This document shows, one piece after another, positions 1-64,000 of a DNA stretch of 64,000 nt. The translations under genes were made by a program, and so were the position numbers. The stretch covers positions 1-64,000 of the forward strand of contig JACEVL010000979.1 of NCBI GenBank assembly GCA_020284085.1, given 5' to 3'. The first letter of the stretch is position 1; each line of letters begins with the position of its first letter. The notes below the pieces were generated by a model that was given only the letters and a program-made list of their open reading frames with translations, searched no databases and had not been told where the DNA came from. The stretch is from Aporrectodea caliginosa. Lineage: Eukaryota; Annelida; Clitellata; Crassiclitellata; Lumbricidae.

Positions 1-689
1 AAACTAAGGGACTCTGAGGGACGGCAGCGACGCTCTAGAAGAGACTTAGTTAGCCAGAAGGTTTCTCAGAGTACATGAACGTTGTATGACGGTCAAGTCG
101 ATAAGCTGTAGAATACTGTTGATGATAAATAAAATCGTGAAAAGGTAACGAGTGTCGTTTGCTGAAGAGGTCGTCACGAACAACCACGCAACAGGAAAAT
201 CCCCGAAGAGACGCCTGCTATATACCGCTGCCACCAAGACAGTTTTTCATCAGATGATTGGTACCACGCCAATCATCGTTTAAAAACAGTACAGACTACA
301 TCGAAATTTATTGTGCAGCTGTGTCACTGTTTGATCTGGTACATGATATCATTCTTTAATTTACTGGTTGGTTTTCTTATAGGCCTACTGTTCTAACGTA
401 ACTGACTATGGACAAAGCCTCAACTGATGCCGTTAAGCGATCAGAAGTTGAACGCAGCACGTCTTCAAAATCTCAGCGCGGTTATTGTATAAGACTATAG
501 ACTCAAATCGACTCACTACATAAGTTTAATTCAGGACTTACAAGGCCTGCGGACTAGTAGATGAAAAGCATTAATGTCACAGTCATACACCATTGCACTT
601 TCTGCGTTAGAGTCCCACTGCATCAGGACACAAAAACTCGTTTCTGCAACACCGAACTCATTGCTGAAGGTTGCTTGAGAACCTTTGAG

Positions 690-696
690 AAGTTCA

Positions 697-742
<46 letters not shown>

Positions 743-797
743 TGCGCACATAAATGCATACATACATACATTCGTGCATACATACATACATACATAG
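690..797. repeat. (TA)n and (CATA)n microsatellites
   Basis: Alternating TA dinucleotides at about 698-739 are followed by CATA/CATAC tetranucleotides to about 797. Open frames here are repeat artefacts. The rest of 1-840 shows no exon I can support; the next exon of the BRICHOS gene was looked for here and not found. Confidence 0.9.
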
Positions 798-844
798 GCC
801 TGCATATATACATTCAAGCATGCCCTAGTCGGGTACTTCGCCTA

Positions 845-1062
845 GCGAATATGGATGGCTGAGCTTCTGGTTCCACAGGCTCGCTTGGCTATTAGTCAGC
901 GCCGTGCTTTTTCGGTTGTGAATCCATCCAACTGGAATGACCTCCCACTTGAGCTCCGCTCTTTACTTGTGGTCCACCCGACAGGGTTTTTCAAGTCTTT
1001 TTTCTTTAGTCGTGGCTGAACTGGGAGCGCTCCTGAGTAGGTTCCTGAAATGCTCTGAATGA
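845..1062 (+). pseudogene. non-LTR retrotransposon 3' end (RT C-terminus relic)
   Basis: One frame reads RRAFSVVNPSNWNDLPLELR and then an F-K-S-F-F stretch. This is the block that ends the reverse transcriptase ORF of CR1/L2-like LINEs (AFSVVGPxxWNxLPxELR...FKxxLKTxLF). A stop follows, then a short 3' UTR with GGGAGCGC and an ATGAGTGAATA tail running into (TA)n at 1066-1120. It is severely 5' truncated and dead. Confidence 0.7.
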
Positions 1063-1246
1063 GTGAATATATATATATATATATGTATGTAAGCTTATAT
1101 ATATATATATATATACAAACAAACATAAATACATACATACAGGACATTAAATCACTTTACATGACATGAATTGCGCCAGATTATTAAGCGTAGCCTACTC
1201 ACTACGTCACATGATATTAACTTGAAATAAAATTAAAATCGCCCAC

Positions 1247-4200
1247 CTGAGCCACAACATTCGACGGAGCCTTGATCTGAGACGGGTCAGCCGCTGCAGT
1301 CCGGTTAAAAGGAACAGCGTAACAGGTGGTCGTAGTGTCTGTCTTTATTTTCATCACCTCGATGTCCTAATTCATATAAATCACAAGGTCATGGATCGAT
1401 TTATTTAAACATCAAAAGTCTCATATAAGTGAGAACTATGTCGTATTGGTCTCATAAACATGAGAAAAGGAGGCTCATTAGAATATACATATTCTTCAAG
1501 TAGAGTCTAATTTCACTTAAATAATGTTAAATAGGCCTATATGTTTGTAATAAGTCTTTTAGCAAGTGTTGCTGTATACAGTAGGCCTATATGTGAGGCT
1601 CTTAGCTAAACAAAGTACTAAACAAAATACCTATGTAAGCCGCGTAATGGAGAAATAATTCCATTTTACTGTAATTCCTCCTGCAGATACAAGTTGAAGT
1701 AAGTATGTTGCCTATAATTCAATATATTGCTAAAGACAAGTTTTAAATAAGGAAATCGTTTAAATTAAAATGCAGACTATTTAGATCAGTGTTTCAGGTC
1801 ATGCTTGCTACTACTAATCCGTAAATTTAGTCTTGGTAGAATGTAATAGACCTCAGCACTGCTCAGCAGTATAATGTAGCCTATCTATACATGGTATGCC
1901 TATTGCCTAATGACATTTTAGCAAATGCGTTTGAAGTTTCACTTCTCATACGTTATACAAACGGTAACTAGGTTTCGAGCAATAAATTTAATTATGTTAA
2001 GAAGTTTGTTTGGTTTTTCTTCTTTTGTTGTAGTGCTTCACCAAAAACTCATCCGACATTGTTCAAGACGCTAACAGTGAATAAAGATGAGCCATTATCG
2101 TTTAATATAGGCCTGCATTAATTTCGCCTAATTAAATACTACTCTGGCTACCTGTATCGCAATATATAATATCTGCACACTGTAAGATATACGTGAAGGT
2201 AGATTATTATTAAATCCTACCCGATTGTAGTCATCAATGATCCACATCTCATAGTTTGAATTCTGGACATGGTACTCGACGACGTTGTTGTCAGGATCAC
2301 TGGTCACATCTTGAGTCGTGTCTTTGTCCACATTCATAGTGAACTGTAGATCAACATACAATCTATTACTATCGACGGACCTCTGCAAAGATAGGCTGTA
2401 AATTACGTAGGCCTACTTGCTAACATGTTAATTTTTAACCGAACAACCACCTTTCCTAATTGATTAGTCCTGTTGTCACATTCTTCTGGTACAGTAGTGC
2501 AGTAGCCCACACAACTTAGAAACAGTGTGGGTGCAGTGTATAGTGTTGTGACGACTGGGCTATTCCGAATAAATAACCATTTTCAATTTTTTCTCATTGG
2601 GCGACAATGCCGATATCTGAGAGACCGATCAACCGACCCACCCTCCCAACTTATTCAATATTATCGTAATCGCAATCTCGAGTTTTTACAAGTCAAGTCG
2701 CGGAAACCAGATAATTCACAGGCGCTTAATCAAAACAAAATCGGTAGGCAAGTATATAGTCAAAATCGGTTCCAGGTCAACATCCAAAGGGGCCAGACAG
2801 GCAGGCAGATAGACAGAGGTAAGGGGAAGAGTATAAGATTTGTGAAAGAGCAAGGTTTTCAGTTTTGAGTGAAAGACCTGTTGAGATATAGCAAGAGGTA
2901 AGGTCTGTAGTGAGTTCGTAGGATGGATCAGATATTGTTCGTACTCCTGGCGGAAGTTTATTCCATGGAGGCGGAACAGCTATGGCTATGGAGGGACTTG
3001 CAAATTTTAGTGATGAGGTGACGGAAGGTCGGAGAAGTGTTAGGGCGAAAGAGGAGCGGGTTGAGCGAAGTGGTTGAATTGTGAATAACTGACGAAGATA
3101 GGAGGGTTGACAGGATCAAAGTATGTTGTAGATAAGTGACAGGACTCTGTATTCTATTTGTTCAAAAATTTTAAGACAGTTCTGGTCAGCTGATCCTATA
3201 GGTCCCAAGTCCAAGGTAAAACTAGCTATAAGCACTGACTCATACTGACGTCCTCAAACTACATAAAACAACTAAACTTTGAGAGAACACAATCTATACA
3301 AAACTAACAAAGCAACATCAATTCAACTTTGATTACAATTCTTGTCAATCCGTACACAAGAGTGTAGAAAACTGTTATTATCGTAATCGTAAATTTATAT
3401 AGCGCCACTTCAAGAAATATACTCCTCAGAGGCATTCCCGACCTGACTACACCAAACCTTTATCGAAAAGAATGGTTTTCAAACGCCTGCGGAAAAGGGG
3501 CAAGGAAAGACCAAGAAGCTCATTACGGAGGTTGCTAGGCAACCTATTCCAGACAGATGGACCGACCACTGCAAAGCTTTTGTGGAGCACCGTGGAAGTT
3601 CGAGCCATAGGGACATTATGTTATGGTATTTTAAAGAGTCAGTTAGTTTAAACCAGGTAATATCCTACAGCATGCCAATTACTCTTACCTTGATGAGGTC
3701 TTTTTCCGCTTGGGTGAACATGTACATGCCAACCAAGATGGCGGCCAGAATGATTGCCACTGTAAGTATTGCGCTGACGCCGATGATGACGTACTTCTTA
3801 GTGTTGCGTGGCTTCGGAACAGCTTCTGTCACCTGTAGAACATAGTAAGCAATTCACGTTAATCTTTATGACTGGAATCTATGGCCTACTAAAAAAGAAG
3901 AGTGTAAAATTCATAGTGAAAGAGAAAAAGAATTGAAACGGGCATTGCAAGTGTTCTTAGCTTACAACAGACAGGGCATGACGGATAAGCTGCAAACTCC
4001 GAAGATCCTGTCGTCAGTTAACCATGAACGAGTGTCCATCTGACAGCCACTTTCGTAGGGCCGACACCAGCTGGCCATTAGCTGGCTACCAATTGCCATA
4101 GGCCCATAGTGACTAAATGCTGGCCTGCTATGGAAACAGTAAGCGTGGCTGTTGCAAGGCACCGAACATACCCCTACACCACCGCGCCCCACACGTGTCA

Positions 4201-4584
4201 TATATATGGCCAGACAATTCGATCACCTCACTGATCTGCTGCTATGGAAACAGTAAGCGTGGCTGTTGACTTGTCTTGTATGTAAGACTGTTGGTCGCAG
4301 TCTCGATCTTCTTGGTTTGAATTCACCTGCGACTCTTAAATAACTTTGATGCTGTTTAGGTTGACGAAAAGAGAGGGCCATTCGACAGAATATAAAAAAA
4401 GAGCCACATAAATTTTAAATCTAGATGAATACGAATAATATTATTACAATTTATGACAAATATTCGAATGAATAAATAATTTTTTAGATATGTTTAAATG
4501 AACCATATTTTTGTAATTAATAATTAATTATACCTGAGTGATCACCACCGGCATTTCGGAATTCGTGTTCTTGGCATCGGCCAT
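1247..4584 (-). CDS. BRICHOS-domain type II membrane protein, 5' part (4 exons seen)
   Basis: Exons, all phase 0: 4534-4584 (start codon 4584-4582, 17 aa), 3689-3832 (48 aa), 2221-2382 (54 aa) and 1247-1366 (40 aa). Every boundary has AG/GT. The product begins MADAKNTNSE. It has a short cytoplasmic N-terminus, basic KK at residues 29-30, and one hydrophobic helix (about 31-56, YVIIGVSAILTVAII...) acting as signal anchor. A juxtamembrane linker and the first half of a BRICHOS domain follow: an acidic V-E-Y-H-V strand, W-I-I-D-D-Y-N-R with the conserved Asp, then T-T-C-Y-A-V-P-F with the first conserved Cys. BRICHOS proteins (ITM2, chondromodulin, surfactant protein C types) are type II membrane precursors whose BRICHOS domain chaperones a C-terminal peptide. 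The second conserved Cys and C-terminus are not recognised below 1247, so the gene is partial in this window. Introns hold two LINE relics. Confidence 0.8.
2661..3180 (-). pseudogene. LINE family A copy, 3' end (diverged)
   Basis: This is a degenerate relative of the copies at 25742-29370 and 31402-32407. It shares the 3' tail reading ATTACG-like on the minus strand (TCGTAATCGCAATCTCGAG on plus), the 3' UTR around GCGCTTAATCAAAAC, and the segment for the RT C-terminus. It lies between BRICHOS exons 3 and 2, is 5' truncated near 3180 and full of stops. Confidence 0.75.
3378..3595 (-). pseudogene. LINE 3' end, second family
   Basis: The minus strand encodes KSFAVVGPSVWNRLP and then R-R-R-L-K-T-I-L-F, the terminal block of a CR1/L2-like RT ORF. 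A short 3' UTR follows, ending GGCGCTATATAAATTTACGATTACG. It lies in the BRICHOS gene's intron between exons 2 and 3. Confidence 0.75.
4125..4268 (-). repeat. tRNA-SINE head fragment between 30-bp direct repeats
   Basis: Plus positions 4125-4154 and 4239-4268 are identical (starting CTGCTATGGAAACAGTAAGC). Between them, 4153-4192 is the reverse complement of the 5' tRNA-like head of the SINE at 7075 (GATGTAGGGGTATGTTCGGT with one change). It lies in the intron between BRICHOS exons 1 and 2. Either this is a very short SINE insertion with a long target duplication, or a local segmental duplication. Confidence 0.6.
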
Positions 4585-4870
4585 GTTGAACAGAGTTGGC
4601 ATAGTATTCTTCGCTGGTTGCAGATGCAAGTATAAGGCAACGGATGACGAATCGAACAAGACTTGCCAGACGATGTCTTCGATTCTACTCCAGCATTTCC
4701 ACCATTTATATATACTTCTGAATCAGGATGTGCATTGCTTCCTAGTCAATCGTGTCATGACTTAACAATTTATTCTATGGTTTTGTTGCCAGCCATGAAG
4801 AGACCAAGTGAGGTGGGATTGCCTTCAGGAAATTCCGACTTCCTAGATTACTTCACTCCTAGGGGGTAAC

Positions 4871-5345
4871 GTAAACAGTCTTCACGGCGAGAACTATGCG
4901 CGGCAAAAACACGCACTTAGCTAGAAGTTACGGTTTCAAAACACTTGATATTCGCTGTTTGCGTCTGTCAATAACCTACTTGAACTGGCAATGTAAAGCA
5001 CCCTAGGATTAGCTATCTAGATCTACTTACAATATTATTGCAAATGACGTAATAACCTAATAGAAAGTTGTGAACATAGGTTATCCAAAGATGCATATAA
5101 ATGCAGCTTCATTACGTGATTTCCAATTGTAAGCAGATGTTTTGAAACCGTTATTTCGTAGAATGCCCATCCCCTATTTTATTGCCATTATAACTCGAAT
5201 TGCCTGTCGACGTTAAATATCTGCATAAATCTCTGGTTCGATAGAATTATGCTTCAAAAGTAAACAGTCTTCATAGCGAGGACTATGCGCGGCAAAAACA
5301 CTCAGCACTCAGCTCAAAATTACGGTTTCAAAACACTTGATATCG
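4871..5345 (+). repeat. pair of ~85-bp direct repeats
   Basis: 4871-4957 and 5260-5345 align with few differences. Both start GTAAACAGTCTTCA, share ACTATGCGCGGCAAAAACAC and end ACGGTTTCAAAACACTTGATAT. They sit just upstream of the BRICHOS start codon, so a promoter-proximal duplication is possible. No known element is recognised. Confidence 0.7.
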
Positions 5346-6119
5346 ATAGAATGCTTATGCCTACTAAACAATTAATATACGACTTCATAATATTTTTGCA
5401 CGAGCGCCATTTGAATATCTAGACTAGTCTTTTAAGTAATACACAGAAGTATCGGTCATCGACACTGAAAGATGGGTGAGCGTACAGTTGGCAGAGTTGT
5501 ATGGTCTCGGTGTCGAGACGTCTCGAGATAGGTTCTTTGATGTCTCGGTCGCGGAACCTGTTGTCTCGGTCTCGGTCTCGCGCGTCATTTCTTGACTTTT
5601 TAGAAACTGTCTCGAAGCGAAAGTCTTGTTCTCTTGTAGAAGCGGTCTCCATAGTTCTCGCGCAAACTGTCTTTAGTTCTGACAGTTTCGCCTTTGATGA
5701 TGTCATTAAATTCCACTGTTGTTGAATATCTGGACACAATTCGTACACCAGCTCTACTAGTACTACTAATGTATGGACAATCTTAACGGAAAACAAGAAG
5801 TTTGAGATTCTCTCGCCTCATATTGAAAAAACATTCCGCGGACCTGCAATTTCAGCTCTGTAGAATGAGTTTTCAGTCATAGTGGACTTTTATGCGTCCT
5901 CATCGTGCACGTCTAGGGCTCTAGGCGACGTTATGCTTGAGGATCTCGCATTCATAAAGTGTAATGGTATATACAATACTGTATAGGCGGCATATATGCG
6001 GCATGATAGGCCTACTATATAGTAGCGTGGACAGGAATTATCGTAGACAATCCATAATCACCAACATTATGGACGAAGCTAATAGGCATATATAGGGCCT
6101 ACTAAAAGACTAGTATATA
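5346..6119. other. no gene seen; GTCTCG-rich stretch
   Basis: Around 5500-5645 the hexamer GGTCTC/GTCTCG recurs many times, giving an RDRD-like open frame on the minus strand. I regard that as low complexity. No exon or element end could be supported here. Confidence 0.5.
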
Positions 6120-6360
6120 AGTAAGTAAGTAAGTAAGTAAGTATTTCCTTTATTGAGAAGCACTAGCAAACGCACAGCACTGTACATAGCAAGATTAATA
6201 CATTCAAACAAATAAACAAAAATTTATATATACAACCAAAGAATTGAATGAGAGGCTTTATTGTACATCAGGGGAACACAGAGGAAGAAGAGCTAGGGCT
6301 AGTCAAAGGGGAAAATATAGGCAAGTTGAGAAACTGGTGGATAAGTTCTATACCTGTTAG
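6120..6360 (-). repeat. possible retroelement 3' end with (AAGT)n tail
   Basis: Five or more AAGT units at 6120-6142 are followed by TTTCCTTTATTGAGAAGC. On the minus strand this reads as a CTCAATAAAGGAAA end leading into a simple tail, typical of LINE/SINE termini. No coding remnant is visible. Confidence 0.4.
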
Positions 6361-6588
6361 TTGTTTTTATTGTTTATTCTGTAATCTATGCAACTCTGTG
6401 GAATAAATACCGAAAAGCCACAGTCTTGGACCTTGTGTTTCCATCTCGGTCCCCACTGTCTCGGTCTCGAAGTTTCAAGTTTCGCATACAAGTCTGACAT
6501 GTGGCACAATAAGGTACAAAAGATTAGGCCTACTATTATAGATTCACTAAAGGCTCGTGAAATATTTTTTTATTTCTTGGCCGACTTC

Positions 6589-6699
6589 CATGATATTATT
6601 ATTATTATAATCATTATTGATATTAATATAACTATTATTATTATTATTATTAAGCTTAGTAGTAGTAGTAGTAGTAGTAGTAGCAGCAGCAGCAGTAGT

Positions 6700-6732
<33 letters not shown>

Positions 6733-6777
6733 TGTTGTTGTTGTAGGAGCAGTAGCAGTAGTAGTAGTAGTAGTAAT
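6589..6777. repeat. ATT / AGT / AGC trinucleotide microsatellite
   Basis: Compound trinucleotide array: ATT units, then alternating AGT and AGC units, then GTT and AGT. A plus-strand frame reads poly-Ser from it, but there is no coding context. From here to 7074 nothing else is recognised. Confidence 0.9.
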
Positions 6778-7074
6778 TAGTAATTAGTATATAAGAAAAT
6801 TTATAATGCGCAAGTTGATACATGTATAACTAAATACACCGCATAGGCCCTTTGCGCTAGATTAGTGGCCTAACTATGCGCGTTTTATTATTCATATCGC
6901 GGTTTTATTGTTTGAACATAACCGTGATTGTTTAAAGATAATTATGAGCCACCCATTCACCCCGCAGCTAGTAAAAACTCTGAAATACCACTTCAAAGTT
7001 CAAGTTCTAACTCTTAGACCATAGTTCTTTTTCGACAGAGGTCATAAATCGACTGCAAGCAACTGAAAAATCAA

Positions 7075-7302
7075 TGGGGCGCGGTGATGTAGGGGTATGT
7101 TCGGTGCCTTGCAGCCGGAGGGTTGCAGGTTCGAATCCACCGCAGGCCGTCCGCGTAGGGACCCTGAGCAAGTCCTACGCGCACAATTGCTCTGCAATAT
7201 AATTGCTTCTGTGCCGCCGAGGCGTGTGCACTTCTGAGCTTGGGGCAACCTTAGTCAGAAGGGCGATATCAAAGATCAGTTGTATTGTATATTGTATTGT
7301 GT
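7075..7302 (+). mobile_element. tRNA-derived SINE
   Basis: The 5' head is tRNA-like, with a box A-like GATGTAGGGGTA near 7085 and a perfect box B GGTTCGAATCC at 7128-7138. An unrelated body of about 130 bp follows, then a tail of TTGTATTGTA repeats from about 7278. A second head fragment is at 4153-4192. Pol III transcription and LINE-driven mobilisation are inferred from family knowledge. Confidence 0.75.
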
Positions 7303-7454
7303 AATATAGGGGCCTAACTAAATGACCTCTATAGTGTGTCGCTATCATAATGTACACGGCATCAATGCATAGTCGTATTAAGTGAAATCTAAGTCGAACA
7401 TCATGATCCGTTAAAAAAGCACAACCGACGCCACACATTTTGCAGCGAAGAGAA

Positions 7455-8465
7455 ACTCTGTAATGTAACGTAATGTAATTTGTGACTCATATAGCGCCCA
7501 TAAGAGCGATGGTCATTCAGTTTTACGGAGAGAGAGAGAGAGAGATGAAGAAAGAGATCCAGAAAGAATGGTATACCACGCAGAGAGGAGGGAAAGGCAT
7601 TCCGTGGGGAGGGTCCAATGGTAGCGAATGATCTAGTTTGGGCAATAGTGGTCTTAACTCGCGGAACGAAAAGAACATGCCGGTCGAAGGTGCGGAGGGG
7701 TCGATGAAAAGTTGCAGAAAGATGAGAGCGAATGTAATCCCTGAAGTATTTCGGAGCAATACCCAGTTTCGACTTACTGACCAAGGCAAGAATTTTAAAC
7801 TGAATGCGAGCTGGGATAGGAAGCCAGTGCAATTGGTTGACCATATGGTGCTTAAATTTCAGATGTGGGAGTATTGAGGAAGGCGAGCAATGAATTTGGC
7901 TGCAGCAGCATTGAGAACAGATTGCATTAGGGACAGGCGGCGATGCCTATCAGAAGAGAATTGCAATAGCCAATTCTAGAATAGACAAATGCATGGTCTA
8001 TGGAAGTCAAGGTGGATGAGGACATTGAGGAGACAGATCTCCGAATAGCCCTGAGACGGGAGTTGAAAGTAGGAGGATCGTGTTTGGTTAGTAATATGTT
8101 CAGAGAAGGTGAGAGAACTGTCCTGAGTGATATCTAGGTCAAACTAGTGCACTAGTAGAGAAGGTGAACTGAGAGAAAGTCTGAGCGAGAAGCAAAAAAT
8201 CAATTTTTCCGGAGTTGTTGGAGAGTGCAAAACCAGATAAGTTGAGTTTTCGAGGAATTTAGAGAAAGGCGATTGGAAGCAGCAAGAATGAATTGAAATG
8301 AAGGAGGACATACGCCTGCACGTAATCAGCGAAACGGTGGCCAGTGGCAGAGTGCTTAGGTCCTAGGAATTAAGGAAGTAACATCAGCCGTGTACAGAAC
8401 AAAAAGAAGGGGTCCTAAGACAAAGCCCTGTGGAACTCCTAGAAGGACGGGGACCCATTTTTGAC
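7455..8465 (-). pseudogene. LINE reverse transcriptase relic
   Basis: The minus strand at about 8400-8440 encodes GVPQGFVLGPLLF, the RT motif upstream of the YADD box. Further on are fragments of the tail block (CNS-like motif near 7960) and LHWLPIPARIQFKILAL near 7840. The 3' end reads GGGCGCTATATGAGTCAC with a TTACATTACGTTACATTAC tail at 7455-7480. Frames are broken by stops and shifts. It is 5' truncated at about 8465, next to an AT-rich tract. Confidence 0.8.
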
Positions 8466-8559
8466 CTGGAGTTTCCAGATATGATTCATATATTATATAA
8501 GTTTATATATCATTATATGTATATATATATATAAATATTATATATATAATTATATATAT

Positions 8560-9074
8560 TAGGGCTGGTACTGATTAAAATAATTTTAATCGATTAATCT
8601 CCTAAATTTAATCGAGATTAATCGATTAAATTCGATCAATTTGGTTTATATTACATAAAACGTAAAAAGCTGATTAGACTGTATACACTGCAAAAATCCT
8701 TCAATCATTCGGCAAGCTAAAGTTCAAATTGTAAAACTGAGAAATGCAGTCATTAGCCATTATCTTCTATTTTTACAAATCTTCAATAATTTCGCCATTT
8801 TCGACTTTTCCATCAGCATTTACCTCAAATGCAAAATGACCGCTTAATTTTCCACTCAAATGCTTCACATGAATTCATTTCTTCAAATGCTTCACATTCA
8901 ATTCATTCTTACTGTTCACCATATAATATAATATTGTTTAATCCGGAAATAGGTCGGTTGACGTCATAAAATAAGTAAGAAAATTAATCGAAAATTAATC
9001 GAACAAGCCAAAATTAATCGATTAACATTTTTAACGATTAATCGAGTAATTAATCGTTAAAAGCCGCAGCCCTA
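8560..9074. mobile_element. hAT-type MITE (TAGGGCTG termini)
   Basis: Termini are TAGGGCTG at 8560 and CAGCCCTA ending 9074. Inside both ends, ATTAATCGATTAA motifs recur in both orientations as subterminal repeats. The flanks are ATATATAT on both sides, which fits an 8-bp target duplication but is uninformative because the target is a (TA)n tract. No coding capacity. Confidence 0.8.
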
Positions 9075-9084
9075 ATATATATAT

Positions 9085-10533
9085 ATATATATATAGTTTT
9101 ATATACGTATATAGGGCCTACATAGGCAATATTAGCATGCAATAATCGTGCAGAATAACCTACTTCTGTTAAATACTGCCACTGCGATACGGGCAGGTAA
9201 GCAACAACTCGAAGATCTTAAATTCAGACAATATTTTGGGTATAGCTGCTACAGATTAACATTGCATTTGGTTACGGCAGATGTGCTGGATTTTGTACGT
9301 TATACAGGACTGAAAACGTTTCATCTGAAATTTTAGCACCAAAACTAAATAAGCACAGGCTTACGTGGAGACATTCAAGTAGGGGTAAGAAAATAAGCAT
9401 GCTACCATATCGCTCGATTCTTAGATCCGACTTCCTTGTCTAGTATTTTGACTCGTGGTGACGTAAAGGCTATGCTGTCATTGAGCTTACACAGGTATTT
9501 CAGTATGGCAAAACCCTGACTGTAGATGAAAGCTGACGCAACAAAGGATTGCCGTAAACTTTTTTTTACGAGCTGCTGCTTATGCAAGCTTGCAAATGTC
9601 AGCCTGGCGTGCGTCATGGTTTTCAATTGTTATTTCAAACACAAGAAAACATGGCTGTAAATCTCTGAAGATAGGCCTAGGCCTACTAAATTGAGACCCC
9701 ATGATTATGCATATCAGCATATGTGAGGTAACTATTTGAGACCGTGTTTGAAAAGCCCACAAAGTCGAAGGAGTTAATATGCCAGAAACGCGCTCAGGAA
9801 ATGGGTAAAAATGCGATGTTTGCATAGTTATATTCCTTATCGTATAACCGTTAAACTATAGGCTATGTCCTTATTCAGAATTTCGTTGACTAAGTATTTT
9901 ATTTAAATTTTATTGCTATGTCTTGCAGCAAAAATTAATATTGCATGTTTCCTTTGTGTCATAATTTGAAATCGTATTCATCGATTGTTCAGCAAATGGC
10001 GAAGTCATGTAAAATATCAATCTTAACCAGTTTTTGAGAATTTCATTATGACATGAACATGTTAGGCCTACGAATACGCTCATTTACTATAGACCTAGAC
10101 TTACTCGTAAACATACCCGACCCTTGGACTAAATTACGTCGGATCAAAGTTACGATAAATGGCATTAACTCACAGTTTCTAAAAAACTTAAAAACTAGTT
10201 TCGAAGAGATCTATCTGCATTTTTACAAACTGTGCCATTTTTACTATTTTAATATGATAGCAGCATGCAGTTTCATCTAGGGCTTCTAAGCCTAATTATT
10301 CCGCAATTATAGCCATATCTCTGCAGCAATGTATCAAACCCAGTTTCAGTATTTCCGACTTTGTGAGGGTTTTTCAAGAACGGTGACGTTTGCTTTTACG
10401 ACTCGCTAACTATAGCTGACGAAAATCTGATCATCAAGTTATAGGTTTTTGCATGAAGCACATGAAAGGAATCACAGCCAAATGAGCCTCTGAGCTTTAT
10501 GAGTAAACAGACAGTTGCAAAATTTTATACTAA
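9085..10533. other. no feature recognised
   Basis: AT-rich sequence with scattered TAGGCCTA palindromes. Short open frames lack splice context or any recognisable motif. Confidence 0.5.
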
Positions 10534-10541
10534 TAGCCAGG

Positions 10542-11489
10542 CAGGGATGGGCAGTAATTTAATTGATGTAATTGAAATTACGTAATTTGAATTACAATTG
10601 TAATTGGTAATTTGTAATTTGTTGCTCTGGATCAATGTAATTTGTAATTTGTAATTGAATTACATTTTTTTCATGTAATTTGTAATTTCAAATTACATCT
10701 GTAAAATCAAATTACTTTTGAAAAGAAAACTAGAGACTCCACAACCAGAGCAGTTTTGAAAGCATCTTTTCCTTATCTTGATCACCATCACTATAGTATC
10801 TCTGATATGAACGATAGCAACACTGAATTCTTTGAATGCTTTCACAAAATTGGAGCCAATGTCAGAAATGGTATACAATTTTGTCATGTGTCAGACCGAG
10901 CTCATAACGTGTTACATAGATGAGTTGCGCTACTCCATCACACGCTCAGTTGTCTTAGCATCCAAGAAAATGTCTGCATGCTAAGACAACTGAGCGTCGA
11001 TCAAATGTACATGCATCGATCCAGTGACAGGTTACACCCAATTAGGCCTAACTAATGAATCTTCATAGCTACGTAACTGATAAGATGTTATTTATACAAT
11101 CGAATTCAGCACTTCCTTCATCTGCTCTGGTACACAAACTCATTAGGCCTGTAGTTTTGCAAGCCTGATTGTAAGGTCAAACAGGCGCCAATTATCGGAC
11201 AAGTTGTTATTTGTACAGTTGCTACTTCTTAGAGAAAATTAAAGAAACTGTTTCAAACAGTGTAATACAAATAACAGTGGAAATAAAGCATGTGTTTCCT
11301 GACTGAATTTCCTGATCCCAACTATGCATGTAATTTGTAATTTGATGTAATTGAAATTACGTAATTTGTAATTTGTAATTTCAAACAAATTTCTAAAGTA
11401 ATTTGTAATTTGTAATTCAATTACATTTTCCAAAGTAATTTGTAATTTGTAATTCAATTACATTTTACTGTGTAATTTGCCCATCCCTG
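10542..11489. mobile_element. hAT-type nonautonomous element, perfect 8-bp TSD
   Basis: Termini are CAGGGATGGGCA and TGCCCATCCCTG. The flanking octamer TAGCCAGG is perfect on both sides (10534-10541 and 11490-11497). Both subterminal zones are packed with TAATTTGTAATTTGTAATT repeats. No transposase is seen in the 948 bp. Confidence 0.95.
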
Positions 11490-11497
11490 TAGCCAGG

Positions 11498-12136
11498 ATA
11501 CTGGATTTGAAGGATAGGCACTCCGATTATGATACCATTTTGGCCCAGACTTGAACGACAGCATAAATTGAGTAGCAGAGAGAAATAGGCAGTGAATTCC
11601 AGAGCCTTGGACCAGCATTCGAGAAAGTCCAAGAACTTACAGACGCTCCGGTTCAGGTTAGCCTACAACATGAGTCAAAGAATCCGATGAGCAAGTGCAA
11701 TACTAATGAGTCTAATCATAAACATCACATTCTAAAACGCTATTCTTAAGTTAAACGCAGGATACACGTTTATTGACGAGACTTATATCGAATCGAAGGA
11801 CGTCACATTTCGCAATGGTTTTCCTTAATGGAGGCAATTGTAATGAAAATGTAAATATAGATTTAGATGTAAATTTTAGTGCACTTTTAAATGCAAATTC
11901 AAATAAAGTTTAATGTATCACACGGTCTGTAAGAAGATGTATAGGCCTACATGTGTGGTTGCTTGTGTCACGTATTTTCCAAGTGTTTGTTGAAACTTGG
12001 AGACTTCTCAGTTTAATCTGAACGGCCCAGACGTAAAGCTTCATAATTTCATTGGCAACAGAATGACCAGCGTAAATCTAGAATCGTAATCTGCCCTTCA
12101 GAGTTTTATTAATCTATTTGTGCATACATAATTATA
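11498..12136. other. no feature recognised
   Basis: Mixed AT-rich sequence. No supported exon, RNA or element terminus was seen. Confidence 0.5.
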
Positions 12137-12370
12137 ATGCATGCACGCATGCATGTATGGATGCATGTATATTATAATATGTATGCATGTATGTATGTAT
12201 GTGTACAAGTACAATGTGTTTGTATGTATGTGCATATATGTATGTATGTATATTTTTATATGTATGTGTGCATGCATAGCCTATATGTATTTCTATATGT
12301 TTTGTATGTATTTATGTATACGTATATATGTGTGCATGTGAGTATGTATGGGTGTATGCATGTATCCATC
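12137..12370. repeat. (ATGT)n-type microsatellite
   Basis: Degenerate ATGT/GTAT tetranucleotide array, open in several frames only because of its simplicity. Confidence 0.9.
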
Positions 12371-12662
12371 GGTTCTTCCCCCCCCGCCTCGCCCCTCTTG
12401 TGGACATGTGCTCCGCCCTCGGGCCCATGGCTTCTCTCTTCCGGACAAAGATAATCGTAACTTCATTCCTAGAGTACTATATAAAGACATATTCTGAATA
12501 AATCACTTAAATTTAAATTAAACGATATCCAGAAAGGACAAGGTGACATACAAATGAACACATATATAAATATACGACTAACTAATGTAACAAGCTGCGT
12601 TCTGTCAGCCTGGTGACTGGTGTACGGAATAAACGAAAATTGATTGATTGATTGTTTGATTG
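12371..12662 (+). repeat. retroelement 3' end with (GATT)n tail
   Basis: The segment ends GGAATAAACGAAAATTGATTGATTGATTG. The AATAAACGAAAAT string also ends the SINE at 12811-13012, so the two probably share a LINE-type 3' end used for priming. No clear coding remnant. Confidence 0.5.
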
Positions 12663-12810
12663 ATTTATGTTTATATGTATGTATGTGTGTATATGCATGC
12701 ATCTATTTGTACATGTGTGTGTATGTATTTGTGCGTGTGTATGTATGTGTATGTGTGTGTCAGCGTGTGTGTATGTGTGTGTGTTTGTGTGTGTGTATGT
12801 ATGTATGTAT
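12663..12810. repeat. (TG)n / (TATG)n microsatellite
   Basis: Alternating TGTGTG and TATGTATG runs, open in all forward frames (poly Cys-Val). Low complexity. Confidence 0.9.
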
Positions 12811-13012
12811 GGAGGGCCCGTGGCGCATTGGATAACATCTGGCAAAGAGACCGAGAGGTACCGAGTTCGAGCCCCCGTTGGGCGGATATGCTTTGTGTTT
12901 GCAGGCTGTCTGTTCTGTTAGTAGTTAAGATTTGTGTCTTGTGAATTGCATAATTGTACACTGTAACCGGTTGCGGTTTGTCAACCGGATTGATGAATAA
13001 ACGAAAATATAT
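12811..13012 (+). mobile_element. tRNA-derived SINE, second family
   Basis: The head GGCCCGTGGCGCATTGGATA resembles a tRNA-Arg 5' half. Box A is TGGCGCATTGG and box B is GAGTTCGAGCC near 12861. The body ends ATTGATGAATAAACGAAAAT, matching the LINE-like end at about 12640, with an AT tail. The matched 3' ends suggest which LINE mobilises it. Confidence 0.75.
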
Positions 13013-13304
13013 ATTATTATGTATGTGTATGTGTGACCGTATCTAACTACTTTATACAGCACCTTTCAAGTGCCCCACAAAAGCTGTGGAACAGTGTGGC
13101 TTCTTCTGCCAAATTGTTGTCAGAGGCCGTACGTATGCAAATAATGCTCAGCTAACTGGAACAAGTAACCACTTATGGGCTCTCGCACACACGTAGATCC
13201 CAAGAAACGTTTTCCCATCCAGAGTTAACAGTTGAATGCTCTACCCCTTATGCTGTGGCATTTACATGGTTTGCAAGGGAATTCTTTGAGTTGGGTTCTT
13301 GATG

Positions 13305-13440
13305 ATCCGGCCAAGCTTTAGAATTCGCTGTCCAGTTGTGTGCGTTCGATTAGTTCTCTATTGTCACTCAGAGCTAAACTTAAGACTCATCTATTTCATC
13401 TGTTTCATCTGTTTCATCTTGCTATTTAATGCTAAGAGCA
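13305..13440 (+). pseudogene. LINE RT C-terminal relic
   Basis: One frame reads NSLSSCVRSISSLLSLRAKL and then K-T-H-L-F-H-L, the typical end of CR1/L2-like ORF2. It is truncated on both sides. Confidence 0.65.
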
Positions 13441-14350
13441 GGGTACCACCTCGAGCGCATTCAAGAGCGCAGTGTCGCATCAGAGGAGCTGTCCAGAGAT
13501 GCCTACCGGAAGTATAAGCGATAACAAGTGGAAAATCCACCTAGCGAACTCAGCAATAAAATGAGCAGGACAATGACCTCAATGACTGTTGGTGAGAAGT
13601 GGATTGTCGACCTGCCTTTATATCAGGGCTGAATTTACATGTGCATGTATATGTGTGCTTATATACTTCTATGAGTTCTCCAAAAGGCACTATGAGAAAC
13701 GCAGAGACTAGGGAAACGAAGTTACTGACACTTCATAACACTTATTCCTTGACCATTATCTGGACAGCCATTCTGACGCGAACGACGCAGCCCTCATGAA
13801 TAAGCTGGTGCCCTGCTCTTAGCTTTAATGCAGTGATTTAGAAATTTGAAGTTTACGAGTACGATTATACGTATGGCTGCCTCCTGCCAATTGCACGCTA
13901 TTTGTACATTGTGATAGGTTGTATTTTTGATAAACAAAAGAGTTATTGTTTATACTGTTCTTGCAATTGACAACGACAACACCAACGACGACATAATCAA
14001 AACACTTAGCGACTTTAAATGACCTGTCAAAAGCTCTGCACATATATCTGTCTATACTCTATAGCTTAAATAAATATCAATTGTCCGCATACATTGTGCA
14101 AAATACAGGTGAGTGATTTAATTCTGACAAAGTGCAAACCAAAAAGTGCTTTTCTTAAGTTTCTTCAACTTGCAAGTCACTTTGAAACAAGCATAGCAGC
14201 ATTTTAAGAAGTAAGCACACATAGATCTATAACAATTGTTGACTCCAGTCTAAATGTTCATAATTAAATATATAGCCTACTCATAGAGGAATAATGCTAT
14301 TAGGGTCTATTTTGAGTTTAATATATACTTATTATTTAGCGGCTACTTCT
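13441..14350. other. no feature recognised; 3' flank of the lectin receptor gene
   Basis: This is the downstream flank of the minus-strand gene ending at 14351. Part must be its 3' UTR, but I could not fix a polyadenylation site. Confidence 0.5.
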
Positions 14351-17300
14351 TTATCCCATTGGAGCAGATGCGTTGGAGTTGTTTAGGCCAATGGAGGAAG
14401 TATTACTGTCGTTCAAATCACGGTCGCCGACAAAGACGGAATAGGTTGGCATCTGTGATGTAATCATGTCACGTGCATCGTTTCCAGTTCCGTTGGTTGG
14501 CAATGTATGATGAATTCCTCGGCCGATCGGTTGACTCCTTGTATTGTATTGAAGTGTCTTGTATTCTAACTTCATTTTGCTTGATGAGTGGTATCTAAAA
14601 AATGATACACGTAGCTTTTGCAGCGGTGTTAACATTCATGGGCCCTTTCAGAAAGAGTTAAAACGAACAAGACGACGTTGAAAAATGCAGCTAGTACATA
14701 CTAATCGCGTGCTATTTAAGTGTGAGCCAATCTAGAGTCTTGTTCGATCTGTGGAGTTCTGCTAATGGGCTACCTCCTCTTCGATCAGAATCATCTGGAA
14801 AATATTATTCATGAAACGCTGTTATTCATCCATATTTCGTGTTTCGTCAGCTCTCATGCGCTGTAGCCAAGCCTTTATAGTCAAGAATTCCTATATTTCC
14901 GTGTCGGCAGCTCTTCTGCTGAGCCATTGTTTTGCCATAAACTGAAAACGCATCCCTCTCCACTCTTCCTATTGCCAATTATGTTTTCTGATGCCTGGAG
15001 GGCTACAGTGAAGAACCTATACCCTTAGTGAAACGGGCATTTTCAGAATTTAACTGTAGGCTATTGTACGTACCGTCGCCAGCAAACTGCTCCAAAGCAA
15101 ATGATAGCAACGCAGACTGTCAAAGTAATTCCACCGAGAGCCATCACAATTAAAACTGAAAACATCACGAATGACATGCATCACAAATAGTATTACTGTA
15201 TTAGGCCCTATATGGAATCGAATGTTTAGCCTGTGTCTGCGCAATTAATTAACGTAAAATTACTGCTATTTCGCAGAAATCCAAAATAAATCAAACTTAA
15301 ATACTTGAAATTTTTGCAGCTTCTTAGCAATTATAGTGACATTTCTACGTCTCCATTAGCTCGTCAACGAGACCCTTTTGCTGATAATATTCTTTAGATG
15401 AATATAGGAGCAAAGCTAATATAGGTAAATCTGGTTTATGAAGTAAGCTGTAACTCAGCTTGAACTTTGAGTTGCATAAGCTATTAAAACATCAATGTTC
15501 CATGACAATTCGCTGCACTATACTGTAAGTTTGTATGTAAAATTTTCCAATACCGGTACGTACTTTGTTCATTACTCAAAGTAGACGTCTTATGTTCAGA
15601 TTCTGCAGGTGATGACAACATATCAGACCCTGTAACTCATGAAGAAAAAACATAACTCTGATTGCCTATGCTGACATCGAATAAACATTATTACGAAGGC
15701 AACTTTAACTATGTTTGTTTTTACTCTGAGATAGGGGGCCGTCCATAAAGTACGTCACGCTATTTTTGACCATTTTTACCTCCCTCCCCCCTGTCACAAA
15801 CTGTCACAAAACTCGGACCCCCCCCCCTAAAGTACGTCACACTTTCGAACATAGAAATAATAATACTTCCGAAAGCAAGGCTAATACATAAACAAGGCTT
15901 CGCAACAGCATTATTACTAGCGCTCCTAGCGAGAGGAATCGTGAAAACACATTCAGGAGATATGCATTTCATGCTATTTTGACATAAAACTAATTAAAAT
16001 GTTTCAGAAAATTTTTGAAAATTATTTTTAAAGCTATGAAATTCTACTAAAAATAAAAAATAAATTATAAAAAAATAAAATAAAATAAATGTGACGTCAC
16101 ACATGGCCTGACCCCTCCCTCCCCTGTCACAAACTGTCACACTTTCTTAAACCCCCTCCCCCTGGAGCGTGACGTACTTTATGGACGGCCCCTAGGCAAT
16201 ATACAGTGAATTAACCAGCTTCAACCAGCTACTGGCGAACGCGATCACCAGTTTTTAGAAGTTGTAATATTTTTTATATTGAAAGAAAGTATCATTGATT
16301 TGTTAATTGTAAAATTTGCAATCTTGCCTAACTGCGCGTATCTTAAAATGGATTTTATCTAACCACGCCATAAAAATTAAATAAGAATTTAACCTTGAGA
16401 ACAGTTGCCAATTACTCCAATCCACTTTCCATCTTCACATTGCAGATGCCAGGATTTGCGACTTGAATAACAACCGACAACAATGACATCATCGTTTCGT
16501 TTCAGATAGGCGTCTTCAGGCGGAATGATGTCAGAACATCCAACAGCTGAAAACAGATCCCAACAGTTTGAAAACTCTGGATACTTTGTACTCTAATCCC
16601 AAAATGCGAATATTGGCAGAAAATGTCAAGATTGACCTCTATACAAGAGCGCATGCATTCCTACAGGGGCCTATGTCTCCCTCTGTCTTTCTGTTTCTGT
16701 TTCTCTTCCTGTTTCTGTTTCTGTCTCTGTCTCTCTCTGTGTGTCTCTGTGTCTCTCTATATCTCTGTGTCTCTCCCTGTCTCGCGCTCTCTCTGTCTCT
16801 CTTTCCTGGTGGCGAACTCGGCTAAGCGTAGCCATTTCCACGATGCAACCCCACGACTCCACGCTGTTCTATCTTGGACCTTTCACTCTGTGTATTAAGG
16901 CCGAAATTCAGCCTTGCGAGATCCTTCTCCACAATTCTAATCGAAGTAGTCCTAGATCGACAGTGTGAGCTTCTCCAATCCCTCAGGGACTTGTTCATTG
17001 CCACCCACAGAGTTTTTCTCTGCCCTCCACTTTTTGAGTGCGAGCAACATGCCCGAAGAAACATTTACGAAAAGTGGCATGAACCTGTACTATAGCTGCT
17101 CTCCTCCTGATCACAAGATGGAGGAGAATAACAATTGTACATGTCACACAAATATAGGCCTACATAGGCCTGCGTGCATACATGTATGTCTATATATAAT
17201 GTGTTCTTTTGTTTTTTCCCGAATACATGTGTAGGCCTATGTGCATAAATTATATGCATGTGCGAAATTATTTATGGATGTAGCCTATGTATCTTTCTAT

Positions 17301-19713
17301 CTCTTTCTAAGAAGTCAGCAAGCCTATCTGCTAATATTGTTACAGGCTATTTTCAGCATTTAACCATACACACCCAAGCAACATGTTAAATAAAATCTCA
17401 CCTTGAAGCTTTATGATGACGAATCTTCCATCTAACACATTCCTATCAGCTGTCGAATTTAGGATTAAGTCGGCTACATTTCCTGCTGTCAAATAAAGGC
17501 TCTTTTCTCGTTGAATATCAGTGGCGCAAATGGTAACATTTCTCTTCCCTGTCTTATCCACGACCAAACCATAGCTACGGCATGACTGCTGGGCTCGTAC
17601 ACTTGCAGCGTGGTCCGAATCAGAGGCAGAAAATGCGATGAGGCTGACTCTTATTTTCTGCCCTACTGGTGCCTCTATAATCCATGGCTGTGATTTTGTT
17701 CCACATGTTCTTGAGCCAACGATGTGAATTGGAGTCGTCGAAACATCCACAGCACATGAACGCCTTTCATCAGCAACTGTTCAACAGTACAGATTTTTAT
17801 AGAACAATTACAAATATTCCACATTTTAACAACAAGAGTCAATGCCAGTAATGTAGTTTTAAATCAGGTCAGCCTACAATTTAAACTTTGGTGTTGTTTC
17901 GAATTTTTCGCCGTTAATTTTTGGTTTTCAACTGATCTGTTGTACTAGTATCTGCAGTTTATATACCACAATTGCTGTGTGAATCGCAAATTGATGGCAT
18001 ACTTGGTGTTCGATTTATACTGAGAGTTGTGTCGGAGGAAAGCTATAATGGAAGTGGAGCTTTAACCTAGCGGTCTAAAATGTTGCTAATCACAAGCTGT
18101 GCGGTAGTGCAGCCAGTGTTAGCGGTCATTTGCTTCAGTAGGCCTACAGAAGCGGCGTATTTCGTTCTCGATCGGCTTAAGGCTTACCTTTTCTAAATTT
18201 AGTATCCACCCTGATTTATTAGAGCTTAGCTTTGGTGCGCCAACTGCGCCATCCTTACCCAATTACCCACCGTACTTCGTCTTCAATCTGGGTTTCCTGA
18301 CTTTAACCGATTTCAACGGGTCCTCTTCAGTGGATCACTATTGTTAACGTTTGTGGTTGCACTGGTTTAAGTGACTATCGCCGGCCTATGCAAAGGACTG
18401 TGAGCGGCATAGACGTAATTAAGCCTTACTTTTATGCAGGCCTTACTTTGATGTAGATCTTACTTGATGTAGGCCTTACTTTGATGTAGGGACTTACTGT
18501 TGATGCAGACGTAGCTGGCTTCGAGATGAAAGCGGAGTCCTGAAGTACATGGCTCGATGTTGTCCACTGAAATCTCAGCCACACGTACATCGCATTCACT
18601 CTTTCCCGAACATCTCGGATCCAGCTGAGCCAATACATCGGCTGAACAGCCGAGGTAATGAGATCCAAGTTTCTCAACTTCTTTGGCAGTGATGCATCGA
18701 CCTATGCGCATCCGTCCGTAGGTGGAGCTTTTCATCAGGATGACTTCGTTTTTCAGACAACGAGGCTGGAAAGCCTCTGAATAACAGTACTCTGCAGATG
18801 ATTCTAAAACGTGAGGTCAGAAGCAAACTGTTACATTGTTTCTGTGGGTTTTGCGGTCTTTTCTACTTTTTATATAAATGTATAACGTAGAAGTGAATGA
18901 CGAAGTAGTCGTGCTTTAGCTTTTAGTTTCACAAAACTTGTTCAAATGAGCCTTTAAACTGATCAAGTAGGCCTTTATGTAGGCCCACGCTAAGTACGTC
19001 AAAACACGCACAGCTATGCTATATTCTATTTGAAATGAAACCTGAGACATATTTTAAATGCGTGGTGAAATTGAACCACGTGAAAAGTCGCGGTGCCCAC
19101 GAAGCGGACAACCTTGCAATTTGCCATGCAAGGTTTACGGAGCTAAGGTATCGCGGCCACCAGTTGATCCTTTGCCTGACGACAGAGGTCCTGGAAGAAC
19201 GGTCAATATTTAAGTCACATATCCAGGCGCAGACAGAACTCTTAAGTTATATGCTGCATTCCACATTCATGGAATGACATCACACATGTATTCTGAAACT
19301 TGGAAATCCGCCAGCAAACGCAGCAGCTTCCAAAATGTGCAAGTATCCCGGCCTCCCAAAGGAAGACATTCGTATAGCTATAGTAGCCTACAAGCAATGT
19401 CTCAATGTAGTCCTATGGATGCTTCTGTGATAGCACTGCAAAAGTAGACCTATAACAAAACCATTCAGAGAAAGAGAGCAGCGCTAAATGTTAGCCTATA
19501 CATTGTAACTACATTTAGGTCTACTGAACTTAGGGCCTACATCCCTGAGATCACAGTATATAAATATATATATATATATATAAAATTATTATTTATATAC
19601 ACACACGTCATAGTCCTACCTTCAAAGTCGTGTATTATCTCGTCCGCAGTCGATATCGCCATGATCAGTTTTGACATCAAAACTAAACCAATCACTAGCA
19701 ACTCCATTTGCAT
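14351..19713 (-). CDS. SUEL lectin-CUB-Sushi single-pass receptor-like protein with ITIM-like tail
   Basis: Complete in seven exons: 19620-19713, 18498-18803, 17402-17776, 16394-16546, 15564-15629, 15074-15155 and 14351-14594 (stop 14351-14353), 1320 nt, 439 aa. All introns have GT-AG and phases agree throughout. Domains: signal peptide (1-~22, MQMELLVIGLVLMSKLIMA); SUEL/rhamnose-binding lectin (32-133, with YGRMRIGRC, LGCSADVL, LDPRCSGKSEC and LEASYVC); CUB-like domain (134-258); one four-Cys Sushi/CCP module (259-309); Ser/Thr-rich stalk (310-331); transmembrane helix (~332-356, ILIVMALGGITLTVCVAIIC); tail of about 80 residues with L-E-Y-K-T-L at 368-373, an ITIM-like motif. The first five introns are phase 1, so the ectodomain exons are symmetric modules. 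SUEL domains bind rhamnose/galactose and CUB/Sushi are common in complement-like and adhesion proteins, so a cell-surface recognition or adhesion role is inferred. The CUB assignment is the least certain. Confidence 0.88.
15734..16192. mobile_element. TA-flanked MITE, GTCCATAAAGTACGTCACGC termini
   Basis: Terminal inverted repeats of about 28 bp: GGGGCCGTCCATAAAGTACG on the left and its complement on the right, flanked by TA. Inside each end is a C-rich run with GTCACAAACTGTCACA. It lies in the lectin-receptor intron between the stalk and Sushi exons. Related copies: 27734-28181 and single ends at about 23926 and 30026. Confidence 0.9.
16675..16815. repeat. (CTCTGT)n pyrimidine microsatellite
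   Basis: Low-complexity TCTGTCTC/TTTCTG tract in the intron between the CUB and Sushi exons. Confidence 0.85.
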
Positions 19714-20046
19714 GTTACAATTTCAAATGAACTCAAAAATATCGAGCATAGACGACCGACGCGCTTGTGAACCGATATTTTAGTCCTGATCTGATTTGCT
19801 AAGAGAATACATAGAATGCAGGCTACGTGTAGGCCTATACGTCGTTACTCGTAGTCTGCAGTTGTCGTAAAGACTTAAGCTAAGTTTCGTTACAACTTAC
19901 GGCAGAACTCGCGCACGAATTTGTTTAAAATGGTAAAAACCCGGGACATTTTTATTAGACAAATAATAGCGGTCGGGGGTCGTCTCAAAATGTCAGGCAA
20001 GGGTGTTGCTGATGTTCAATGATCATACCACCAGTGGCAGTAGGCC
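19714..20046. other. 5' flank of the lectin receptor gene
   Basis: This should contain the promoter and 5' UTR of the minus-strand receptor gene. No TATA box or initiator could be assigned with confidence. Confidence 0.4.
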
Positions 20047-20054
20047 TAGACCTA

Positions 20055-20507
20055 CAGGGCCGCATTAAGGGGGTGCTAAGGGTACTGCAGCACCCGGGCC
20101 CGCAGTTTGAGGGGCCCGCATTTTCGGAACCGGAAGTGAAGAAATTTTTTAATATGTTTGTTAAATCTAGCCAAAATGCTGCTACATATATAGGCTAAAT
20201 ACGAGGTAATAATTAATTTAATTATTTATAGTTATTCGACATAAATAAGTATACGAAGTCACAATTAATTTAATTAGGCCTACTTATAGTTGTTAACCTG
20301 ACACTAATCATTGCGTGTCCAACTGTCCATATAGCAATGTAGCCTATACCGTTAATTGTGCATAGTGTCTTTAGGCAGTAACTACACACTAGTAAGTATG
20401 TTACAAATATTATGTGCGTGGTGAACCGGTAGTAACTGTTGTCAGTTGTTGGAAGGTAATCACAATATCACAGCACCCGGGCCCGCACTAGCCTTAATGT
20501 GGCCCTG
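20055..20507. mobile_element. hAT-type MITE, perfect 8-bp TSD
   Basis: Termini are CAGGGCCGCATTAAG and CTTAATGTGGCCCTG. The flanking octamer TAGACCTA is perfect (20047-20054 and 20508-20515). GCACCCGGGCCCGCA recurs near both ends as a subterminal motif. 453 bp, no coding capacity. Confidence 0.95.
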
Positions 20508-20515
20508 TAGACCTA

Positions 20516-21416
20516 CCTCGCTTATTAACGGCAAATGTAACGGATTTAGCATGGCAAATATGTTTATATTATATAACGCGACAAATAATATCATGTCTTT
20601 CAAGCTCAGTTAGACCTACGTTCGTGTAAACGACATATTAAACTAAACTTTGTTGATTGTTTGGCCTATATGCCTGCATTACACAGTAGGCCCTATACGG
20701 TCTAATCTTTATTTGCATGAGGATGTTATAAAGATTGAAATTTCTTTTGTGTCAATAACGTACTCTCTAATCATGCAATTAAGCTAATTTGTACAGCCAT
20801 TAGACGTGCTAACCAATCCATAAAACAGATTGTATGGTCTATAGACTTTGCAAGCCACTCAACACCAAACAAACAAATACAGTATAGATAAAACTCGCCG
20901 TTTTGTAGTTGGCTAAGTTTGCTTATTTGATTGTGTTGCGGTATAGACTATATAAATATTTTCAATTCATCTGTAACCGGCCTCACTAACCACACTAATG
21001 TCAAGTTAAAAATAATAATCTCTTTGCGTGCACGTGGGTGTGTGACATTGTAGGCCTATCATTACAACAGGCGGAGAAAGAGAAAGGGTATATTAATTTT
21101 CTATGCCAATGCTGATATAATTATATAAATAATCAGATTTATTTATTCGACTAAAACAACACGACTTTCCTGCAGACTTGAGCTAAATTCTGCAATTCAT
21201 TCTTGAATGACTGCCATTTCGACTTAATTACCGTACGTGTATGTATGCCTATTTATAGGGAGGGCTACGCACACTCGTGCTGGTGAGAAAGTTTAAGGCA
21301 TTCGATCAGCTCTTGCAAGGGTAGTGAGAGAGTGTACGTATAATGTACATTCATGGTACCTAAATGTGGGTGAAATGGGCAGCACAAGGGCAGCACACTG
21401 TTCAGACTGCTGTGGT
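20516..21416. other. no feature recognised
   Basis: AT-rich sequence without supported coding, RNA or repeat termini. Confidence 0.5.
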
Positions 21417-22343
21417 CATGTATTCAGTGTTGTTAAAAGTATCGGGGAAATGTACTTAAGTAAAAGTAAAAGTAAACAGGACTTTTCTTACTTAAGTAAA
21501 AGTAAAAGTACTCATCGCAAATAATAAGCTTACTTTTTTTAAAGTAAAAAGTATTCTTCGAAATAATACTTTTAAAGTAAAAAGTAAAAGTACTGAGTCT
21601 TGTGTCTATAATTCGATCCACTTATTTACTTTCGAGATGACTAAATTCTGAAAATGCTTGTCATTCAACTGAGGTTGTTTATGGTTCGTTGTTATACCGG
21701 AAAAGCTAAAAAGGCGTTCGACTGCAAGAAGTGGAATGTTCAATCTGGGACTAATATAAAATAGCTCCTTCAAATCAGACCAGGCTCAACTACTAAAATA
21801 TGCATTCTCGAAATATTTAGTAAGGAACATTGTAACGAATATTACGCGAATTGTAACGAAGTAGCCTAAAAGTATTGAATAATGGGTTAAATATATTATC
21901 CTAATTCGTTAAAAGTAAAAGTATTTCAGTTTTGTGACACTTCGTTACAAGTAAAAGCAGTGTTTTAGTTGTCGGAGGGGTTGGGGGGGTTCAATCCCCC
22001 CAGTTCTTTTTCTAACCCCCTCAGCTAAGTAACTGAAAAGATGCTGGGGGGGTCAGGTCTTGACCCCCCCGGCTGTATCTCTGTCATCAAGTACAAAAGA
22101 ATATATAGCCCAGTTCCTTTACTTTTAAGTAAATTAGTTACTTATTTACTGATATGGTTTGTGACTGAGAGCGGAGAACCAGTCTACAGAATTAAGGTGA
22201 AAGCCAATTTCTGTAACACGTTTATTTCCTTTTCCTCTAAGTAAATGCTATAGTTCGAGCACATGGTCGAGGCTAGCTAGTGCTCAAACCAACTAAATAT
22301 TCGTTGTTCGATTCCAGTTTCTCGCCAAGAACAATTTTAGAAA

Positions 22344-23160
22344 ATGAGGTTGTTAGCGTTTGGATTTGAGAGACTGAAGCAGAAGATCAGTGAGAATGGT
22401 GACGATGAACGCGAGATAGAATTAAAAATGCCTCTAGTCCCTCTACATTCCGATAAACCCAGCGAAACAGTCGAAACCAGTCACAGCATATCAAAACTTT
22501 CTAACAATGGTAAAGCAGGCAGAACCTTGGGGAATTTGTTTGCCAGTTTCGACAGTGAAAGACGTTATAAAAGTGTTACACTATTCAGGGAGCTAATGAT
22601 GAGGAGATATTTAAGAGCTTAAGAAACCAGTTTTCCAATCTTTGTATGACAATTTGGAGCAGAGATTTCCATCCACTGATTTTCTAGACTCTAGAGGCTG
22701 CTAATTCCTTAAATAAAACTGCATGGCCAAAGGACCCTCTGCAAAGGGCATTGTTTGAAGACAGATATATTGCATTATTGTGCAAAGAGTTTGGAATGAG
22801 TAATTCTGACGCAGCTGATTCTATGCTTAAAAAGAGTGATGGTTTATTGCTTGGGCAAAAATTAGACACTTATTACTTTGTTGGAAGTTCTACCTGTTTC
22901 ATCTGCTGAGTGTGAAAGAGGATTCAGTCACTGAGTCAGATGAATCTATGTCACACTAGTGGAAGAAACAGGCTTCTGGTGAGTTCAGTGAATGATCAGT
23001 TGATGATTAGCATCAATGGTCCACCTCTTACTGCATGGAATGTATAACAATATGTTATTTCTTGGCTTAAAGCTGGCAGACATGGTGCTTTGTACAAAGC
23101 CACTGGGTTACAAAAGAAAAAAGTTACAAAACATAGTTCAAAATTATTTTTGTAAACTAC
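22344..23160 (+). pseudogene. hAT transposase relic, hATC dimerisation region
   Basis: After a 92-codon open frame (22344-22622), the reading continues with shifts through ALFEDRYIALLCKEFGMS, a stretch encoding V-L-P-V-S-S-A-E-C-E-R-G-F-S near 22900, and HTSGRNRLLVSSVNDQLMIS near 22955. SAECERGFS plus the following basic-hydrophobic helix is the signature of the hAT C-terminal dimerisation domain. Stops and frameshifts make it inactive. Confidence 0.8.
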
Positions 23161-23254
23161 CGGCTATAGTGTAGGAATTCTATGCATTATGTTTTATGTT
23201 ATTGAATTACCCCGGTACTTTCCAAAAACTTGGTGTTTGGTCTATGTGATCATG

Positions 23255-23414
23255 CATGGGCGTATTTAGGGGTGGTTTTACAGGTTTAAACACCACACCC
23301 GAAATAAATGCATTATGTTATTAAAAACTGAAAATGTAGAAAAATATGACCATTTCCAATGGAAAACCTCGAAAACTTAAAACGCCTCTGAAATTTTTCC
23401 TGGCTACGCCCCTA
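23255..23414. mobile_element. small MITE, CATGGGCGTATTTAGG family
   Basis: Starts CATGGGCGTATTTAGGGG and ends CTGGCTACGCCCCTA. It is similar along its length to 57654-57813, and a left end recurs at 27520. Nested in the hAT element at 21425-23674. Confidence 0.7.
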
Positions 23415-23682
23415 TGATCTAATTCGTTTGTTGTGTCGCCTAGATAAATTTAAAGAAGAAACTAAGATATCTCATGAGTCGTCAGTTGTTGCATATTAAC
23501 AATAACAACATTAAAATTTAATTTAGACCTGTGATCGTGTACTTTGGTAACCTGCAAATTTTCGACCCCCCAGTTATTTTTTGACAACTAAAACACTGAG
23601 TAAAAGTACTTAAACTTTTACTTAAGTACAGTAAAGCGTTACTTTTACTTCGTTAGGTCTACTGTACAACACTGCATGTATT

Positions 23683-23900
23683 GTATTGTATTGCATTGTA
23701 TTGTATATAGATATATTCATAAAGTGCTTCTCGCAGTGCACACCAATCAGTGGTGCTCCCAGTGCGAAAGACCCAGAGAAATGAAAGTGGTTTTAAGATA
23801 GCGGAAGGAGGCACTTGGAGTACCAGTCAACAGCGAAGAACGTTTCCATGGAGAGATCTGATTCCATATATATATATATAGTGCGGGGCCAATGAAGGCA
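23683..23900 (-). repeat. LINE 3' end, (CAATA)n tail
   Basis: The minus strand reads CACTGGGAGCACCACTGATT and then ...AGAAGCACTTTATGAATA with a CAATACAATA tail. It matches the plus-strand 3' end at 59345-59415. At its 5' side is a TCTGATTCCA(TA)nGTGCGGGGCCAATGAA block that recurs at 30161-30221. Confidence 0.65.
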
Positions 23901-23925
23901 AAAGCTCGAGTTTTGGCCATATATA

Positions 23926-24030
23926 GGGACCGTCCATAAATTACGTCACGCAATTTTGGCCGATTTTTACCCCCTCCCCTCGTCACACTTCGTCACAAAA
24001 GTAACACCCCCCCATGAAAAATGACGCCAC
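23926..24030. mobile_element. single end of the GTCCATAAA...ACGTCACGC MITE family
   Basis: AGGGACCGTCCATAAATTACGTCACGC is followed by a C-rich GTCACACTTCGTCACAAAA block, as at 15734. The matching right end is missing. Confidence 0.65.
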
Positions 24031-24191
24031 AGAGCTCTGAGCCGTCCTAAAACCAAATTTCCATTTGATAATAAAACATGTTTCAAATCACTTTATATTC
24101 ACATTGTAATAAATATTTAGGCCTAATGTGGCACTGCACTGTGATGTTGTATTAAAGTCGAAAGTCAGGTATTAAAACGAGTCGTTGCAAA

Positions 24192-25412
24192 CATAGGCGC
24201 AACCACCCTATGGGACCCGTGGGACGCGTCCCCCCAACTTTCGAACAGCTTGGGACCGTCCCCCCAACTTTTGCAAATTGTGAGGCAAACAAGAGCCCAA
24301 AATGCACTCCATTTGGTATCAAATGGTCAAAATTTCGTCCGATGGAGGAACTTACAACGCTCCCCATACCCCCTACAGTCGTTAGGAGCTTCTTGCCTTC
24401 CGTGATCTCTCCCCTCTGTACCATTAATCAATGATTAATGCCTATAGTACAAGGCTCTGGCCTTGGAACTACTGATTTTGTCATAGCCATTTCTAGCCTT
24501 AAACCTAAATACAGTGAAAACCGTCTCACTAAATATGCCAACGATAGCTATTGCTGGTCCTTGCTTCCTGCATTGACAGCACTTTTTCTGAATTTGACCA
24601 CATCTTTAAGTGGGCATCCATTAGCAATCTTAAATTAAACCATGCTAAGACCAGAGAAATGGTTGTCAAACGACCGAGATCCAAACCTATTGCCCTCCCT
24701 CCTCTCATCCCTGACATCGAGCGGGTCCAGGAGATGGTTATTTTGGGTGACACCATCTCTGATGGGATTGGCTTTGGGGCACACATGGACAAAATATGCT
24801 GCAAAGCCCGAAAATCCATGTTTGGCTACGTGTTTTGGTCGCCCACGGTAACCACAGTCAACGTCTCTTTGACGTTGTTAGGGCTATTACCCTCGCACGG
24901 CTACTTTATGCCTCCCCTGTTTGGTGGAGATTTGCCACTGTAGGGGAACATAAACGCCTTAACGGTTTTCTGAGAAAATTGACCCGTTCAGGCTTCCTCC
25001 CTGTCGATTTTCCTAGTTTTGACAAACACTGTTCTAGAGCTTATTCTACTCTTCCGTTCAATTCTCTTAAACCATTTGAAAAACACGTCCAGTTTATTCA
25101 TATAATAAAGTCACATTTTTCACAGATCTAGACGGTTTAGGTAGTTTTATTTCGAAATCATCGGTGAAAAATTTGAGGTAAATTAAAGCCCAAAATGTAC
25201 TCCATTTTGCATCATATGCTCAAAATTGCGTCGGCTTCTGGGGCGGAGCCCCAGACCCCGATGGGGGCTTACGACGCTCCCCCATTTCCCTAGTCGTTAG
25301 GGGCTTCTTGCCTCCGGCAATCGCAGCTTCGCGCCTTCGGCAATCGCAATTCCACCCCCCACTCAGAAATTCTAGTGGTCCCCTCAACTTCTGGACCGTG
25401 GTTGCGCCCCTG
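24192..25412. mobile_element. hAT-type element carrying a LINE fragment, perfect 8-bp TSD
   Basis: Termini are CATAGGCGCAACCAC and GTGGTTGCGCCCCTG. The target duplication GTTGCAAA is perfect (24184-24191 and 25413-25420). A subterminal block (24295-24398) is repeated in the same orientation at 25188-25312. Between the two copies lies a degenerate LINE RT segment (24436-25130). The element is therefore a hAT shell with foreign cargo. Confidence 0.9.
24436..25130 (+). pseudogene. LINE RT relic inside a hAT element
   Basis: Frames in succession give VQGSGLGTTDFVIA, NRLTKYANDSY (a decayed YADD catalytic box), KWASISNLKLNHAKT, V-I-L-G-D-T-I and LYASPVWWRFATVGEHKRL. This is the order of a Jockey/CR1-like reverse transcriptase from the catalytic core to the thumb. 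Several frameshifts. The same RT type (LLYASPSWW) recurs on the minus strand at 54545-55100. Confidence 0.8.
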
Positions 25413-26698
25413 GTTGCAAAGCTGATATTGGCATAAAATTAACTTGAATATTCATCGTCTAACGAATTACTATAGGGCCTAGATCAGAGCTCGAGGGTAC
25501 GCGTACCCTAAAATAGAATACGTTAAAATACGTAGCCTACGTACCTTTCAAAAAATAGAATACGCGTATGGTACGTATCATACACGAAACTTTTATTTAT
25601 GGTTTACTCGGTGACCCATAGCCTACGTATAATCTGAAATTAGTCCATTAAATGCAATGTAAGCTTATGCTGGATAAACATAGAGTCATAGACCTACAAT
25701 ATAGCATTGCAGTAATTTACTACGCTGTATACTGGGTTGTGATTGTAATCGTCATCGTAATCGTAAACTCGATATTTCTACAGCGCCCACAAAAGCGAAG
25801 TCGCGGGAACCATGCAGCTTATTCACAGGCGCTTAATCAAAACAGAATCGATAGGCAGGGGGGGTCAAAATCCAGAGAGTCAGGCAGGCAGACAGTCAGA
25901 CGGCTAAGGTGGATGATGCTTAGAGTTGAAATGGCGAGGGAGGTGAGGGGAAGAGAAGGAATCGGGATAGGATTTGTGAAAAAGCAGTGTTTTCAGTTTT
26001 GAGTGGAAGACCTGTGGAGAGATAGCAAGAGGTGAGGTTTTGGTGAGTTCGTAGGATGGATCGGATATTTGTCGTAGCACAGGCGGGAGTTTGTTCCAAA
26101 GAGGTGGGACAGCTATGGCTATGGAACGATTTGCAAATTTAAGCGATGAGGTGACGGAAGGGCGGAGCAGTGTGAGGGTGGACGATGAACGGGTTGAACG
26201 AAGAGGTTGGACCGTGAACAACTGACGGAGATACGAGGGCTGAGAGGATTGAAGTGCGTTGTAGGTGAGGGATAGGACTTTATATTCTATTCGTTCAGGA
26301 ATTTTGAGCCAGTGGAGTGATTTCAAGCAGTGGCGTCGCCAGAGCTTCAAGGTTGGGGGGGCAAGGCATAGGAGGACAGAGAAATGAGCGTCCGAAGGAC
26401 GATCGCTGAGGCGCGGAGCGCCGAGCAGGGGGAGGGGTTTGGGGAGGGGGATGTGCCCCCTCCCCACTTTAAATTTTTTTGAATTTCCATACTGTAATGG
26501 TGGCATTTTAAGCTGTCATAGGAACAAAATTGTTCTATTATTTAAGCGCTGATAGGAGCCAACTGTGACTCGTAGCTAAATGTTAAATGTTCGCGTTTTC
26601 ATATAGTGACCGTATACCGTATACGGCCTCGACCCTGCTCATTAAATTTTTTCAATGAATTGATTGGCTTACATCCTTCATCACTGCTCGCCCGTTCG

Positions 26699-26955
26699 AA
26701 TGGACGCCACACCATTTTAAGGTTCCCCGTTCAAGGACCGTGCTACCCCGAGGTTTAAGATGTAGTTTGAACCGTATTTGAGTTTGACTACTGTAACAGA
26801 TAATATTAGCAAACCCGACATTTATTGAATGGACGCCACACCATTTTAAGGTTCCCGTTCAAGGACCGTGCTACCCCGAGGTTTAAGATGTAGTTTGAAC
26901 CGTATTTGAGTTTGACTACTGTAACAGATAATATTAGCAAACCCGACATTTATTG
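26699..26955 (+). repeat. two-copy tandem duplication, 129-bp unit
   Basis: 26699-26827 and 26828-26955 are near identical, differing by one C in a homopolymer. Each begins AATGGACGCCACACC and ends CCGACATTTATTG. Confidence 0.95.
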
Positions 26956-27377
26956 AAATTAATATAAAAACTAGAAAACACATTCAATATCCAAGAACGC
27001 CACAAGCCTTAGGGTAAACAGTTTGCTGACCAGACACAATTAGCAGACATAGTTTACAAATGGTATACACTATACAAACCAAGCAAGAAGGATTCAACTA
27101 CCGAATCGGGAAGCCAAGCAGTGCTGATGCAGTTTTACTGGTGAACAATCGACAATAGAAACAGAACGCCGACTGCTTTAAACGACTGTACTCGGGGTTA
27201 AAGTGGGTGGGAATGCGCGGGAAGGCCTCCCACTGCTCTCGAGAATTGGCGGGCGAGGGAGTATTAATTCATAGATATTTTTGTTCCCTTGTCTTAAAAC
27301 CAAGATAGTGTGAATCAGTTTGCTATGTTTTGTCTCTGTATATATAATGTATCTATTTCACAACAAGTATTATACCC

Positions 27378-27393
27378 ACACACACGCCACATG

Positions 27394-27438
<45 letters not shown>

Positions 27439-27447
27439 GCACACACT
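27378..27447. repeat. (CA)n microsatellite
   Basis: About 30 CA dinucleotides with a few interruptions, inside the hAT element. The homologous position at about 59400-59460 in the sister element also has CA repeats, so it predates the split of the copies. Confidence 0.9.
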
Positions 27448-27733
27448 GATGCCTGCTTTTGCGTGCACCCGTTGAGCGAGAATTGGCGGGCGAAGATGTC
27501 GCTCAAAGAGGCAGGCATACATGGGCGTATTTAGGGGGGGGTTTTACGGGTTCAAACCCCCCCCGAAATAAATAATTGCAAAATTTTTTTTTAGTCATAT
27601 TTTTATGTTTTTCAGGCTTCGAAATCATTTCTTATGAATATTGACATTTTGTTTTGTGATTTCTATGTAAAATGCAACACAATGTATAAATGTATAAATT
27701 CAATACTGTTATAAAAGAACTCAAAAGAATGTA

Positions 27734-28181
27734 GGGGGTCGTCCATTAATTATGTCAACAAATTTTAGGCCATTTTTCACCCCCCCCCCCCCTTGTCAAC
27801 AACTGTCAAACATTGACGGACCCCCTAAAAATTATGTCAACAATCCCAGAACCCCCCCCTACAAAAAAGAAACACAATGGCTCAATACATGTAGAATCAT
27901 TTTTTCAAATTGTTTTACACTAAGAAATGCAATCTCGAATTTAAAAATATATGAGTTTAGTTTATTACCAGCTTTTTAGTAGTATGAAACATTAAGCACT
28001 TTATATATTTTTAGCATTACTTAATGTTTTCGCTACCATTTTGAAGGGTCTGTGTTGATTTATTGGAGAAAAATTTGTTGACGTCAACTTTTACCGAACC
28101 CCCCTCCCCTCTTGTCAACAACTGTCAAACTTTTCCAAACCCCCTCCCCCTATTTTGTTGACATAATTAATGGACGACCCC
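27734..28181. mobile_element. TA-flanked MITE, GTCCATTAATTATGTCAACA termini
   Basis: GGGGTCGTCCATTAATTATG and its complement form the ends, flanked by TA. The internal C-rich blocks have GTCAACAACTGTCAAA where the copy at 15734 has GTCACAAACTGTCACA. Nested in the hAT element at 26328-28899. Confidence 0.9.
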
Positions 28182-29531
28182 TAGGAAACTACAAAGCACG
28201 TATATATTGTTTATAAAATTGAACTATTTTCTAGTTTTTATAGTAATTTCAATAAATGTCTGATTTGCAAGTATTGTCTGCAGTCAAACTAAAACACGAC
28301 TCAAACTACATCGTAGCTACGAGTAACAGCTGGTTCCTATCAGCACTGAAATAATAGAGCAATTTTGTTCAGATGACAGCTTAAATTGCTACCATTACAG
28401 TGTGGAAATTCAAAAAAAATTCAGTGGGGAGGGGGCACATCCCCCTCCCCAAAATGCTTGGCGCTGCTCCCGTTGAGCGAGAATGCATCATCTGACTGCA
28501 TCCCTGCAGATGTCGCTCAAAGAGGCAGGCATACTAATAATTTCCACATGTTGTCTTGGACATCCTGTTGGAATGCGGCTGTGTGATTGGTGTAAATAGG
28601 TCACTCCATCATGACTCATCACTGCGAATAGGAGAGATAAACAACATTGGACTTTTCCCTATTCTTCTGTATATTTAGTGTAAAGCACAATCCGTCACCT
28701 GTTGATTAGTGATTAGTCTTTGAAAAGAAAACAAACTTTGGAAGAGGAGAAGAGGGCCTTCAATGTAAAATGTCAAACCACACACCACATAGGGTACCCC
28801 CCCCTAAAAAACTCACCGGATTTGCACGAATCCCAGGACCCAGCCTGACCAGGGTTGGGGGGGCAGCTGCCCCCCTTGCCCCCCGTGGCGACGCTAATGA
28901 TTTCAAGACAGGGGTGATGTGGTGGTGTTTGGGAGTTTTGGTGACAGCACGGGCGAGGGCATTCTGAATAGCTTGGAGGCGGTTAATTTGAGTGGTATCT
29001 ATGTTGAGGAAGAGAGCATTGCAGTAATCTAATTTAGCGTGAACTATTGATGTGGCGATTGTTGATGAGGTTTTGAAGTCAAGCATAGGGCGGATTCTAC
29101 GCAGGTCACGGATGTGCATGAAGCAAGAACGGGAAAGATGGGTGATGTGATCGGAAAAGCTAAGATTCTGGTCAAAAGTCACACCTAGGTTGCGGACAGG
29201 AGAATTTACTATGAATGTGTGAGTGGATACAGAATCAAGGCTGAGGCAAATAGAGGGATCTGGGATTTTCTTGAGTTGCTCACGGAGGCCTATAAGAATG
29301 AATTCAGTTTTAGAGGTGTTGAGGCACAACATGTTTGAAGTCATCCAGGAGGAGATTTGTTTTACCACACCGTTTGCTTAAATTAAATTGAACATTCTTA
29401 TAATGAGCAATGACGTGGTTAACGTATTTTTGTATTGTTTACGTACCCTAAAATAGGGTACGTTAAAAAACGTACGTACCTTTTAAAAAATAGAATACGT
29501 ATGGTACGTACCCTCGAGCTTTGCTATAGAT

Positions 29532-29910
29532 GTTCAGAATATTTTGTAGTAGAACAAAGCAAAATGTAAAGAGTAGAATTACCACAATAACATATTCATT
29601 CCACAGAATGAAAAGCTCAGGTAGAATCATTGGAATTAAAATGTTTAATATAAGCAATTTATCAAAAAATTTACAGAATTTATGCTTCTCCATTCTCCCA
29701 TGACAAAGCAAAATGCTCCTTCATGGAACAAATAGGAAGAGCATGAATATTTTAAAATCTGACGGTGACCAAATATTTAAATAATTAGAAAATTATTAAT
29801 AATGGTGCCCGTATACATTAAAATAATAAAAAAATACTGAAAATTTAATACTCAAAATTAGTGCTGTTATTGTTAAAACTAAATTGTTGTTAATTGTTAA
29901 ATTTTATCCC
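29532..29910. other. no feature recognised
   Basis: AT-rich sequence; nothing supported. Confidence 0.5.
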
Positions 29911-29914
29911 ATAG

Positions 29915-30026
29915 ACCTGATGTGACGTCACATTTCTCAGACCCCCACCCCCATGTCACAGATCGTCACAAATAAATTCCGACCCCTCCCCTAGGTGCGT
30001 GACGTCATTTATGGACGGCGCCATAG
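29915..30026. mobile_element. right end of the GTCCATAAA MITE family
   Basis: GACGTCACATTTCTCAGACC is followed by a C-rich GTCACAGATCGTCACAAA block and the terminal GCGTGACGTCATTTATGGAC. The left end is not found. Confidence 0.65.
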
Positions 30027-30027
30027 C

Positions 30028-30167
30028 GCCAGTCCTTGCCCGCGGGACAAAGAGGTGAGAGTAGTGGACGAAGAGAGGAGGCTGAAGTCGGCAGGCAATA
30101 TATTTGGGCGCTAGGCTAATAGCCTGGCCGCTGCATTTAGAACAGACTGGAGAGGGAAGATCTGATT

Positions 30168-30209
<42 letters not shown>

Positions 30210-30735
30210 CGGGGCCAATGAAAATTGTATCCGTCTGTCCCAGCTCTCTTCTAGTCACCTCATTTCTAGGATTAGAAATGAGGTGACTAGAAGAGAACTG
30301 GGACAGACGGATACAATTGTCGATAGAATAAGGAAGAAAAGGCTAAAGTGGCTGGGACATGTGATGAGAATGGGCAATGACAGATTACCATCGATGGCTT
30401 TACACGGATATGTGGAGGGAACTATAGGAGTAGAGGAAGACAACAAAAGACATGGATGGATAATATACGAGAGGATCTGGAGAGAATGAAGATGAATATT
30501 GCAGAAGCAAAGGAACAAATCAAGGATAGAGAATTCTGGAGACGACAAGTTGAGGACTCATCGTTGGCCTTGGCCTGACGGAGGAGAAGCAAAGAAGAAG
30601 AAGAGAGGGAAGAGACCAACATTTGGAAGGCCAACTAGCTAGGAGAGTTGCAGTAATCAAATCGGGAGCCAGTGAAGGAATGGCTATTAGAGGTAAAGAC
30701 AGACGAGGAGACAGAACGCCGGATTGCTCTAAGTC
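30028..30735 (-). pseudogene. LINE fragment interrupted by another LINE insertion
   Basis: 30028-30160 and 30603-30735 read on the minus strand as the CR1/L2-like RT tail region (for example TGCAGTAATCAAATCGGGAG on plus, the complement of an R-F-D-Y-C-N-S-type motif). They are separated by the insertion 30161-30602, flanked by the direct repeat GAGAGGGAAGA. Confidence 0.6.
30161..30602 (+). mobile_element. 5'-truncated LINE with 5' foldback and 11-bp TSD
   Basis: Perfect 11-bp target duplication GAGAGGGAAGA (30150-30160 and 30603-30613). The sense part encodes NEVTRRELGQTDTIVDRIRK then L-K-W-L-G-H-V-M-R-M-G-N-D, the C-terminal block of RTE/Jockey-type ORFs. It ends CTGACGGAGGAGAAGC with a (GAA)n tail. 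An inverted copy of its own 5' end forms a palindrome at 30224-30317. Upstream of that is a (TA)n block also found at 23852. Confidence 0.85.
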
Positions 30736-31400
30736 GCCTCAGGTGAAATCAGGAAGCACGTACGTGTAAGGCCAAGTATGGAACGCAATTGCGAAGTCTA
30801 TTAATTGGGTGCCTATTCGGATCTGCTGCCATGCATGCTTTGAGTCCTTATAGGCATACCAGCGGGGCACATATATTACGCCCCGACTATAGAGTAGGCT
30901 AAACCATCTATATCGAAGTCCCCGGCTAAACCAGCAGACTCCCCACATGAGGGCAGGCTACTGATTAAACTGCAATTAAGTTTCTATGACAGATGAGATG
31001 AGGATGGCAATGTGAAAACGTGGGTTTGTTGGCATTTATATTCTTTGTTATCTGTTATTTACATATTTTAAGTCATGATTAAATTGTATAATGCACGCGT
31101 GTATGCACTATCCCACAGTTTAAAATAATCATAATCGGCGATGGGTAGAAATAAAAATGTTCTCCACTGTCCTAAGTCGGCATTACCAGTGCTCATCTCA
31201 GCGTTGATCTACATGTAATTAAGGGATGTTATGCCCTCATTTAGGCCCTATATTGTTTATATTGTCTATCGAGCGTAGTCTTGGACTCGTGGTTTGCCTT
31301 TGTTTCTTTTTCCTTCGCATATTGCATTTAATTTACGCTATTGCGTGGAATTCGGTCAACTGCCAATCTTTCCACATGTCCAAACCATAATTAGGCCTAA
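30736..31400. other. no feature recognised
   Basis: No exon, RNA gene or element terminus could be supported. Confidence 0.5.
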
Positions 31401-31401
31401 T

Positions 31402-32407
31402 AATCGTAATCGTAATCGTAAACTCGATATTTCTACAGCGCCCACAAAAGCGAAGTCGCGGGAACCAGCTTATTCACAGGAGCTTAACCAAAACAGAATC
31501 GATAGGCAGGGGGTCAAAATCCAGAGAGTCAGGCAGGCAGACAGTCAGACGGCTAAGGTGGATGATGCTTAGAGTTGAAATGGCGAGGGAGGTGAGGGGA
31601 AGAGAAGGAATCGGGATAGGATTTGTGAAAAAGCAGTGTTTTCAGTTTTGAGTGGAAGACCTGTGGAGAGATAGCAAGAGGTGAGGTTTTGGTGAGTTCG
31701 TAGGATGGATCGGATATTTGTCGTAGCACAGGCGGGAGTTTGTTCCAAAGAGGCGGGACAGCTATGGCTATGGAACGATTTGCAAATTTAAGCGATGAGG
31801 TGACGGAAGGGCGGAGCAGTGTAGGCCTACATGTGAGGGTGGAAGATGAACGGGTTGAACGAAGAGGTTGGACCGAGAACAACTGACGGAGATACGAGGG
31901 CTGAGAGGATTGAAGTGTATTGTAGGTGAGGGATAGGACTTTATATTCTATTCGTTCAGGAATTTTGAGCCAGTGGAGTGATTTCAAGACAGGTGTGATG
32001 TGGTGGTGTTTGGGGGTTTTGGTGACAGCACGGGCGAGGGCATTCTGAATGGCTTGGATGCGATTAATTTGAGTGGTATCTATGTTGAGAAAGAGAGCAT
32101 TGCAGTAATCTAATTTAGCGTGAACTATTGATGTGGCGATTGTTGATGAGGTTTTGAAGTCAAGCATAGGGCGGATTCTACGCAGGTCACGGATGTGCAT
32201 GAAGCAAGAACGGGAAAGATGGGTGATGTGATCGGAAAAGCTAAGATTCTGGTCAAAAGTCACACCTAGGTTGCGGACAGGAGAATTTGCTATGAATGTG
32301 TGAGTGGATACAGAGTCAAGGCTGAGGGAAATAGAGGGATCTGGGATTTTCTTGAGTTGGTCACGGAGGCCTATAAGAATGAATTCAGTTTTAGAGGGGT
32401 TGAGGTT
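31402..32407 (-). pseudogene. LINE family A copy, uninterrupted RT C-terminal half
   Basis: The longest family A remnant: about 285 codons open on the minus strand (stop at 31553), from PSKTEFILIGLRDQLKK through L-G-V-T-F-D, HAKLDYCNALFLN, LHWLKIPERIEYK and PPLWNKLPPVLR to K-H-H-P-P. The 3' UTR carries CGATATTTCTACAGCGCCCA (plus strand) and an (ATTACG)n tail near 31402. It lacks endonuclease and catalytic core, so it cannot act alone, but the open frame points to a fairly young insertion. Confidence 0.9.
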
Positions 32408-32921
32408 AATAGTGGTCTTCACTGAACGACGTTGTGTAGCAGAGTTGTTTGAATCCCTACTGTTTGTCTTATGTCATATTTTTCTTATTTTCTGTATTCT
32501 TGAAACTAGGCCTACTCGAATTTTCCGCAGCCAACTCATTATCTGCTGTGAATATTCTTTTTTCCATGTTGCTTTCGCAATGTCCAGCATTCCTATCCTC
32601 GATTCCTCATAGTAGAATTGCTCTAAAATAATAGCTCGTGTTATATCGAATCACTTACTATTCATCGTTATGACTCTCTAGACGACCCTGTAAGTTCCAC
32701 AACTCTGCATAATTAGAGCTCTCTCTCCCTTTGCTCTGCCTGCTCTTAGGCCTACTTCCTATTGACACGAAGTATGCTCTGATCCAAGCCCGAGCCATGC
32801 TCCGATCAGCGGCTTGTTGATATCGGACAAGGAATTTATTGGTCCTTGATATAATCGTGGTTGATACAAAGGCTGCGCAGGAGAAAAACCGACGCTCAAG
32901 GCTGCCTCTCTCTCTCTCTAT

Positions 32922-32957
<36 letters not shown>

Positions 32958-33190
32958 AGCCATTAAACGGGGTAGGTTCGACTTAAGAAAATCTAATTTG
33001 CATAAATATCATATTTAGTTTGAAATTTATAAGTAAGTGAGTATTGTTAAGTATGACACAAATCTCGTACTTTCCGCCGTGTATGATACTTATATTAGAA
33101 AATAACGTCAAGACTGTGAAAATGTGCCAAAAAGTGATTTTGAAACTACGTCCCTACCTCCTTAACATTTCGCCTATATATTCCTAAAAA
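32408..33190. other. left flank of the Ty3/Gypsy element; (CT)n at 32907-32957
   Basis: No gag-like frame and no LTR are visible here, although the pol ORF starts at 33191. A CT dinucleotide run at 32907-32957 is low complexity. Confidence 0.6.
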
Positions 33191-36100
33191 ATGTGTGGCA
33201 ACTCTGAATTTTTTTACCAGTCGAGGCATCCTAATGGAAGAAATGTATGGGGTCTCGTGGACACAGGCTGTGAACTTTCATTAGCACCGGCTTCGCTTGT
33301 GAAAAAGGGAGACTTGGTGAAAACCAGACAGCTTTTACGCGCGGCGAATGGCACAGAAATCCGTGTCGTCGGGGAGACTCTGTTGTCCTGCGAGACAGAA
33401 GGATACACTTTTGAGGCGCGCTGCTTGGTGTCGGAACAGATTTCAGAACTTATTCTCGGATTGGCGTGGCTTGAAGAACAAAAAGCTCAATGGCATTTTG
33501 GGGAGCCTTGGATCACCATCAATGGTCATGTTCTACCAATCCATAATAGGCCAGAACCTGTGAAATGCCGAAGAATTGCCATTGCTCGAGACGTGAAAGT
33601 GCCTCCGATGAGTGAGATGGATATTGAAGTATTCGCCGTTCTACCAAGCCTGTCTATAGAATGTGGAACCTGGGCTACACAACCACAGCAACTGGACTCC
33701 GGACTATGGGTTGCTGGAACGCTGCTGCCCGACCGACTCAATGACTTAGTGGTACGCATAATGAATCCCACTGGTCAAACCGTGAAATTACGCCGAGGTC
33801 TACAATGGTCGACTGAAGATGTTGAGATCATGGAAGAAAAACATATGAAATCAAATCCTGGAGAATGCAACGCTGTGTGTGAGACGAATAAACCGCTAGA
33901 CGAGAAAACGATGGAACAGACCTTAGCGCCGCTCTGGAATGAAGTCGCCGAAGATGTGCCTGAATCCATAAAAGAAGATCTTCGCCGTCTTATTCTGCAA
34001 AACCACAGTGCCTTCTCGCTACATGAATTCGACTTAGGATACACGGAGATCCTACAGCATGAGATCGATACCGGAGACGAAAGACCCGTGAGGCAATCGC
34101 TTCGTCGACAGCCGATGACGTTGCTTCCTCTTATCGATGAACAGATTGACAACATGCTGCGGTTGAAGATTATCGAACCTTCGATGTCCCCCTGGGCAAG
34201 TAACGTTGTCATCGTGAAAAAGAAAGACGGTACGCCACGCTTCTGCGTAGATTACCGGGCTGTCAACGCAAAAACACGTCCAGACGCGTTTCCGCTTCCG
34301 TTGATCGCTGAATGCCTTGATAGTCTATCTGGTTCTCGATGGTTCAGTACATTTGACCTGAAGGCTGGGTATCATCAATTGGCCGTGCACACGAAAGATC
34401 GACACAAGACAGCTTTTATTACTCGGAAGGGTAGCTATCAATTCAGAGTCTTACCCTTTGGGTTAAGCAATTCACCTGCGTCTTTTTCCCGCATGATGAA
34501 TTTAGTCATGGCTGGCCTGAATTTTGAAATTTGTTTAATATACCTTGATGACATTATCATCTTCGCAGCTGATTTGAATACCCATCTAACCAGAATTGCT
34601 CGGGTGTTAGAACGACTGAAGACCGTGGGACTTAAATTGAAACCAAACAAATGCCACCTCCTTCAGCAACAAGTAACTTTCCTGGGACATGTCGTTAGTA
34701 AAGAAGGAATCCAAACTGATCCTGAAAAAATACGAATGGTATCTGAATGGCCAACACCGTCATCGCTACGAGATGCTCGGTCCTTTGTAGGTCTCTGTGC
34801 CTATTACCGCCGCTTCGTGCCTGACTTTGCACATGTGGCAAGACCTTTACACGCGCTTACTAAGAAGGGCATGCGGTTTCACTGGTCGATCGAATGTGAC
34901 AATGCATTTTGTGAATTGAAGAGATGCTTGACTGAAGCCCCTGTTTTAGCGTTGCCGAATGATCGAGACTTGTACATCTTAGATACCGATGCCTCTTACG
35001 AAGCTATCGGGGCCGTCCTTTCTCAAGTCCAAGAAGGACAGGAGAAAGTCATTTGTTTCGGAAGTCGTGTCTGCTCAGATGCTGAGAAGAATTACGATGT
35101 GACTAGGAAAGAACTGCTGGCTATGGTTCATTTTCTTAAAATGTACCGCCAATACCTTTTGGGGCGCAGGTTTGTCCTCAGAACAGACCATTCTGCACTC
35201 CAGTGGTTGAGGAAAACGCCTCAACCTATTGGTCAAAGCGCAAGATGGCTCACGATCATAGAGGAATTCAGTTTTGATATTCAACACCGCGCCGGCAGTG
35301 CACATCGCAATGCTGATGCCCTTTCCCGTCGTCCGATGGTGGTAGATGTCATTCAGAATGCACCAGCAACTGACTCGACATCACCGAATGTTTGTCACGA
35401 ATGGAACGCAAAGAAACTGATCGAGGAACAACGGGCAGATAAGAATCTTAGCTGGATCCTGGAACGACTGGCCGAGTCTGACGAAAAACCGTCCTTGGAA
35501 TCGACACGTGGCCATAGTCCTGAACTGAAGACACTCTTGGCGCAGTGGCCACAATTGATCAATAAAGACGGTTTGCTGATGCGCCGCTGGTTACATCCTG
35601 TCACGAATTCAATCATGTGGTATCAATTGATTCCTCCTCCGAGCCGGCGACAAATGCTGATTCAACAGACACACGACGGTATGTCTGGCGGACACTTGGG
35701 TATCCGTAAAACTACAGCGCAAGTCCGGAAAAGAGCTTATTGGCCGGGTTGGCGAGATGACGTTCGCCAATGCCTCCGTCGATGTCAAGTATGCGCCAAG
35801 TACTGGAGAGGACATCCTCCACGGCAAGGGAAATTGCAGAACATGAATGTCGGGGCTCCACTTGAATGTATCGGGATCGATATCACGGGTCCCCATCCCG
35901 TATCCACAACTGGTTATCGATACATACTTACCATTGTCGATCATTTCACCAGATGGGCTGAGGCGTATCCCATACGCAATCAAGAGGCAACCACAGTGGC
36001 TAGAGTCTTGGTGAAGGAATTCATTTCAAGGTTCGGTTGTCCGAGACAAATCATTTCGGACCAAGGCCCTTGTTTTGAGGCGATACTCTTCAAGGACCTC

Positions 36101-36850
36101 TGCCGACTGTTGCGCATAGATAAAGTACGCACGTCGCCTTACAAGCCTAGCTCGAACGGCGCCGTGGAACGTTTTCATAAAACGCTGAATTCCATGCTCG
36201 GTAAAATTGTCAGCCAGAACCAACGAGATTGGGACCTACATCTTCCGTACGTCCTGGCTGCGTATCGAGCAAGTGAGAATGAAAGTACTGGCTACACACC
36301 GAACCGGCTCTTCCTTTCCCGAGAGTTGTGTCTGCCAATTGATTTGATTTTAGGAGACTGCCGAGTTTTGCCAGACCGTCTTTCAACTGATGCTTTTGTT
36401 GTAGATCAACTAGAACGCATGCAAATTGATTTTCAATGTGTTAGAGAATTTATGCAGCGTCAAGCTAGTACTCGTGCCTTTAGATATGATTTGCGTGTCA
36501 AGGAAACTAGTTTCCAACCTGGAGACTTAGTGTGGTACTTCTATCCGAGGAGAAGAACGGGTCTGAAAGACAAATGGAATAAAAACTATACTGGTCCTTA
36601 CCAAGTGCTTGATAAATTAAGTCCTGTTCTTTATAGGATCCGGAAGAGTTCGAAATCCCCGCCTTTGATTGTCTATGTTGATAAATTAAAGTTGGTGGAA
36701 GGTGATTTTTCCCCCATCGAGGACGATGTCCGCACGTCCGTAGGATTTGAACCCGAAGAAGTTCTGGATGACACTTCGTTGTTAGGACAGGAAATCGTTC
36801 GTCCTAAGCGTTTGACTCAAAAACCTGTTAGGTTTCGTTGTGATGTTTAA
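33191..36850 (+). CDS. pol: Ty3/Gypsy retrotransposon pol polyprotein (1219 aa, uninterrupted)
   Basis: Encodes protease, reverse transcriptase, RNase H and integrase in Ty3/Gypsy order. Protease: LVDTGCELSLAP with D-T-G at 24-26. RT: FPLPLIAECLDSLSGSRWFS, FDLKAGYHQ, then the catalytic YLDD at 451-454. RNase H: DTDASYEAIGAVLSQ near 597, ELLAMVHFLK, then RTDHSALQWL. Integrase: zinc-binding H-x-H-...-C-x-x-C (about 825-865), GIDITGPHP (first D, about 895), ISDQGP (second D, about 955), NGAVERFHK (E, about 990), and a GPY/F module (NYTGPYQVL, about 1134). No chromodomain seen. The frame starts almost at the protease, so gag is missing upstream. Initiation at 33191 is nominal; normally pol is made by frameshift or fusion with gag. 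All catalytic residues checked are present, so the copy is recent. Confidence 0.95.
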   Translation: MCGNSEFFYQSRHPNGRNVWGLVDTGCELSLAPASLVKKGDLVKTRQLLRAANGTEIRVVGETLLSCETEGYTFEARCLVSEQISELILGLAWLEEQKAQWHFGEPWITINGHVLPIHNRPEPVKCRRIAIARDVKVPPMSEMDIEVFAVLPSLSIECGTWATQPQQLDSGLWVAGTLLPDRLNDLVVRIMNPTGQTVKLRRGLQWSTEDVEIMEEKHMKSNPGECNAVCETNKPLDEKTMEQTLAPLWNEVAEDVPESIKEDLRRLILQNHSAFSLHEFDLGYTEILQHEIDTGDERPVRQSLRRQPMTLLPLIDEQIDNMLRLKIIEPSMSPWASNVVIVKKKDGTPRFCVDYRAVNAKTRPDAFPLPLIAECLDSLSGSRWFSTFDLKAGYHQLAVHTKDRHKTAFITRKGSYQFRVLPFGLSNSPASFSRMMNLVMAGLNFEICLIYLDDIIIFAADLNTHLTRIARVLERLKTVGLKLKPNKCHLLQQQVTFLGHVVSKEGIQTDPEKIRMVSEWPTPSSLRDARSFVGLCAYYRRFVPDFAHVARPLHALTKKGMRFHWSIECDNAFCELKRCLTEAPVLALPNDRDLYILDTDASYEAIGAVLSQVQEGQEKVICFGSRVCSDAEKNYDVTRKELLAMVHFLKMYRQYLLGRRFVLRTDHSALQWLRKTPQPIGQSARWLTIIEEFSFDIQHRAGSAHRNADALSRRPMVVDVIQNAPATDSTSPNVCHEWNAKKLIEEQRADKNLSWILERLAESDEKPSLESTRGHSPELKTLLAQWPQLINKDGLLMRRWLHPVTNSIMWYQLIPPPSRRQMLIQQTHDGMSGGHLGIRKTTAQVRKRAYWPGWRDDVRQCLRRCQVCAKYWRGHPPRQGKLQNMNVGAPLECIGIDITGPHPVSTTGYRYILTIVDHFTRWAEAYPIRNQEATTVARVLVKEFISRFGCPRQIISDQGPCFEAILFKDLCRLLRIDKVRTSPYKPSSNGAVERFHKTLNSMLGKIVSQNQRDWDLHLPYVLAAYRASENESTGYTPNRLFLSRELCLPIDLILGDCRVLPDRLSTDAFVVDQLERMQIDFQCVREFMQRQASTRAFRYDLRVKETSFQPGDLVWYFYPRRRTGLKDKWNKNYTGPYQVLDKLSPVLYRIRKSSKSPPLIVYVDKLKLVEGDFSPIEDDVRTSVGFEPEEVLDDTSLLGQEIVRPKRLTQKPVRFRCDV

Positions 36851-36853
36851 ATT

Positions 36854-37749
36854 GTGTTGTGATCTGTTGCATTTGTGATTTCCTATGGTTGCTAATTGAC
36901 GTTTGATTCTTGTTGTTATTAGCAAGTCTTTTCTTAAATTGTGATTGGTTTGTATAGGCTACCTAAGAAGGTTATATGACATAAAAAATTTCCAGTGTCT
37001 TGGGAAATTTTTCCCGAAGGTTGGGAGAGTGTGCCGAACCTCGGCACGGGTTGGCGCCTTTTTCGCTTTGCTGCGCCTACCTGCAAGTTGGCGGTATTTC
37101 TTCTACTGTGCTAGCGATCTCTGCATAGCGCGGGAATTATTGATCGGTTTTCGTTGACCGCTTTCGCGCCTTTATTTTCGCCCGCTGTCAGCGCGGCAAT
37201 GCATATAGGTTTTGGCGGCAGCCCGAGGCTATATAAGGCGAGAGCGCTGCGTGCAGCAGAGCAGTTGACGTCCGACCGTTGAAGGAGAAGGACCTCCGTC
37301 GTTAAGATAAGTGTTGTGAGGTAGATTTGGCGGGAAAGATTTTGGCGCCAATCGGAGACCAGGGAAGCACAACGACGTTAGAGACGCACTGGTACAGCAT
37401 CCGTGCCTAAGCTTTTCGGTAGCAGGTTCGAGGCCGGAGTGTGCTTGCGCTTTTGGTTGACGCTTCTTCCGACAGCGAAGATCGACCGTGAGCAGGATCG
37501 AGGAACTGTTCTTGCCGGTTCTTGGTATAAAGGTTAGATGATAACGTTTCATTATTTGTACCTGGGTTCAAATCTCAATGATTGTCTAAGCGATTATTAA
37601 TACTGATTTATATAGCGCAATTGCTTAAGAGGTTGACAATTTAAGTTGATGTATGATTGAACTCTGTTTCTTAGTTCAATTACGCCGTCAGAGGGCGCTG
37701 TCTGTGAAAACTGAATCAAACTATTTTGGAATTATACTGTAATTAAACA
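36854..37749 (+). repeat. probable LTR of the Ty3/Gypsy element
   Basis: The stretch between the pol stop (36850) and the gag-like start (37757) has the content of an LTR plus leader: a promoter-like TATATAA at 37230-37236, GC-rich flanks and no ORF. Possible ends are TGTTGTG near 36854 and TTAAACA near 37749. No second copy exists in the window to define borders, and neither a clear polypurine tract nor a primer-binding site could be assigned, so borders are tentative. Confidence 0.55.
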
Positions 37750-37756
37750 TATTAAA

Positions 37757-38305
37757 ATGGAAGAGAAGGACTTGTATTTGCCTAGTGATAGAGGTAATGA
37801 AGAATGTTGGCAAGCTATAATGAAACGCCAAGAAGAACAGGCGGCCATTTTAGATATGTTAGTGACCCAATTGCACTTATTGAATGCTAAACTTACCACT
37901 GATAATGATGTTGCGGAGCCCAAGAACCCGGATGCATCTCCATGCATTGGTCTGCAGACCGCAGAATCCGCGTACAATATGTCCGATGTTGATTCCCTGG
38001 TATGTGATGAGAGCGCTGCTACTCACCACTCGGTAGCACCGCTAGGTGGAGGTCTTAGACGAAGTGCCCGCTTGCAACAATTGGTGAGGCCTAAGTCAGA
38101 CAAAGAATTATCTGCACCCCATATTTCTTCTTTCTCCCGAACAGAGGTTCGAACCCTTTCCAGGTATGACTTACCATGCAAACCATCTCCGCAACATCAC
38201 GACCGACCGCTAGAGGCCGGCACGGTCGCTACAGTACGACCATGGACGTCATATATGAAGGGGAGGTTCCAGAATGGATATGATACACGAGGAGGGAGAT
38301 TTTGA
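37757..38305 (+). CDS. gag N-terminal fragment of the Ty3/Gypsy element
   Basis: 182 codons starting MEEKDLYLPSDRGNEECW, then a helical stretch with M-K-R-Q-E-E-Q-A-A-I-L-D-M-L that resembles the coiled N-terminus of Gypsy-type gag proteins. A polar, Ser/Arg-rich part follows, ending G-R-F-stop. No capsid core and no zinc knuckle are reached: at about 38300 the sequence changes abruptly to a LINE remnant. Its place right after the LTR is the main reason for calling it gag; similarity is suggestive only. Confidence 0.55.
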   Translation: MEEKDLYLPSDRGNEECWQAIMKRQEEQAAILDMLVTQLHLLNAKLTTDNDVAEPKNPDASPCIGLQTAESAYNMSDVDSLVCDESAATHHSVAPLGGGLRRSARLQQLVRPKSDKELSAPHISSFSRTEVRTLSRYDLPCKPSPQHHDRPLEAGTVATVRPWTSYMKGRFQNGYDTRGGRF

Positions 38306-38500
38306 AAGCGATACGGGCGCGAATGGGAAGCCAGTGTAGTTGTTGAAGAGATTGTGTGATGTGATCTCTAGGGCCAAGACCTTTTATTAGGCGAGCAGCG
38401 GTGTGCAGAACAGATGTGAGGGGTTGAAGTGTCGACGTTGGGAGGCCAGATAGGACGGAATTGCAGTAGTCGATGCGAGAGATGACAAGGGCCCGTCACC
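38306..38500 (-). pseudogene. LINE RT fragment at the right junction of the Gypsy element
   Basis: The minus strand encodes ALVISRIDYCNSVLSGLP, L-I-K-G-L-G-P-R-D-H-I and LHWLPIRARIAF, a CR1/L2-like RT tail without its 3' end. The break at about 38303 coincides with the end of the gag-like fragment. Confidence 0.8.
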
Positions 38501-38519
38501 AGATTTTCCTCTGTAATTA

Positions 38520-40734
38520 TAATCTCCCAGAAGTCTGATACGAAACTGGTGCTTAAGCTAATTATAGGCGTCTGTGTCAACTAGACTTGATCGAGTTACC
38601 TAAAATAGTCTGTTGCTGTCCAATATGTTTCAGCTGATCCTATTATTCAGAGGGAGAATTATGGGGGGGGGGGTCAACTCCAGTCTTTCTTAGGACCCAC
38701 AGCTAAGTCTATTGCACAACCCAGGGTAGTTTCCCCAATCCCCTCAGTTGTGCTGGTGTGATTTAGCATTATTTGACTCTGAATCTCTGACAAAGAGAAG
38801 AAATGGTGCATGGTGTATGGTAATGGTTGCTCTAAATGCTACAAAATATATGTTGTCGGTTGCAGTCATGAGGCCTTAGATAAAACCACAGATGTTTCCA
38901 AAAACACACTGAAAGAAAACATAGTAATGAACTGTTTGATTAATGCATCAGGCATCAGCAGAAGTATCTACATTTAGTTTCGATAATGACCTATAATCCT
39001 ATATTGATGTACTGTACTGGTATTTTATGATTTTCTGTTATTTACTTTCTACTTATTGGTCAGTCTCACATTTCAAAATCAGTAATTATTTTCATGTTTT
39101 CTCTTGATTGTACTGAATTTGCGATAAAGATAAGTGTTAACTAGTATTTCTTGTTTTAATATCAACTGTTTATATTGTGCATAGATTTCAATTTTTAGCA
39201 TTTTCTTTCACAATTCACTTTGTGGGTTACTAATTACTAATTATGGCTGACCATAATTACTAATTAAGTAATGCTCTGGTTTATTGTGCCCATGTGACTT
39301 GTATAGGCCTACTAATAAATTTGGTGATGTCATCACTACGCTTTCTATTCCATGTTTTAATTTTCTCAACAAAGGACTTGATTTTGATTCGAGTATGACT
39401 TGCAACCTGCTAGTGTAGAAACCTGGTACTTTCAAATGTCAGTTTGAAAATACAGATAAAATATTCAACTCCACATGGATCAAAGTTGCCCCCCTCCCGC
39501 CCCATCTTTTTTCTACAATTCTCACTGACACTATTAGATCAGTGAACTCTGAACGACACTCAGACGTCTGTTATACGACGTGCATGCCAGTCTGCTGAAA
39601 GTTCCAATGGTGGAAACACGCACGTCCATTCGGATAAGTATAAATGTATCACATACAGATCTGGTCAGCCAATTAGTGAAATTAAGGAGGCTGTTGAATG
39701 CGGTTGTACTAGTCAGGGTCGATTTAAGGTCGTCGTGGGCCCTAGGCACTCTTGCATTTGAAGACCTCAACTGCCAGCTCTGTATTAAAGGTAAATGCAT
39801 AATTACACATTCACATTATTTACTCATTAATAAGTCTTAACCCCTTTACTTGGTTCAGAGGTGCATGATGTTTAAAAGGAATTAAGTTCATGTTCTGGTC
39901 AAAAGAAGTTCTAGTGGGCTAATTTGGCTAGGTTGTTCTTCACTGACATGCCAAGCATGTACATCACTGCAAGCAGTCTGATTAAACTTTCACAGATACC
40001 TATTACCTACATGTACTTTAATCTGAACATCAACATGTAAGTGGAACTACAAAATTAATGGCATGGATGGGGCCCAATGAAATTAGCTTCTTATCTTTCC
40101 TGCTCCACTCCCCCAACTCTATGGTAAACCAGTTGGCAAGAGGAAAGCTGCTCAATAAATAAATCATACATATACATGTATTTGTCACAGCTAGAGTTAT
40201 CCAAACCCAACTAAAATATAGGGGTCTTAACTCATTACAAGCCTATACAGGACCCAAATTATGAAGGACCTGGATCCTAACACAGTTACAAAAGTTTTTG
40301 CATGTGATGCAGACAGCATGAGATGCAGATGTTGAAGGTAGAGATACTGATGAAGAAAGGTAAAGACTGGTTGGGAAGAAAGTGAGAAGAGGGAAAAAGA
40401 GGCAGAGCTGCAGAGAGATAATATTCATGCAGAAGCCTATGCAGTTCCATTCAACTTTTATGATATGGGCCTTACATAAAAAGTAAAAGTACGTGTGTAC
40501 TGTGTAACTGTATATCGTTGACAGTTGGGATTAAATATAGAACAGCACCTGAACAAACTTAGAGAGAACAAAACAAAAAGATCTCAGAAGTATCTGATGA
40601 TAACATGATTTTGAAGAACAGGTTTCTGTCTGTGAAATAGAACAATAACAAGATGCATTCATCTGTCTCAAATTTCGTTAGCATTGGGTCAGGTTTGACA
40701 TCTTGAGCAGAAGAGTCTTTTGCAGTACCAGTAC
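38520..40734. other. no gene recognised
   Basis: Mostly unique AT-rich sequence; a G-run lies at about 38665. CAGGGTCGATTTAAGG at about 39716 resembles a hAT end, but no partner was found. This is the 3' flank of the CARD-Bcl-2 gene ending at 40735. Confidence 0.5.
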
Positions 40735-42748
40735 TCATGGAATGTAATCGAACAGTAATCTTGCAAAATCCAAAGTCTTTGAAAGAACAGTTTGTTTTTC
40801 TTTGAACATTTCGACGAAAGCTTGCTGCAACAAATATATGTAAATTTATACATGAACATTACTTAATTTAAAAATGCTGCCCTAAACCTGAGTCAGTTAA
40901 TTAGATCCTATTTTCATAGCCAGGATCCAAACACCTTTACTGGGAAAAGGTTTCAAATCATGAAATGCAACACAGTTCACACATGACTTATCTAAAGGCA
41001 AAGCCTTGCAATTTTTTCATTAGCTTAAAAATGTATAGGGGACCTACAGGACTGAACTATTTAAAAAAGAATTTAAATTTGGAAATTGGAAAGTCTAAAC
41101 AGACCTATAGTTTTGTAGTGAATGTCGTTGCTAATTTTGAACAGGCTAAATATTTGTGTGAAACATAATAAAAAATTTGCTCACACTGAAAGGTACACTG
41201 CCCTGATAAATGATGCAGCTGCTTCACCCTATTGTGAAAGGATCTATTGAAATGAACAATACCTACATACATTCATGCATATGTATTTTATAAACATATG
41301 CACTGTATACCTATACGGCAAAAAAGAGCGATCGCTTGTAGAATGCATCTTCAGAAGGCAGAACCAGTGACCACGTACACCAAGCTAGGGACTTTACTGC
41401 TCTGCCAGATGTCATAACCTATTGCTTTTCACTTTACTTCAACAACAGTCCAAAACTGTATATATAATTTCGTTTATTGAAAATAGAAAGTTGACAGACC
41501 GCAACTTTTCACATAGAAGAAAAACAGAGAGAAAATAGCTATAATTATTAGTGTAATGTCAGTACGACAATGAACCGATGGATTGGATTGGGTTATCTCT
41601 TTGATATTGACTTAAAGAGCACACGGGGGAATGAAGCTATGATCATGCAGTTTATCAGCCCAACCAACCGTTGCCACTACTACAATAACAGTGAATTAAA
41701 AGCAACTGTATGGACAGTGACTTTGCCTTGAACTTACCCATCCTCCAGCCCCTGCAATCCAGAGATGCAGTCTCTTTGCCAAGTAGAATCCAATAAACTC
41801 TCCATAAAATTTCACAAACTCTTCAGGTTTCTCAACCTCAGAAACATGAAGATATTTGACAAACTGACCCCAAAAGGCAAACCAACAGATGATTCTACCC
41901 CAGTTGACATTCATATCATCCTGAAACAGCACATCAGCGATTAAGTCAACCGTGCGATATCCGTTCATCTCCAGCACATCCAAGTCGTCTAAACATTCTT
42001 TGAGGATATCTGCGTGTTCGGCTGTCGTGTGTTTTACCACTTGTCTCATTGTCGTAACATATTCAACCATTGCATCATCACATTTGCTGATGTCTTCCTT
42101 TAAGGGCACTTCGGAAAAGAGCAGTGTGACTTCAAGGCCAAGACGACACGCCACTTTCTCGATTATGCTGAAACTCTTACGTGGTTTTCTAATGAACTCC
42201 TCTATGCACTTGTTGACGAATCGCTTTGATGTGGAGGCATCAACCATATCCCAACCTTCAACAGCACGGGGTAACATCAAAGACTCCTCGGATGTGTGAT
42301 TCTTTGGATACAGAGAATGCTCAAGTTTCAACTCCACTTTCGACACTCGACTGCTAATCTTCTGCGTTTCAGCCAAAATCTGTTGCACCAACATCATCAA
42401 TTTTTCATCTTCGTGCGATTCAGCAGAGTCCACTAAGTCCTCATCAGGTACTTCGGAGGTATTTGTATTCTCGATGGCACTTGCAATCCACAAGTATCCT
42501 CTACCCTTAAGTACCTCACAGAAGGAACAAAGTAAGCCCGGCTTCGATTTCTTTTCTAGAATCGTAATCAACCTTCTGATCTGAGCGCTACAACCTTTTG
42601 ACTGCACATTTTCAATTTCCTTAACCTCATCTATTTCAAGGATTTTCCTTTCATACAGGAGGTCCTGTATTACATAGAAGATCACATTATCAACCAAGTC
42701 ACAATAATTTTCCCTTTTCTTCAGCCGTTTTCGATCGTCTAATTCCAT
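40735..42748 (-). CDS. CARD-Bcl-2 fusion protein, paralogue 1 (366 aa)
   Basis: Two coding exons: 41738-42748 (337 aa, start codon 42748-42746) and 40735-40824 (29 aa plus stop). Donor TGG|GTAAGT, acceptor TTGCAG|CAA, phase 0. Start chosen by alignment with paralogue 2 (M-E-L-D-D-R-K-R-L-K against M-D-L-C-N-R-K-R-L-R). Residues ~5-93 form a CARD (CDLVDNVIFYVIQDLLYERK...IRRLITIL...FCEVLKGRGYLW). An acidic linker follows with D-E-D-L-V-D at 102-107, then a short coiled region (~113-143). Residues ~175-362 are Bcl-2-like: BH4-like helix, weak BH3-like VACRLGLEV (199-207), BH1 VNWGRIICWFAFWGQF (281-296), BH2 WIAGAGGW|QAFVEMF across the intron. The intron after the BH2 Trp is the position and phase I recall for vertebrate BCL2 genes. 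No hydrophobic C-terminal anchor. A role in mitochondrial apoptosis or apoptosome/caspase control is inferred from the domains. Confidence 0.9.
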
Positions 42749-42954
42749 GTAGTAGGATATATATAATGTACGTAGCACGCAGTAGCCTACAGACAGCAAA
42801 GGATAAAAGTTAATATGGATTATAAGTTATCCTTATTTCCCAAACAGCAAAGTCATACGTTGGAGATATATGATGCGGATAAGACCAGATCCTTATATGT
42901 AGGATTTATGAGAGTCATATTCTCAACAATCTCAACATAATATCTTCAACATAA

Positions 42955-42956
<2 letters not shown>

Positions 42957-43027
<71 letters not shown>

Positions 43028-43028
43028 C
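42957..43028. repeat. (TA)n microsatellite
   Basis: About 70 bp of alternating TA upstream of paralogue 1's start codon, possibly in its promoter or 5' UTR intron. Confidence 0.9.
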
Positions 43029-43054
43029 ACATTAATAACATAACATGTCCCTGC

Positions 43055-43215
43055 CTCCCTCCCTTCCTGCCATAGGCGAGCTCCAGGATGGACGGAGAGT
43101 TGTAGGGAGGAAGGGATGGTTGGAGGTAGGGCCGGAGGGAGGCAGGGATGGAGGGTGGGGAGGGATGGACGGACGGAGGAACAAAGGGACGGAGCGAGTG
43201 AGGGAGGGAGGGATG
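43055..43215. repeat. GGGA-rich low-complexity tract
   Basis: Degenerate GGAGGGA repeats; minus-strand frames give Pro/Ser-rich peptides that I take as artefacts. Confidence 0.75.
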
Positions 43216-43378
43216 GTAAAGTAAGGTAGATTATAGGCCAGAGATCCACACATGATTTGATCATATAATTTAGTTTAAGAGAAACTCTATGAGTTTCAGC
43301 AGCAGTTGGATCCACTGACCAAACACAGGGTGGCAAGATGAAACTAGGAGGAGATGCCCTAGCAGGGACTAGTTAAAC

Positions 43379-43525
43379 CATCGACGTTAATTGGGTGGAC
43401 ACAGCGTAGTACAGCTAAAGTTGTACTGCAAAGTGAAGCATGCGCCTACTGAACTTTCTGCCATGCGTGACGTCAAGCTTCACCTTGAATCTCTTATGCT
43501 GTGTCCACCTAATAATACGTCGATG
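43379..43525. mobile_element. 147-bp MITE, 8-bp TSD
   Basis: Inverted ends: CATCGACGTTAATTGGGTGG on the left, and on the right GCTGTGTCCACCTAATAATA then CGTCGATG. The target duplication AGTTAAAC is perfect (43371-43378 and 43526-43533). The arms are about 30 bp each. Confidence 0.9.
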
Positions 43526-43534
43526 AGTTAAACC

Positions 43535-45300
43535 AATACAGCAACCACATCGGGAAATGGACAGGGACCCATAAAGACACACTGACAAAGGACCATAGGA
43601 ACACTGCTAAACACTGAGTGAGCTGGGCTGCTCAGCAGCCAGTAATGGCAAATGGAAGCAGTGAGATCAAAGAGACAAAAACGCTTGAAATAATTTATTT
43701 GAAAAATAATGTGATTGTGCCAAGCAGACTGACAGAATGCAGGAGCACCAACAAGTAATCGAAGCACCATAGGTAGGCCTCTCATAGGTAAGGTAACATG
43801 ACTGTATTTGCATAGAGAACCAGATAGACAAACACAAATCGCGGTAGAATGTATCTAACTATAAAAGACTGATGTCGTACAGCATGAGAAGTTCTAGTGT
43901 GCTTCACACTCGCGAGAGGCATATGGAACTCCAGAGTGCAGAAGACTCGCACAGTTTTGAACATGGCTAGGCTGAGTAGACACAACAGTTGTTCATCTCA
44001 GGCAGATTAGATTATGGTTCGTCATTGCTACATTAATCATTTTGGTGTAGCTCGAACACTACAACTTCTGAAGCGTATATAATTATGTCAAAGAGGCAGT
44101 AAAAAGACAATGACAATAAATGTGAAAACGCAACGTTCGTGTCCAGCTGTGGTCTGGTATTAAGTCCTCTACAACCAGGTCACATAACTATCCAATATTT
44201 CTTTACTTCTATTCTGTAAGTGCTTGAAAATCATTTTCGTTAAATCGTGATTTTGTGTTGTCAAATCAAAGTCTCTCTTGAAGAGGCGCTAAATAAATCT
44301 GACTACACATACACTGTTTATTACTCACATGTAAATAATGACTAAGCCATAAGCTTATATAGTTATATTGCTTACATACATATACCTACTTATAATATAG
44401 TTACATTCTGGATTTAATAATTATGACTCTTGCATAGAGTATAACCTATAGTAGAACCCAAACGCGGGCTGAAAACATACATGTGTTTATAGCCACGAGT
44501 AGGCCTATAGGCCCAGGCCCGCGATTCAAGAAGAACGTCAACAGCTTATAACAAGGGCTAATCGATTGCGACCTACTGAATATCTAAACTGGCGAATATG
44601 ATAGGGTATACCTAGAAGGGTAGGTTTTATATTTCATAGACGTAAACTTACTTGTTGACTTCCGTTGCCAAAATAAAACTGAGTTTTATCTGAGACAGTA
44701 ATAATAGTCCGAGGTTTCATTGTCTCACGAGAACCAGTAAATATCGTTTCGATTAATCAGTTAAGATTAGTGATGGGTATAAGTCATTCGCAACTCATGA
44801 TTCACGCACTTATGACTACTTATCTTGGGTAAATAGAACCTAAACTCAAACTCAGTATGAAGTTCTTGACTAATAACGTAAGCGAAATTCCGACAACAGC
44901 CGGAAATGTCCCAAAACAACACTTGCTATTAATAACTGAACGTTGGAAAACCCAAAGATTTTAAAAACCACTTCTATTAATAGCTTGATGTCGCTGACAA
45001 CGCTAGCTAAGTCGCTAGCTAAGGACAGTCAAGACTCAAGAGCTGTCTAATGCCACACAAAAGGTGTTCAAAGAAGTTTTGCTAAAGATGTCAACCGCCT
45101 TTGGTGTAATAAAATCACGTGAAACTGTCAGAACGAGTGTCTGGCGAGTGAGCTGGGCAACTTTTCACTTAACAATTTAATCGTTCCAAAACTTGGGCTA
45201 TTGTTGCACCTTAGTAACATTGACTCCATTCATGATCCATACAAAGTCACAGCCCAAGCATTATTCTGGGTTCATATAGTTAACTAAAATTTATCGACAA
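43535..45300. other. no gene recognised; LINE 3' scrap at about 44270-44315
   Basis: Only CTTGAAGAGGCGCTAAATAA at about 44278, a version of the common LINE 3' end GGCGCTATATAAAT, was recognised. TAGTGATGGGTATAAG at about 44768 resembles a hAT end but has no partner. Confidence 0.5.
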
Positions 45301-45302
45301 AC

Positions 45303-45306
45303 TATA

Positions 45307-45350
<44 letters not shown>

Positions 45351-45410
45351 TATATATATAATTGTTCATTATGTATATATAATTTATATATACATAATGA
45401 ACAAAATTAG
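45303..45410. repeat. (TA)n with palindromic end
   Basis: A TA run is followed by a near-perfect palindrome at 45362-45405: TTGTTCATTATGTATATATA and its complement around a short AT centre. Confidence 0.9.
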
Positions 45411-45668
45411 TAGGCACAACAAAGAGTATGACTCATACATGACAAAGAGTATGACATCAGTTATGGCTAACTGAATCCAAGCATACAAAGACTTTAAAGG
45501 CAATTGCTAAACCATAACATCCCAATGAACTCTGACTAAATTGTGTTGCATGCATGTGGTATAAATAATTTAAAAAGCAGAGCTTTGGTAAAAGTATAAC
45601 AAAGTATGCCACATTCAACTGAAGGGTAAGAAACGAAACTAAGATAACCAACTATTACAAAGTATTAA

Positions 45669-46576
45669 CCCTAGGGCTACCACGCTTTTTTTGTAACACT
45701 GGCTACCAAGAGGGGGGGGGGTTACCACCCCTCCTGGATTTCGTGTTTGGTTTTACATATCATAACTTGTAATATAGCAATGGATTCAGCATTCATTTCT
45801 GCACAGAATGGTATATTTAGTTGTACATTATGTGAATGCACCTCGAAATTACATCACTTTTAACAACGGAACCCATTAATTAGCAATATTGTATATTATT
45901 GCGTACATTTTGTACTTTTTGGATAAACAAATATAAGATTATGTGTGTTTTGAAACTAATCTATGTATAAAAGATACACACAATCATCCCTAAACATGTT
46001 TATATAGTATAAATGTACATCCATACATATATATCCATACATATATATCGGTTTACGTTGTAATGCTGTATTCAGCCATTTTCACACAGATTACACGTAT
46101 TATTATTTATTTTGATCACTTCCGGTATTCAAAAGACAAAGATGTAGGTATGCAAATGATGCCCTGCATTCCCTCTAAAGAATGGTATCTTTGTTTCTCT
46201 TCCAGGAAGACAAATGAATACGCTACAGACAAAAACTAAGGGGGAGTTCTTCCATTCAGCCATTTTTCACGCAAATGAAGCCCTGCATTCCCTCTAAAGA
46301 ATGGTATAATTGTTTATCTTCTAGGAAGAATAGTCAATAAGCTATAGTCGAAAAACTAAGGGGGGTGGTATCCACCCCCTGGTGCCTCGGGTATATCAGG
46401 TATAACTTTTGAATGGCGTGGGCTACCACCATGATGTTTACCTCAAAATGTGCGCCAATGAATCTGCTACAGCTACCTAAAATGCAAAAATTATATTCCA
46501 TATGGGAAAAAAAATTATGCATAAAACGTGGGGGGGGGGGTGGTAACCACCCCCCCCCCCCTTGGTAGCCCGAGGG
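45669..46576. mobile_element. piggyBac-like nonautonomous element with TTAA target sites
   Basis: Flanked by TTAA (45665-45668 and 46577-46580). Termini are CCCTAGGGCTACCA and TGGTAGCCCGAGGG. CCCT-type ends at a TTAA duplication are the piggyBac signature. Subterminal G/C runs flank GGTAACCACCCC motifs. An internal block with CCCTGCATTCCCTCTAAAGA occurs twice (about 46150-46250 and 46265-46365). No transposase. Confidence 0.85.
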
Positions 46577-46712
46577 TTAAGCCAAGCATTAAAATATGCT
46601 ACACAATATTTGTCAAGTTACTCAAGTAATCTAATTTTAGATTTTATCAAGGTCACATTTCACTATATATATTCCAGAATGAATCATTGCATATGAAATT
46701 AATCCATATCCA

Positions 46713-46893
46713 CAGTGGCGTAACTAGGACTTTTCTTTTGGGGGGGGCTTTAAGCCTAAAACATGGCGAATGCGGTAGCCCGAGCCTATAGTAAAGCCTG
46801 GCGGTTTGATTTATTTGGGGGCTTCAGCTTCGTTGGGGGGGCTTAAGTTGGGGGGGCTTAAGCCCCCCAAGCCCAATGCTAGTTACGTCCCTG
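46713..46893. mobile_element. 181-bp hAT-type MITE
   Basis: Termini are CAGTGGCGTAACTAG and CTAGTTACGTCCCTG. Flanks are CATATCCA and CATATCCC (7 of 8 match). GGGGGGCTTAAG motifs lie inside the right end. Confidence 0.8.
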
Positions 46894-46901
46894 CATATCC
46901 C

Positions 46902-48595
46902 ACTGTAAGAAAAGAACTTATGGAAAATTGATCTAAACGAACTAAAGATCTTGGGATCTGCTTTATGGTAGCTCTTGCACACACAATCTACATTTCTCAT
47001 AAAACTAGATCTGGGCTAGTCAGCTGATCTTCTTTCTGTTCCGCAAGAGCTTAAAGTCTATTCTGTTTGAACAAGGGGAATTCTCCTTGTTGGGTTGGGA
47101 ATGCTACCAATGAGTTTTTTCTTGAAGTTACACTTTACAAATTCTTATTTACTCTATGCTATGTTTAAGTGAGCTACCTGACAGGCAAATTCTTTTCACA
47201 ACTAAGAGAGTGGTGGAGTACACACAACAGCCTTCTCTCAACTCTGCCATTTCTGACACTAGGTGTCACAGAAGTCAGTTGGAGAGTGGTGGTGCCACTT
47301 TCACTTTCTCTGAGAAAATACATTAGGTTTAGGCAACATTGCAAACTTATGCAAAAACTTGTTTCATCTGCCAAAACTGCATATTTTGCAAGTTTAATCA
47401 CTGAAGGCTATCCATTGCAAAAGACCTCGTACCTAGCCTTGAATAAACGATTACATCAGTCTCATATGCTATACGCGAGCTTGCTGCAAGTAAATTCTTT
47501 GTCGTTTCTGTAGACAAAATTTCTTGTATAAGGGTGAAACTATCTGGTTGCTTTGGGTTGGACAAATTCCTTCATCCTAACTCTGCACCTAAGTACTGTC
47601 TTGGGACTACTTTCAGACCCATTGCAACTTTGGAATCCAGTTAATGGGATTGTGTGGCAGAGGCTATGGAAAAGTAAACAAGAAGTATTATAAAAGTCCA
47701 GGTAACAGAATGGCTTAAGTTTATTTAACTGGCCATTAACTTTGAAGATGGAGTTTCTTAATTTATCATAGCCTGCTCGACTCCTCTAAGGATTAAGTAA
47801 TATGCACTGCTACATGCTCAAAATCAATTCTATTGTCCACAACAGACTTGCACTTGGTATAGCTACCACACATATTACAGTTGGTACTAGTGACATAAAG
47901 GCTAGCAAATGATACTTCAAATAATCTACCCTAGCATTTGGTACTGCTGTCAATACAATCTTCCATCCTCATTCGTATAAATTCAACACTAAAACTTCAT
48001 CGTAATTTCATGTATTTTATTTAGAGCATTAAGCCATCAGGTTATTATCTTTAAAACTGCAATCAAAACTAACAACAGATAGAACTAGGCCCCTGTATGC
48101 AAAGAAATGACTTAACACAAACAATACCACACGAGACCAGGTAAAATAAAGTGTGCATCTTCAACCCGTTGCTGACTAGGTCATGTGTGGGTACGCTCTG
48201 CATGGACATAGCCATCTAATCCTGTTCAAACACAGTATGGATCTGGGCTTAAATTCCTTAAATATCTTTGGCCTTGCAACTGATCACAAATCTACGAACA
48301 TAATCTAAATTCCAAACTAAGGATAATCCTGCAAATTTAAAACACATCATTAAAAAAAGAATGCACTTCTCAAAGCAAGTCACAAAATACCTGAATCCAC
48401 TACAGTGTTATAATAAATTATTAGCAGGCTAACAAAACAGAGATTGGGTCTTTCCTATTTGCCTATTTTCCTGACAAAAAATTAAATAAACACTTCAAAT
48501 GTACAGCATCCCGACCAAGTTATAACGGTACAATTTAAACACTGGAAACAACTATTGCTCATCGCTCTACTTTGGCCTCCCATCTAGCCGCATAG
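46902..48595. other. no gene recognised; LINE 3' scrap at about 47080-47165
   Basis: CCTTGTTGGGTTGGGAATGC and the following lines match 52870-52960 and belong to a CR1/L2-like 3' UTR. A 114-codon plus frame at 47169-47513 has no recognisable motif, and I do not call it. Confidence 0.5.
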
Positions 48596-48599
48596 CATG

Positions 48600-49070
48600 C
48601 TTGGACCGAGTCTTGCGCTCTGCAGCGTGCCTCATTGGCAAATTCCAAAGTATGGTCACGTCTCCAGCTACATGCTGGAGGTCCTTCACTGGCTCCCTAT
48701 CTGCCAACACATCAAGTACAGGGTAGCTGCCCTGCAGTTTTGCGCTGTCTCCAGGGCCTCGTCCCAATTTACCTCTGCAAGCTCTGCTGTTTAATTTCGG
48801 TTGTCCCAGGGCGTCGCCTCCTACGCTCTGCAGAAAAAGGAGTTCTCCTGGTTCCGTTTGCTCGTACCGCAACTATGCAGAACTCAGCTTTTTCTGTTGT
48901 AGGCCCAATGATCTGGAATGGTCTTCCTCTAGAGCTGCATCTACACCCTGGGAGTCTGCATTTCCTCGCTAACTCAAAACTGTTCTTTTTGGGCGCGTTG
49001 GAGTTGGGACTGCCTCTGAGTAGTTTCCTTGAAGGGGCGCTATATAAATTCCCGAATGAATGAATTACAG
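48600..49070 (+). pseudogene. LINE RT C-terminal relic with 3' end
   Basis: Frames in succession give V-L-H-W-L-P-I-C-Q-H-I-K-Y, RTATMQNSAFSVVGPMIWNG and L-P-L-E-L. The end is GGGGCGCTATATAAATTCCC with an ATGAATGAATTA tail. At least one frameshift. Confidence 0.85.
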
Positions 49071-49071
49071 A

Positions 49072-50391
49072 TCAGTTGTTTAAATTGCATAACCAGTTTT
49101 AAATCAAACACAAAAATCTTGCCCTGGACACATACATGCCAAACAGTAGTAGATAGATATATATACAGGTATATAAATACATGTATATACATGTATATAT
49201 ATACCATATCAGTTATAACCAGTTACTCAGTACCTGAAATCCTCCAACACCATTTGGCAACTTTTCTGAATTAAAATACATCAGTGAACATAAATGGTTT
49301 TCACATCATGATGATGATGATAATTTCGTGATTGTGTGCAATATAGCTTCACACTTTTTAATGCCATATCCAGGTAATTGAAGACCTATGATGTGATGCA
49401 CTATCAATAAATTTTATGTTTTTATATTTGACTACAATGGTCTTCAAGTGTTGATAAGTTTCCCAGGCAATGAGACAATGCAAGTCTACAGGGTGCCCTT
49501 TCCATGTTGAAGCAAAGCATGAAGTTTCATTGTAAGAGTGCAAAAAAAGGGAACAGCCAGTTTGTCCCTTGTTGTAGACTAGAGGGAAATGCTGCCAGCC
49601 ACACAACAAAGCTCATGCACGAAGAGAGGTTGCAAAACTCAGCTGCACTGCCAAAATCATAACAAACTGAAATATTAACTTTAAATAGTAACATTAAGAA
49701 ACTGTATAAAGCATAACTATAAATACATGTATGCTCTTTTCTTTTTCAAATGCTGTTTCGGGTAAACCTGGGTCAATTGCTTACCAGTATATATATCTGA
49801 AAGTCAGTGAGACTTAACAACAAACTTGGCAAACACAAGTCCACTGCAAACCCATGAAGTTTCTAAATATTACTTCAAATATGAACGCCAGATAGCCACA
49901 ACATTATTCTGATAGGAATAACTCAAATTCTGTTATTAGAGTCTAGCTGAAGAATGTCATCTTAAAGTTTTGAATTCTGTCACTAGTCAAGGACTTTTCA
50001 AACCTGGTAAATATACATGATACTCCAACAAGTTACATGTGTCCATAAAACTTACGCAGAAGCAATGAATGTCAATTTAACAAACTACATAATCTGAGAA
50101 AAAGAATGCATTATTACAGAAGAAATTTCTGTCCATAATGCAGTACACTATATATGACATATGACATGCACATGTTAACCCTATAACAATGCGCTGCATA
50201 TATTTTATTTCCCATATATTTTTTTACACACTCGTAGTTGAGGAGTTAAAGGTACATTACACGTGCTTTGAGACAGTGACAATCAAATCAATTCACTTCA
50301 CATTATAGCAAAGTAGTAGTGTGAAATCCAGCCCGAACGTAACTTTATTCACTTTGGCGATCTGTCTTTGAGGTATACAAAACCTTTCTCA
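49072..50391. other. no gene recognised; 3' flank of paralogue 2
   Basis: A short TATACATGTATA tract lies at about 49155-49205. The 3' UTR of the minus-strand gene ending at 50392 should begin here. Confidence 0.5.
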
Positions 50392-53300
50392 TCAAGGTCT
50401 GCAAGGATACTGATAGAGTACTTCTCGGACAACGCAGTCAAACAACATAAGTAACGTAATCTGCCTTGCCTGAAGTGCGCCTCGTTGACGATAATATTCT
50501 ATAAAGGCAGACTGTAAAAGAAAGATATACAATGATAAGTTGTAATTACATAAACATATGTTTTTGAGTACAAATGATTTAATGTTTACAAATATTTCAG
50601 GCAGAATAACTACAGTAGAAGGAATGACTGAACTTAAAAATTCTATAAACAAACACACTAAATAATATGAATGCAAAGTTTCAGACCTTAATGCCTACTA
50701 CTTCTTGAGAGATGAGGCTTACAACAAACCTAGGGATGCCCAATTTTTAGTGTCATTGCTAATTCAGTAGATATATTATTTTAGTAATTTGCCCACAAGC
50801 CTAAGTTCCAGGTTATGGAAGAACAAGGAGAGCAGTCCCTTAAGCTAACCCTGAGGCATGAAATGTTAGCGACTTCCTTTTCTCATGTGCCTCGGCACAT
50901 GAGGGCGGGTGGCCAGTCCTCTCCCTCACTGTCTCATCTTCCCATCGACAGTGTACAGTCAGTGTACTCATTACAGCTGAGTTGGCTAGAAGGCAGTTGG
51001 GGCAGAAATCTCAAACCAAATGTTTATCCTGGCAGGGATTTGAACCTCTGACCACTCAATCGACAGTCCTGCGTGCTAACCACTATGAAGCACTCCCAGG
51101 TAATTGGAAACTCACCTAAAATTATGTCCCACATTACAGATTTATGACTTTGAACCCAGTTTGTGAAGCAATGAACTATTGTAGACAATGTACATAAATT
51201 CTATGTACACAACCTAATGTAATAATACAGAAGAACTGTCTTTGTTCTAAACATCAAACAAGTCTTTGTCTTCATTCTAACCATCTAACCATCAATCAAA
51301 CAAGAGTTTTATTGATGGTTAGAGATTCATACATCACTTGTACAGATCACATTTTGCTAAATATTTTTTTTAAGCAGCATATCTGATACACCATGTATGT
51401 AAAAATATGCTAGAAAGAGCTAAATACTTTTGTGGACCGTGGGAAAGTTAATAAATTGGACCACATGATTCAAATGACAAAAATGCTAGGAATTCTGAAG
51501 CAAATGTATCTTATGGATCATTGGTATCTGTCCTAGTTTTCTGTGCATTGTTTTAAGTGCTAATGGCGTTTTTCCTAAACCAGACAACAAACTGAAGCGT
51601 CACAAGACATGGTTTGTCTACAAATCGTCAAAATTATCACACTGAGATTATAAGTTGGAACTTTTCACAAAATGAGTTTAATTGACATAGAATAACCCAA
51701 TACTGCTTAATCCTTTAACGATGAGCATGTACTGAAATGTATGGGAAGTAGGGCTGTCAAAATATTAGAAAAACGCGGCCCGGGCCCCCAACCTCAGTTT
51801 CAGCGGGGGCCCGTCGGCCCGTCACTTAAAGAAAGCAAGAAATACTTGCGTTACCTTACAGTGTACACAGCACATAAAATGGCGGCTGATAGCTTGCTAG
51901 TCGCTAAAAGTTATAATTCGCTAAATTACATGTAACTGCTAGTCCGCTAGATAATTAATAACTGATGCCCACATTTTATTCCCAAAGTTTAAAAGTTACC
52001 TGCAGTCTGCACTGACGTGATTAGACAGTTAAATGCACAAAACAATGGAATGATTCTAATAAACTACTAAATCTTTATTTCAAACGAAAGCAACAGCAAT
52101 GGCGGTTTGGCGGTAAACAACGAGATCTCGCGTTAAGATCTAGACAGTCCAAGTAAGTCAGTACGTAACCAATCTTAATGGTAGTATTATTAACAAATTG
52201 CGCTAGGGCTTAAATTAAAAGTTAGTCACTCGTCGGCTTGCGGGTCAGCTACAGGCGGTAGGGCTGATGAGTGACGATAGGAAGCATGTTTCCCAATTTC
52301 TGTTCATAAGCCGAATGCAATAACAGCCAGTGTGTCACCAGACTCGCCACCAATTCCCGATATAGCGATCTTTCTTCTTTGATTGACAGGCCTAATAGTC
52401 GCCGGCGGTCTGTCGCCGATACAGGGTAGCCTATACTGCGAAGGCGGCAGATTTGAAGAGGGGCACAAGGCTCTAGCAGCACATCATCCACAGGTCTGGT
52501 AATAGCAGTAATACCTCAACGCGCTGCAACGCATGGCTGGTCTTAGTATAGCCAGCTGACAAGTAAACAGGTACGGGTGCCAAGTTGCCAACTACCCCCG
52601 CGCCGATGACTAATACACCACTGTAGCTGGCCAACACATCTTCAAATCCACAGCGTTTTAGGCGACAGAAAGTGTGTATTTAAGCTTTTAAAATTTACTT
52701 AAAATAATATGCTGATTCGGACGGGTTTTCGGGCCTTGATTTAAGGGCCCGGGCCGGGCCCTTCGAACGGGCCCCCGGGGGCCCGTTGACAGCCCTAATG
52801 GGAAGCCAATGCAGCTCATCGTTTAAGGGTTAATGCAGGTAAATAAATCATAGTCTTCCTTCTGCGTCAACGTGGTTCTCCTTGTTGGGTCGGGAGCACT
52901 ACAGAGTTTGTCTTGAAGTTGTGCTTCACAAGTTCTCATTTATGTTATGTTGTGTTATGATGTTGTCACTTCGACCAAATATAACCCAAAAGACTGAGGG
53001 CGTCTCTAGTCAATAAACAGTATGTATCATGATAAATAAAGAGAAAACGTTATTTAAAATAATTCATACCCATCCTCCTTCTCGTGAAATCCACACATGA
53101 AGTCTTCGTGCCACATAAAACCCAACAAACTTTCCATAGAACTCCACACATTCATCCAGTTTGTCAATCGGCAAAGGTAGGGAACTGACACACTGAGCCC
53201 AGAACGAATACCATGCTACAATTCGACCCCAATTGACGGTTTTGTTGTCTTCAAACAACTCATCGGCCAGTCGGTCAATTGACAGATAACCGTTCATTTC

Positions 53301-54134
53301 ATCCTTATCCATCTCTGCTACACACTGCTTCAGCTTATCACCATGTTCATCCAACACCAGTTTGGTCATTTGCCTCATTGCTTCTGTGTATTGATCAGTT
53401 GGCTGTAAAGTTAGGTTGTGGCCAGCAGCGTGAAGGAAGAACTGCATCACATCGATCCCAACACGACAAGCAATGTTCTCGATCTCTTCAAGCGATCGAG
53501 GACGAAATCGACCCATCACACGATTCCAACTGAATCCAGCATCATCGGACGGTCTCTTCATGAATTCTGCAACATATTTCTGCATAAATTGGCTTCCATC
53601 CACTGCATCTGGTTGACCTAGTCCAACTGACGACATTCTTTTGGGACCTCCCGCAACCCCAAAAGAACTTTGATTGATTGCATTAAATTTTGTGCCTAAT
53701 TGCTGTTTCAGTTCTTCCAATTCCACCCGGTGTTGCTGCTGCATGTCGACCATCGTCTGCGTTTGGGTCCAAAGCTGCTTCATCAGTTCTTCCACTTTGT
53801 CCTTGTACGACTGGTCGCCACCATCCACGAGGTCTTCGTCGCTGTCTTTGATCTCAGTATTTTCCAGGTCATCCGCGACGAAACTGTAATCGGCAGGGCA
53901 ATCTCGAAGCACCTGACAGAAATCTTTAAACACATTTTCTCCCTGTTTCCCTTTGAGAATCTTGATCAGCTCTCGTATCTGACCCTTTTTCGTCGGTTTT
54001 CCTTCTATCAGTTCTAACTCTTCATCATCGATAACCTCGCATTGGTACAAAAGATCCCCGAACTCCGGAAACAGAAGATTATCGACCATTAGACAGTAAT
54101 TTTTCCTCAAGCGTTTCCTATTGCACAGATCCAT
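50392..54134 (-). CDS. CARD-Bcl-2 fusion protein, paralogue 2 (394 aa)
   Basis: Two coding exons: 53070-54134 (355 aa, start codon 54134-54132) and 50392-50511 (39 aa plus stop). Donor GGATGG|GTATGA, acceptor TTTACAG|TCT, phase 0, the same site as paralogue 1. CARD at ~5-90 (YCLMVDNLLFPEFGDLLYQC, ELIEGKPTKKGQIRELIKIL, FKDFCQVLRDC). Linker with D-E-D-L-V-D at 99-104, then a coiled coil (~110-147, Gln-rich). Bcl-2 region from ~182: S-Q-F-M-Q-K-Y-V-A-E-F-M-K-R-P (BH4-like), IACRVGIDV (221-229, BH3-like), TVNWGRIVAWYSFWAQ (BH1, 299-314), then WISREGGW|SAFIEYYRQRG (BH2). The tail after BH2 is not a clear membrane anchor. The 2.56-kb intron holds a SINE and a hAT element. The pair with paralogue 1 is an 11-kb-apart same-strand duplication, old by sequence divergence. 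Confidence 0.92.
50815..51095 (-). mobile_element. tRNA-derived SINE, third family
   Basis: The minus-strand head has box A-like TAGTGGTTAGCAC and box B GGTTCAAATCC (plus strand GGATTTGAACC near 51034-51044). A body of about 220 bp runs to about 50815. Located in the intron of CARD-Bcl-2 paralogue 2. Confidence 0.75.
51749..52797. mobile_element. hAT-type element, perfect 8-bp TSD
   Basis: Termini are TAGGGCTGTCAA and TTGACAGCCCTA. The target duplication ATGGGAAG is perfect (51741-51748 and 52798-52805). Subterminal GGCCCGGGCCC motifs are at both ends. 1049 bp without transposase. Inside the paralogue 2 intron. Confidence 0.95.
52855..52965 (+). repeat. LINE 3' UTR scrap
   Basis: CTCCTTGTTGGGTCGGGAGC followed by a (TTATG)n-like tail, similar to 47080-47165 and to the GGTCGGGAGCGC end at about 56988. 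Confidence 0.55.
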
Positions 54135-54479
54135 TTTTAAGGCTAACAACTATCTTGTTTTGTAATTGCTTATTTATTTTACAGCACGAAACATCGAACT
54201 TGATCTTCACTCGTGTACGTCCTGATTTTAGTAAATCCTGACACAATTTGAACAATGACAACCAATCAGAGTGGGTGTGGTTGACCCGATTAGGATCATC
54301 CACAGAGATTGTATTTCGGACACCATTGAGATGTACTATAATAAATATAGCCATAGAGATGTATAATATAATTATAAATATATCACTAGAGCACACATCT
54401 ACCGTCTATGGTGAGGCTGTGACCCTTTGGCCGGTCAACGGGTAACCATAACGGCCTTGACGCTGTGGCCGCTCAAAAT

Positions 54480-55100
54480 GGCGAAACGATATATATATAT
54501 ATTCGTTTATTGAGAAAAACAATCTGAAAAAACGCAGAAATGCTAACATGAGTGATAATGAATAATTAAAGTTGATTAGAAAGTCTTAGAATAAACTAGT
54601 AAATATTTTTATATAATGATCTGGGAATAAATTGAGAGTTGTCCTTGGGTGGGAGAGTATGGTTGTGTGCTCTATAGGTCTTAATTGGTGAGAGGAGAGG
54701 GGTCGGAGTGGAGGTAGGAGTTGGTGAAGTACATGCTTGGGGTTGTGCAATATGGAGAAAAGGAGTTTCGCATCGGCTATATTGGCAAGTTCAGAGACTG
54801 TTGGAAAGGATTGCTCTAGGTAACCTAGGCGTTTGGCTCTTTTTAGGAGATTTTCCAGACGTTCTTTATCGGAAGCCAGGGTGAGAGTCCGTGAGACCCC
54901 ACCAGGATGGGGAGGCATATAGAAGTTTAGCAACGGTAGTGGCTTTGGTTACATTATGGATGGATGAGGAAGAAAGGCCATGGGTTTTGAGTTTTCTGAT
55001 AGCATAAAAAGAGGAGGAGCAATTGAGTGGCTGTGAGGTGGTCTATATGGATCGAAGTTAAATTGTGTAGTGTGTGGATGTAGCAACTTATTAAAGCCCG
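54480..55100 (-). pseudogene. LINE RT relic (same type as 24436-25130)
   Basis: The minus strand encodes KLLYASPSWWG (one frame) and RLENLLKRAKRLGYLEQSFP, L-A-N-I-A-D-A-K-L-L-F-S-I-L (another), the thumb/C-terminal part of a Jockey/CR1-like RT with a frameshift. A (TA)n tract at 54490-54502 lies next to the 3' side. It lies upstream of the start of paralogue 2. Confidence 0.8.
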
Positions 55101-56095
55101 AAAACGAGGCCGCTGGAGTATTATTTAATGAATAAGTTGTTATTTTGTGTCTGTTGTACTTTTTGCAAGGCGTAATTAAGCTTCAAAAAGAAATTAAAGT
55201 CCCGCTTAATTAAGCTTGACTGCGTCCATGAATTTCAACCAATCAAACACGTCATTAATTTTCAATTTCCATTAACTGCAGAACTCTCTTTAAGGTGTTA
55301 TTATATCTATCATGATTGTGGCTTCAAAAATGTGCAAAGGGAATACACGTCATGTTCCCTCTAGCGTTAGGCCTAATAATATAATATTATCTAATTGAAT
55401 ATAGCCTATCACATAAAATTATCTCGTTGACGGACTGTCATAATAACGGTAGACTAAAATTAACCTAGTAATCTAATTAGGTAGGCCTATTTAATAAGTT
55501 GCAAATCCTAAACTCTTAGTTTTGTTGCATGTATATAACTTATAATATAAGTAGGCCTATATGAATTTTTATATAGCACTAACAGACCTCTCAAACGCAC
55601 TGTTGAGAGGTAGGCAGCAGTGGCGGCGCCAGACACTTTTTAGATGCGCTATTCAGCACAAACATAGGCTACAATTTAGGCTATTTAGTTTACCAAAAAT
55701 AGCATAGAATAGAATATTCTTTATTGCAACCAATTGCAACCCGTAGGCCTATTTCGGCTTACTTGAAAGTTTAAAAGTCTGGATTAGCTATAAACTAATT
55801 ATAACCTACTAACAGCTGGTGGCGGCATTCGCTTTTGCGCAGTTAGGCCTATAGGCACTTAGCCTAATGCTTGATCGAATTCGATAAGGATAAGAAGACG
55901 CTGTTCGACTACGCTTCAGTGTAGGTCTAGTAGGCCTAGTAGTTTCAGTTTAACGACACTGTGTGATAACAAAGATCATTAGCGTCATCCGGGCTTGGGG
56001 CTGGCTCTAATTAGGCACGGACGTACAGTGGCTTCAGTATCACAAATTCACAATAGATCGTACTTAGTACTTACCCTGCCAGCATATTCAATATG
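55101..56095. other. no gene recognised
   Basis: AT-rich with many TAGGCCTA palindromes. CAGTGGCGGCGCCAGAC at about 55619 looks like a hAT left end, but the right border was not established. Confidence 0.5.
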
Positions 56096-56099
56096 GGAA

Positions 56100-56445
56100 T
56101 ATGGGTCCCACGTGGCTTCCCCATGCATGGAATGCTGGCATACAGTGCATACTCCCGCCAGTATTACGACGATCCATCCTACGAACGCACCAGAACCTGA
56201 TCACCTCTTGCTATCTTTCCACAGGTCTTTCACTCAACACTGAAAACACTGCTTTTTCACAATTCCTTTCCCGATTCCTCCTCTTCCCCACAGACTACCT
56301 TCCTCGCCGTTTCATCTCTAAACACAATTGATCCACCTTAATGACTTTATCCGTCTGACTCTCTTGCCTGATTCTGGATCTTGACCCTCTGCCTATCGAT
56401 TCTGTCTTGATTAAGAGCCCGTGAATAAGCTTGCGTTACAGTAGT
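56100..56445 (+). pseudogene. LINE family A copy, plus strand
   Basis: One frame gives S-P-L-A-I-F-P-Q-V-F-H-S-T-L-K-T-L-L-F-H near 56200-56255, matching SPQVFHSKLKTLLFH of the copies at 25742 and 31402. The 3' UTR complement of the family A CGATAGGCAGGG block follows. Stops and frameshifts are present. Confidence 0.8.
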
Positions 56446-56984
56446 CGAGCCGTTAGACTACAAAAGCATGGACAAGCGTTTAGGGTGCGCTAGGATGTTT
56501 GAAAAGGAAGAGGAATTAAATTAGCCTACCACTGGATAATGAGAGGTTTATCATTCTGGTAATAATGGAGCAGAATAGATGCAGAGACTCTCAATATGGA
56601 AGTAGAGCTATTATAGGATGACTGCGCTTGTTTGCGAGAAATTTTATCAGATGAAATATTTCAGTATCTGATAAACAGTGGCGTCGCCAGGGCTTCAATG
56701 TTGGGGGCCAGGGCAGGGCCGTAAATCTGTTTAAAGATGTGGGGAGGGAAAATTGATTCTTCGGAAATGTGTTTAGTTCCATTAAGAAGCCCACTGCTGA
56801 GTTCAGTTACACGCTAGGTTAAAAAATTAAAGTTATTTGGAACATTTATATCATTTGAACCCTAAATTTTAAAGACATTTATACCTTCTTCACCCTACAT
56901 TTTAATGTTTAAATGGTAATCATGCAAGATAAGACAGCGCCTATGTCCGCAAATGCTTAAAGACCATTTTGTGGTTTCATTGTG

Positions 56985-57064
56985 TTAGGTCGGGAGCGCC
57001 TCTGATGAATTTGTCAAGCGGTGGCGCTATATAAATTTACAATTACCATTACCATTTACCATTA
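56985..57064 (+). repeat. LINE 3' end, (ATTACC)n tail
   Basis: GGTCGGGAGCGCCTCTGATG is followed by GGTGGCGCTATATAAATTTA and ATTACCATTACCATTTACC. Clear terminal signature without coding part. Confidence 0.85.
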
Positions 57065-57081
57065 TCAAAAGAACCAAAGAC

Positions 57082-57501
57082 CAGTGTTTAATCTAGACGT
57101 CTCTGGGGGTAAAGTTCCCCCCAGGATCGAGTTTCCCCCCCCCCAGAAAAATTAAAGAGATGAAATTTTAGCCCCAAGAAAAATTTAAAGACATGTAATT
57201 GTAGAATATTGTCTTGGAAAACTGTCGATACTACCCCCCTCGAAAATTCTTCTTGGAAAAAAAGTCTTGTTACTACCCCCTCGAATATTGTTGGAAAATT
57301 GTTGTGACTACCCCTCGATAATCCTTGGAAAACTCTCGTTACTACCCCCCTCGAAAATTCCATGAACAATTTTTGAAGTCTTGTTCTTGGTAAAACTCGT
57401 CACTTACCCTCCCCCCCCTCCGGTCGTCAACTTTTATAATAAGCTGGATACCCCCAGAACCCTCGATTCCCCCGACAGCAAGGGGACTAGATTAAACACT
57501 G
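57082..57501. mobile_element. 420-bp MITE with C/G runs
   Basis: Termini are CAGTGTTTAATCTAG and CTAGATTAAACACTG. The flanking direct repeat ACCAAAGAC is perfect (57073-57081 and 57502-57510), 9 bp or 8 plus one chance base. The interior has repeated TACCCCC-TCGAAAAT motifs. Confidence 0.9.
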
Positions 57502-57653
57502 ACCAAAGACTGGGCCAATGATAAACTTCAGTCTCACTGTGCATAGTTTACAAACCTATCAAGTTTCAACTCTGTGAACTGACCCTCTGTTTCTCTGTCC
57601 CTCCCTCCGTCCCTATCTTTGTGAAGCCCAGGTACCGGGTATTATATGCTTAG

Positions 57654-57813
57654 CATGGGCGTATTTAGGGGATGGTTTTACGGGTTCAAACCCCCAAATA
57701 AATGAATTACTGTCATAAAAAACTAAAAATGTAGAAAAATACGACAATTTCCAATGGAAACCTCCTGAAAACTTCAAACCCCCTCCAAAACATTTTCCCT
57801 GGCTACGCCCATG
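57654..57813. mobile_element. small MITE, CATGGGCGTATTTAGG family
   Basis: Ends CATGGGCGTA and TACGCCCATG; interior matches 23255-23414. No clear target duplication could be fixed. Confidence 0.75.
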
Positions 57814-57819
57814 AATGTT

Positions 57820-58636
57820 GCTTAGGCATGGACTTCTAATCCCCTATAAATAATATTGGAGCCCATGACTTATGTTACTGTAGGCCTATATATCTGCGCT
57901 CAGTTCGAATAGCCTTCTCTTCTATCAAAAACTGGCCAATGTCTTTCCATTCTGTAATCACCCTTTCTAAGAATGAAATATAGCAGCTGTCACGTCAAAT
58001 CATCTTTCCACTTTGGATTAATGAAGAAGAAAACCTATAATTGTTTCAACACCCAAATTTACATCTGTTACACTGTTCTGAGGCTGAAAGTATCAGTCGC
58101 CTTGCTGACCTCTTGCTTAAGGTGGGCACGTATGACATTCTATAGGTAAGAGATTCCTTAGTGACTATAGCCAATAAGCAAGAACGTTAGAGGCGCAGAA
58201 GTCGGTAACGCTGCTCTGGGTAACCTCGGAACAAATTCAAGCATTATTTTGTTGTGATCCTTTCTAGTCTAACGGTCTTAATGAGTCTGACCTGTAGTCG
58301 CTTCCTGATTCCTCGGGAACTGATCCTTTGTCGTATGATATTCCGATCGGTGACGAGTTGGACTGACTCCATGTCCCGGTCATTTTCCAGTCCCGAGCAA
58401 AGCATTTACCCTCCAATTCTCCAAAAAGCTCAATCTTCTCCTCTTCTGCCCACCGTTCTGCACTGTCAATTTTCAACTCCCCGACTCTTGCAGTCCACCC
58501 GCTCATCTTGTCCTGGTCCTGTGCGACCTTCTTGACCCGGGAGGTCACCGGGTTGTTGGAACGGCGAAAAGTGATACCACTCCACTCAGAGGTGGTAAGG
58601 AAGGAGGTCCTCCGCCGTCGTGGGTTCGCAGAAGCA

Positions 58637-58637
<1 letters not shown>
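57820..58637. other. no gene recognised
   Basis: Open frames of 93 and 152 codons overlap at 58254-58722 in opposite directions, with no domain and no splice context. This is interior sequence of the nested hAT element. Confidence 0.4.

Positions 58638-58703
<66 letters not shown>
58638..58703. repeat. (TA)n microsatellite
   Basis: About 33 TA dinucleotides inside the nested hAT element. Confidence 0.95.
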
Positions 58704-58704
<1 letters not shown>

Positions 58705-59339
58705 CTTTAGAACTAATGGCATTTAACTAATGGCATCTACGTAGACAAAGAATGCAAATTTCAATAGTCTCCCAAGGAAGAGTTTGCGGAGATTGGGGTT
58801 GGCTCCTTATTTTATGACACACCTTATAAAAATGACACGGCTTAGACAAATTTGTGGGGAGGGAATTACTTCACGTTCCCTCCCCAGGCTTAAAAGTGGG
58901 GAGGGAATTCCTCCCTTCCCTCCCCGTGATTTACGGCCCTGGGCCAGGGCATGTGTAGAGAGTTGGGGACAGACGAACGATCGCCGAAGCGCGCAGCGCC
59001 GAGCAGGGGAATGTGCCCCTCCCACTTACAAGTTTCTTGAATTTGCACACTGTAATGTTAGCATTTTAAGCTATCATCAGAGCAAAATTGCTCTATTATT
59101 TCTGTGCTGATAGGCCTAGGAGCCAGCTGTGACTCGTAGCTAAATGTTACATGTTCGCGTTTTGCTATAGTGACCGGATACGGCCTCGACCCTACTCATT
59201 TTTCAATGAATTGAATTAATATTCATAAATATTTTATTCCCATGTCTTAAAACCGAGATAGTGAGAATCAATATGTTATGGTAGTCTTTCTATCAGTGTA
59301 TGTATACGCCTATTTCACAACAAGATTTATACCAAAACA

Positions 59340-59415
59340 CACACTGGGAGTGCCTCTGATTGGTGTTCACTGTGAGAGGCGCTTTATAAATTTATGAATA
59401 CAATACAATACACCA
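59340..59415 (+). repeat. LINE 3' end, (ATACA)n tail
   Basis: GGGAGTGCCTCTGATTGGTG is followed by GAGGCGCTTTATAAATTTAT and ATACAATACAATAC. Same family as the minus-strand end at 23683. Confidence 0.8.
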
Positions 59416-60079
59416 CATACACACACATACACACACAAACATACACACACACTCGCACACCGACGCGTGCATGTGCATGCACCCGTTGAGAAGGAATGCA
59501 TCATCTGTTTGCATCCCTGCAGATGTAGCTCAAAGATTCAGGCAGACTAATAATATCCACATCTAGTCTTGGACAGCCAACTTAGCCATCCACTGCATTA
59601 TATTGTACGGGCAAAGCTGACAGTGAGGTGCCAGAAGAGAGTGGCCAATGAAAGTGGCAGTCTACAAATGCATTTGTGTAGGGCTGCATGCAAAATAGGT
59701 GGCGCATATGGTGAGGCTCAGCGATTGATCATGCAGCTGAGTGACTAGGGTAAATAGGTCACCCCCTCATGACTCGATCACCACTGCGAATAGAACAGAA
59801 AAGCAACATATGACTTTTCTTAATTCTTCTGTTTTTAAACTTTGTGTAAAGCACAACTCCTCTCCTCTTGATCGATTAGTGATGTCTTTGAAGAGAAAGC
59901 GAACTTTGGAACAGGAGAAGAGGACCTTCAATGTAAAATGTAAAACCACAGACCACATAAGGGTACCCCCACACACACAAAAACTCACCGGATTTGCACG
60001 AATCCCAACGACCCAGTCTGAGCATGGATGGGAGGCAACTGCCCCCCCTTGCCCCCGTGACGACGCTAATGCTGATAAA

Positions 60080-61435
60080 TAATGAAAATCAAAGTGGAGA
60101 TGAGGAACTCAAGCACAGTTATAACTTATAAGGGGAGAATCAGCAGGTGAATTGTTTTGGTGGTTTTAGAAAGGAATGATCGAAAAGAAAGACGGGGGGG
60201 GGGGGTAGCAATTTTGTCCAAAAAGAAAGAACAGAACGAATCAGCCATTTAAGATGTTCGAAAAGTTTATGCCCATATACATGCTCGGTAGGGCAAACAT
60301 TCTGGCAGGGCAACGACCAGGGCAAAGGCTTTTTACCAGGGCATTTGCCCTGGCTTGCCCTGGTGTAGTGCCGCCACTGGCAGTATATGGCCGTGGCTAT
60401 AATATGTTGCTGCATGGTATCTATATGTGGCACTTTTTAATTAGGGCCTACTGAAAGAAAATGAGGATCACGAATTTGTTTGTATGGGCGGTCAAGACGT
60501 CGACGCACAGATCCGAGGTCGGAAAGATCGATCTGGAGATTGGAATTGTACCGAGGATTGTTAGAGTGATCAGGGCAGGATTTGCAGTTATAGAAAGCCT
60601 AGTTCAGTTCATATTATAGGCCTACACACTACTAGGCCTATGAACAGGGTAGGCTGCATGTAGCCTTAGTATTATTTTCTCGCTATTTTCATTCGGAACA
60701 ATTTCTATGATCACGTTGTTGGTAAAAGATTCCTGCGACTGTTTCATTGGGTTCTTCCTTTTCCATGACAGAGAAATAAAAATGAAACCAGGAGAGCATT
60801 TAAGAAAAGGACGTAGCTTAAATTGTTTTACAATAGCCTAATTATTTATAACGAGGCCTAGCCAAATATTTGTTAAAGCCGCCAAATATGATGCGAAAAT
60901 TTGCGGAAAATTACACCAAGTTGATTTTGCAATTACCGGTAAAAGACAAATTGACGATGATATAGTGTTCGTATAATCGGGAATATCGTGCTCTGCGTGC
61001 ATACTTGCCGACCACAGACTCAGAACTTGAGGCTGACTCTTCTGACTCTCGACTCTTCTGTCCGCTTTGCTTTGTTTACGCTCTTCCAAATTTAGAAGAT
61101 GCATCCTGTCTTCAAAAGTTACCTAGTGACGTATAGCCTACGTCTCTTGTGCAGTTATCTATCAAAGTCATATAGGCCTACATAATAATGCAGGTAACAC
61201 GTGTTGTCCTAATTCCAAACTCTTCAAAACTAACCAACGATGCGACGATGTTAGTGCCATCATTTTAGACCTAATTATCGTTTTACAGAGTCTGCTGCCT
61301 AGAACTATATTTTCATCAGTAACTGTTGCGTCATGTCTGCGCGACCGCTTAAAATAATATGTGCAAGCATAATGTTTCAGTGTACGTGCCAAAGGTCGTC
61401 CAAAATGTCCATTCAGGATCTCTCGATATCATCAT
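60080..61435. other. no gene recognised; possible hAT right end at about 60360-60380
   Basis: CCCTGGTGTAGTGCCGCCACTG resembles a hAT terminus, with repeated CAGGGCAA motifs before it. The flanking octamer does not match that of the left-end candidate at 55619. This region also holds the 3' flank of the WD40 gene. Confidence 0.45.
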
Positions 61436-63786
61436 TCAGTCGTCTCCAATGACGATCCTTCCTGCGTTTCCGTTTTGTTGTCGTGCTGCTGGAGTGGTTG
61501 TTGGTCCGTGGTTCGATTTTTCCTGTCTTGTCTCGGTCTCGTTCGGACGGTGGCCATTGTTGGTTGGCTGCTTCGAGTTTCCGAAGATGAGAGCAGCATC
61601 GTCTGTTATGCCATCTATGTCCCAGACGCGCAAAGTCGAATCGTGGGATGCCGTATACAGCTTTCCACCAGCAATCTAGTAATCATATATAGTTACATCG
61701 ATTAATTTATAGGCATATGAAGGCTTATTCTTAACAGTCTACTACTCTACTATGTCCACGACATTTGTAAGCCTACTATAAGCATGTAGCTATTATCAGA
61801 TAGCTAATTAATCCGCACCATAGGAAGTGTGATCTGTAATACCAGTCAGTGAATGGCTGGCAACTTTGGAGCCAATAGTTTACAGCCACTTTTACTATTC
61901 TGGTTGAAACTTGCGACTGGGGAATCTATTAATCACAGACGCACAGCCCCAGACGCTATGGAATAACACAAACTTACAGGAAATCTTGAGTGAACAACCC
62001 GACTCCTAAAAGTCCAACCAGTTCAAATGCAACATAGATTTTTAGACTTGCTGGCAAACGAATGTACAATCTCAAGAACTGAAGAAGGACCCATCAGTTA
62101 GCACTGCAGCGTTGAGTAGAATGATTCTTCTCAGACCTAGTCATTGTCAGGTCTATTTACCAGTAGCATCCCTAAGACCAAGGCAATTTAGGCCTACTAC
62201 TCCGCTTGAGCGTCATCGTTTGCTTTGAGCGCTGCCATCTGTCATCGCTTTAACTATCGATGCAACTTGGTCCAGTGACTGTGATCATGAAGCTATCTGA
62301 CAACTGTGGACGGAAAGCCGTTGGTTTGGTTCCACGTGTGTGTGTGGGCCCACCTCTAGCCACTCTTATAATTTTTCGTGTATTGTTTTACTAAATGAAA
62401 CTCAGATCCTTAATGACATCCAGCATCATATAGGATACTCTGATTATTTTGCTCATGAAGTGGCGCTATATAAATTATCAATTACAATTACAATAAATAC
62501 TGAAAGTCGAATAAACTTCATCAGCTCTAATCATTGTCTTCTTGTCCGTTCACCAAAATGGCCGTTCCTTCAATACACCAACATTATTGGTAGTCTACAT
62601 GAGAACGTAGATATAATTATGCAGGCGCAATGCGCATACAAACATGTCTGCATATAATAGGCTACATGTATGCATAGATATTCATGTCTGCACAAGTCAT
62701 TTCTACTGAGTCGTGTGCTGGACGAGTTCAATCGTTTTACCTGCATGCCGTTGATGGCGATTTGATGTCCTGTGAATGTTCTCTTAAGTGTTCCAGATTT
62801 AGCATCGTAACATCTGGCTGTTCCATCTCCGCTACCCGTAAAAACTAGAAAGAATATGTCAGCAAATCCACGCCGTCAGGTAAAATACAGGTTAACATAG
62901 ATAATAATAAATATTGCCAAAATTTAAAAAAAAATTAAAAAAATATCTTAAAATAATCTTCCCTAAATCAATGACACATAATTATCATCACTACAGGCAA
63001 CAAAGAATAAATGAACCTTTGCGTTAGGCCTATGTCTTCTTCTTCTTCTTTGTTTCTCCTCCGTCAGGCCAAGGCCAACGATGAGTCCTCAACTTGTCGT
63101 CTCCACAGTTCTCTATCCTTGATTTTTTTCCTTTGCTTCTGCAATGTTCATCTTCATTCTCTCCAGATCCTCTCGTATATTATCCATCCATGTATTTTGT
63201 TGTCTTCCTCTACTCCTAGTTCCCTCCACATATCCCTGTAAAGCCATTGATGGTAATCTGTCGTTGCCCATTCTCATCACATGTCCCAGCCACTTTAGCC
63301 TTTTCTTCCTTATTCTATCGACAAGGAAGAAAAGGCTAAAGTGGCTGGGACAGATGATGAGAATGGGCAACGATTCTCAGGTCTATGTATGTGTATCAAC
63401 GATTCTTAGGCCTATGTATCTGTATGCAAACTGCTTAACAATGATGATGTAAATAGCCTACTATAGTAGGACTTAATGCATAAATAAACTATATTAATGC
63501 ATATAGATATCGAGTTTTATAGACGAATGATTATATTCTTATACAAAAATAAATAATCATGCATGATCTGCAATATGGTCGAAAGCAAATAGCTACGGAA
63601 TACTGCATTCCTGTTCTAATTAGATGCTGATCTAGATTCTAGAGTCTTACCGAGTCCGTTGTAGTATTTGACGCAGCTGACTGTGTGATTGTGGCCTTTG
63701 AAGACTCTCGTACAGTCACCATACTCTATGACCCACGAGCGTGCTGTGTGGTCGGAACTACCACTGAAAACCATCTTGTTGACAAT
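61436..63786 (-). CDS. WD40-repeat protein, WDR86-like, last three exons
   Basis: Exons 63651-63786, 62741-62844 and 61436-61675 (stop 61436-61438). Phases 0 > 1 > 0 agree and all borders have AG/GT. Together they give about 159 residues: MVFSGSSDHTARSWVIEYGD then C-T-R-V-F-K-G-H; VFTGSGDGTARCYDAKSG then T-L-K-R-T-F-T-G-H; and KLYTASHDSTLRVWDIDG with a polar Ser/Thr/Asn-rich C-terminus. These are the last blades of a beta propeller. The order FSGSxDxTxxxW / FTGSGDxxAR / YTASHDxxLRxWD is what I recall for the end of WDR86, so the gene is probably its orthologue. The 5' exons are beyond the right edge. WD40 propellers are protein-interaction scaffolds; no specific function is known to me. Introns carry LINE remnants. 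Confidence 0.85.
62440..62505 (+). repeat. LINE 3' end, (ATTACA)n tail
   Basis: AAGTGGCGCTATATAAATTA followed by CAATTACAATTACAATAAAT, in the WDR86-like gene's last intron. Confidence 0.75.
63020..63375 (-). mobile_element. LINE copy with 5' foldback, second example
   Basis: The minus strand encodes KKRLKWLGHVMRMGNDRLP, then a G-R-Q-Q-N-T-W-M-D-N-I-R-E-D-L block. It ends with the same CTGACGGAGGAGAAAC / (GAA)n tail as 30161-30602 (plus-strand TTCTTCTTCTTC at 63035). Its 5' side is inverted onto itself: 63263-63310 and 63323-63371 are complementary with few mismatches. Lies in an intron of the WD40 gene. Confidence 0.85.
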
Positions 63787-64000
63787 CTACAATATTTATT
63801 TAGCTATTTAGGCATTTAATTATTTTACATGATTTCATGACGTCTTTGTTTTTAAAAAAGACAGACGAATAGGCTACAAGACAAGCGACAAAATTTTTTA
63901 TTGAAAATACAGGCCTACACCTAATTTAAATATAAATTATCCACACTGAAATAGCATCAGTTAATGCTCGCTGCTAAGCAGATTTGTTGTGCATATTATG
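63787..64000. other. intron of the WD40 gene
   Basis: Sequence upstream of the exon ending at 63786 on the minus strand; no further exon seen before the edge. Confidence 0.5.

Follow-up and report, generated by a model that had tools for sequence, protein, structure and literature searches.

In the animals in which cell death has been studied best, CARD and Bcl-2 modules belong to separate proteins. The locus studied here lies in a window of 64,000 nucleotides, the whole stretch of DNA analyzed, and raises the question of whether both modules can reside in a single polypeptide chain and, if so, what such a protein might do.

Two genes that join a CARD to a Bcl-2 domain

The window contains two CARD-Bcl-2 genes arranged head to tail on the minus strand, gene 2 being the upstream one in the direction of transcription. 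In both, a single unbroken exon 1 covers everything from the CARD through the linker to the BH2 tryptophan at the end of the Bcl-2 core. The original prediction of two same-strand paralogues, each with an N-terminal CARD and a Bcl-2 fold, is borne out. Gene 2 runs from an ATG at 54134 to a donor site at 53070, continues with exon 2 (50511-50392) and encodes 394 residues. Its CARD (residues 1-97; 53844-54134, minus strand) is followed by a linker (residues 98-176; 53607-53843, minus strand) for which DSSP on the structural model predicts a long helix at residues 107-150, mostly with pLDDT under 50; an alignment of 12 family sequences places a (D/E)ED(L/V)VD stretch in this region. The Bcl-2 core (residues 177-355; 53070-53606, minus strand; PF00452, E 1.3e-13) has BH1 as NWGRIVAW from residue 301 and BH2 as WISREGGW, and matches Bcl-2 and Bcl-xL chains in a phmmer search against the PDB (best E 1.3e-12). 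Directly after GGW lies a phase 0 intron of 2558 bp with GT-AG ends (50512-53069, minus strand), which is spanned by homologue P0001, and exon 2 (50392-50511, minus strand) supplies the C-terminal tail SAFIEYYRQ...YPCRP and the stop, the tail recurring in P0001 with one difference.

Gene 1 consists of exon 1 from 42748 to 41738 and exon 2 at 40824-40735, and encodes 366 residues. On the minus strand follow one another a CARD (residues 1-98; 42455-42748), a linker that is partly helical in the model at low confidence (residues 99-169; 42242-42454), a Bcl-2 core with BH1 as NWGRIICW from residue 282 and BH2 as WIAGAGGW (residues 170-337; 41738-42241), a phase 0 intron of 913 bp with GT-AG ends directly after GGW (40825-41737), the same junction being spanned by homologue P0006, and exon 2 with the C-terminal tail QAFVEMFKE...FDYIP and the stop (40735-40824), to which P0006 has a homologous tail. 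NWGRI at residues 282 and 301 and BH2 in the form W-I-x(3)-G-G-W are found exactly as had been claimed.

Other features of the window are a pair of 96-base repeats between the two genes (46152-46247 and 46271-46366, 81% alike), an uninterrupted frame of 1220 residues on the plus strand (33188-36850) with reverse transcriptase, RNase H and integrase, Gypsy-type by domain order, and a probable SUEL-type lectin exon on the minus strand (18460-18816; E 1.7e-6, 28.8 bits, cut-off 31.4). Rfam gave nothing in the window at gathering scores; in NCBIfam, the bcl-2 model matched both genes with scores far under its cut-off, and there was one weak sigma-factor match.

Homologues were sought with two single-sequence searches that detect only proteins of 0.55-1.75 times the query length. 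Each yielded five, and a profile of all regained nine of the same ten and none new at E<=0.001. P0001-P0005 are nearer to gene 2 (51-98% identity), P0006-P0010 to gene 1 (75-88%). In P0001, 98% identical to gene 2, GGW is followed directly by the exon-2 tail of gene 2, and the longest P0001 contig measures 1661 bases, less than the gene-2 intron; P0006 shows the gene-1 tail at the GGW junction, P0004 has a comparable tail, and the remaining seven run into, or stop in, intron-like sequence after GGW. We take P0001, P0004 and P0006 as transcript contigs. A joined tail could also stem from a processed copy in the genome of some other species, but no processed copy of the fusion was found in this genome with the CARD and Bcl-2-part searches. 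Separate transcripts for the two parts, which had been named as a finding that would speak against a fusion, were not found among these sequences, and in three of the ten homologues a single sequence also crosses the last intron.

Between gene 1 and gene 2, silent sites are saturated and dN is about 0.5 in the CARD and in the Bcl-2 domain alike; the Bcl-2 part and the CARD are similarly conserved (43% and 42%). These values and the ten homologues agree with the earlier proposal that two copies were retained by selection and did not arise by chance. In a phylogenetic tree calculated from the Bcl-2 cores of the fusions together with two human stretches and 16 further Bcl-2 exons of this genome, all fusions group in a single clade (support 1.00), within which the two paralogues separate (0.90 each). 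The simplest reading of this topology is one fusion, followed by one duplication and then by species divergence. An assembly join, a pseudogene or a chance open frame has a negligible probability, as the gene-1 CARD, which taken alone scores under the Pfam cut-off, is all that was found in favor of such an artefact, against a single exon, two paralogues, ten homologues on other contigs, three of them with a joined exon-2 tail, and the substitution pattern in both domains. Each gene is a genuine fusion of a CARD and a Bcl-2 domain in one protein.

The host and its other CARD, Bcl-2 and caspase genes

The original prediction had implied an echinoderm or hemichordate host. A contig of 15,120 bases (C4544) carries mitochondrial genes, and it points elsewhere. 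All protein genes found are encoded on the same strand, and their order, COX1-COX2-COX3-ND6-COB-ATP6-ND5-ND4-(gap)-ND1-ND3-ND2, is what we take to be the common annelid order; COX1 and ten others were identified in a search of mitochondrial genes other than ATP8, ND4L and the rRNAs, with ND6 below the cut-off and ND2 matching only the family common to ND2, ND4 and ND5. In COX1, AAA stands at the lysines of TNHKDIGT and TGIKVFSW, presumably invariant residues, and AAA is therefore not read as asparagine as in the echinoderm code. This speaks against an echinoderm host, though not on its own against hemichordates; by code and gene order together, the echinoderm/hemichordate frame does not hold, and an annelid host is very probable. 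A further COX1 copy with the same score as the mitochondrial one lies in a large contig (C70:3435453-3436790) and is a nuclear copy or a misjoin. A scan of viral contigs gave no relative, and a viral origin was rejected. The sole hit of a prokaryote scan (L075) was taken as chance; it is antisense to a frame of 388 residues that looks like an aminotransferase.

The 1.1-Gb assembly was searched exon by exon, a procedure that could miss a split fusion. The CARD query found four places in the genome, two of them in the window, one RAIDD-like and one other; the Bcl-2-part query found 11, two of them in the window. At this exon-by-exon level there was no further copy of the fusion, neither extra CARD place being among the genome's 26 Bcl-2 places. 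The RAIDD-like CARD exon (L072, C381:1730221-1730472) is the closest other CARD found (32% identity, E 2.0e-4) and matches a RAIDD chain with E 4.7e-14. CARD exons are abundant, with 150 scored matches among 1083 candidates and several contigs with multiple places (e.g., C61, C167, C283, C439, C4, and C663), and caspase exons give 73 matches, several per contig on C385, C860, C615 and C371. L027 on contig C3934 and L028 on contig C476 are Bcl-2 exons with almost the same sequence and possibly represent two haplotypes.

Properties of the two halves

Profile searches had been proposed as a check of both halves. For the Bcl-2 half, the outcome is clear-cut for both genes (Pfam Bcl-2, 53.7 and 51.8 bits against a curated cut-off of 31.4); for the CARD half, gene 2 passes with 37.8 bits against a cut-off of 23.9, and the gene-1 CARD alone does not (18.5 bits). 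All 12 family members match both models at E<=0.01. Failure of either half in HMM searches, the other outcome named beforehand as refuting, did not arise apart from this gene-1 CARD score. No protease or NTPase domain is among the Pfam matches, and peptidase C14 is absent from those of either frame at E<=1.

NWGR of BH1 and GGW of BH2 are kept in 12/12 family sequences. The LxxxGD signature of BH3 is present in only three of the 12 (gene 2, P0001 and P0003), 38 residues before the BH1 arginine, a spacing that we take to be shorter than in known Bcl-2 members; this signature is not required of every member of the family. Neither gene encodes a C-terminal membrane anchor, the top 19-residue hydropathy near the C terminus being 0.84 and 1.04 in genes 1 and 2; such anchors are common in the family but not universal. 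An intron just after the BH2 tryptophan is a feature of the Bcl-2 family. Both fusion genes have it, and at 22 of the 24 other Bcl-2 loci of the genome, for which frames only were compared, the open frame reads valine after this tryptophan, as a GT donor would give. The gene-2 core shares 13-26% identity with the 16 further Bcl-2 exons of the genome that were compared; in the genome search with the Bcl-2 part, the best-scoring other Bcl-2 exon is 26% identical to the gene-2 domain. By domain, signature and intron, the two genes belong to the Bcl-2 family, with a CARD added. The combination of intact BH1 and BH2, a rare BH3 signature and a missing anchor suggests a soluble receiver rather than a pore former, although an excerpt of PMC7456325 describes the activity of Bcl-2 proteins as hard to predict from sequence.

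Structural models of the Bcl-2 part are of low to moderate confidence in both genes (confidence of 10-residue blocks 53-85 and pTM 0.47 in gene 1, 33-75 and 0.40 in gene 2). Structure alignment of the gene-1 model lists Mcl-1 and NRZ as its Bcl-2 matches; a Foldseek search with the gene-2 model found no structure at E<=0.001, and its Bcl-2 matches include Bak chains.

The CARD is predicted to adopt the six-helix fold. Caspase-9 is the top match of the profile search and also heads the two structure lists, narrowly in each case, the caspase-9 and Apaf-1 CARDs are tied as closest in the structure comparison, and the CARDs of MDA5 and RIG-I score almost equally to caspase-9 in sequence and in structure. 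According to an excerpt of PMC11755718, caspase-9 contacts Apaf-1 through Arg10, Arg13, Arg52 and Arg56, and the exchanges R13A or R56A prevent contact; no such contact residues were found in PMC5050015. With the register taken from CARD alignments, the fusion family is basic at the equivalents of Arg10 in 11/11, Arg13 in 0/11, Arg52 in 6/12 and Arg56 in 12/12 sequences. Position 52 is basic in all gene-2-type and in none of the six gene-1-type sequences, and position 13 is Tyr or Phe in 11/11. Gene 2 thus keeps three of the four contact residues as basic and gene 1 two, Arg13 being lost in both. As controls, nine distinct CARDs were taken from the genome, namely the eight best-scoring Pfam hits and one near hit and not a random sample (a wrong-strand reading, L004, was left out and L072 was counted with L001); they are basic at these positions in 4/9, 6/9, 1/9 and 3/9 cases, arginine occupying position 13 in six of them. 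The family accordingly stands out from the controls at three of the four places, with Arg13 counting against it. Docking on an Apaf-1-like CARD appears plausible from these residues, more so for gene 2 than for gene 1.

Possible function and comparison with known systems

Our best reading, which we put forward tentatively, is a soluble protein of the pro-survival Bcl-2 type that is docked by its own CARD on a caspase-activating platform. Each gene would yield a soluble protein whose N-terminal CARD is nearest to those of the apoptotic proteins caspase-9 and Apaf-1 and is connected through a helical linker to an anchorless Bcl-2 domain of pro-survival type. The CARD would dock it on an Apaf-1/caspase-type CARD assembly and the groove would bind BH3 ligands; with the CARD docked, BH3 binding would act directly on the caspase platform, relieving or imposing its inhibition without a mitochondrial step. 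By analogy, this would be the logic of nematode CED-9 acting on CED-4, made permanent in one chain, and the paralogues, being diverged, may each have a CARD partner of their own. Against it stand the Tyr/Phe at position 13, the non-basic position 52 in the six gene-1-type sequences, the near scores of MDA5 and RIG-I, the Foldseek outcome for the gene-2 model with its Bak chains, the low to moderate confidence of the modeled Bcl-2 part and the difficulty of predicting Bcl-2 activity from sequence. No NB-ARC exon (Apaf-1) was found in the host genome among 12 candidates searched exon by exon, a weak test because exons may be split.

A decoy function is rather unlikely. In the manner of ARC and CARD-only inhibitors, the CARD alone would block the CARDs of caspases or adaptors; the Bcl-2 fold would merely hold the decoy near BH3 proteins or Bax/Bak at mitochondria. 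The absence of protease and NTPase domains from the Pfam matches fits this, the anchorless Bcl-2 part could serve for targeting, and ARC is a known CARD-containing apoptosis inhibitor according to an excerpt of PMC4453921; however, the invariant BH1 and BH2 motifs and a Bcl-2 part that the paralogues conserve no less than the CARD argue that the groove itself is used. Equally improbable is an innate-immune adaptor whose CARD joins signaling of the RIG-I/MDA5/MAVS or NLR type and whose Bcl-2 domain regulates that pathway rather than an apoptosome, as caspase-9 leads all three CARD comparisons, albeit narrowly, and the closest other CARD found in the genome is RAIDD-like. A Bax/Bak-like pro-death effector oligomerized by its CARD would fit the Bak matches of the gene-2 model, the existence of pore formers among multi-motif Bcl-2 proteins and the ability of CARDs to nucleate oligomers; in view of the missing hydrophobic anchor in both genes, the scarce LxxxGD and the Mcl-1 and NRZ matches of the gene-1 model, this is highly improbable.

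Returning to the docked pro-survival-type protein, a more far-reaching version of it, which we regard as doubtful, is a single-chain BH3 sensor: the CARD would set the Bcl-2 domain in an apoptosome-like assembly, where BH3 proteins would switch caspases directly and bypass mitochondrial permeabilization, an independent, covalent counterpart of CED-9/CED-4 coupling that arose in a CARD-rich annelid lineage. According to an excerpt of PMC5785508, Apaf-1 of starfish apparently needs no cytochrome c to activate its caspase, which suggests that non-vertebrate animals can control the apoptosome by other means; a Bcl-2 protein with a CARD of its own could be among them here.

No description of a CARD-Bcl-2 fusion was found in the abstracts and excerpts of papers that the literature search covered, and the word CARD is absent from the main text of two papers on Bcl-2 evolution (PMC8998228 and PMC7022251); automatic annotations may exist in architecture databases such as InterPro and UniProt. 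Judged by its domains, the fusion appears to combine two known families in a new architecture. It shows that the two arms of the pathway can be joined in one chain and retained by evolution, and it makes the extent of direct coupling between Bcl-2 proteins and caspase activators across animals testable by two simple binding assays.

RAIDD (CRADD), to which the nearest other CARD of the host is similar, pairs its CARD with a death domain, unlike the Bcl-2 domain of the fusions. The CARDs of caspase-9 (by profile) and of caspase-9 and Apaf-1 alike (by structure) are the closest to those of the fusions, which have basic residues at the equivalents of positions 10 and 56 and, in the gene-2 type, of 52; the fusions differ in lacking a protease or NTPase domain, in the exchange of Arg13 for Tyr/Phe and in the attached Bcl-2 domain. 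With pro-survival members (Bcl-xL, Bcl-2, Mcl-1, NRZ) they have in common the Pfam domain, NWGR, W-I-x(3)-G-G-W, the intron after GGW and structural matches, whereas the N-terminal CARD, the missing transmembrane anchor and the mostly lost BH3 signature set them apart. ARC (NOL3) is, like the fusions, a CARD protein, but has a C-terminal P/E region where the fusions have a Bcl-2 fold (PMC4453921, excerpt). In the nematode, CED-9 and CED-4 are separate chains, whereas here the Bcl-2 protein carries the CARD itself. As described in an excerpt of PMC7022251, the Bcl-2 protein CED-9 of C. elegans holds the caspase activator directly; in mammals, Bcl-2 works through mitochondria and Apaf-1 is not bound by it.
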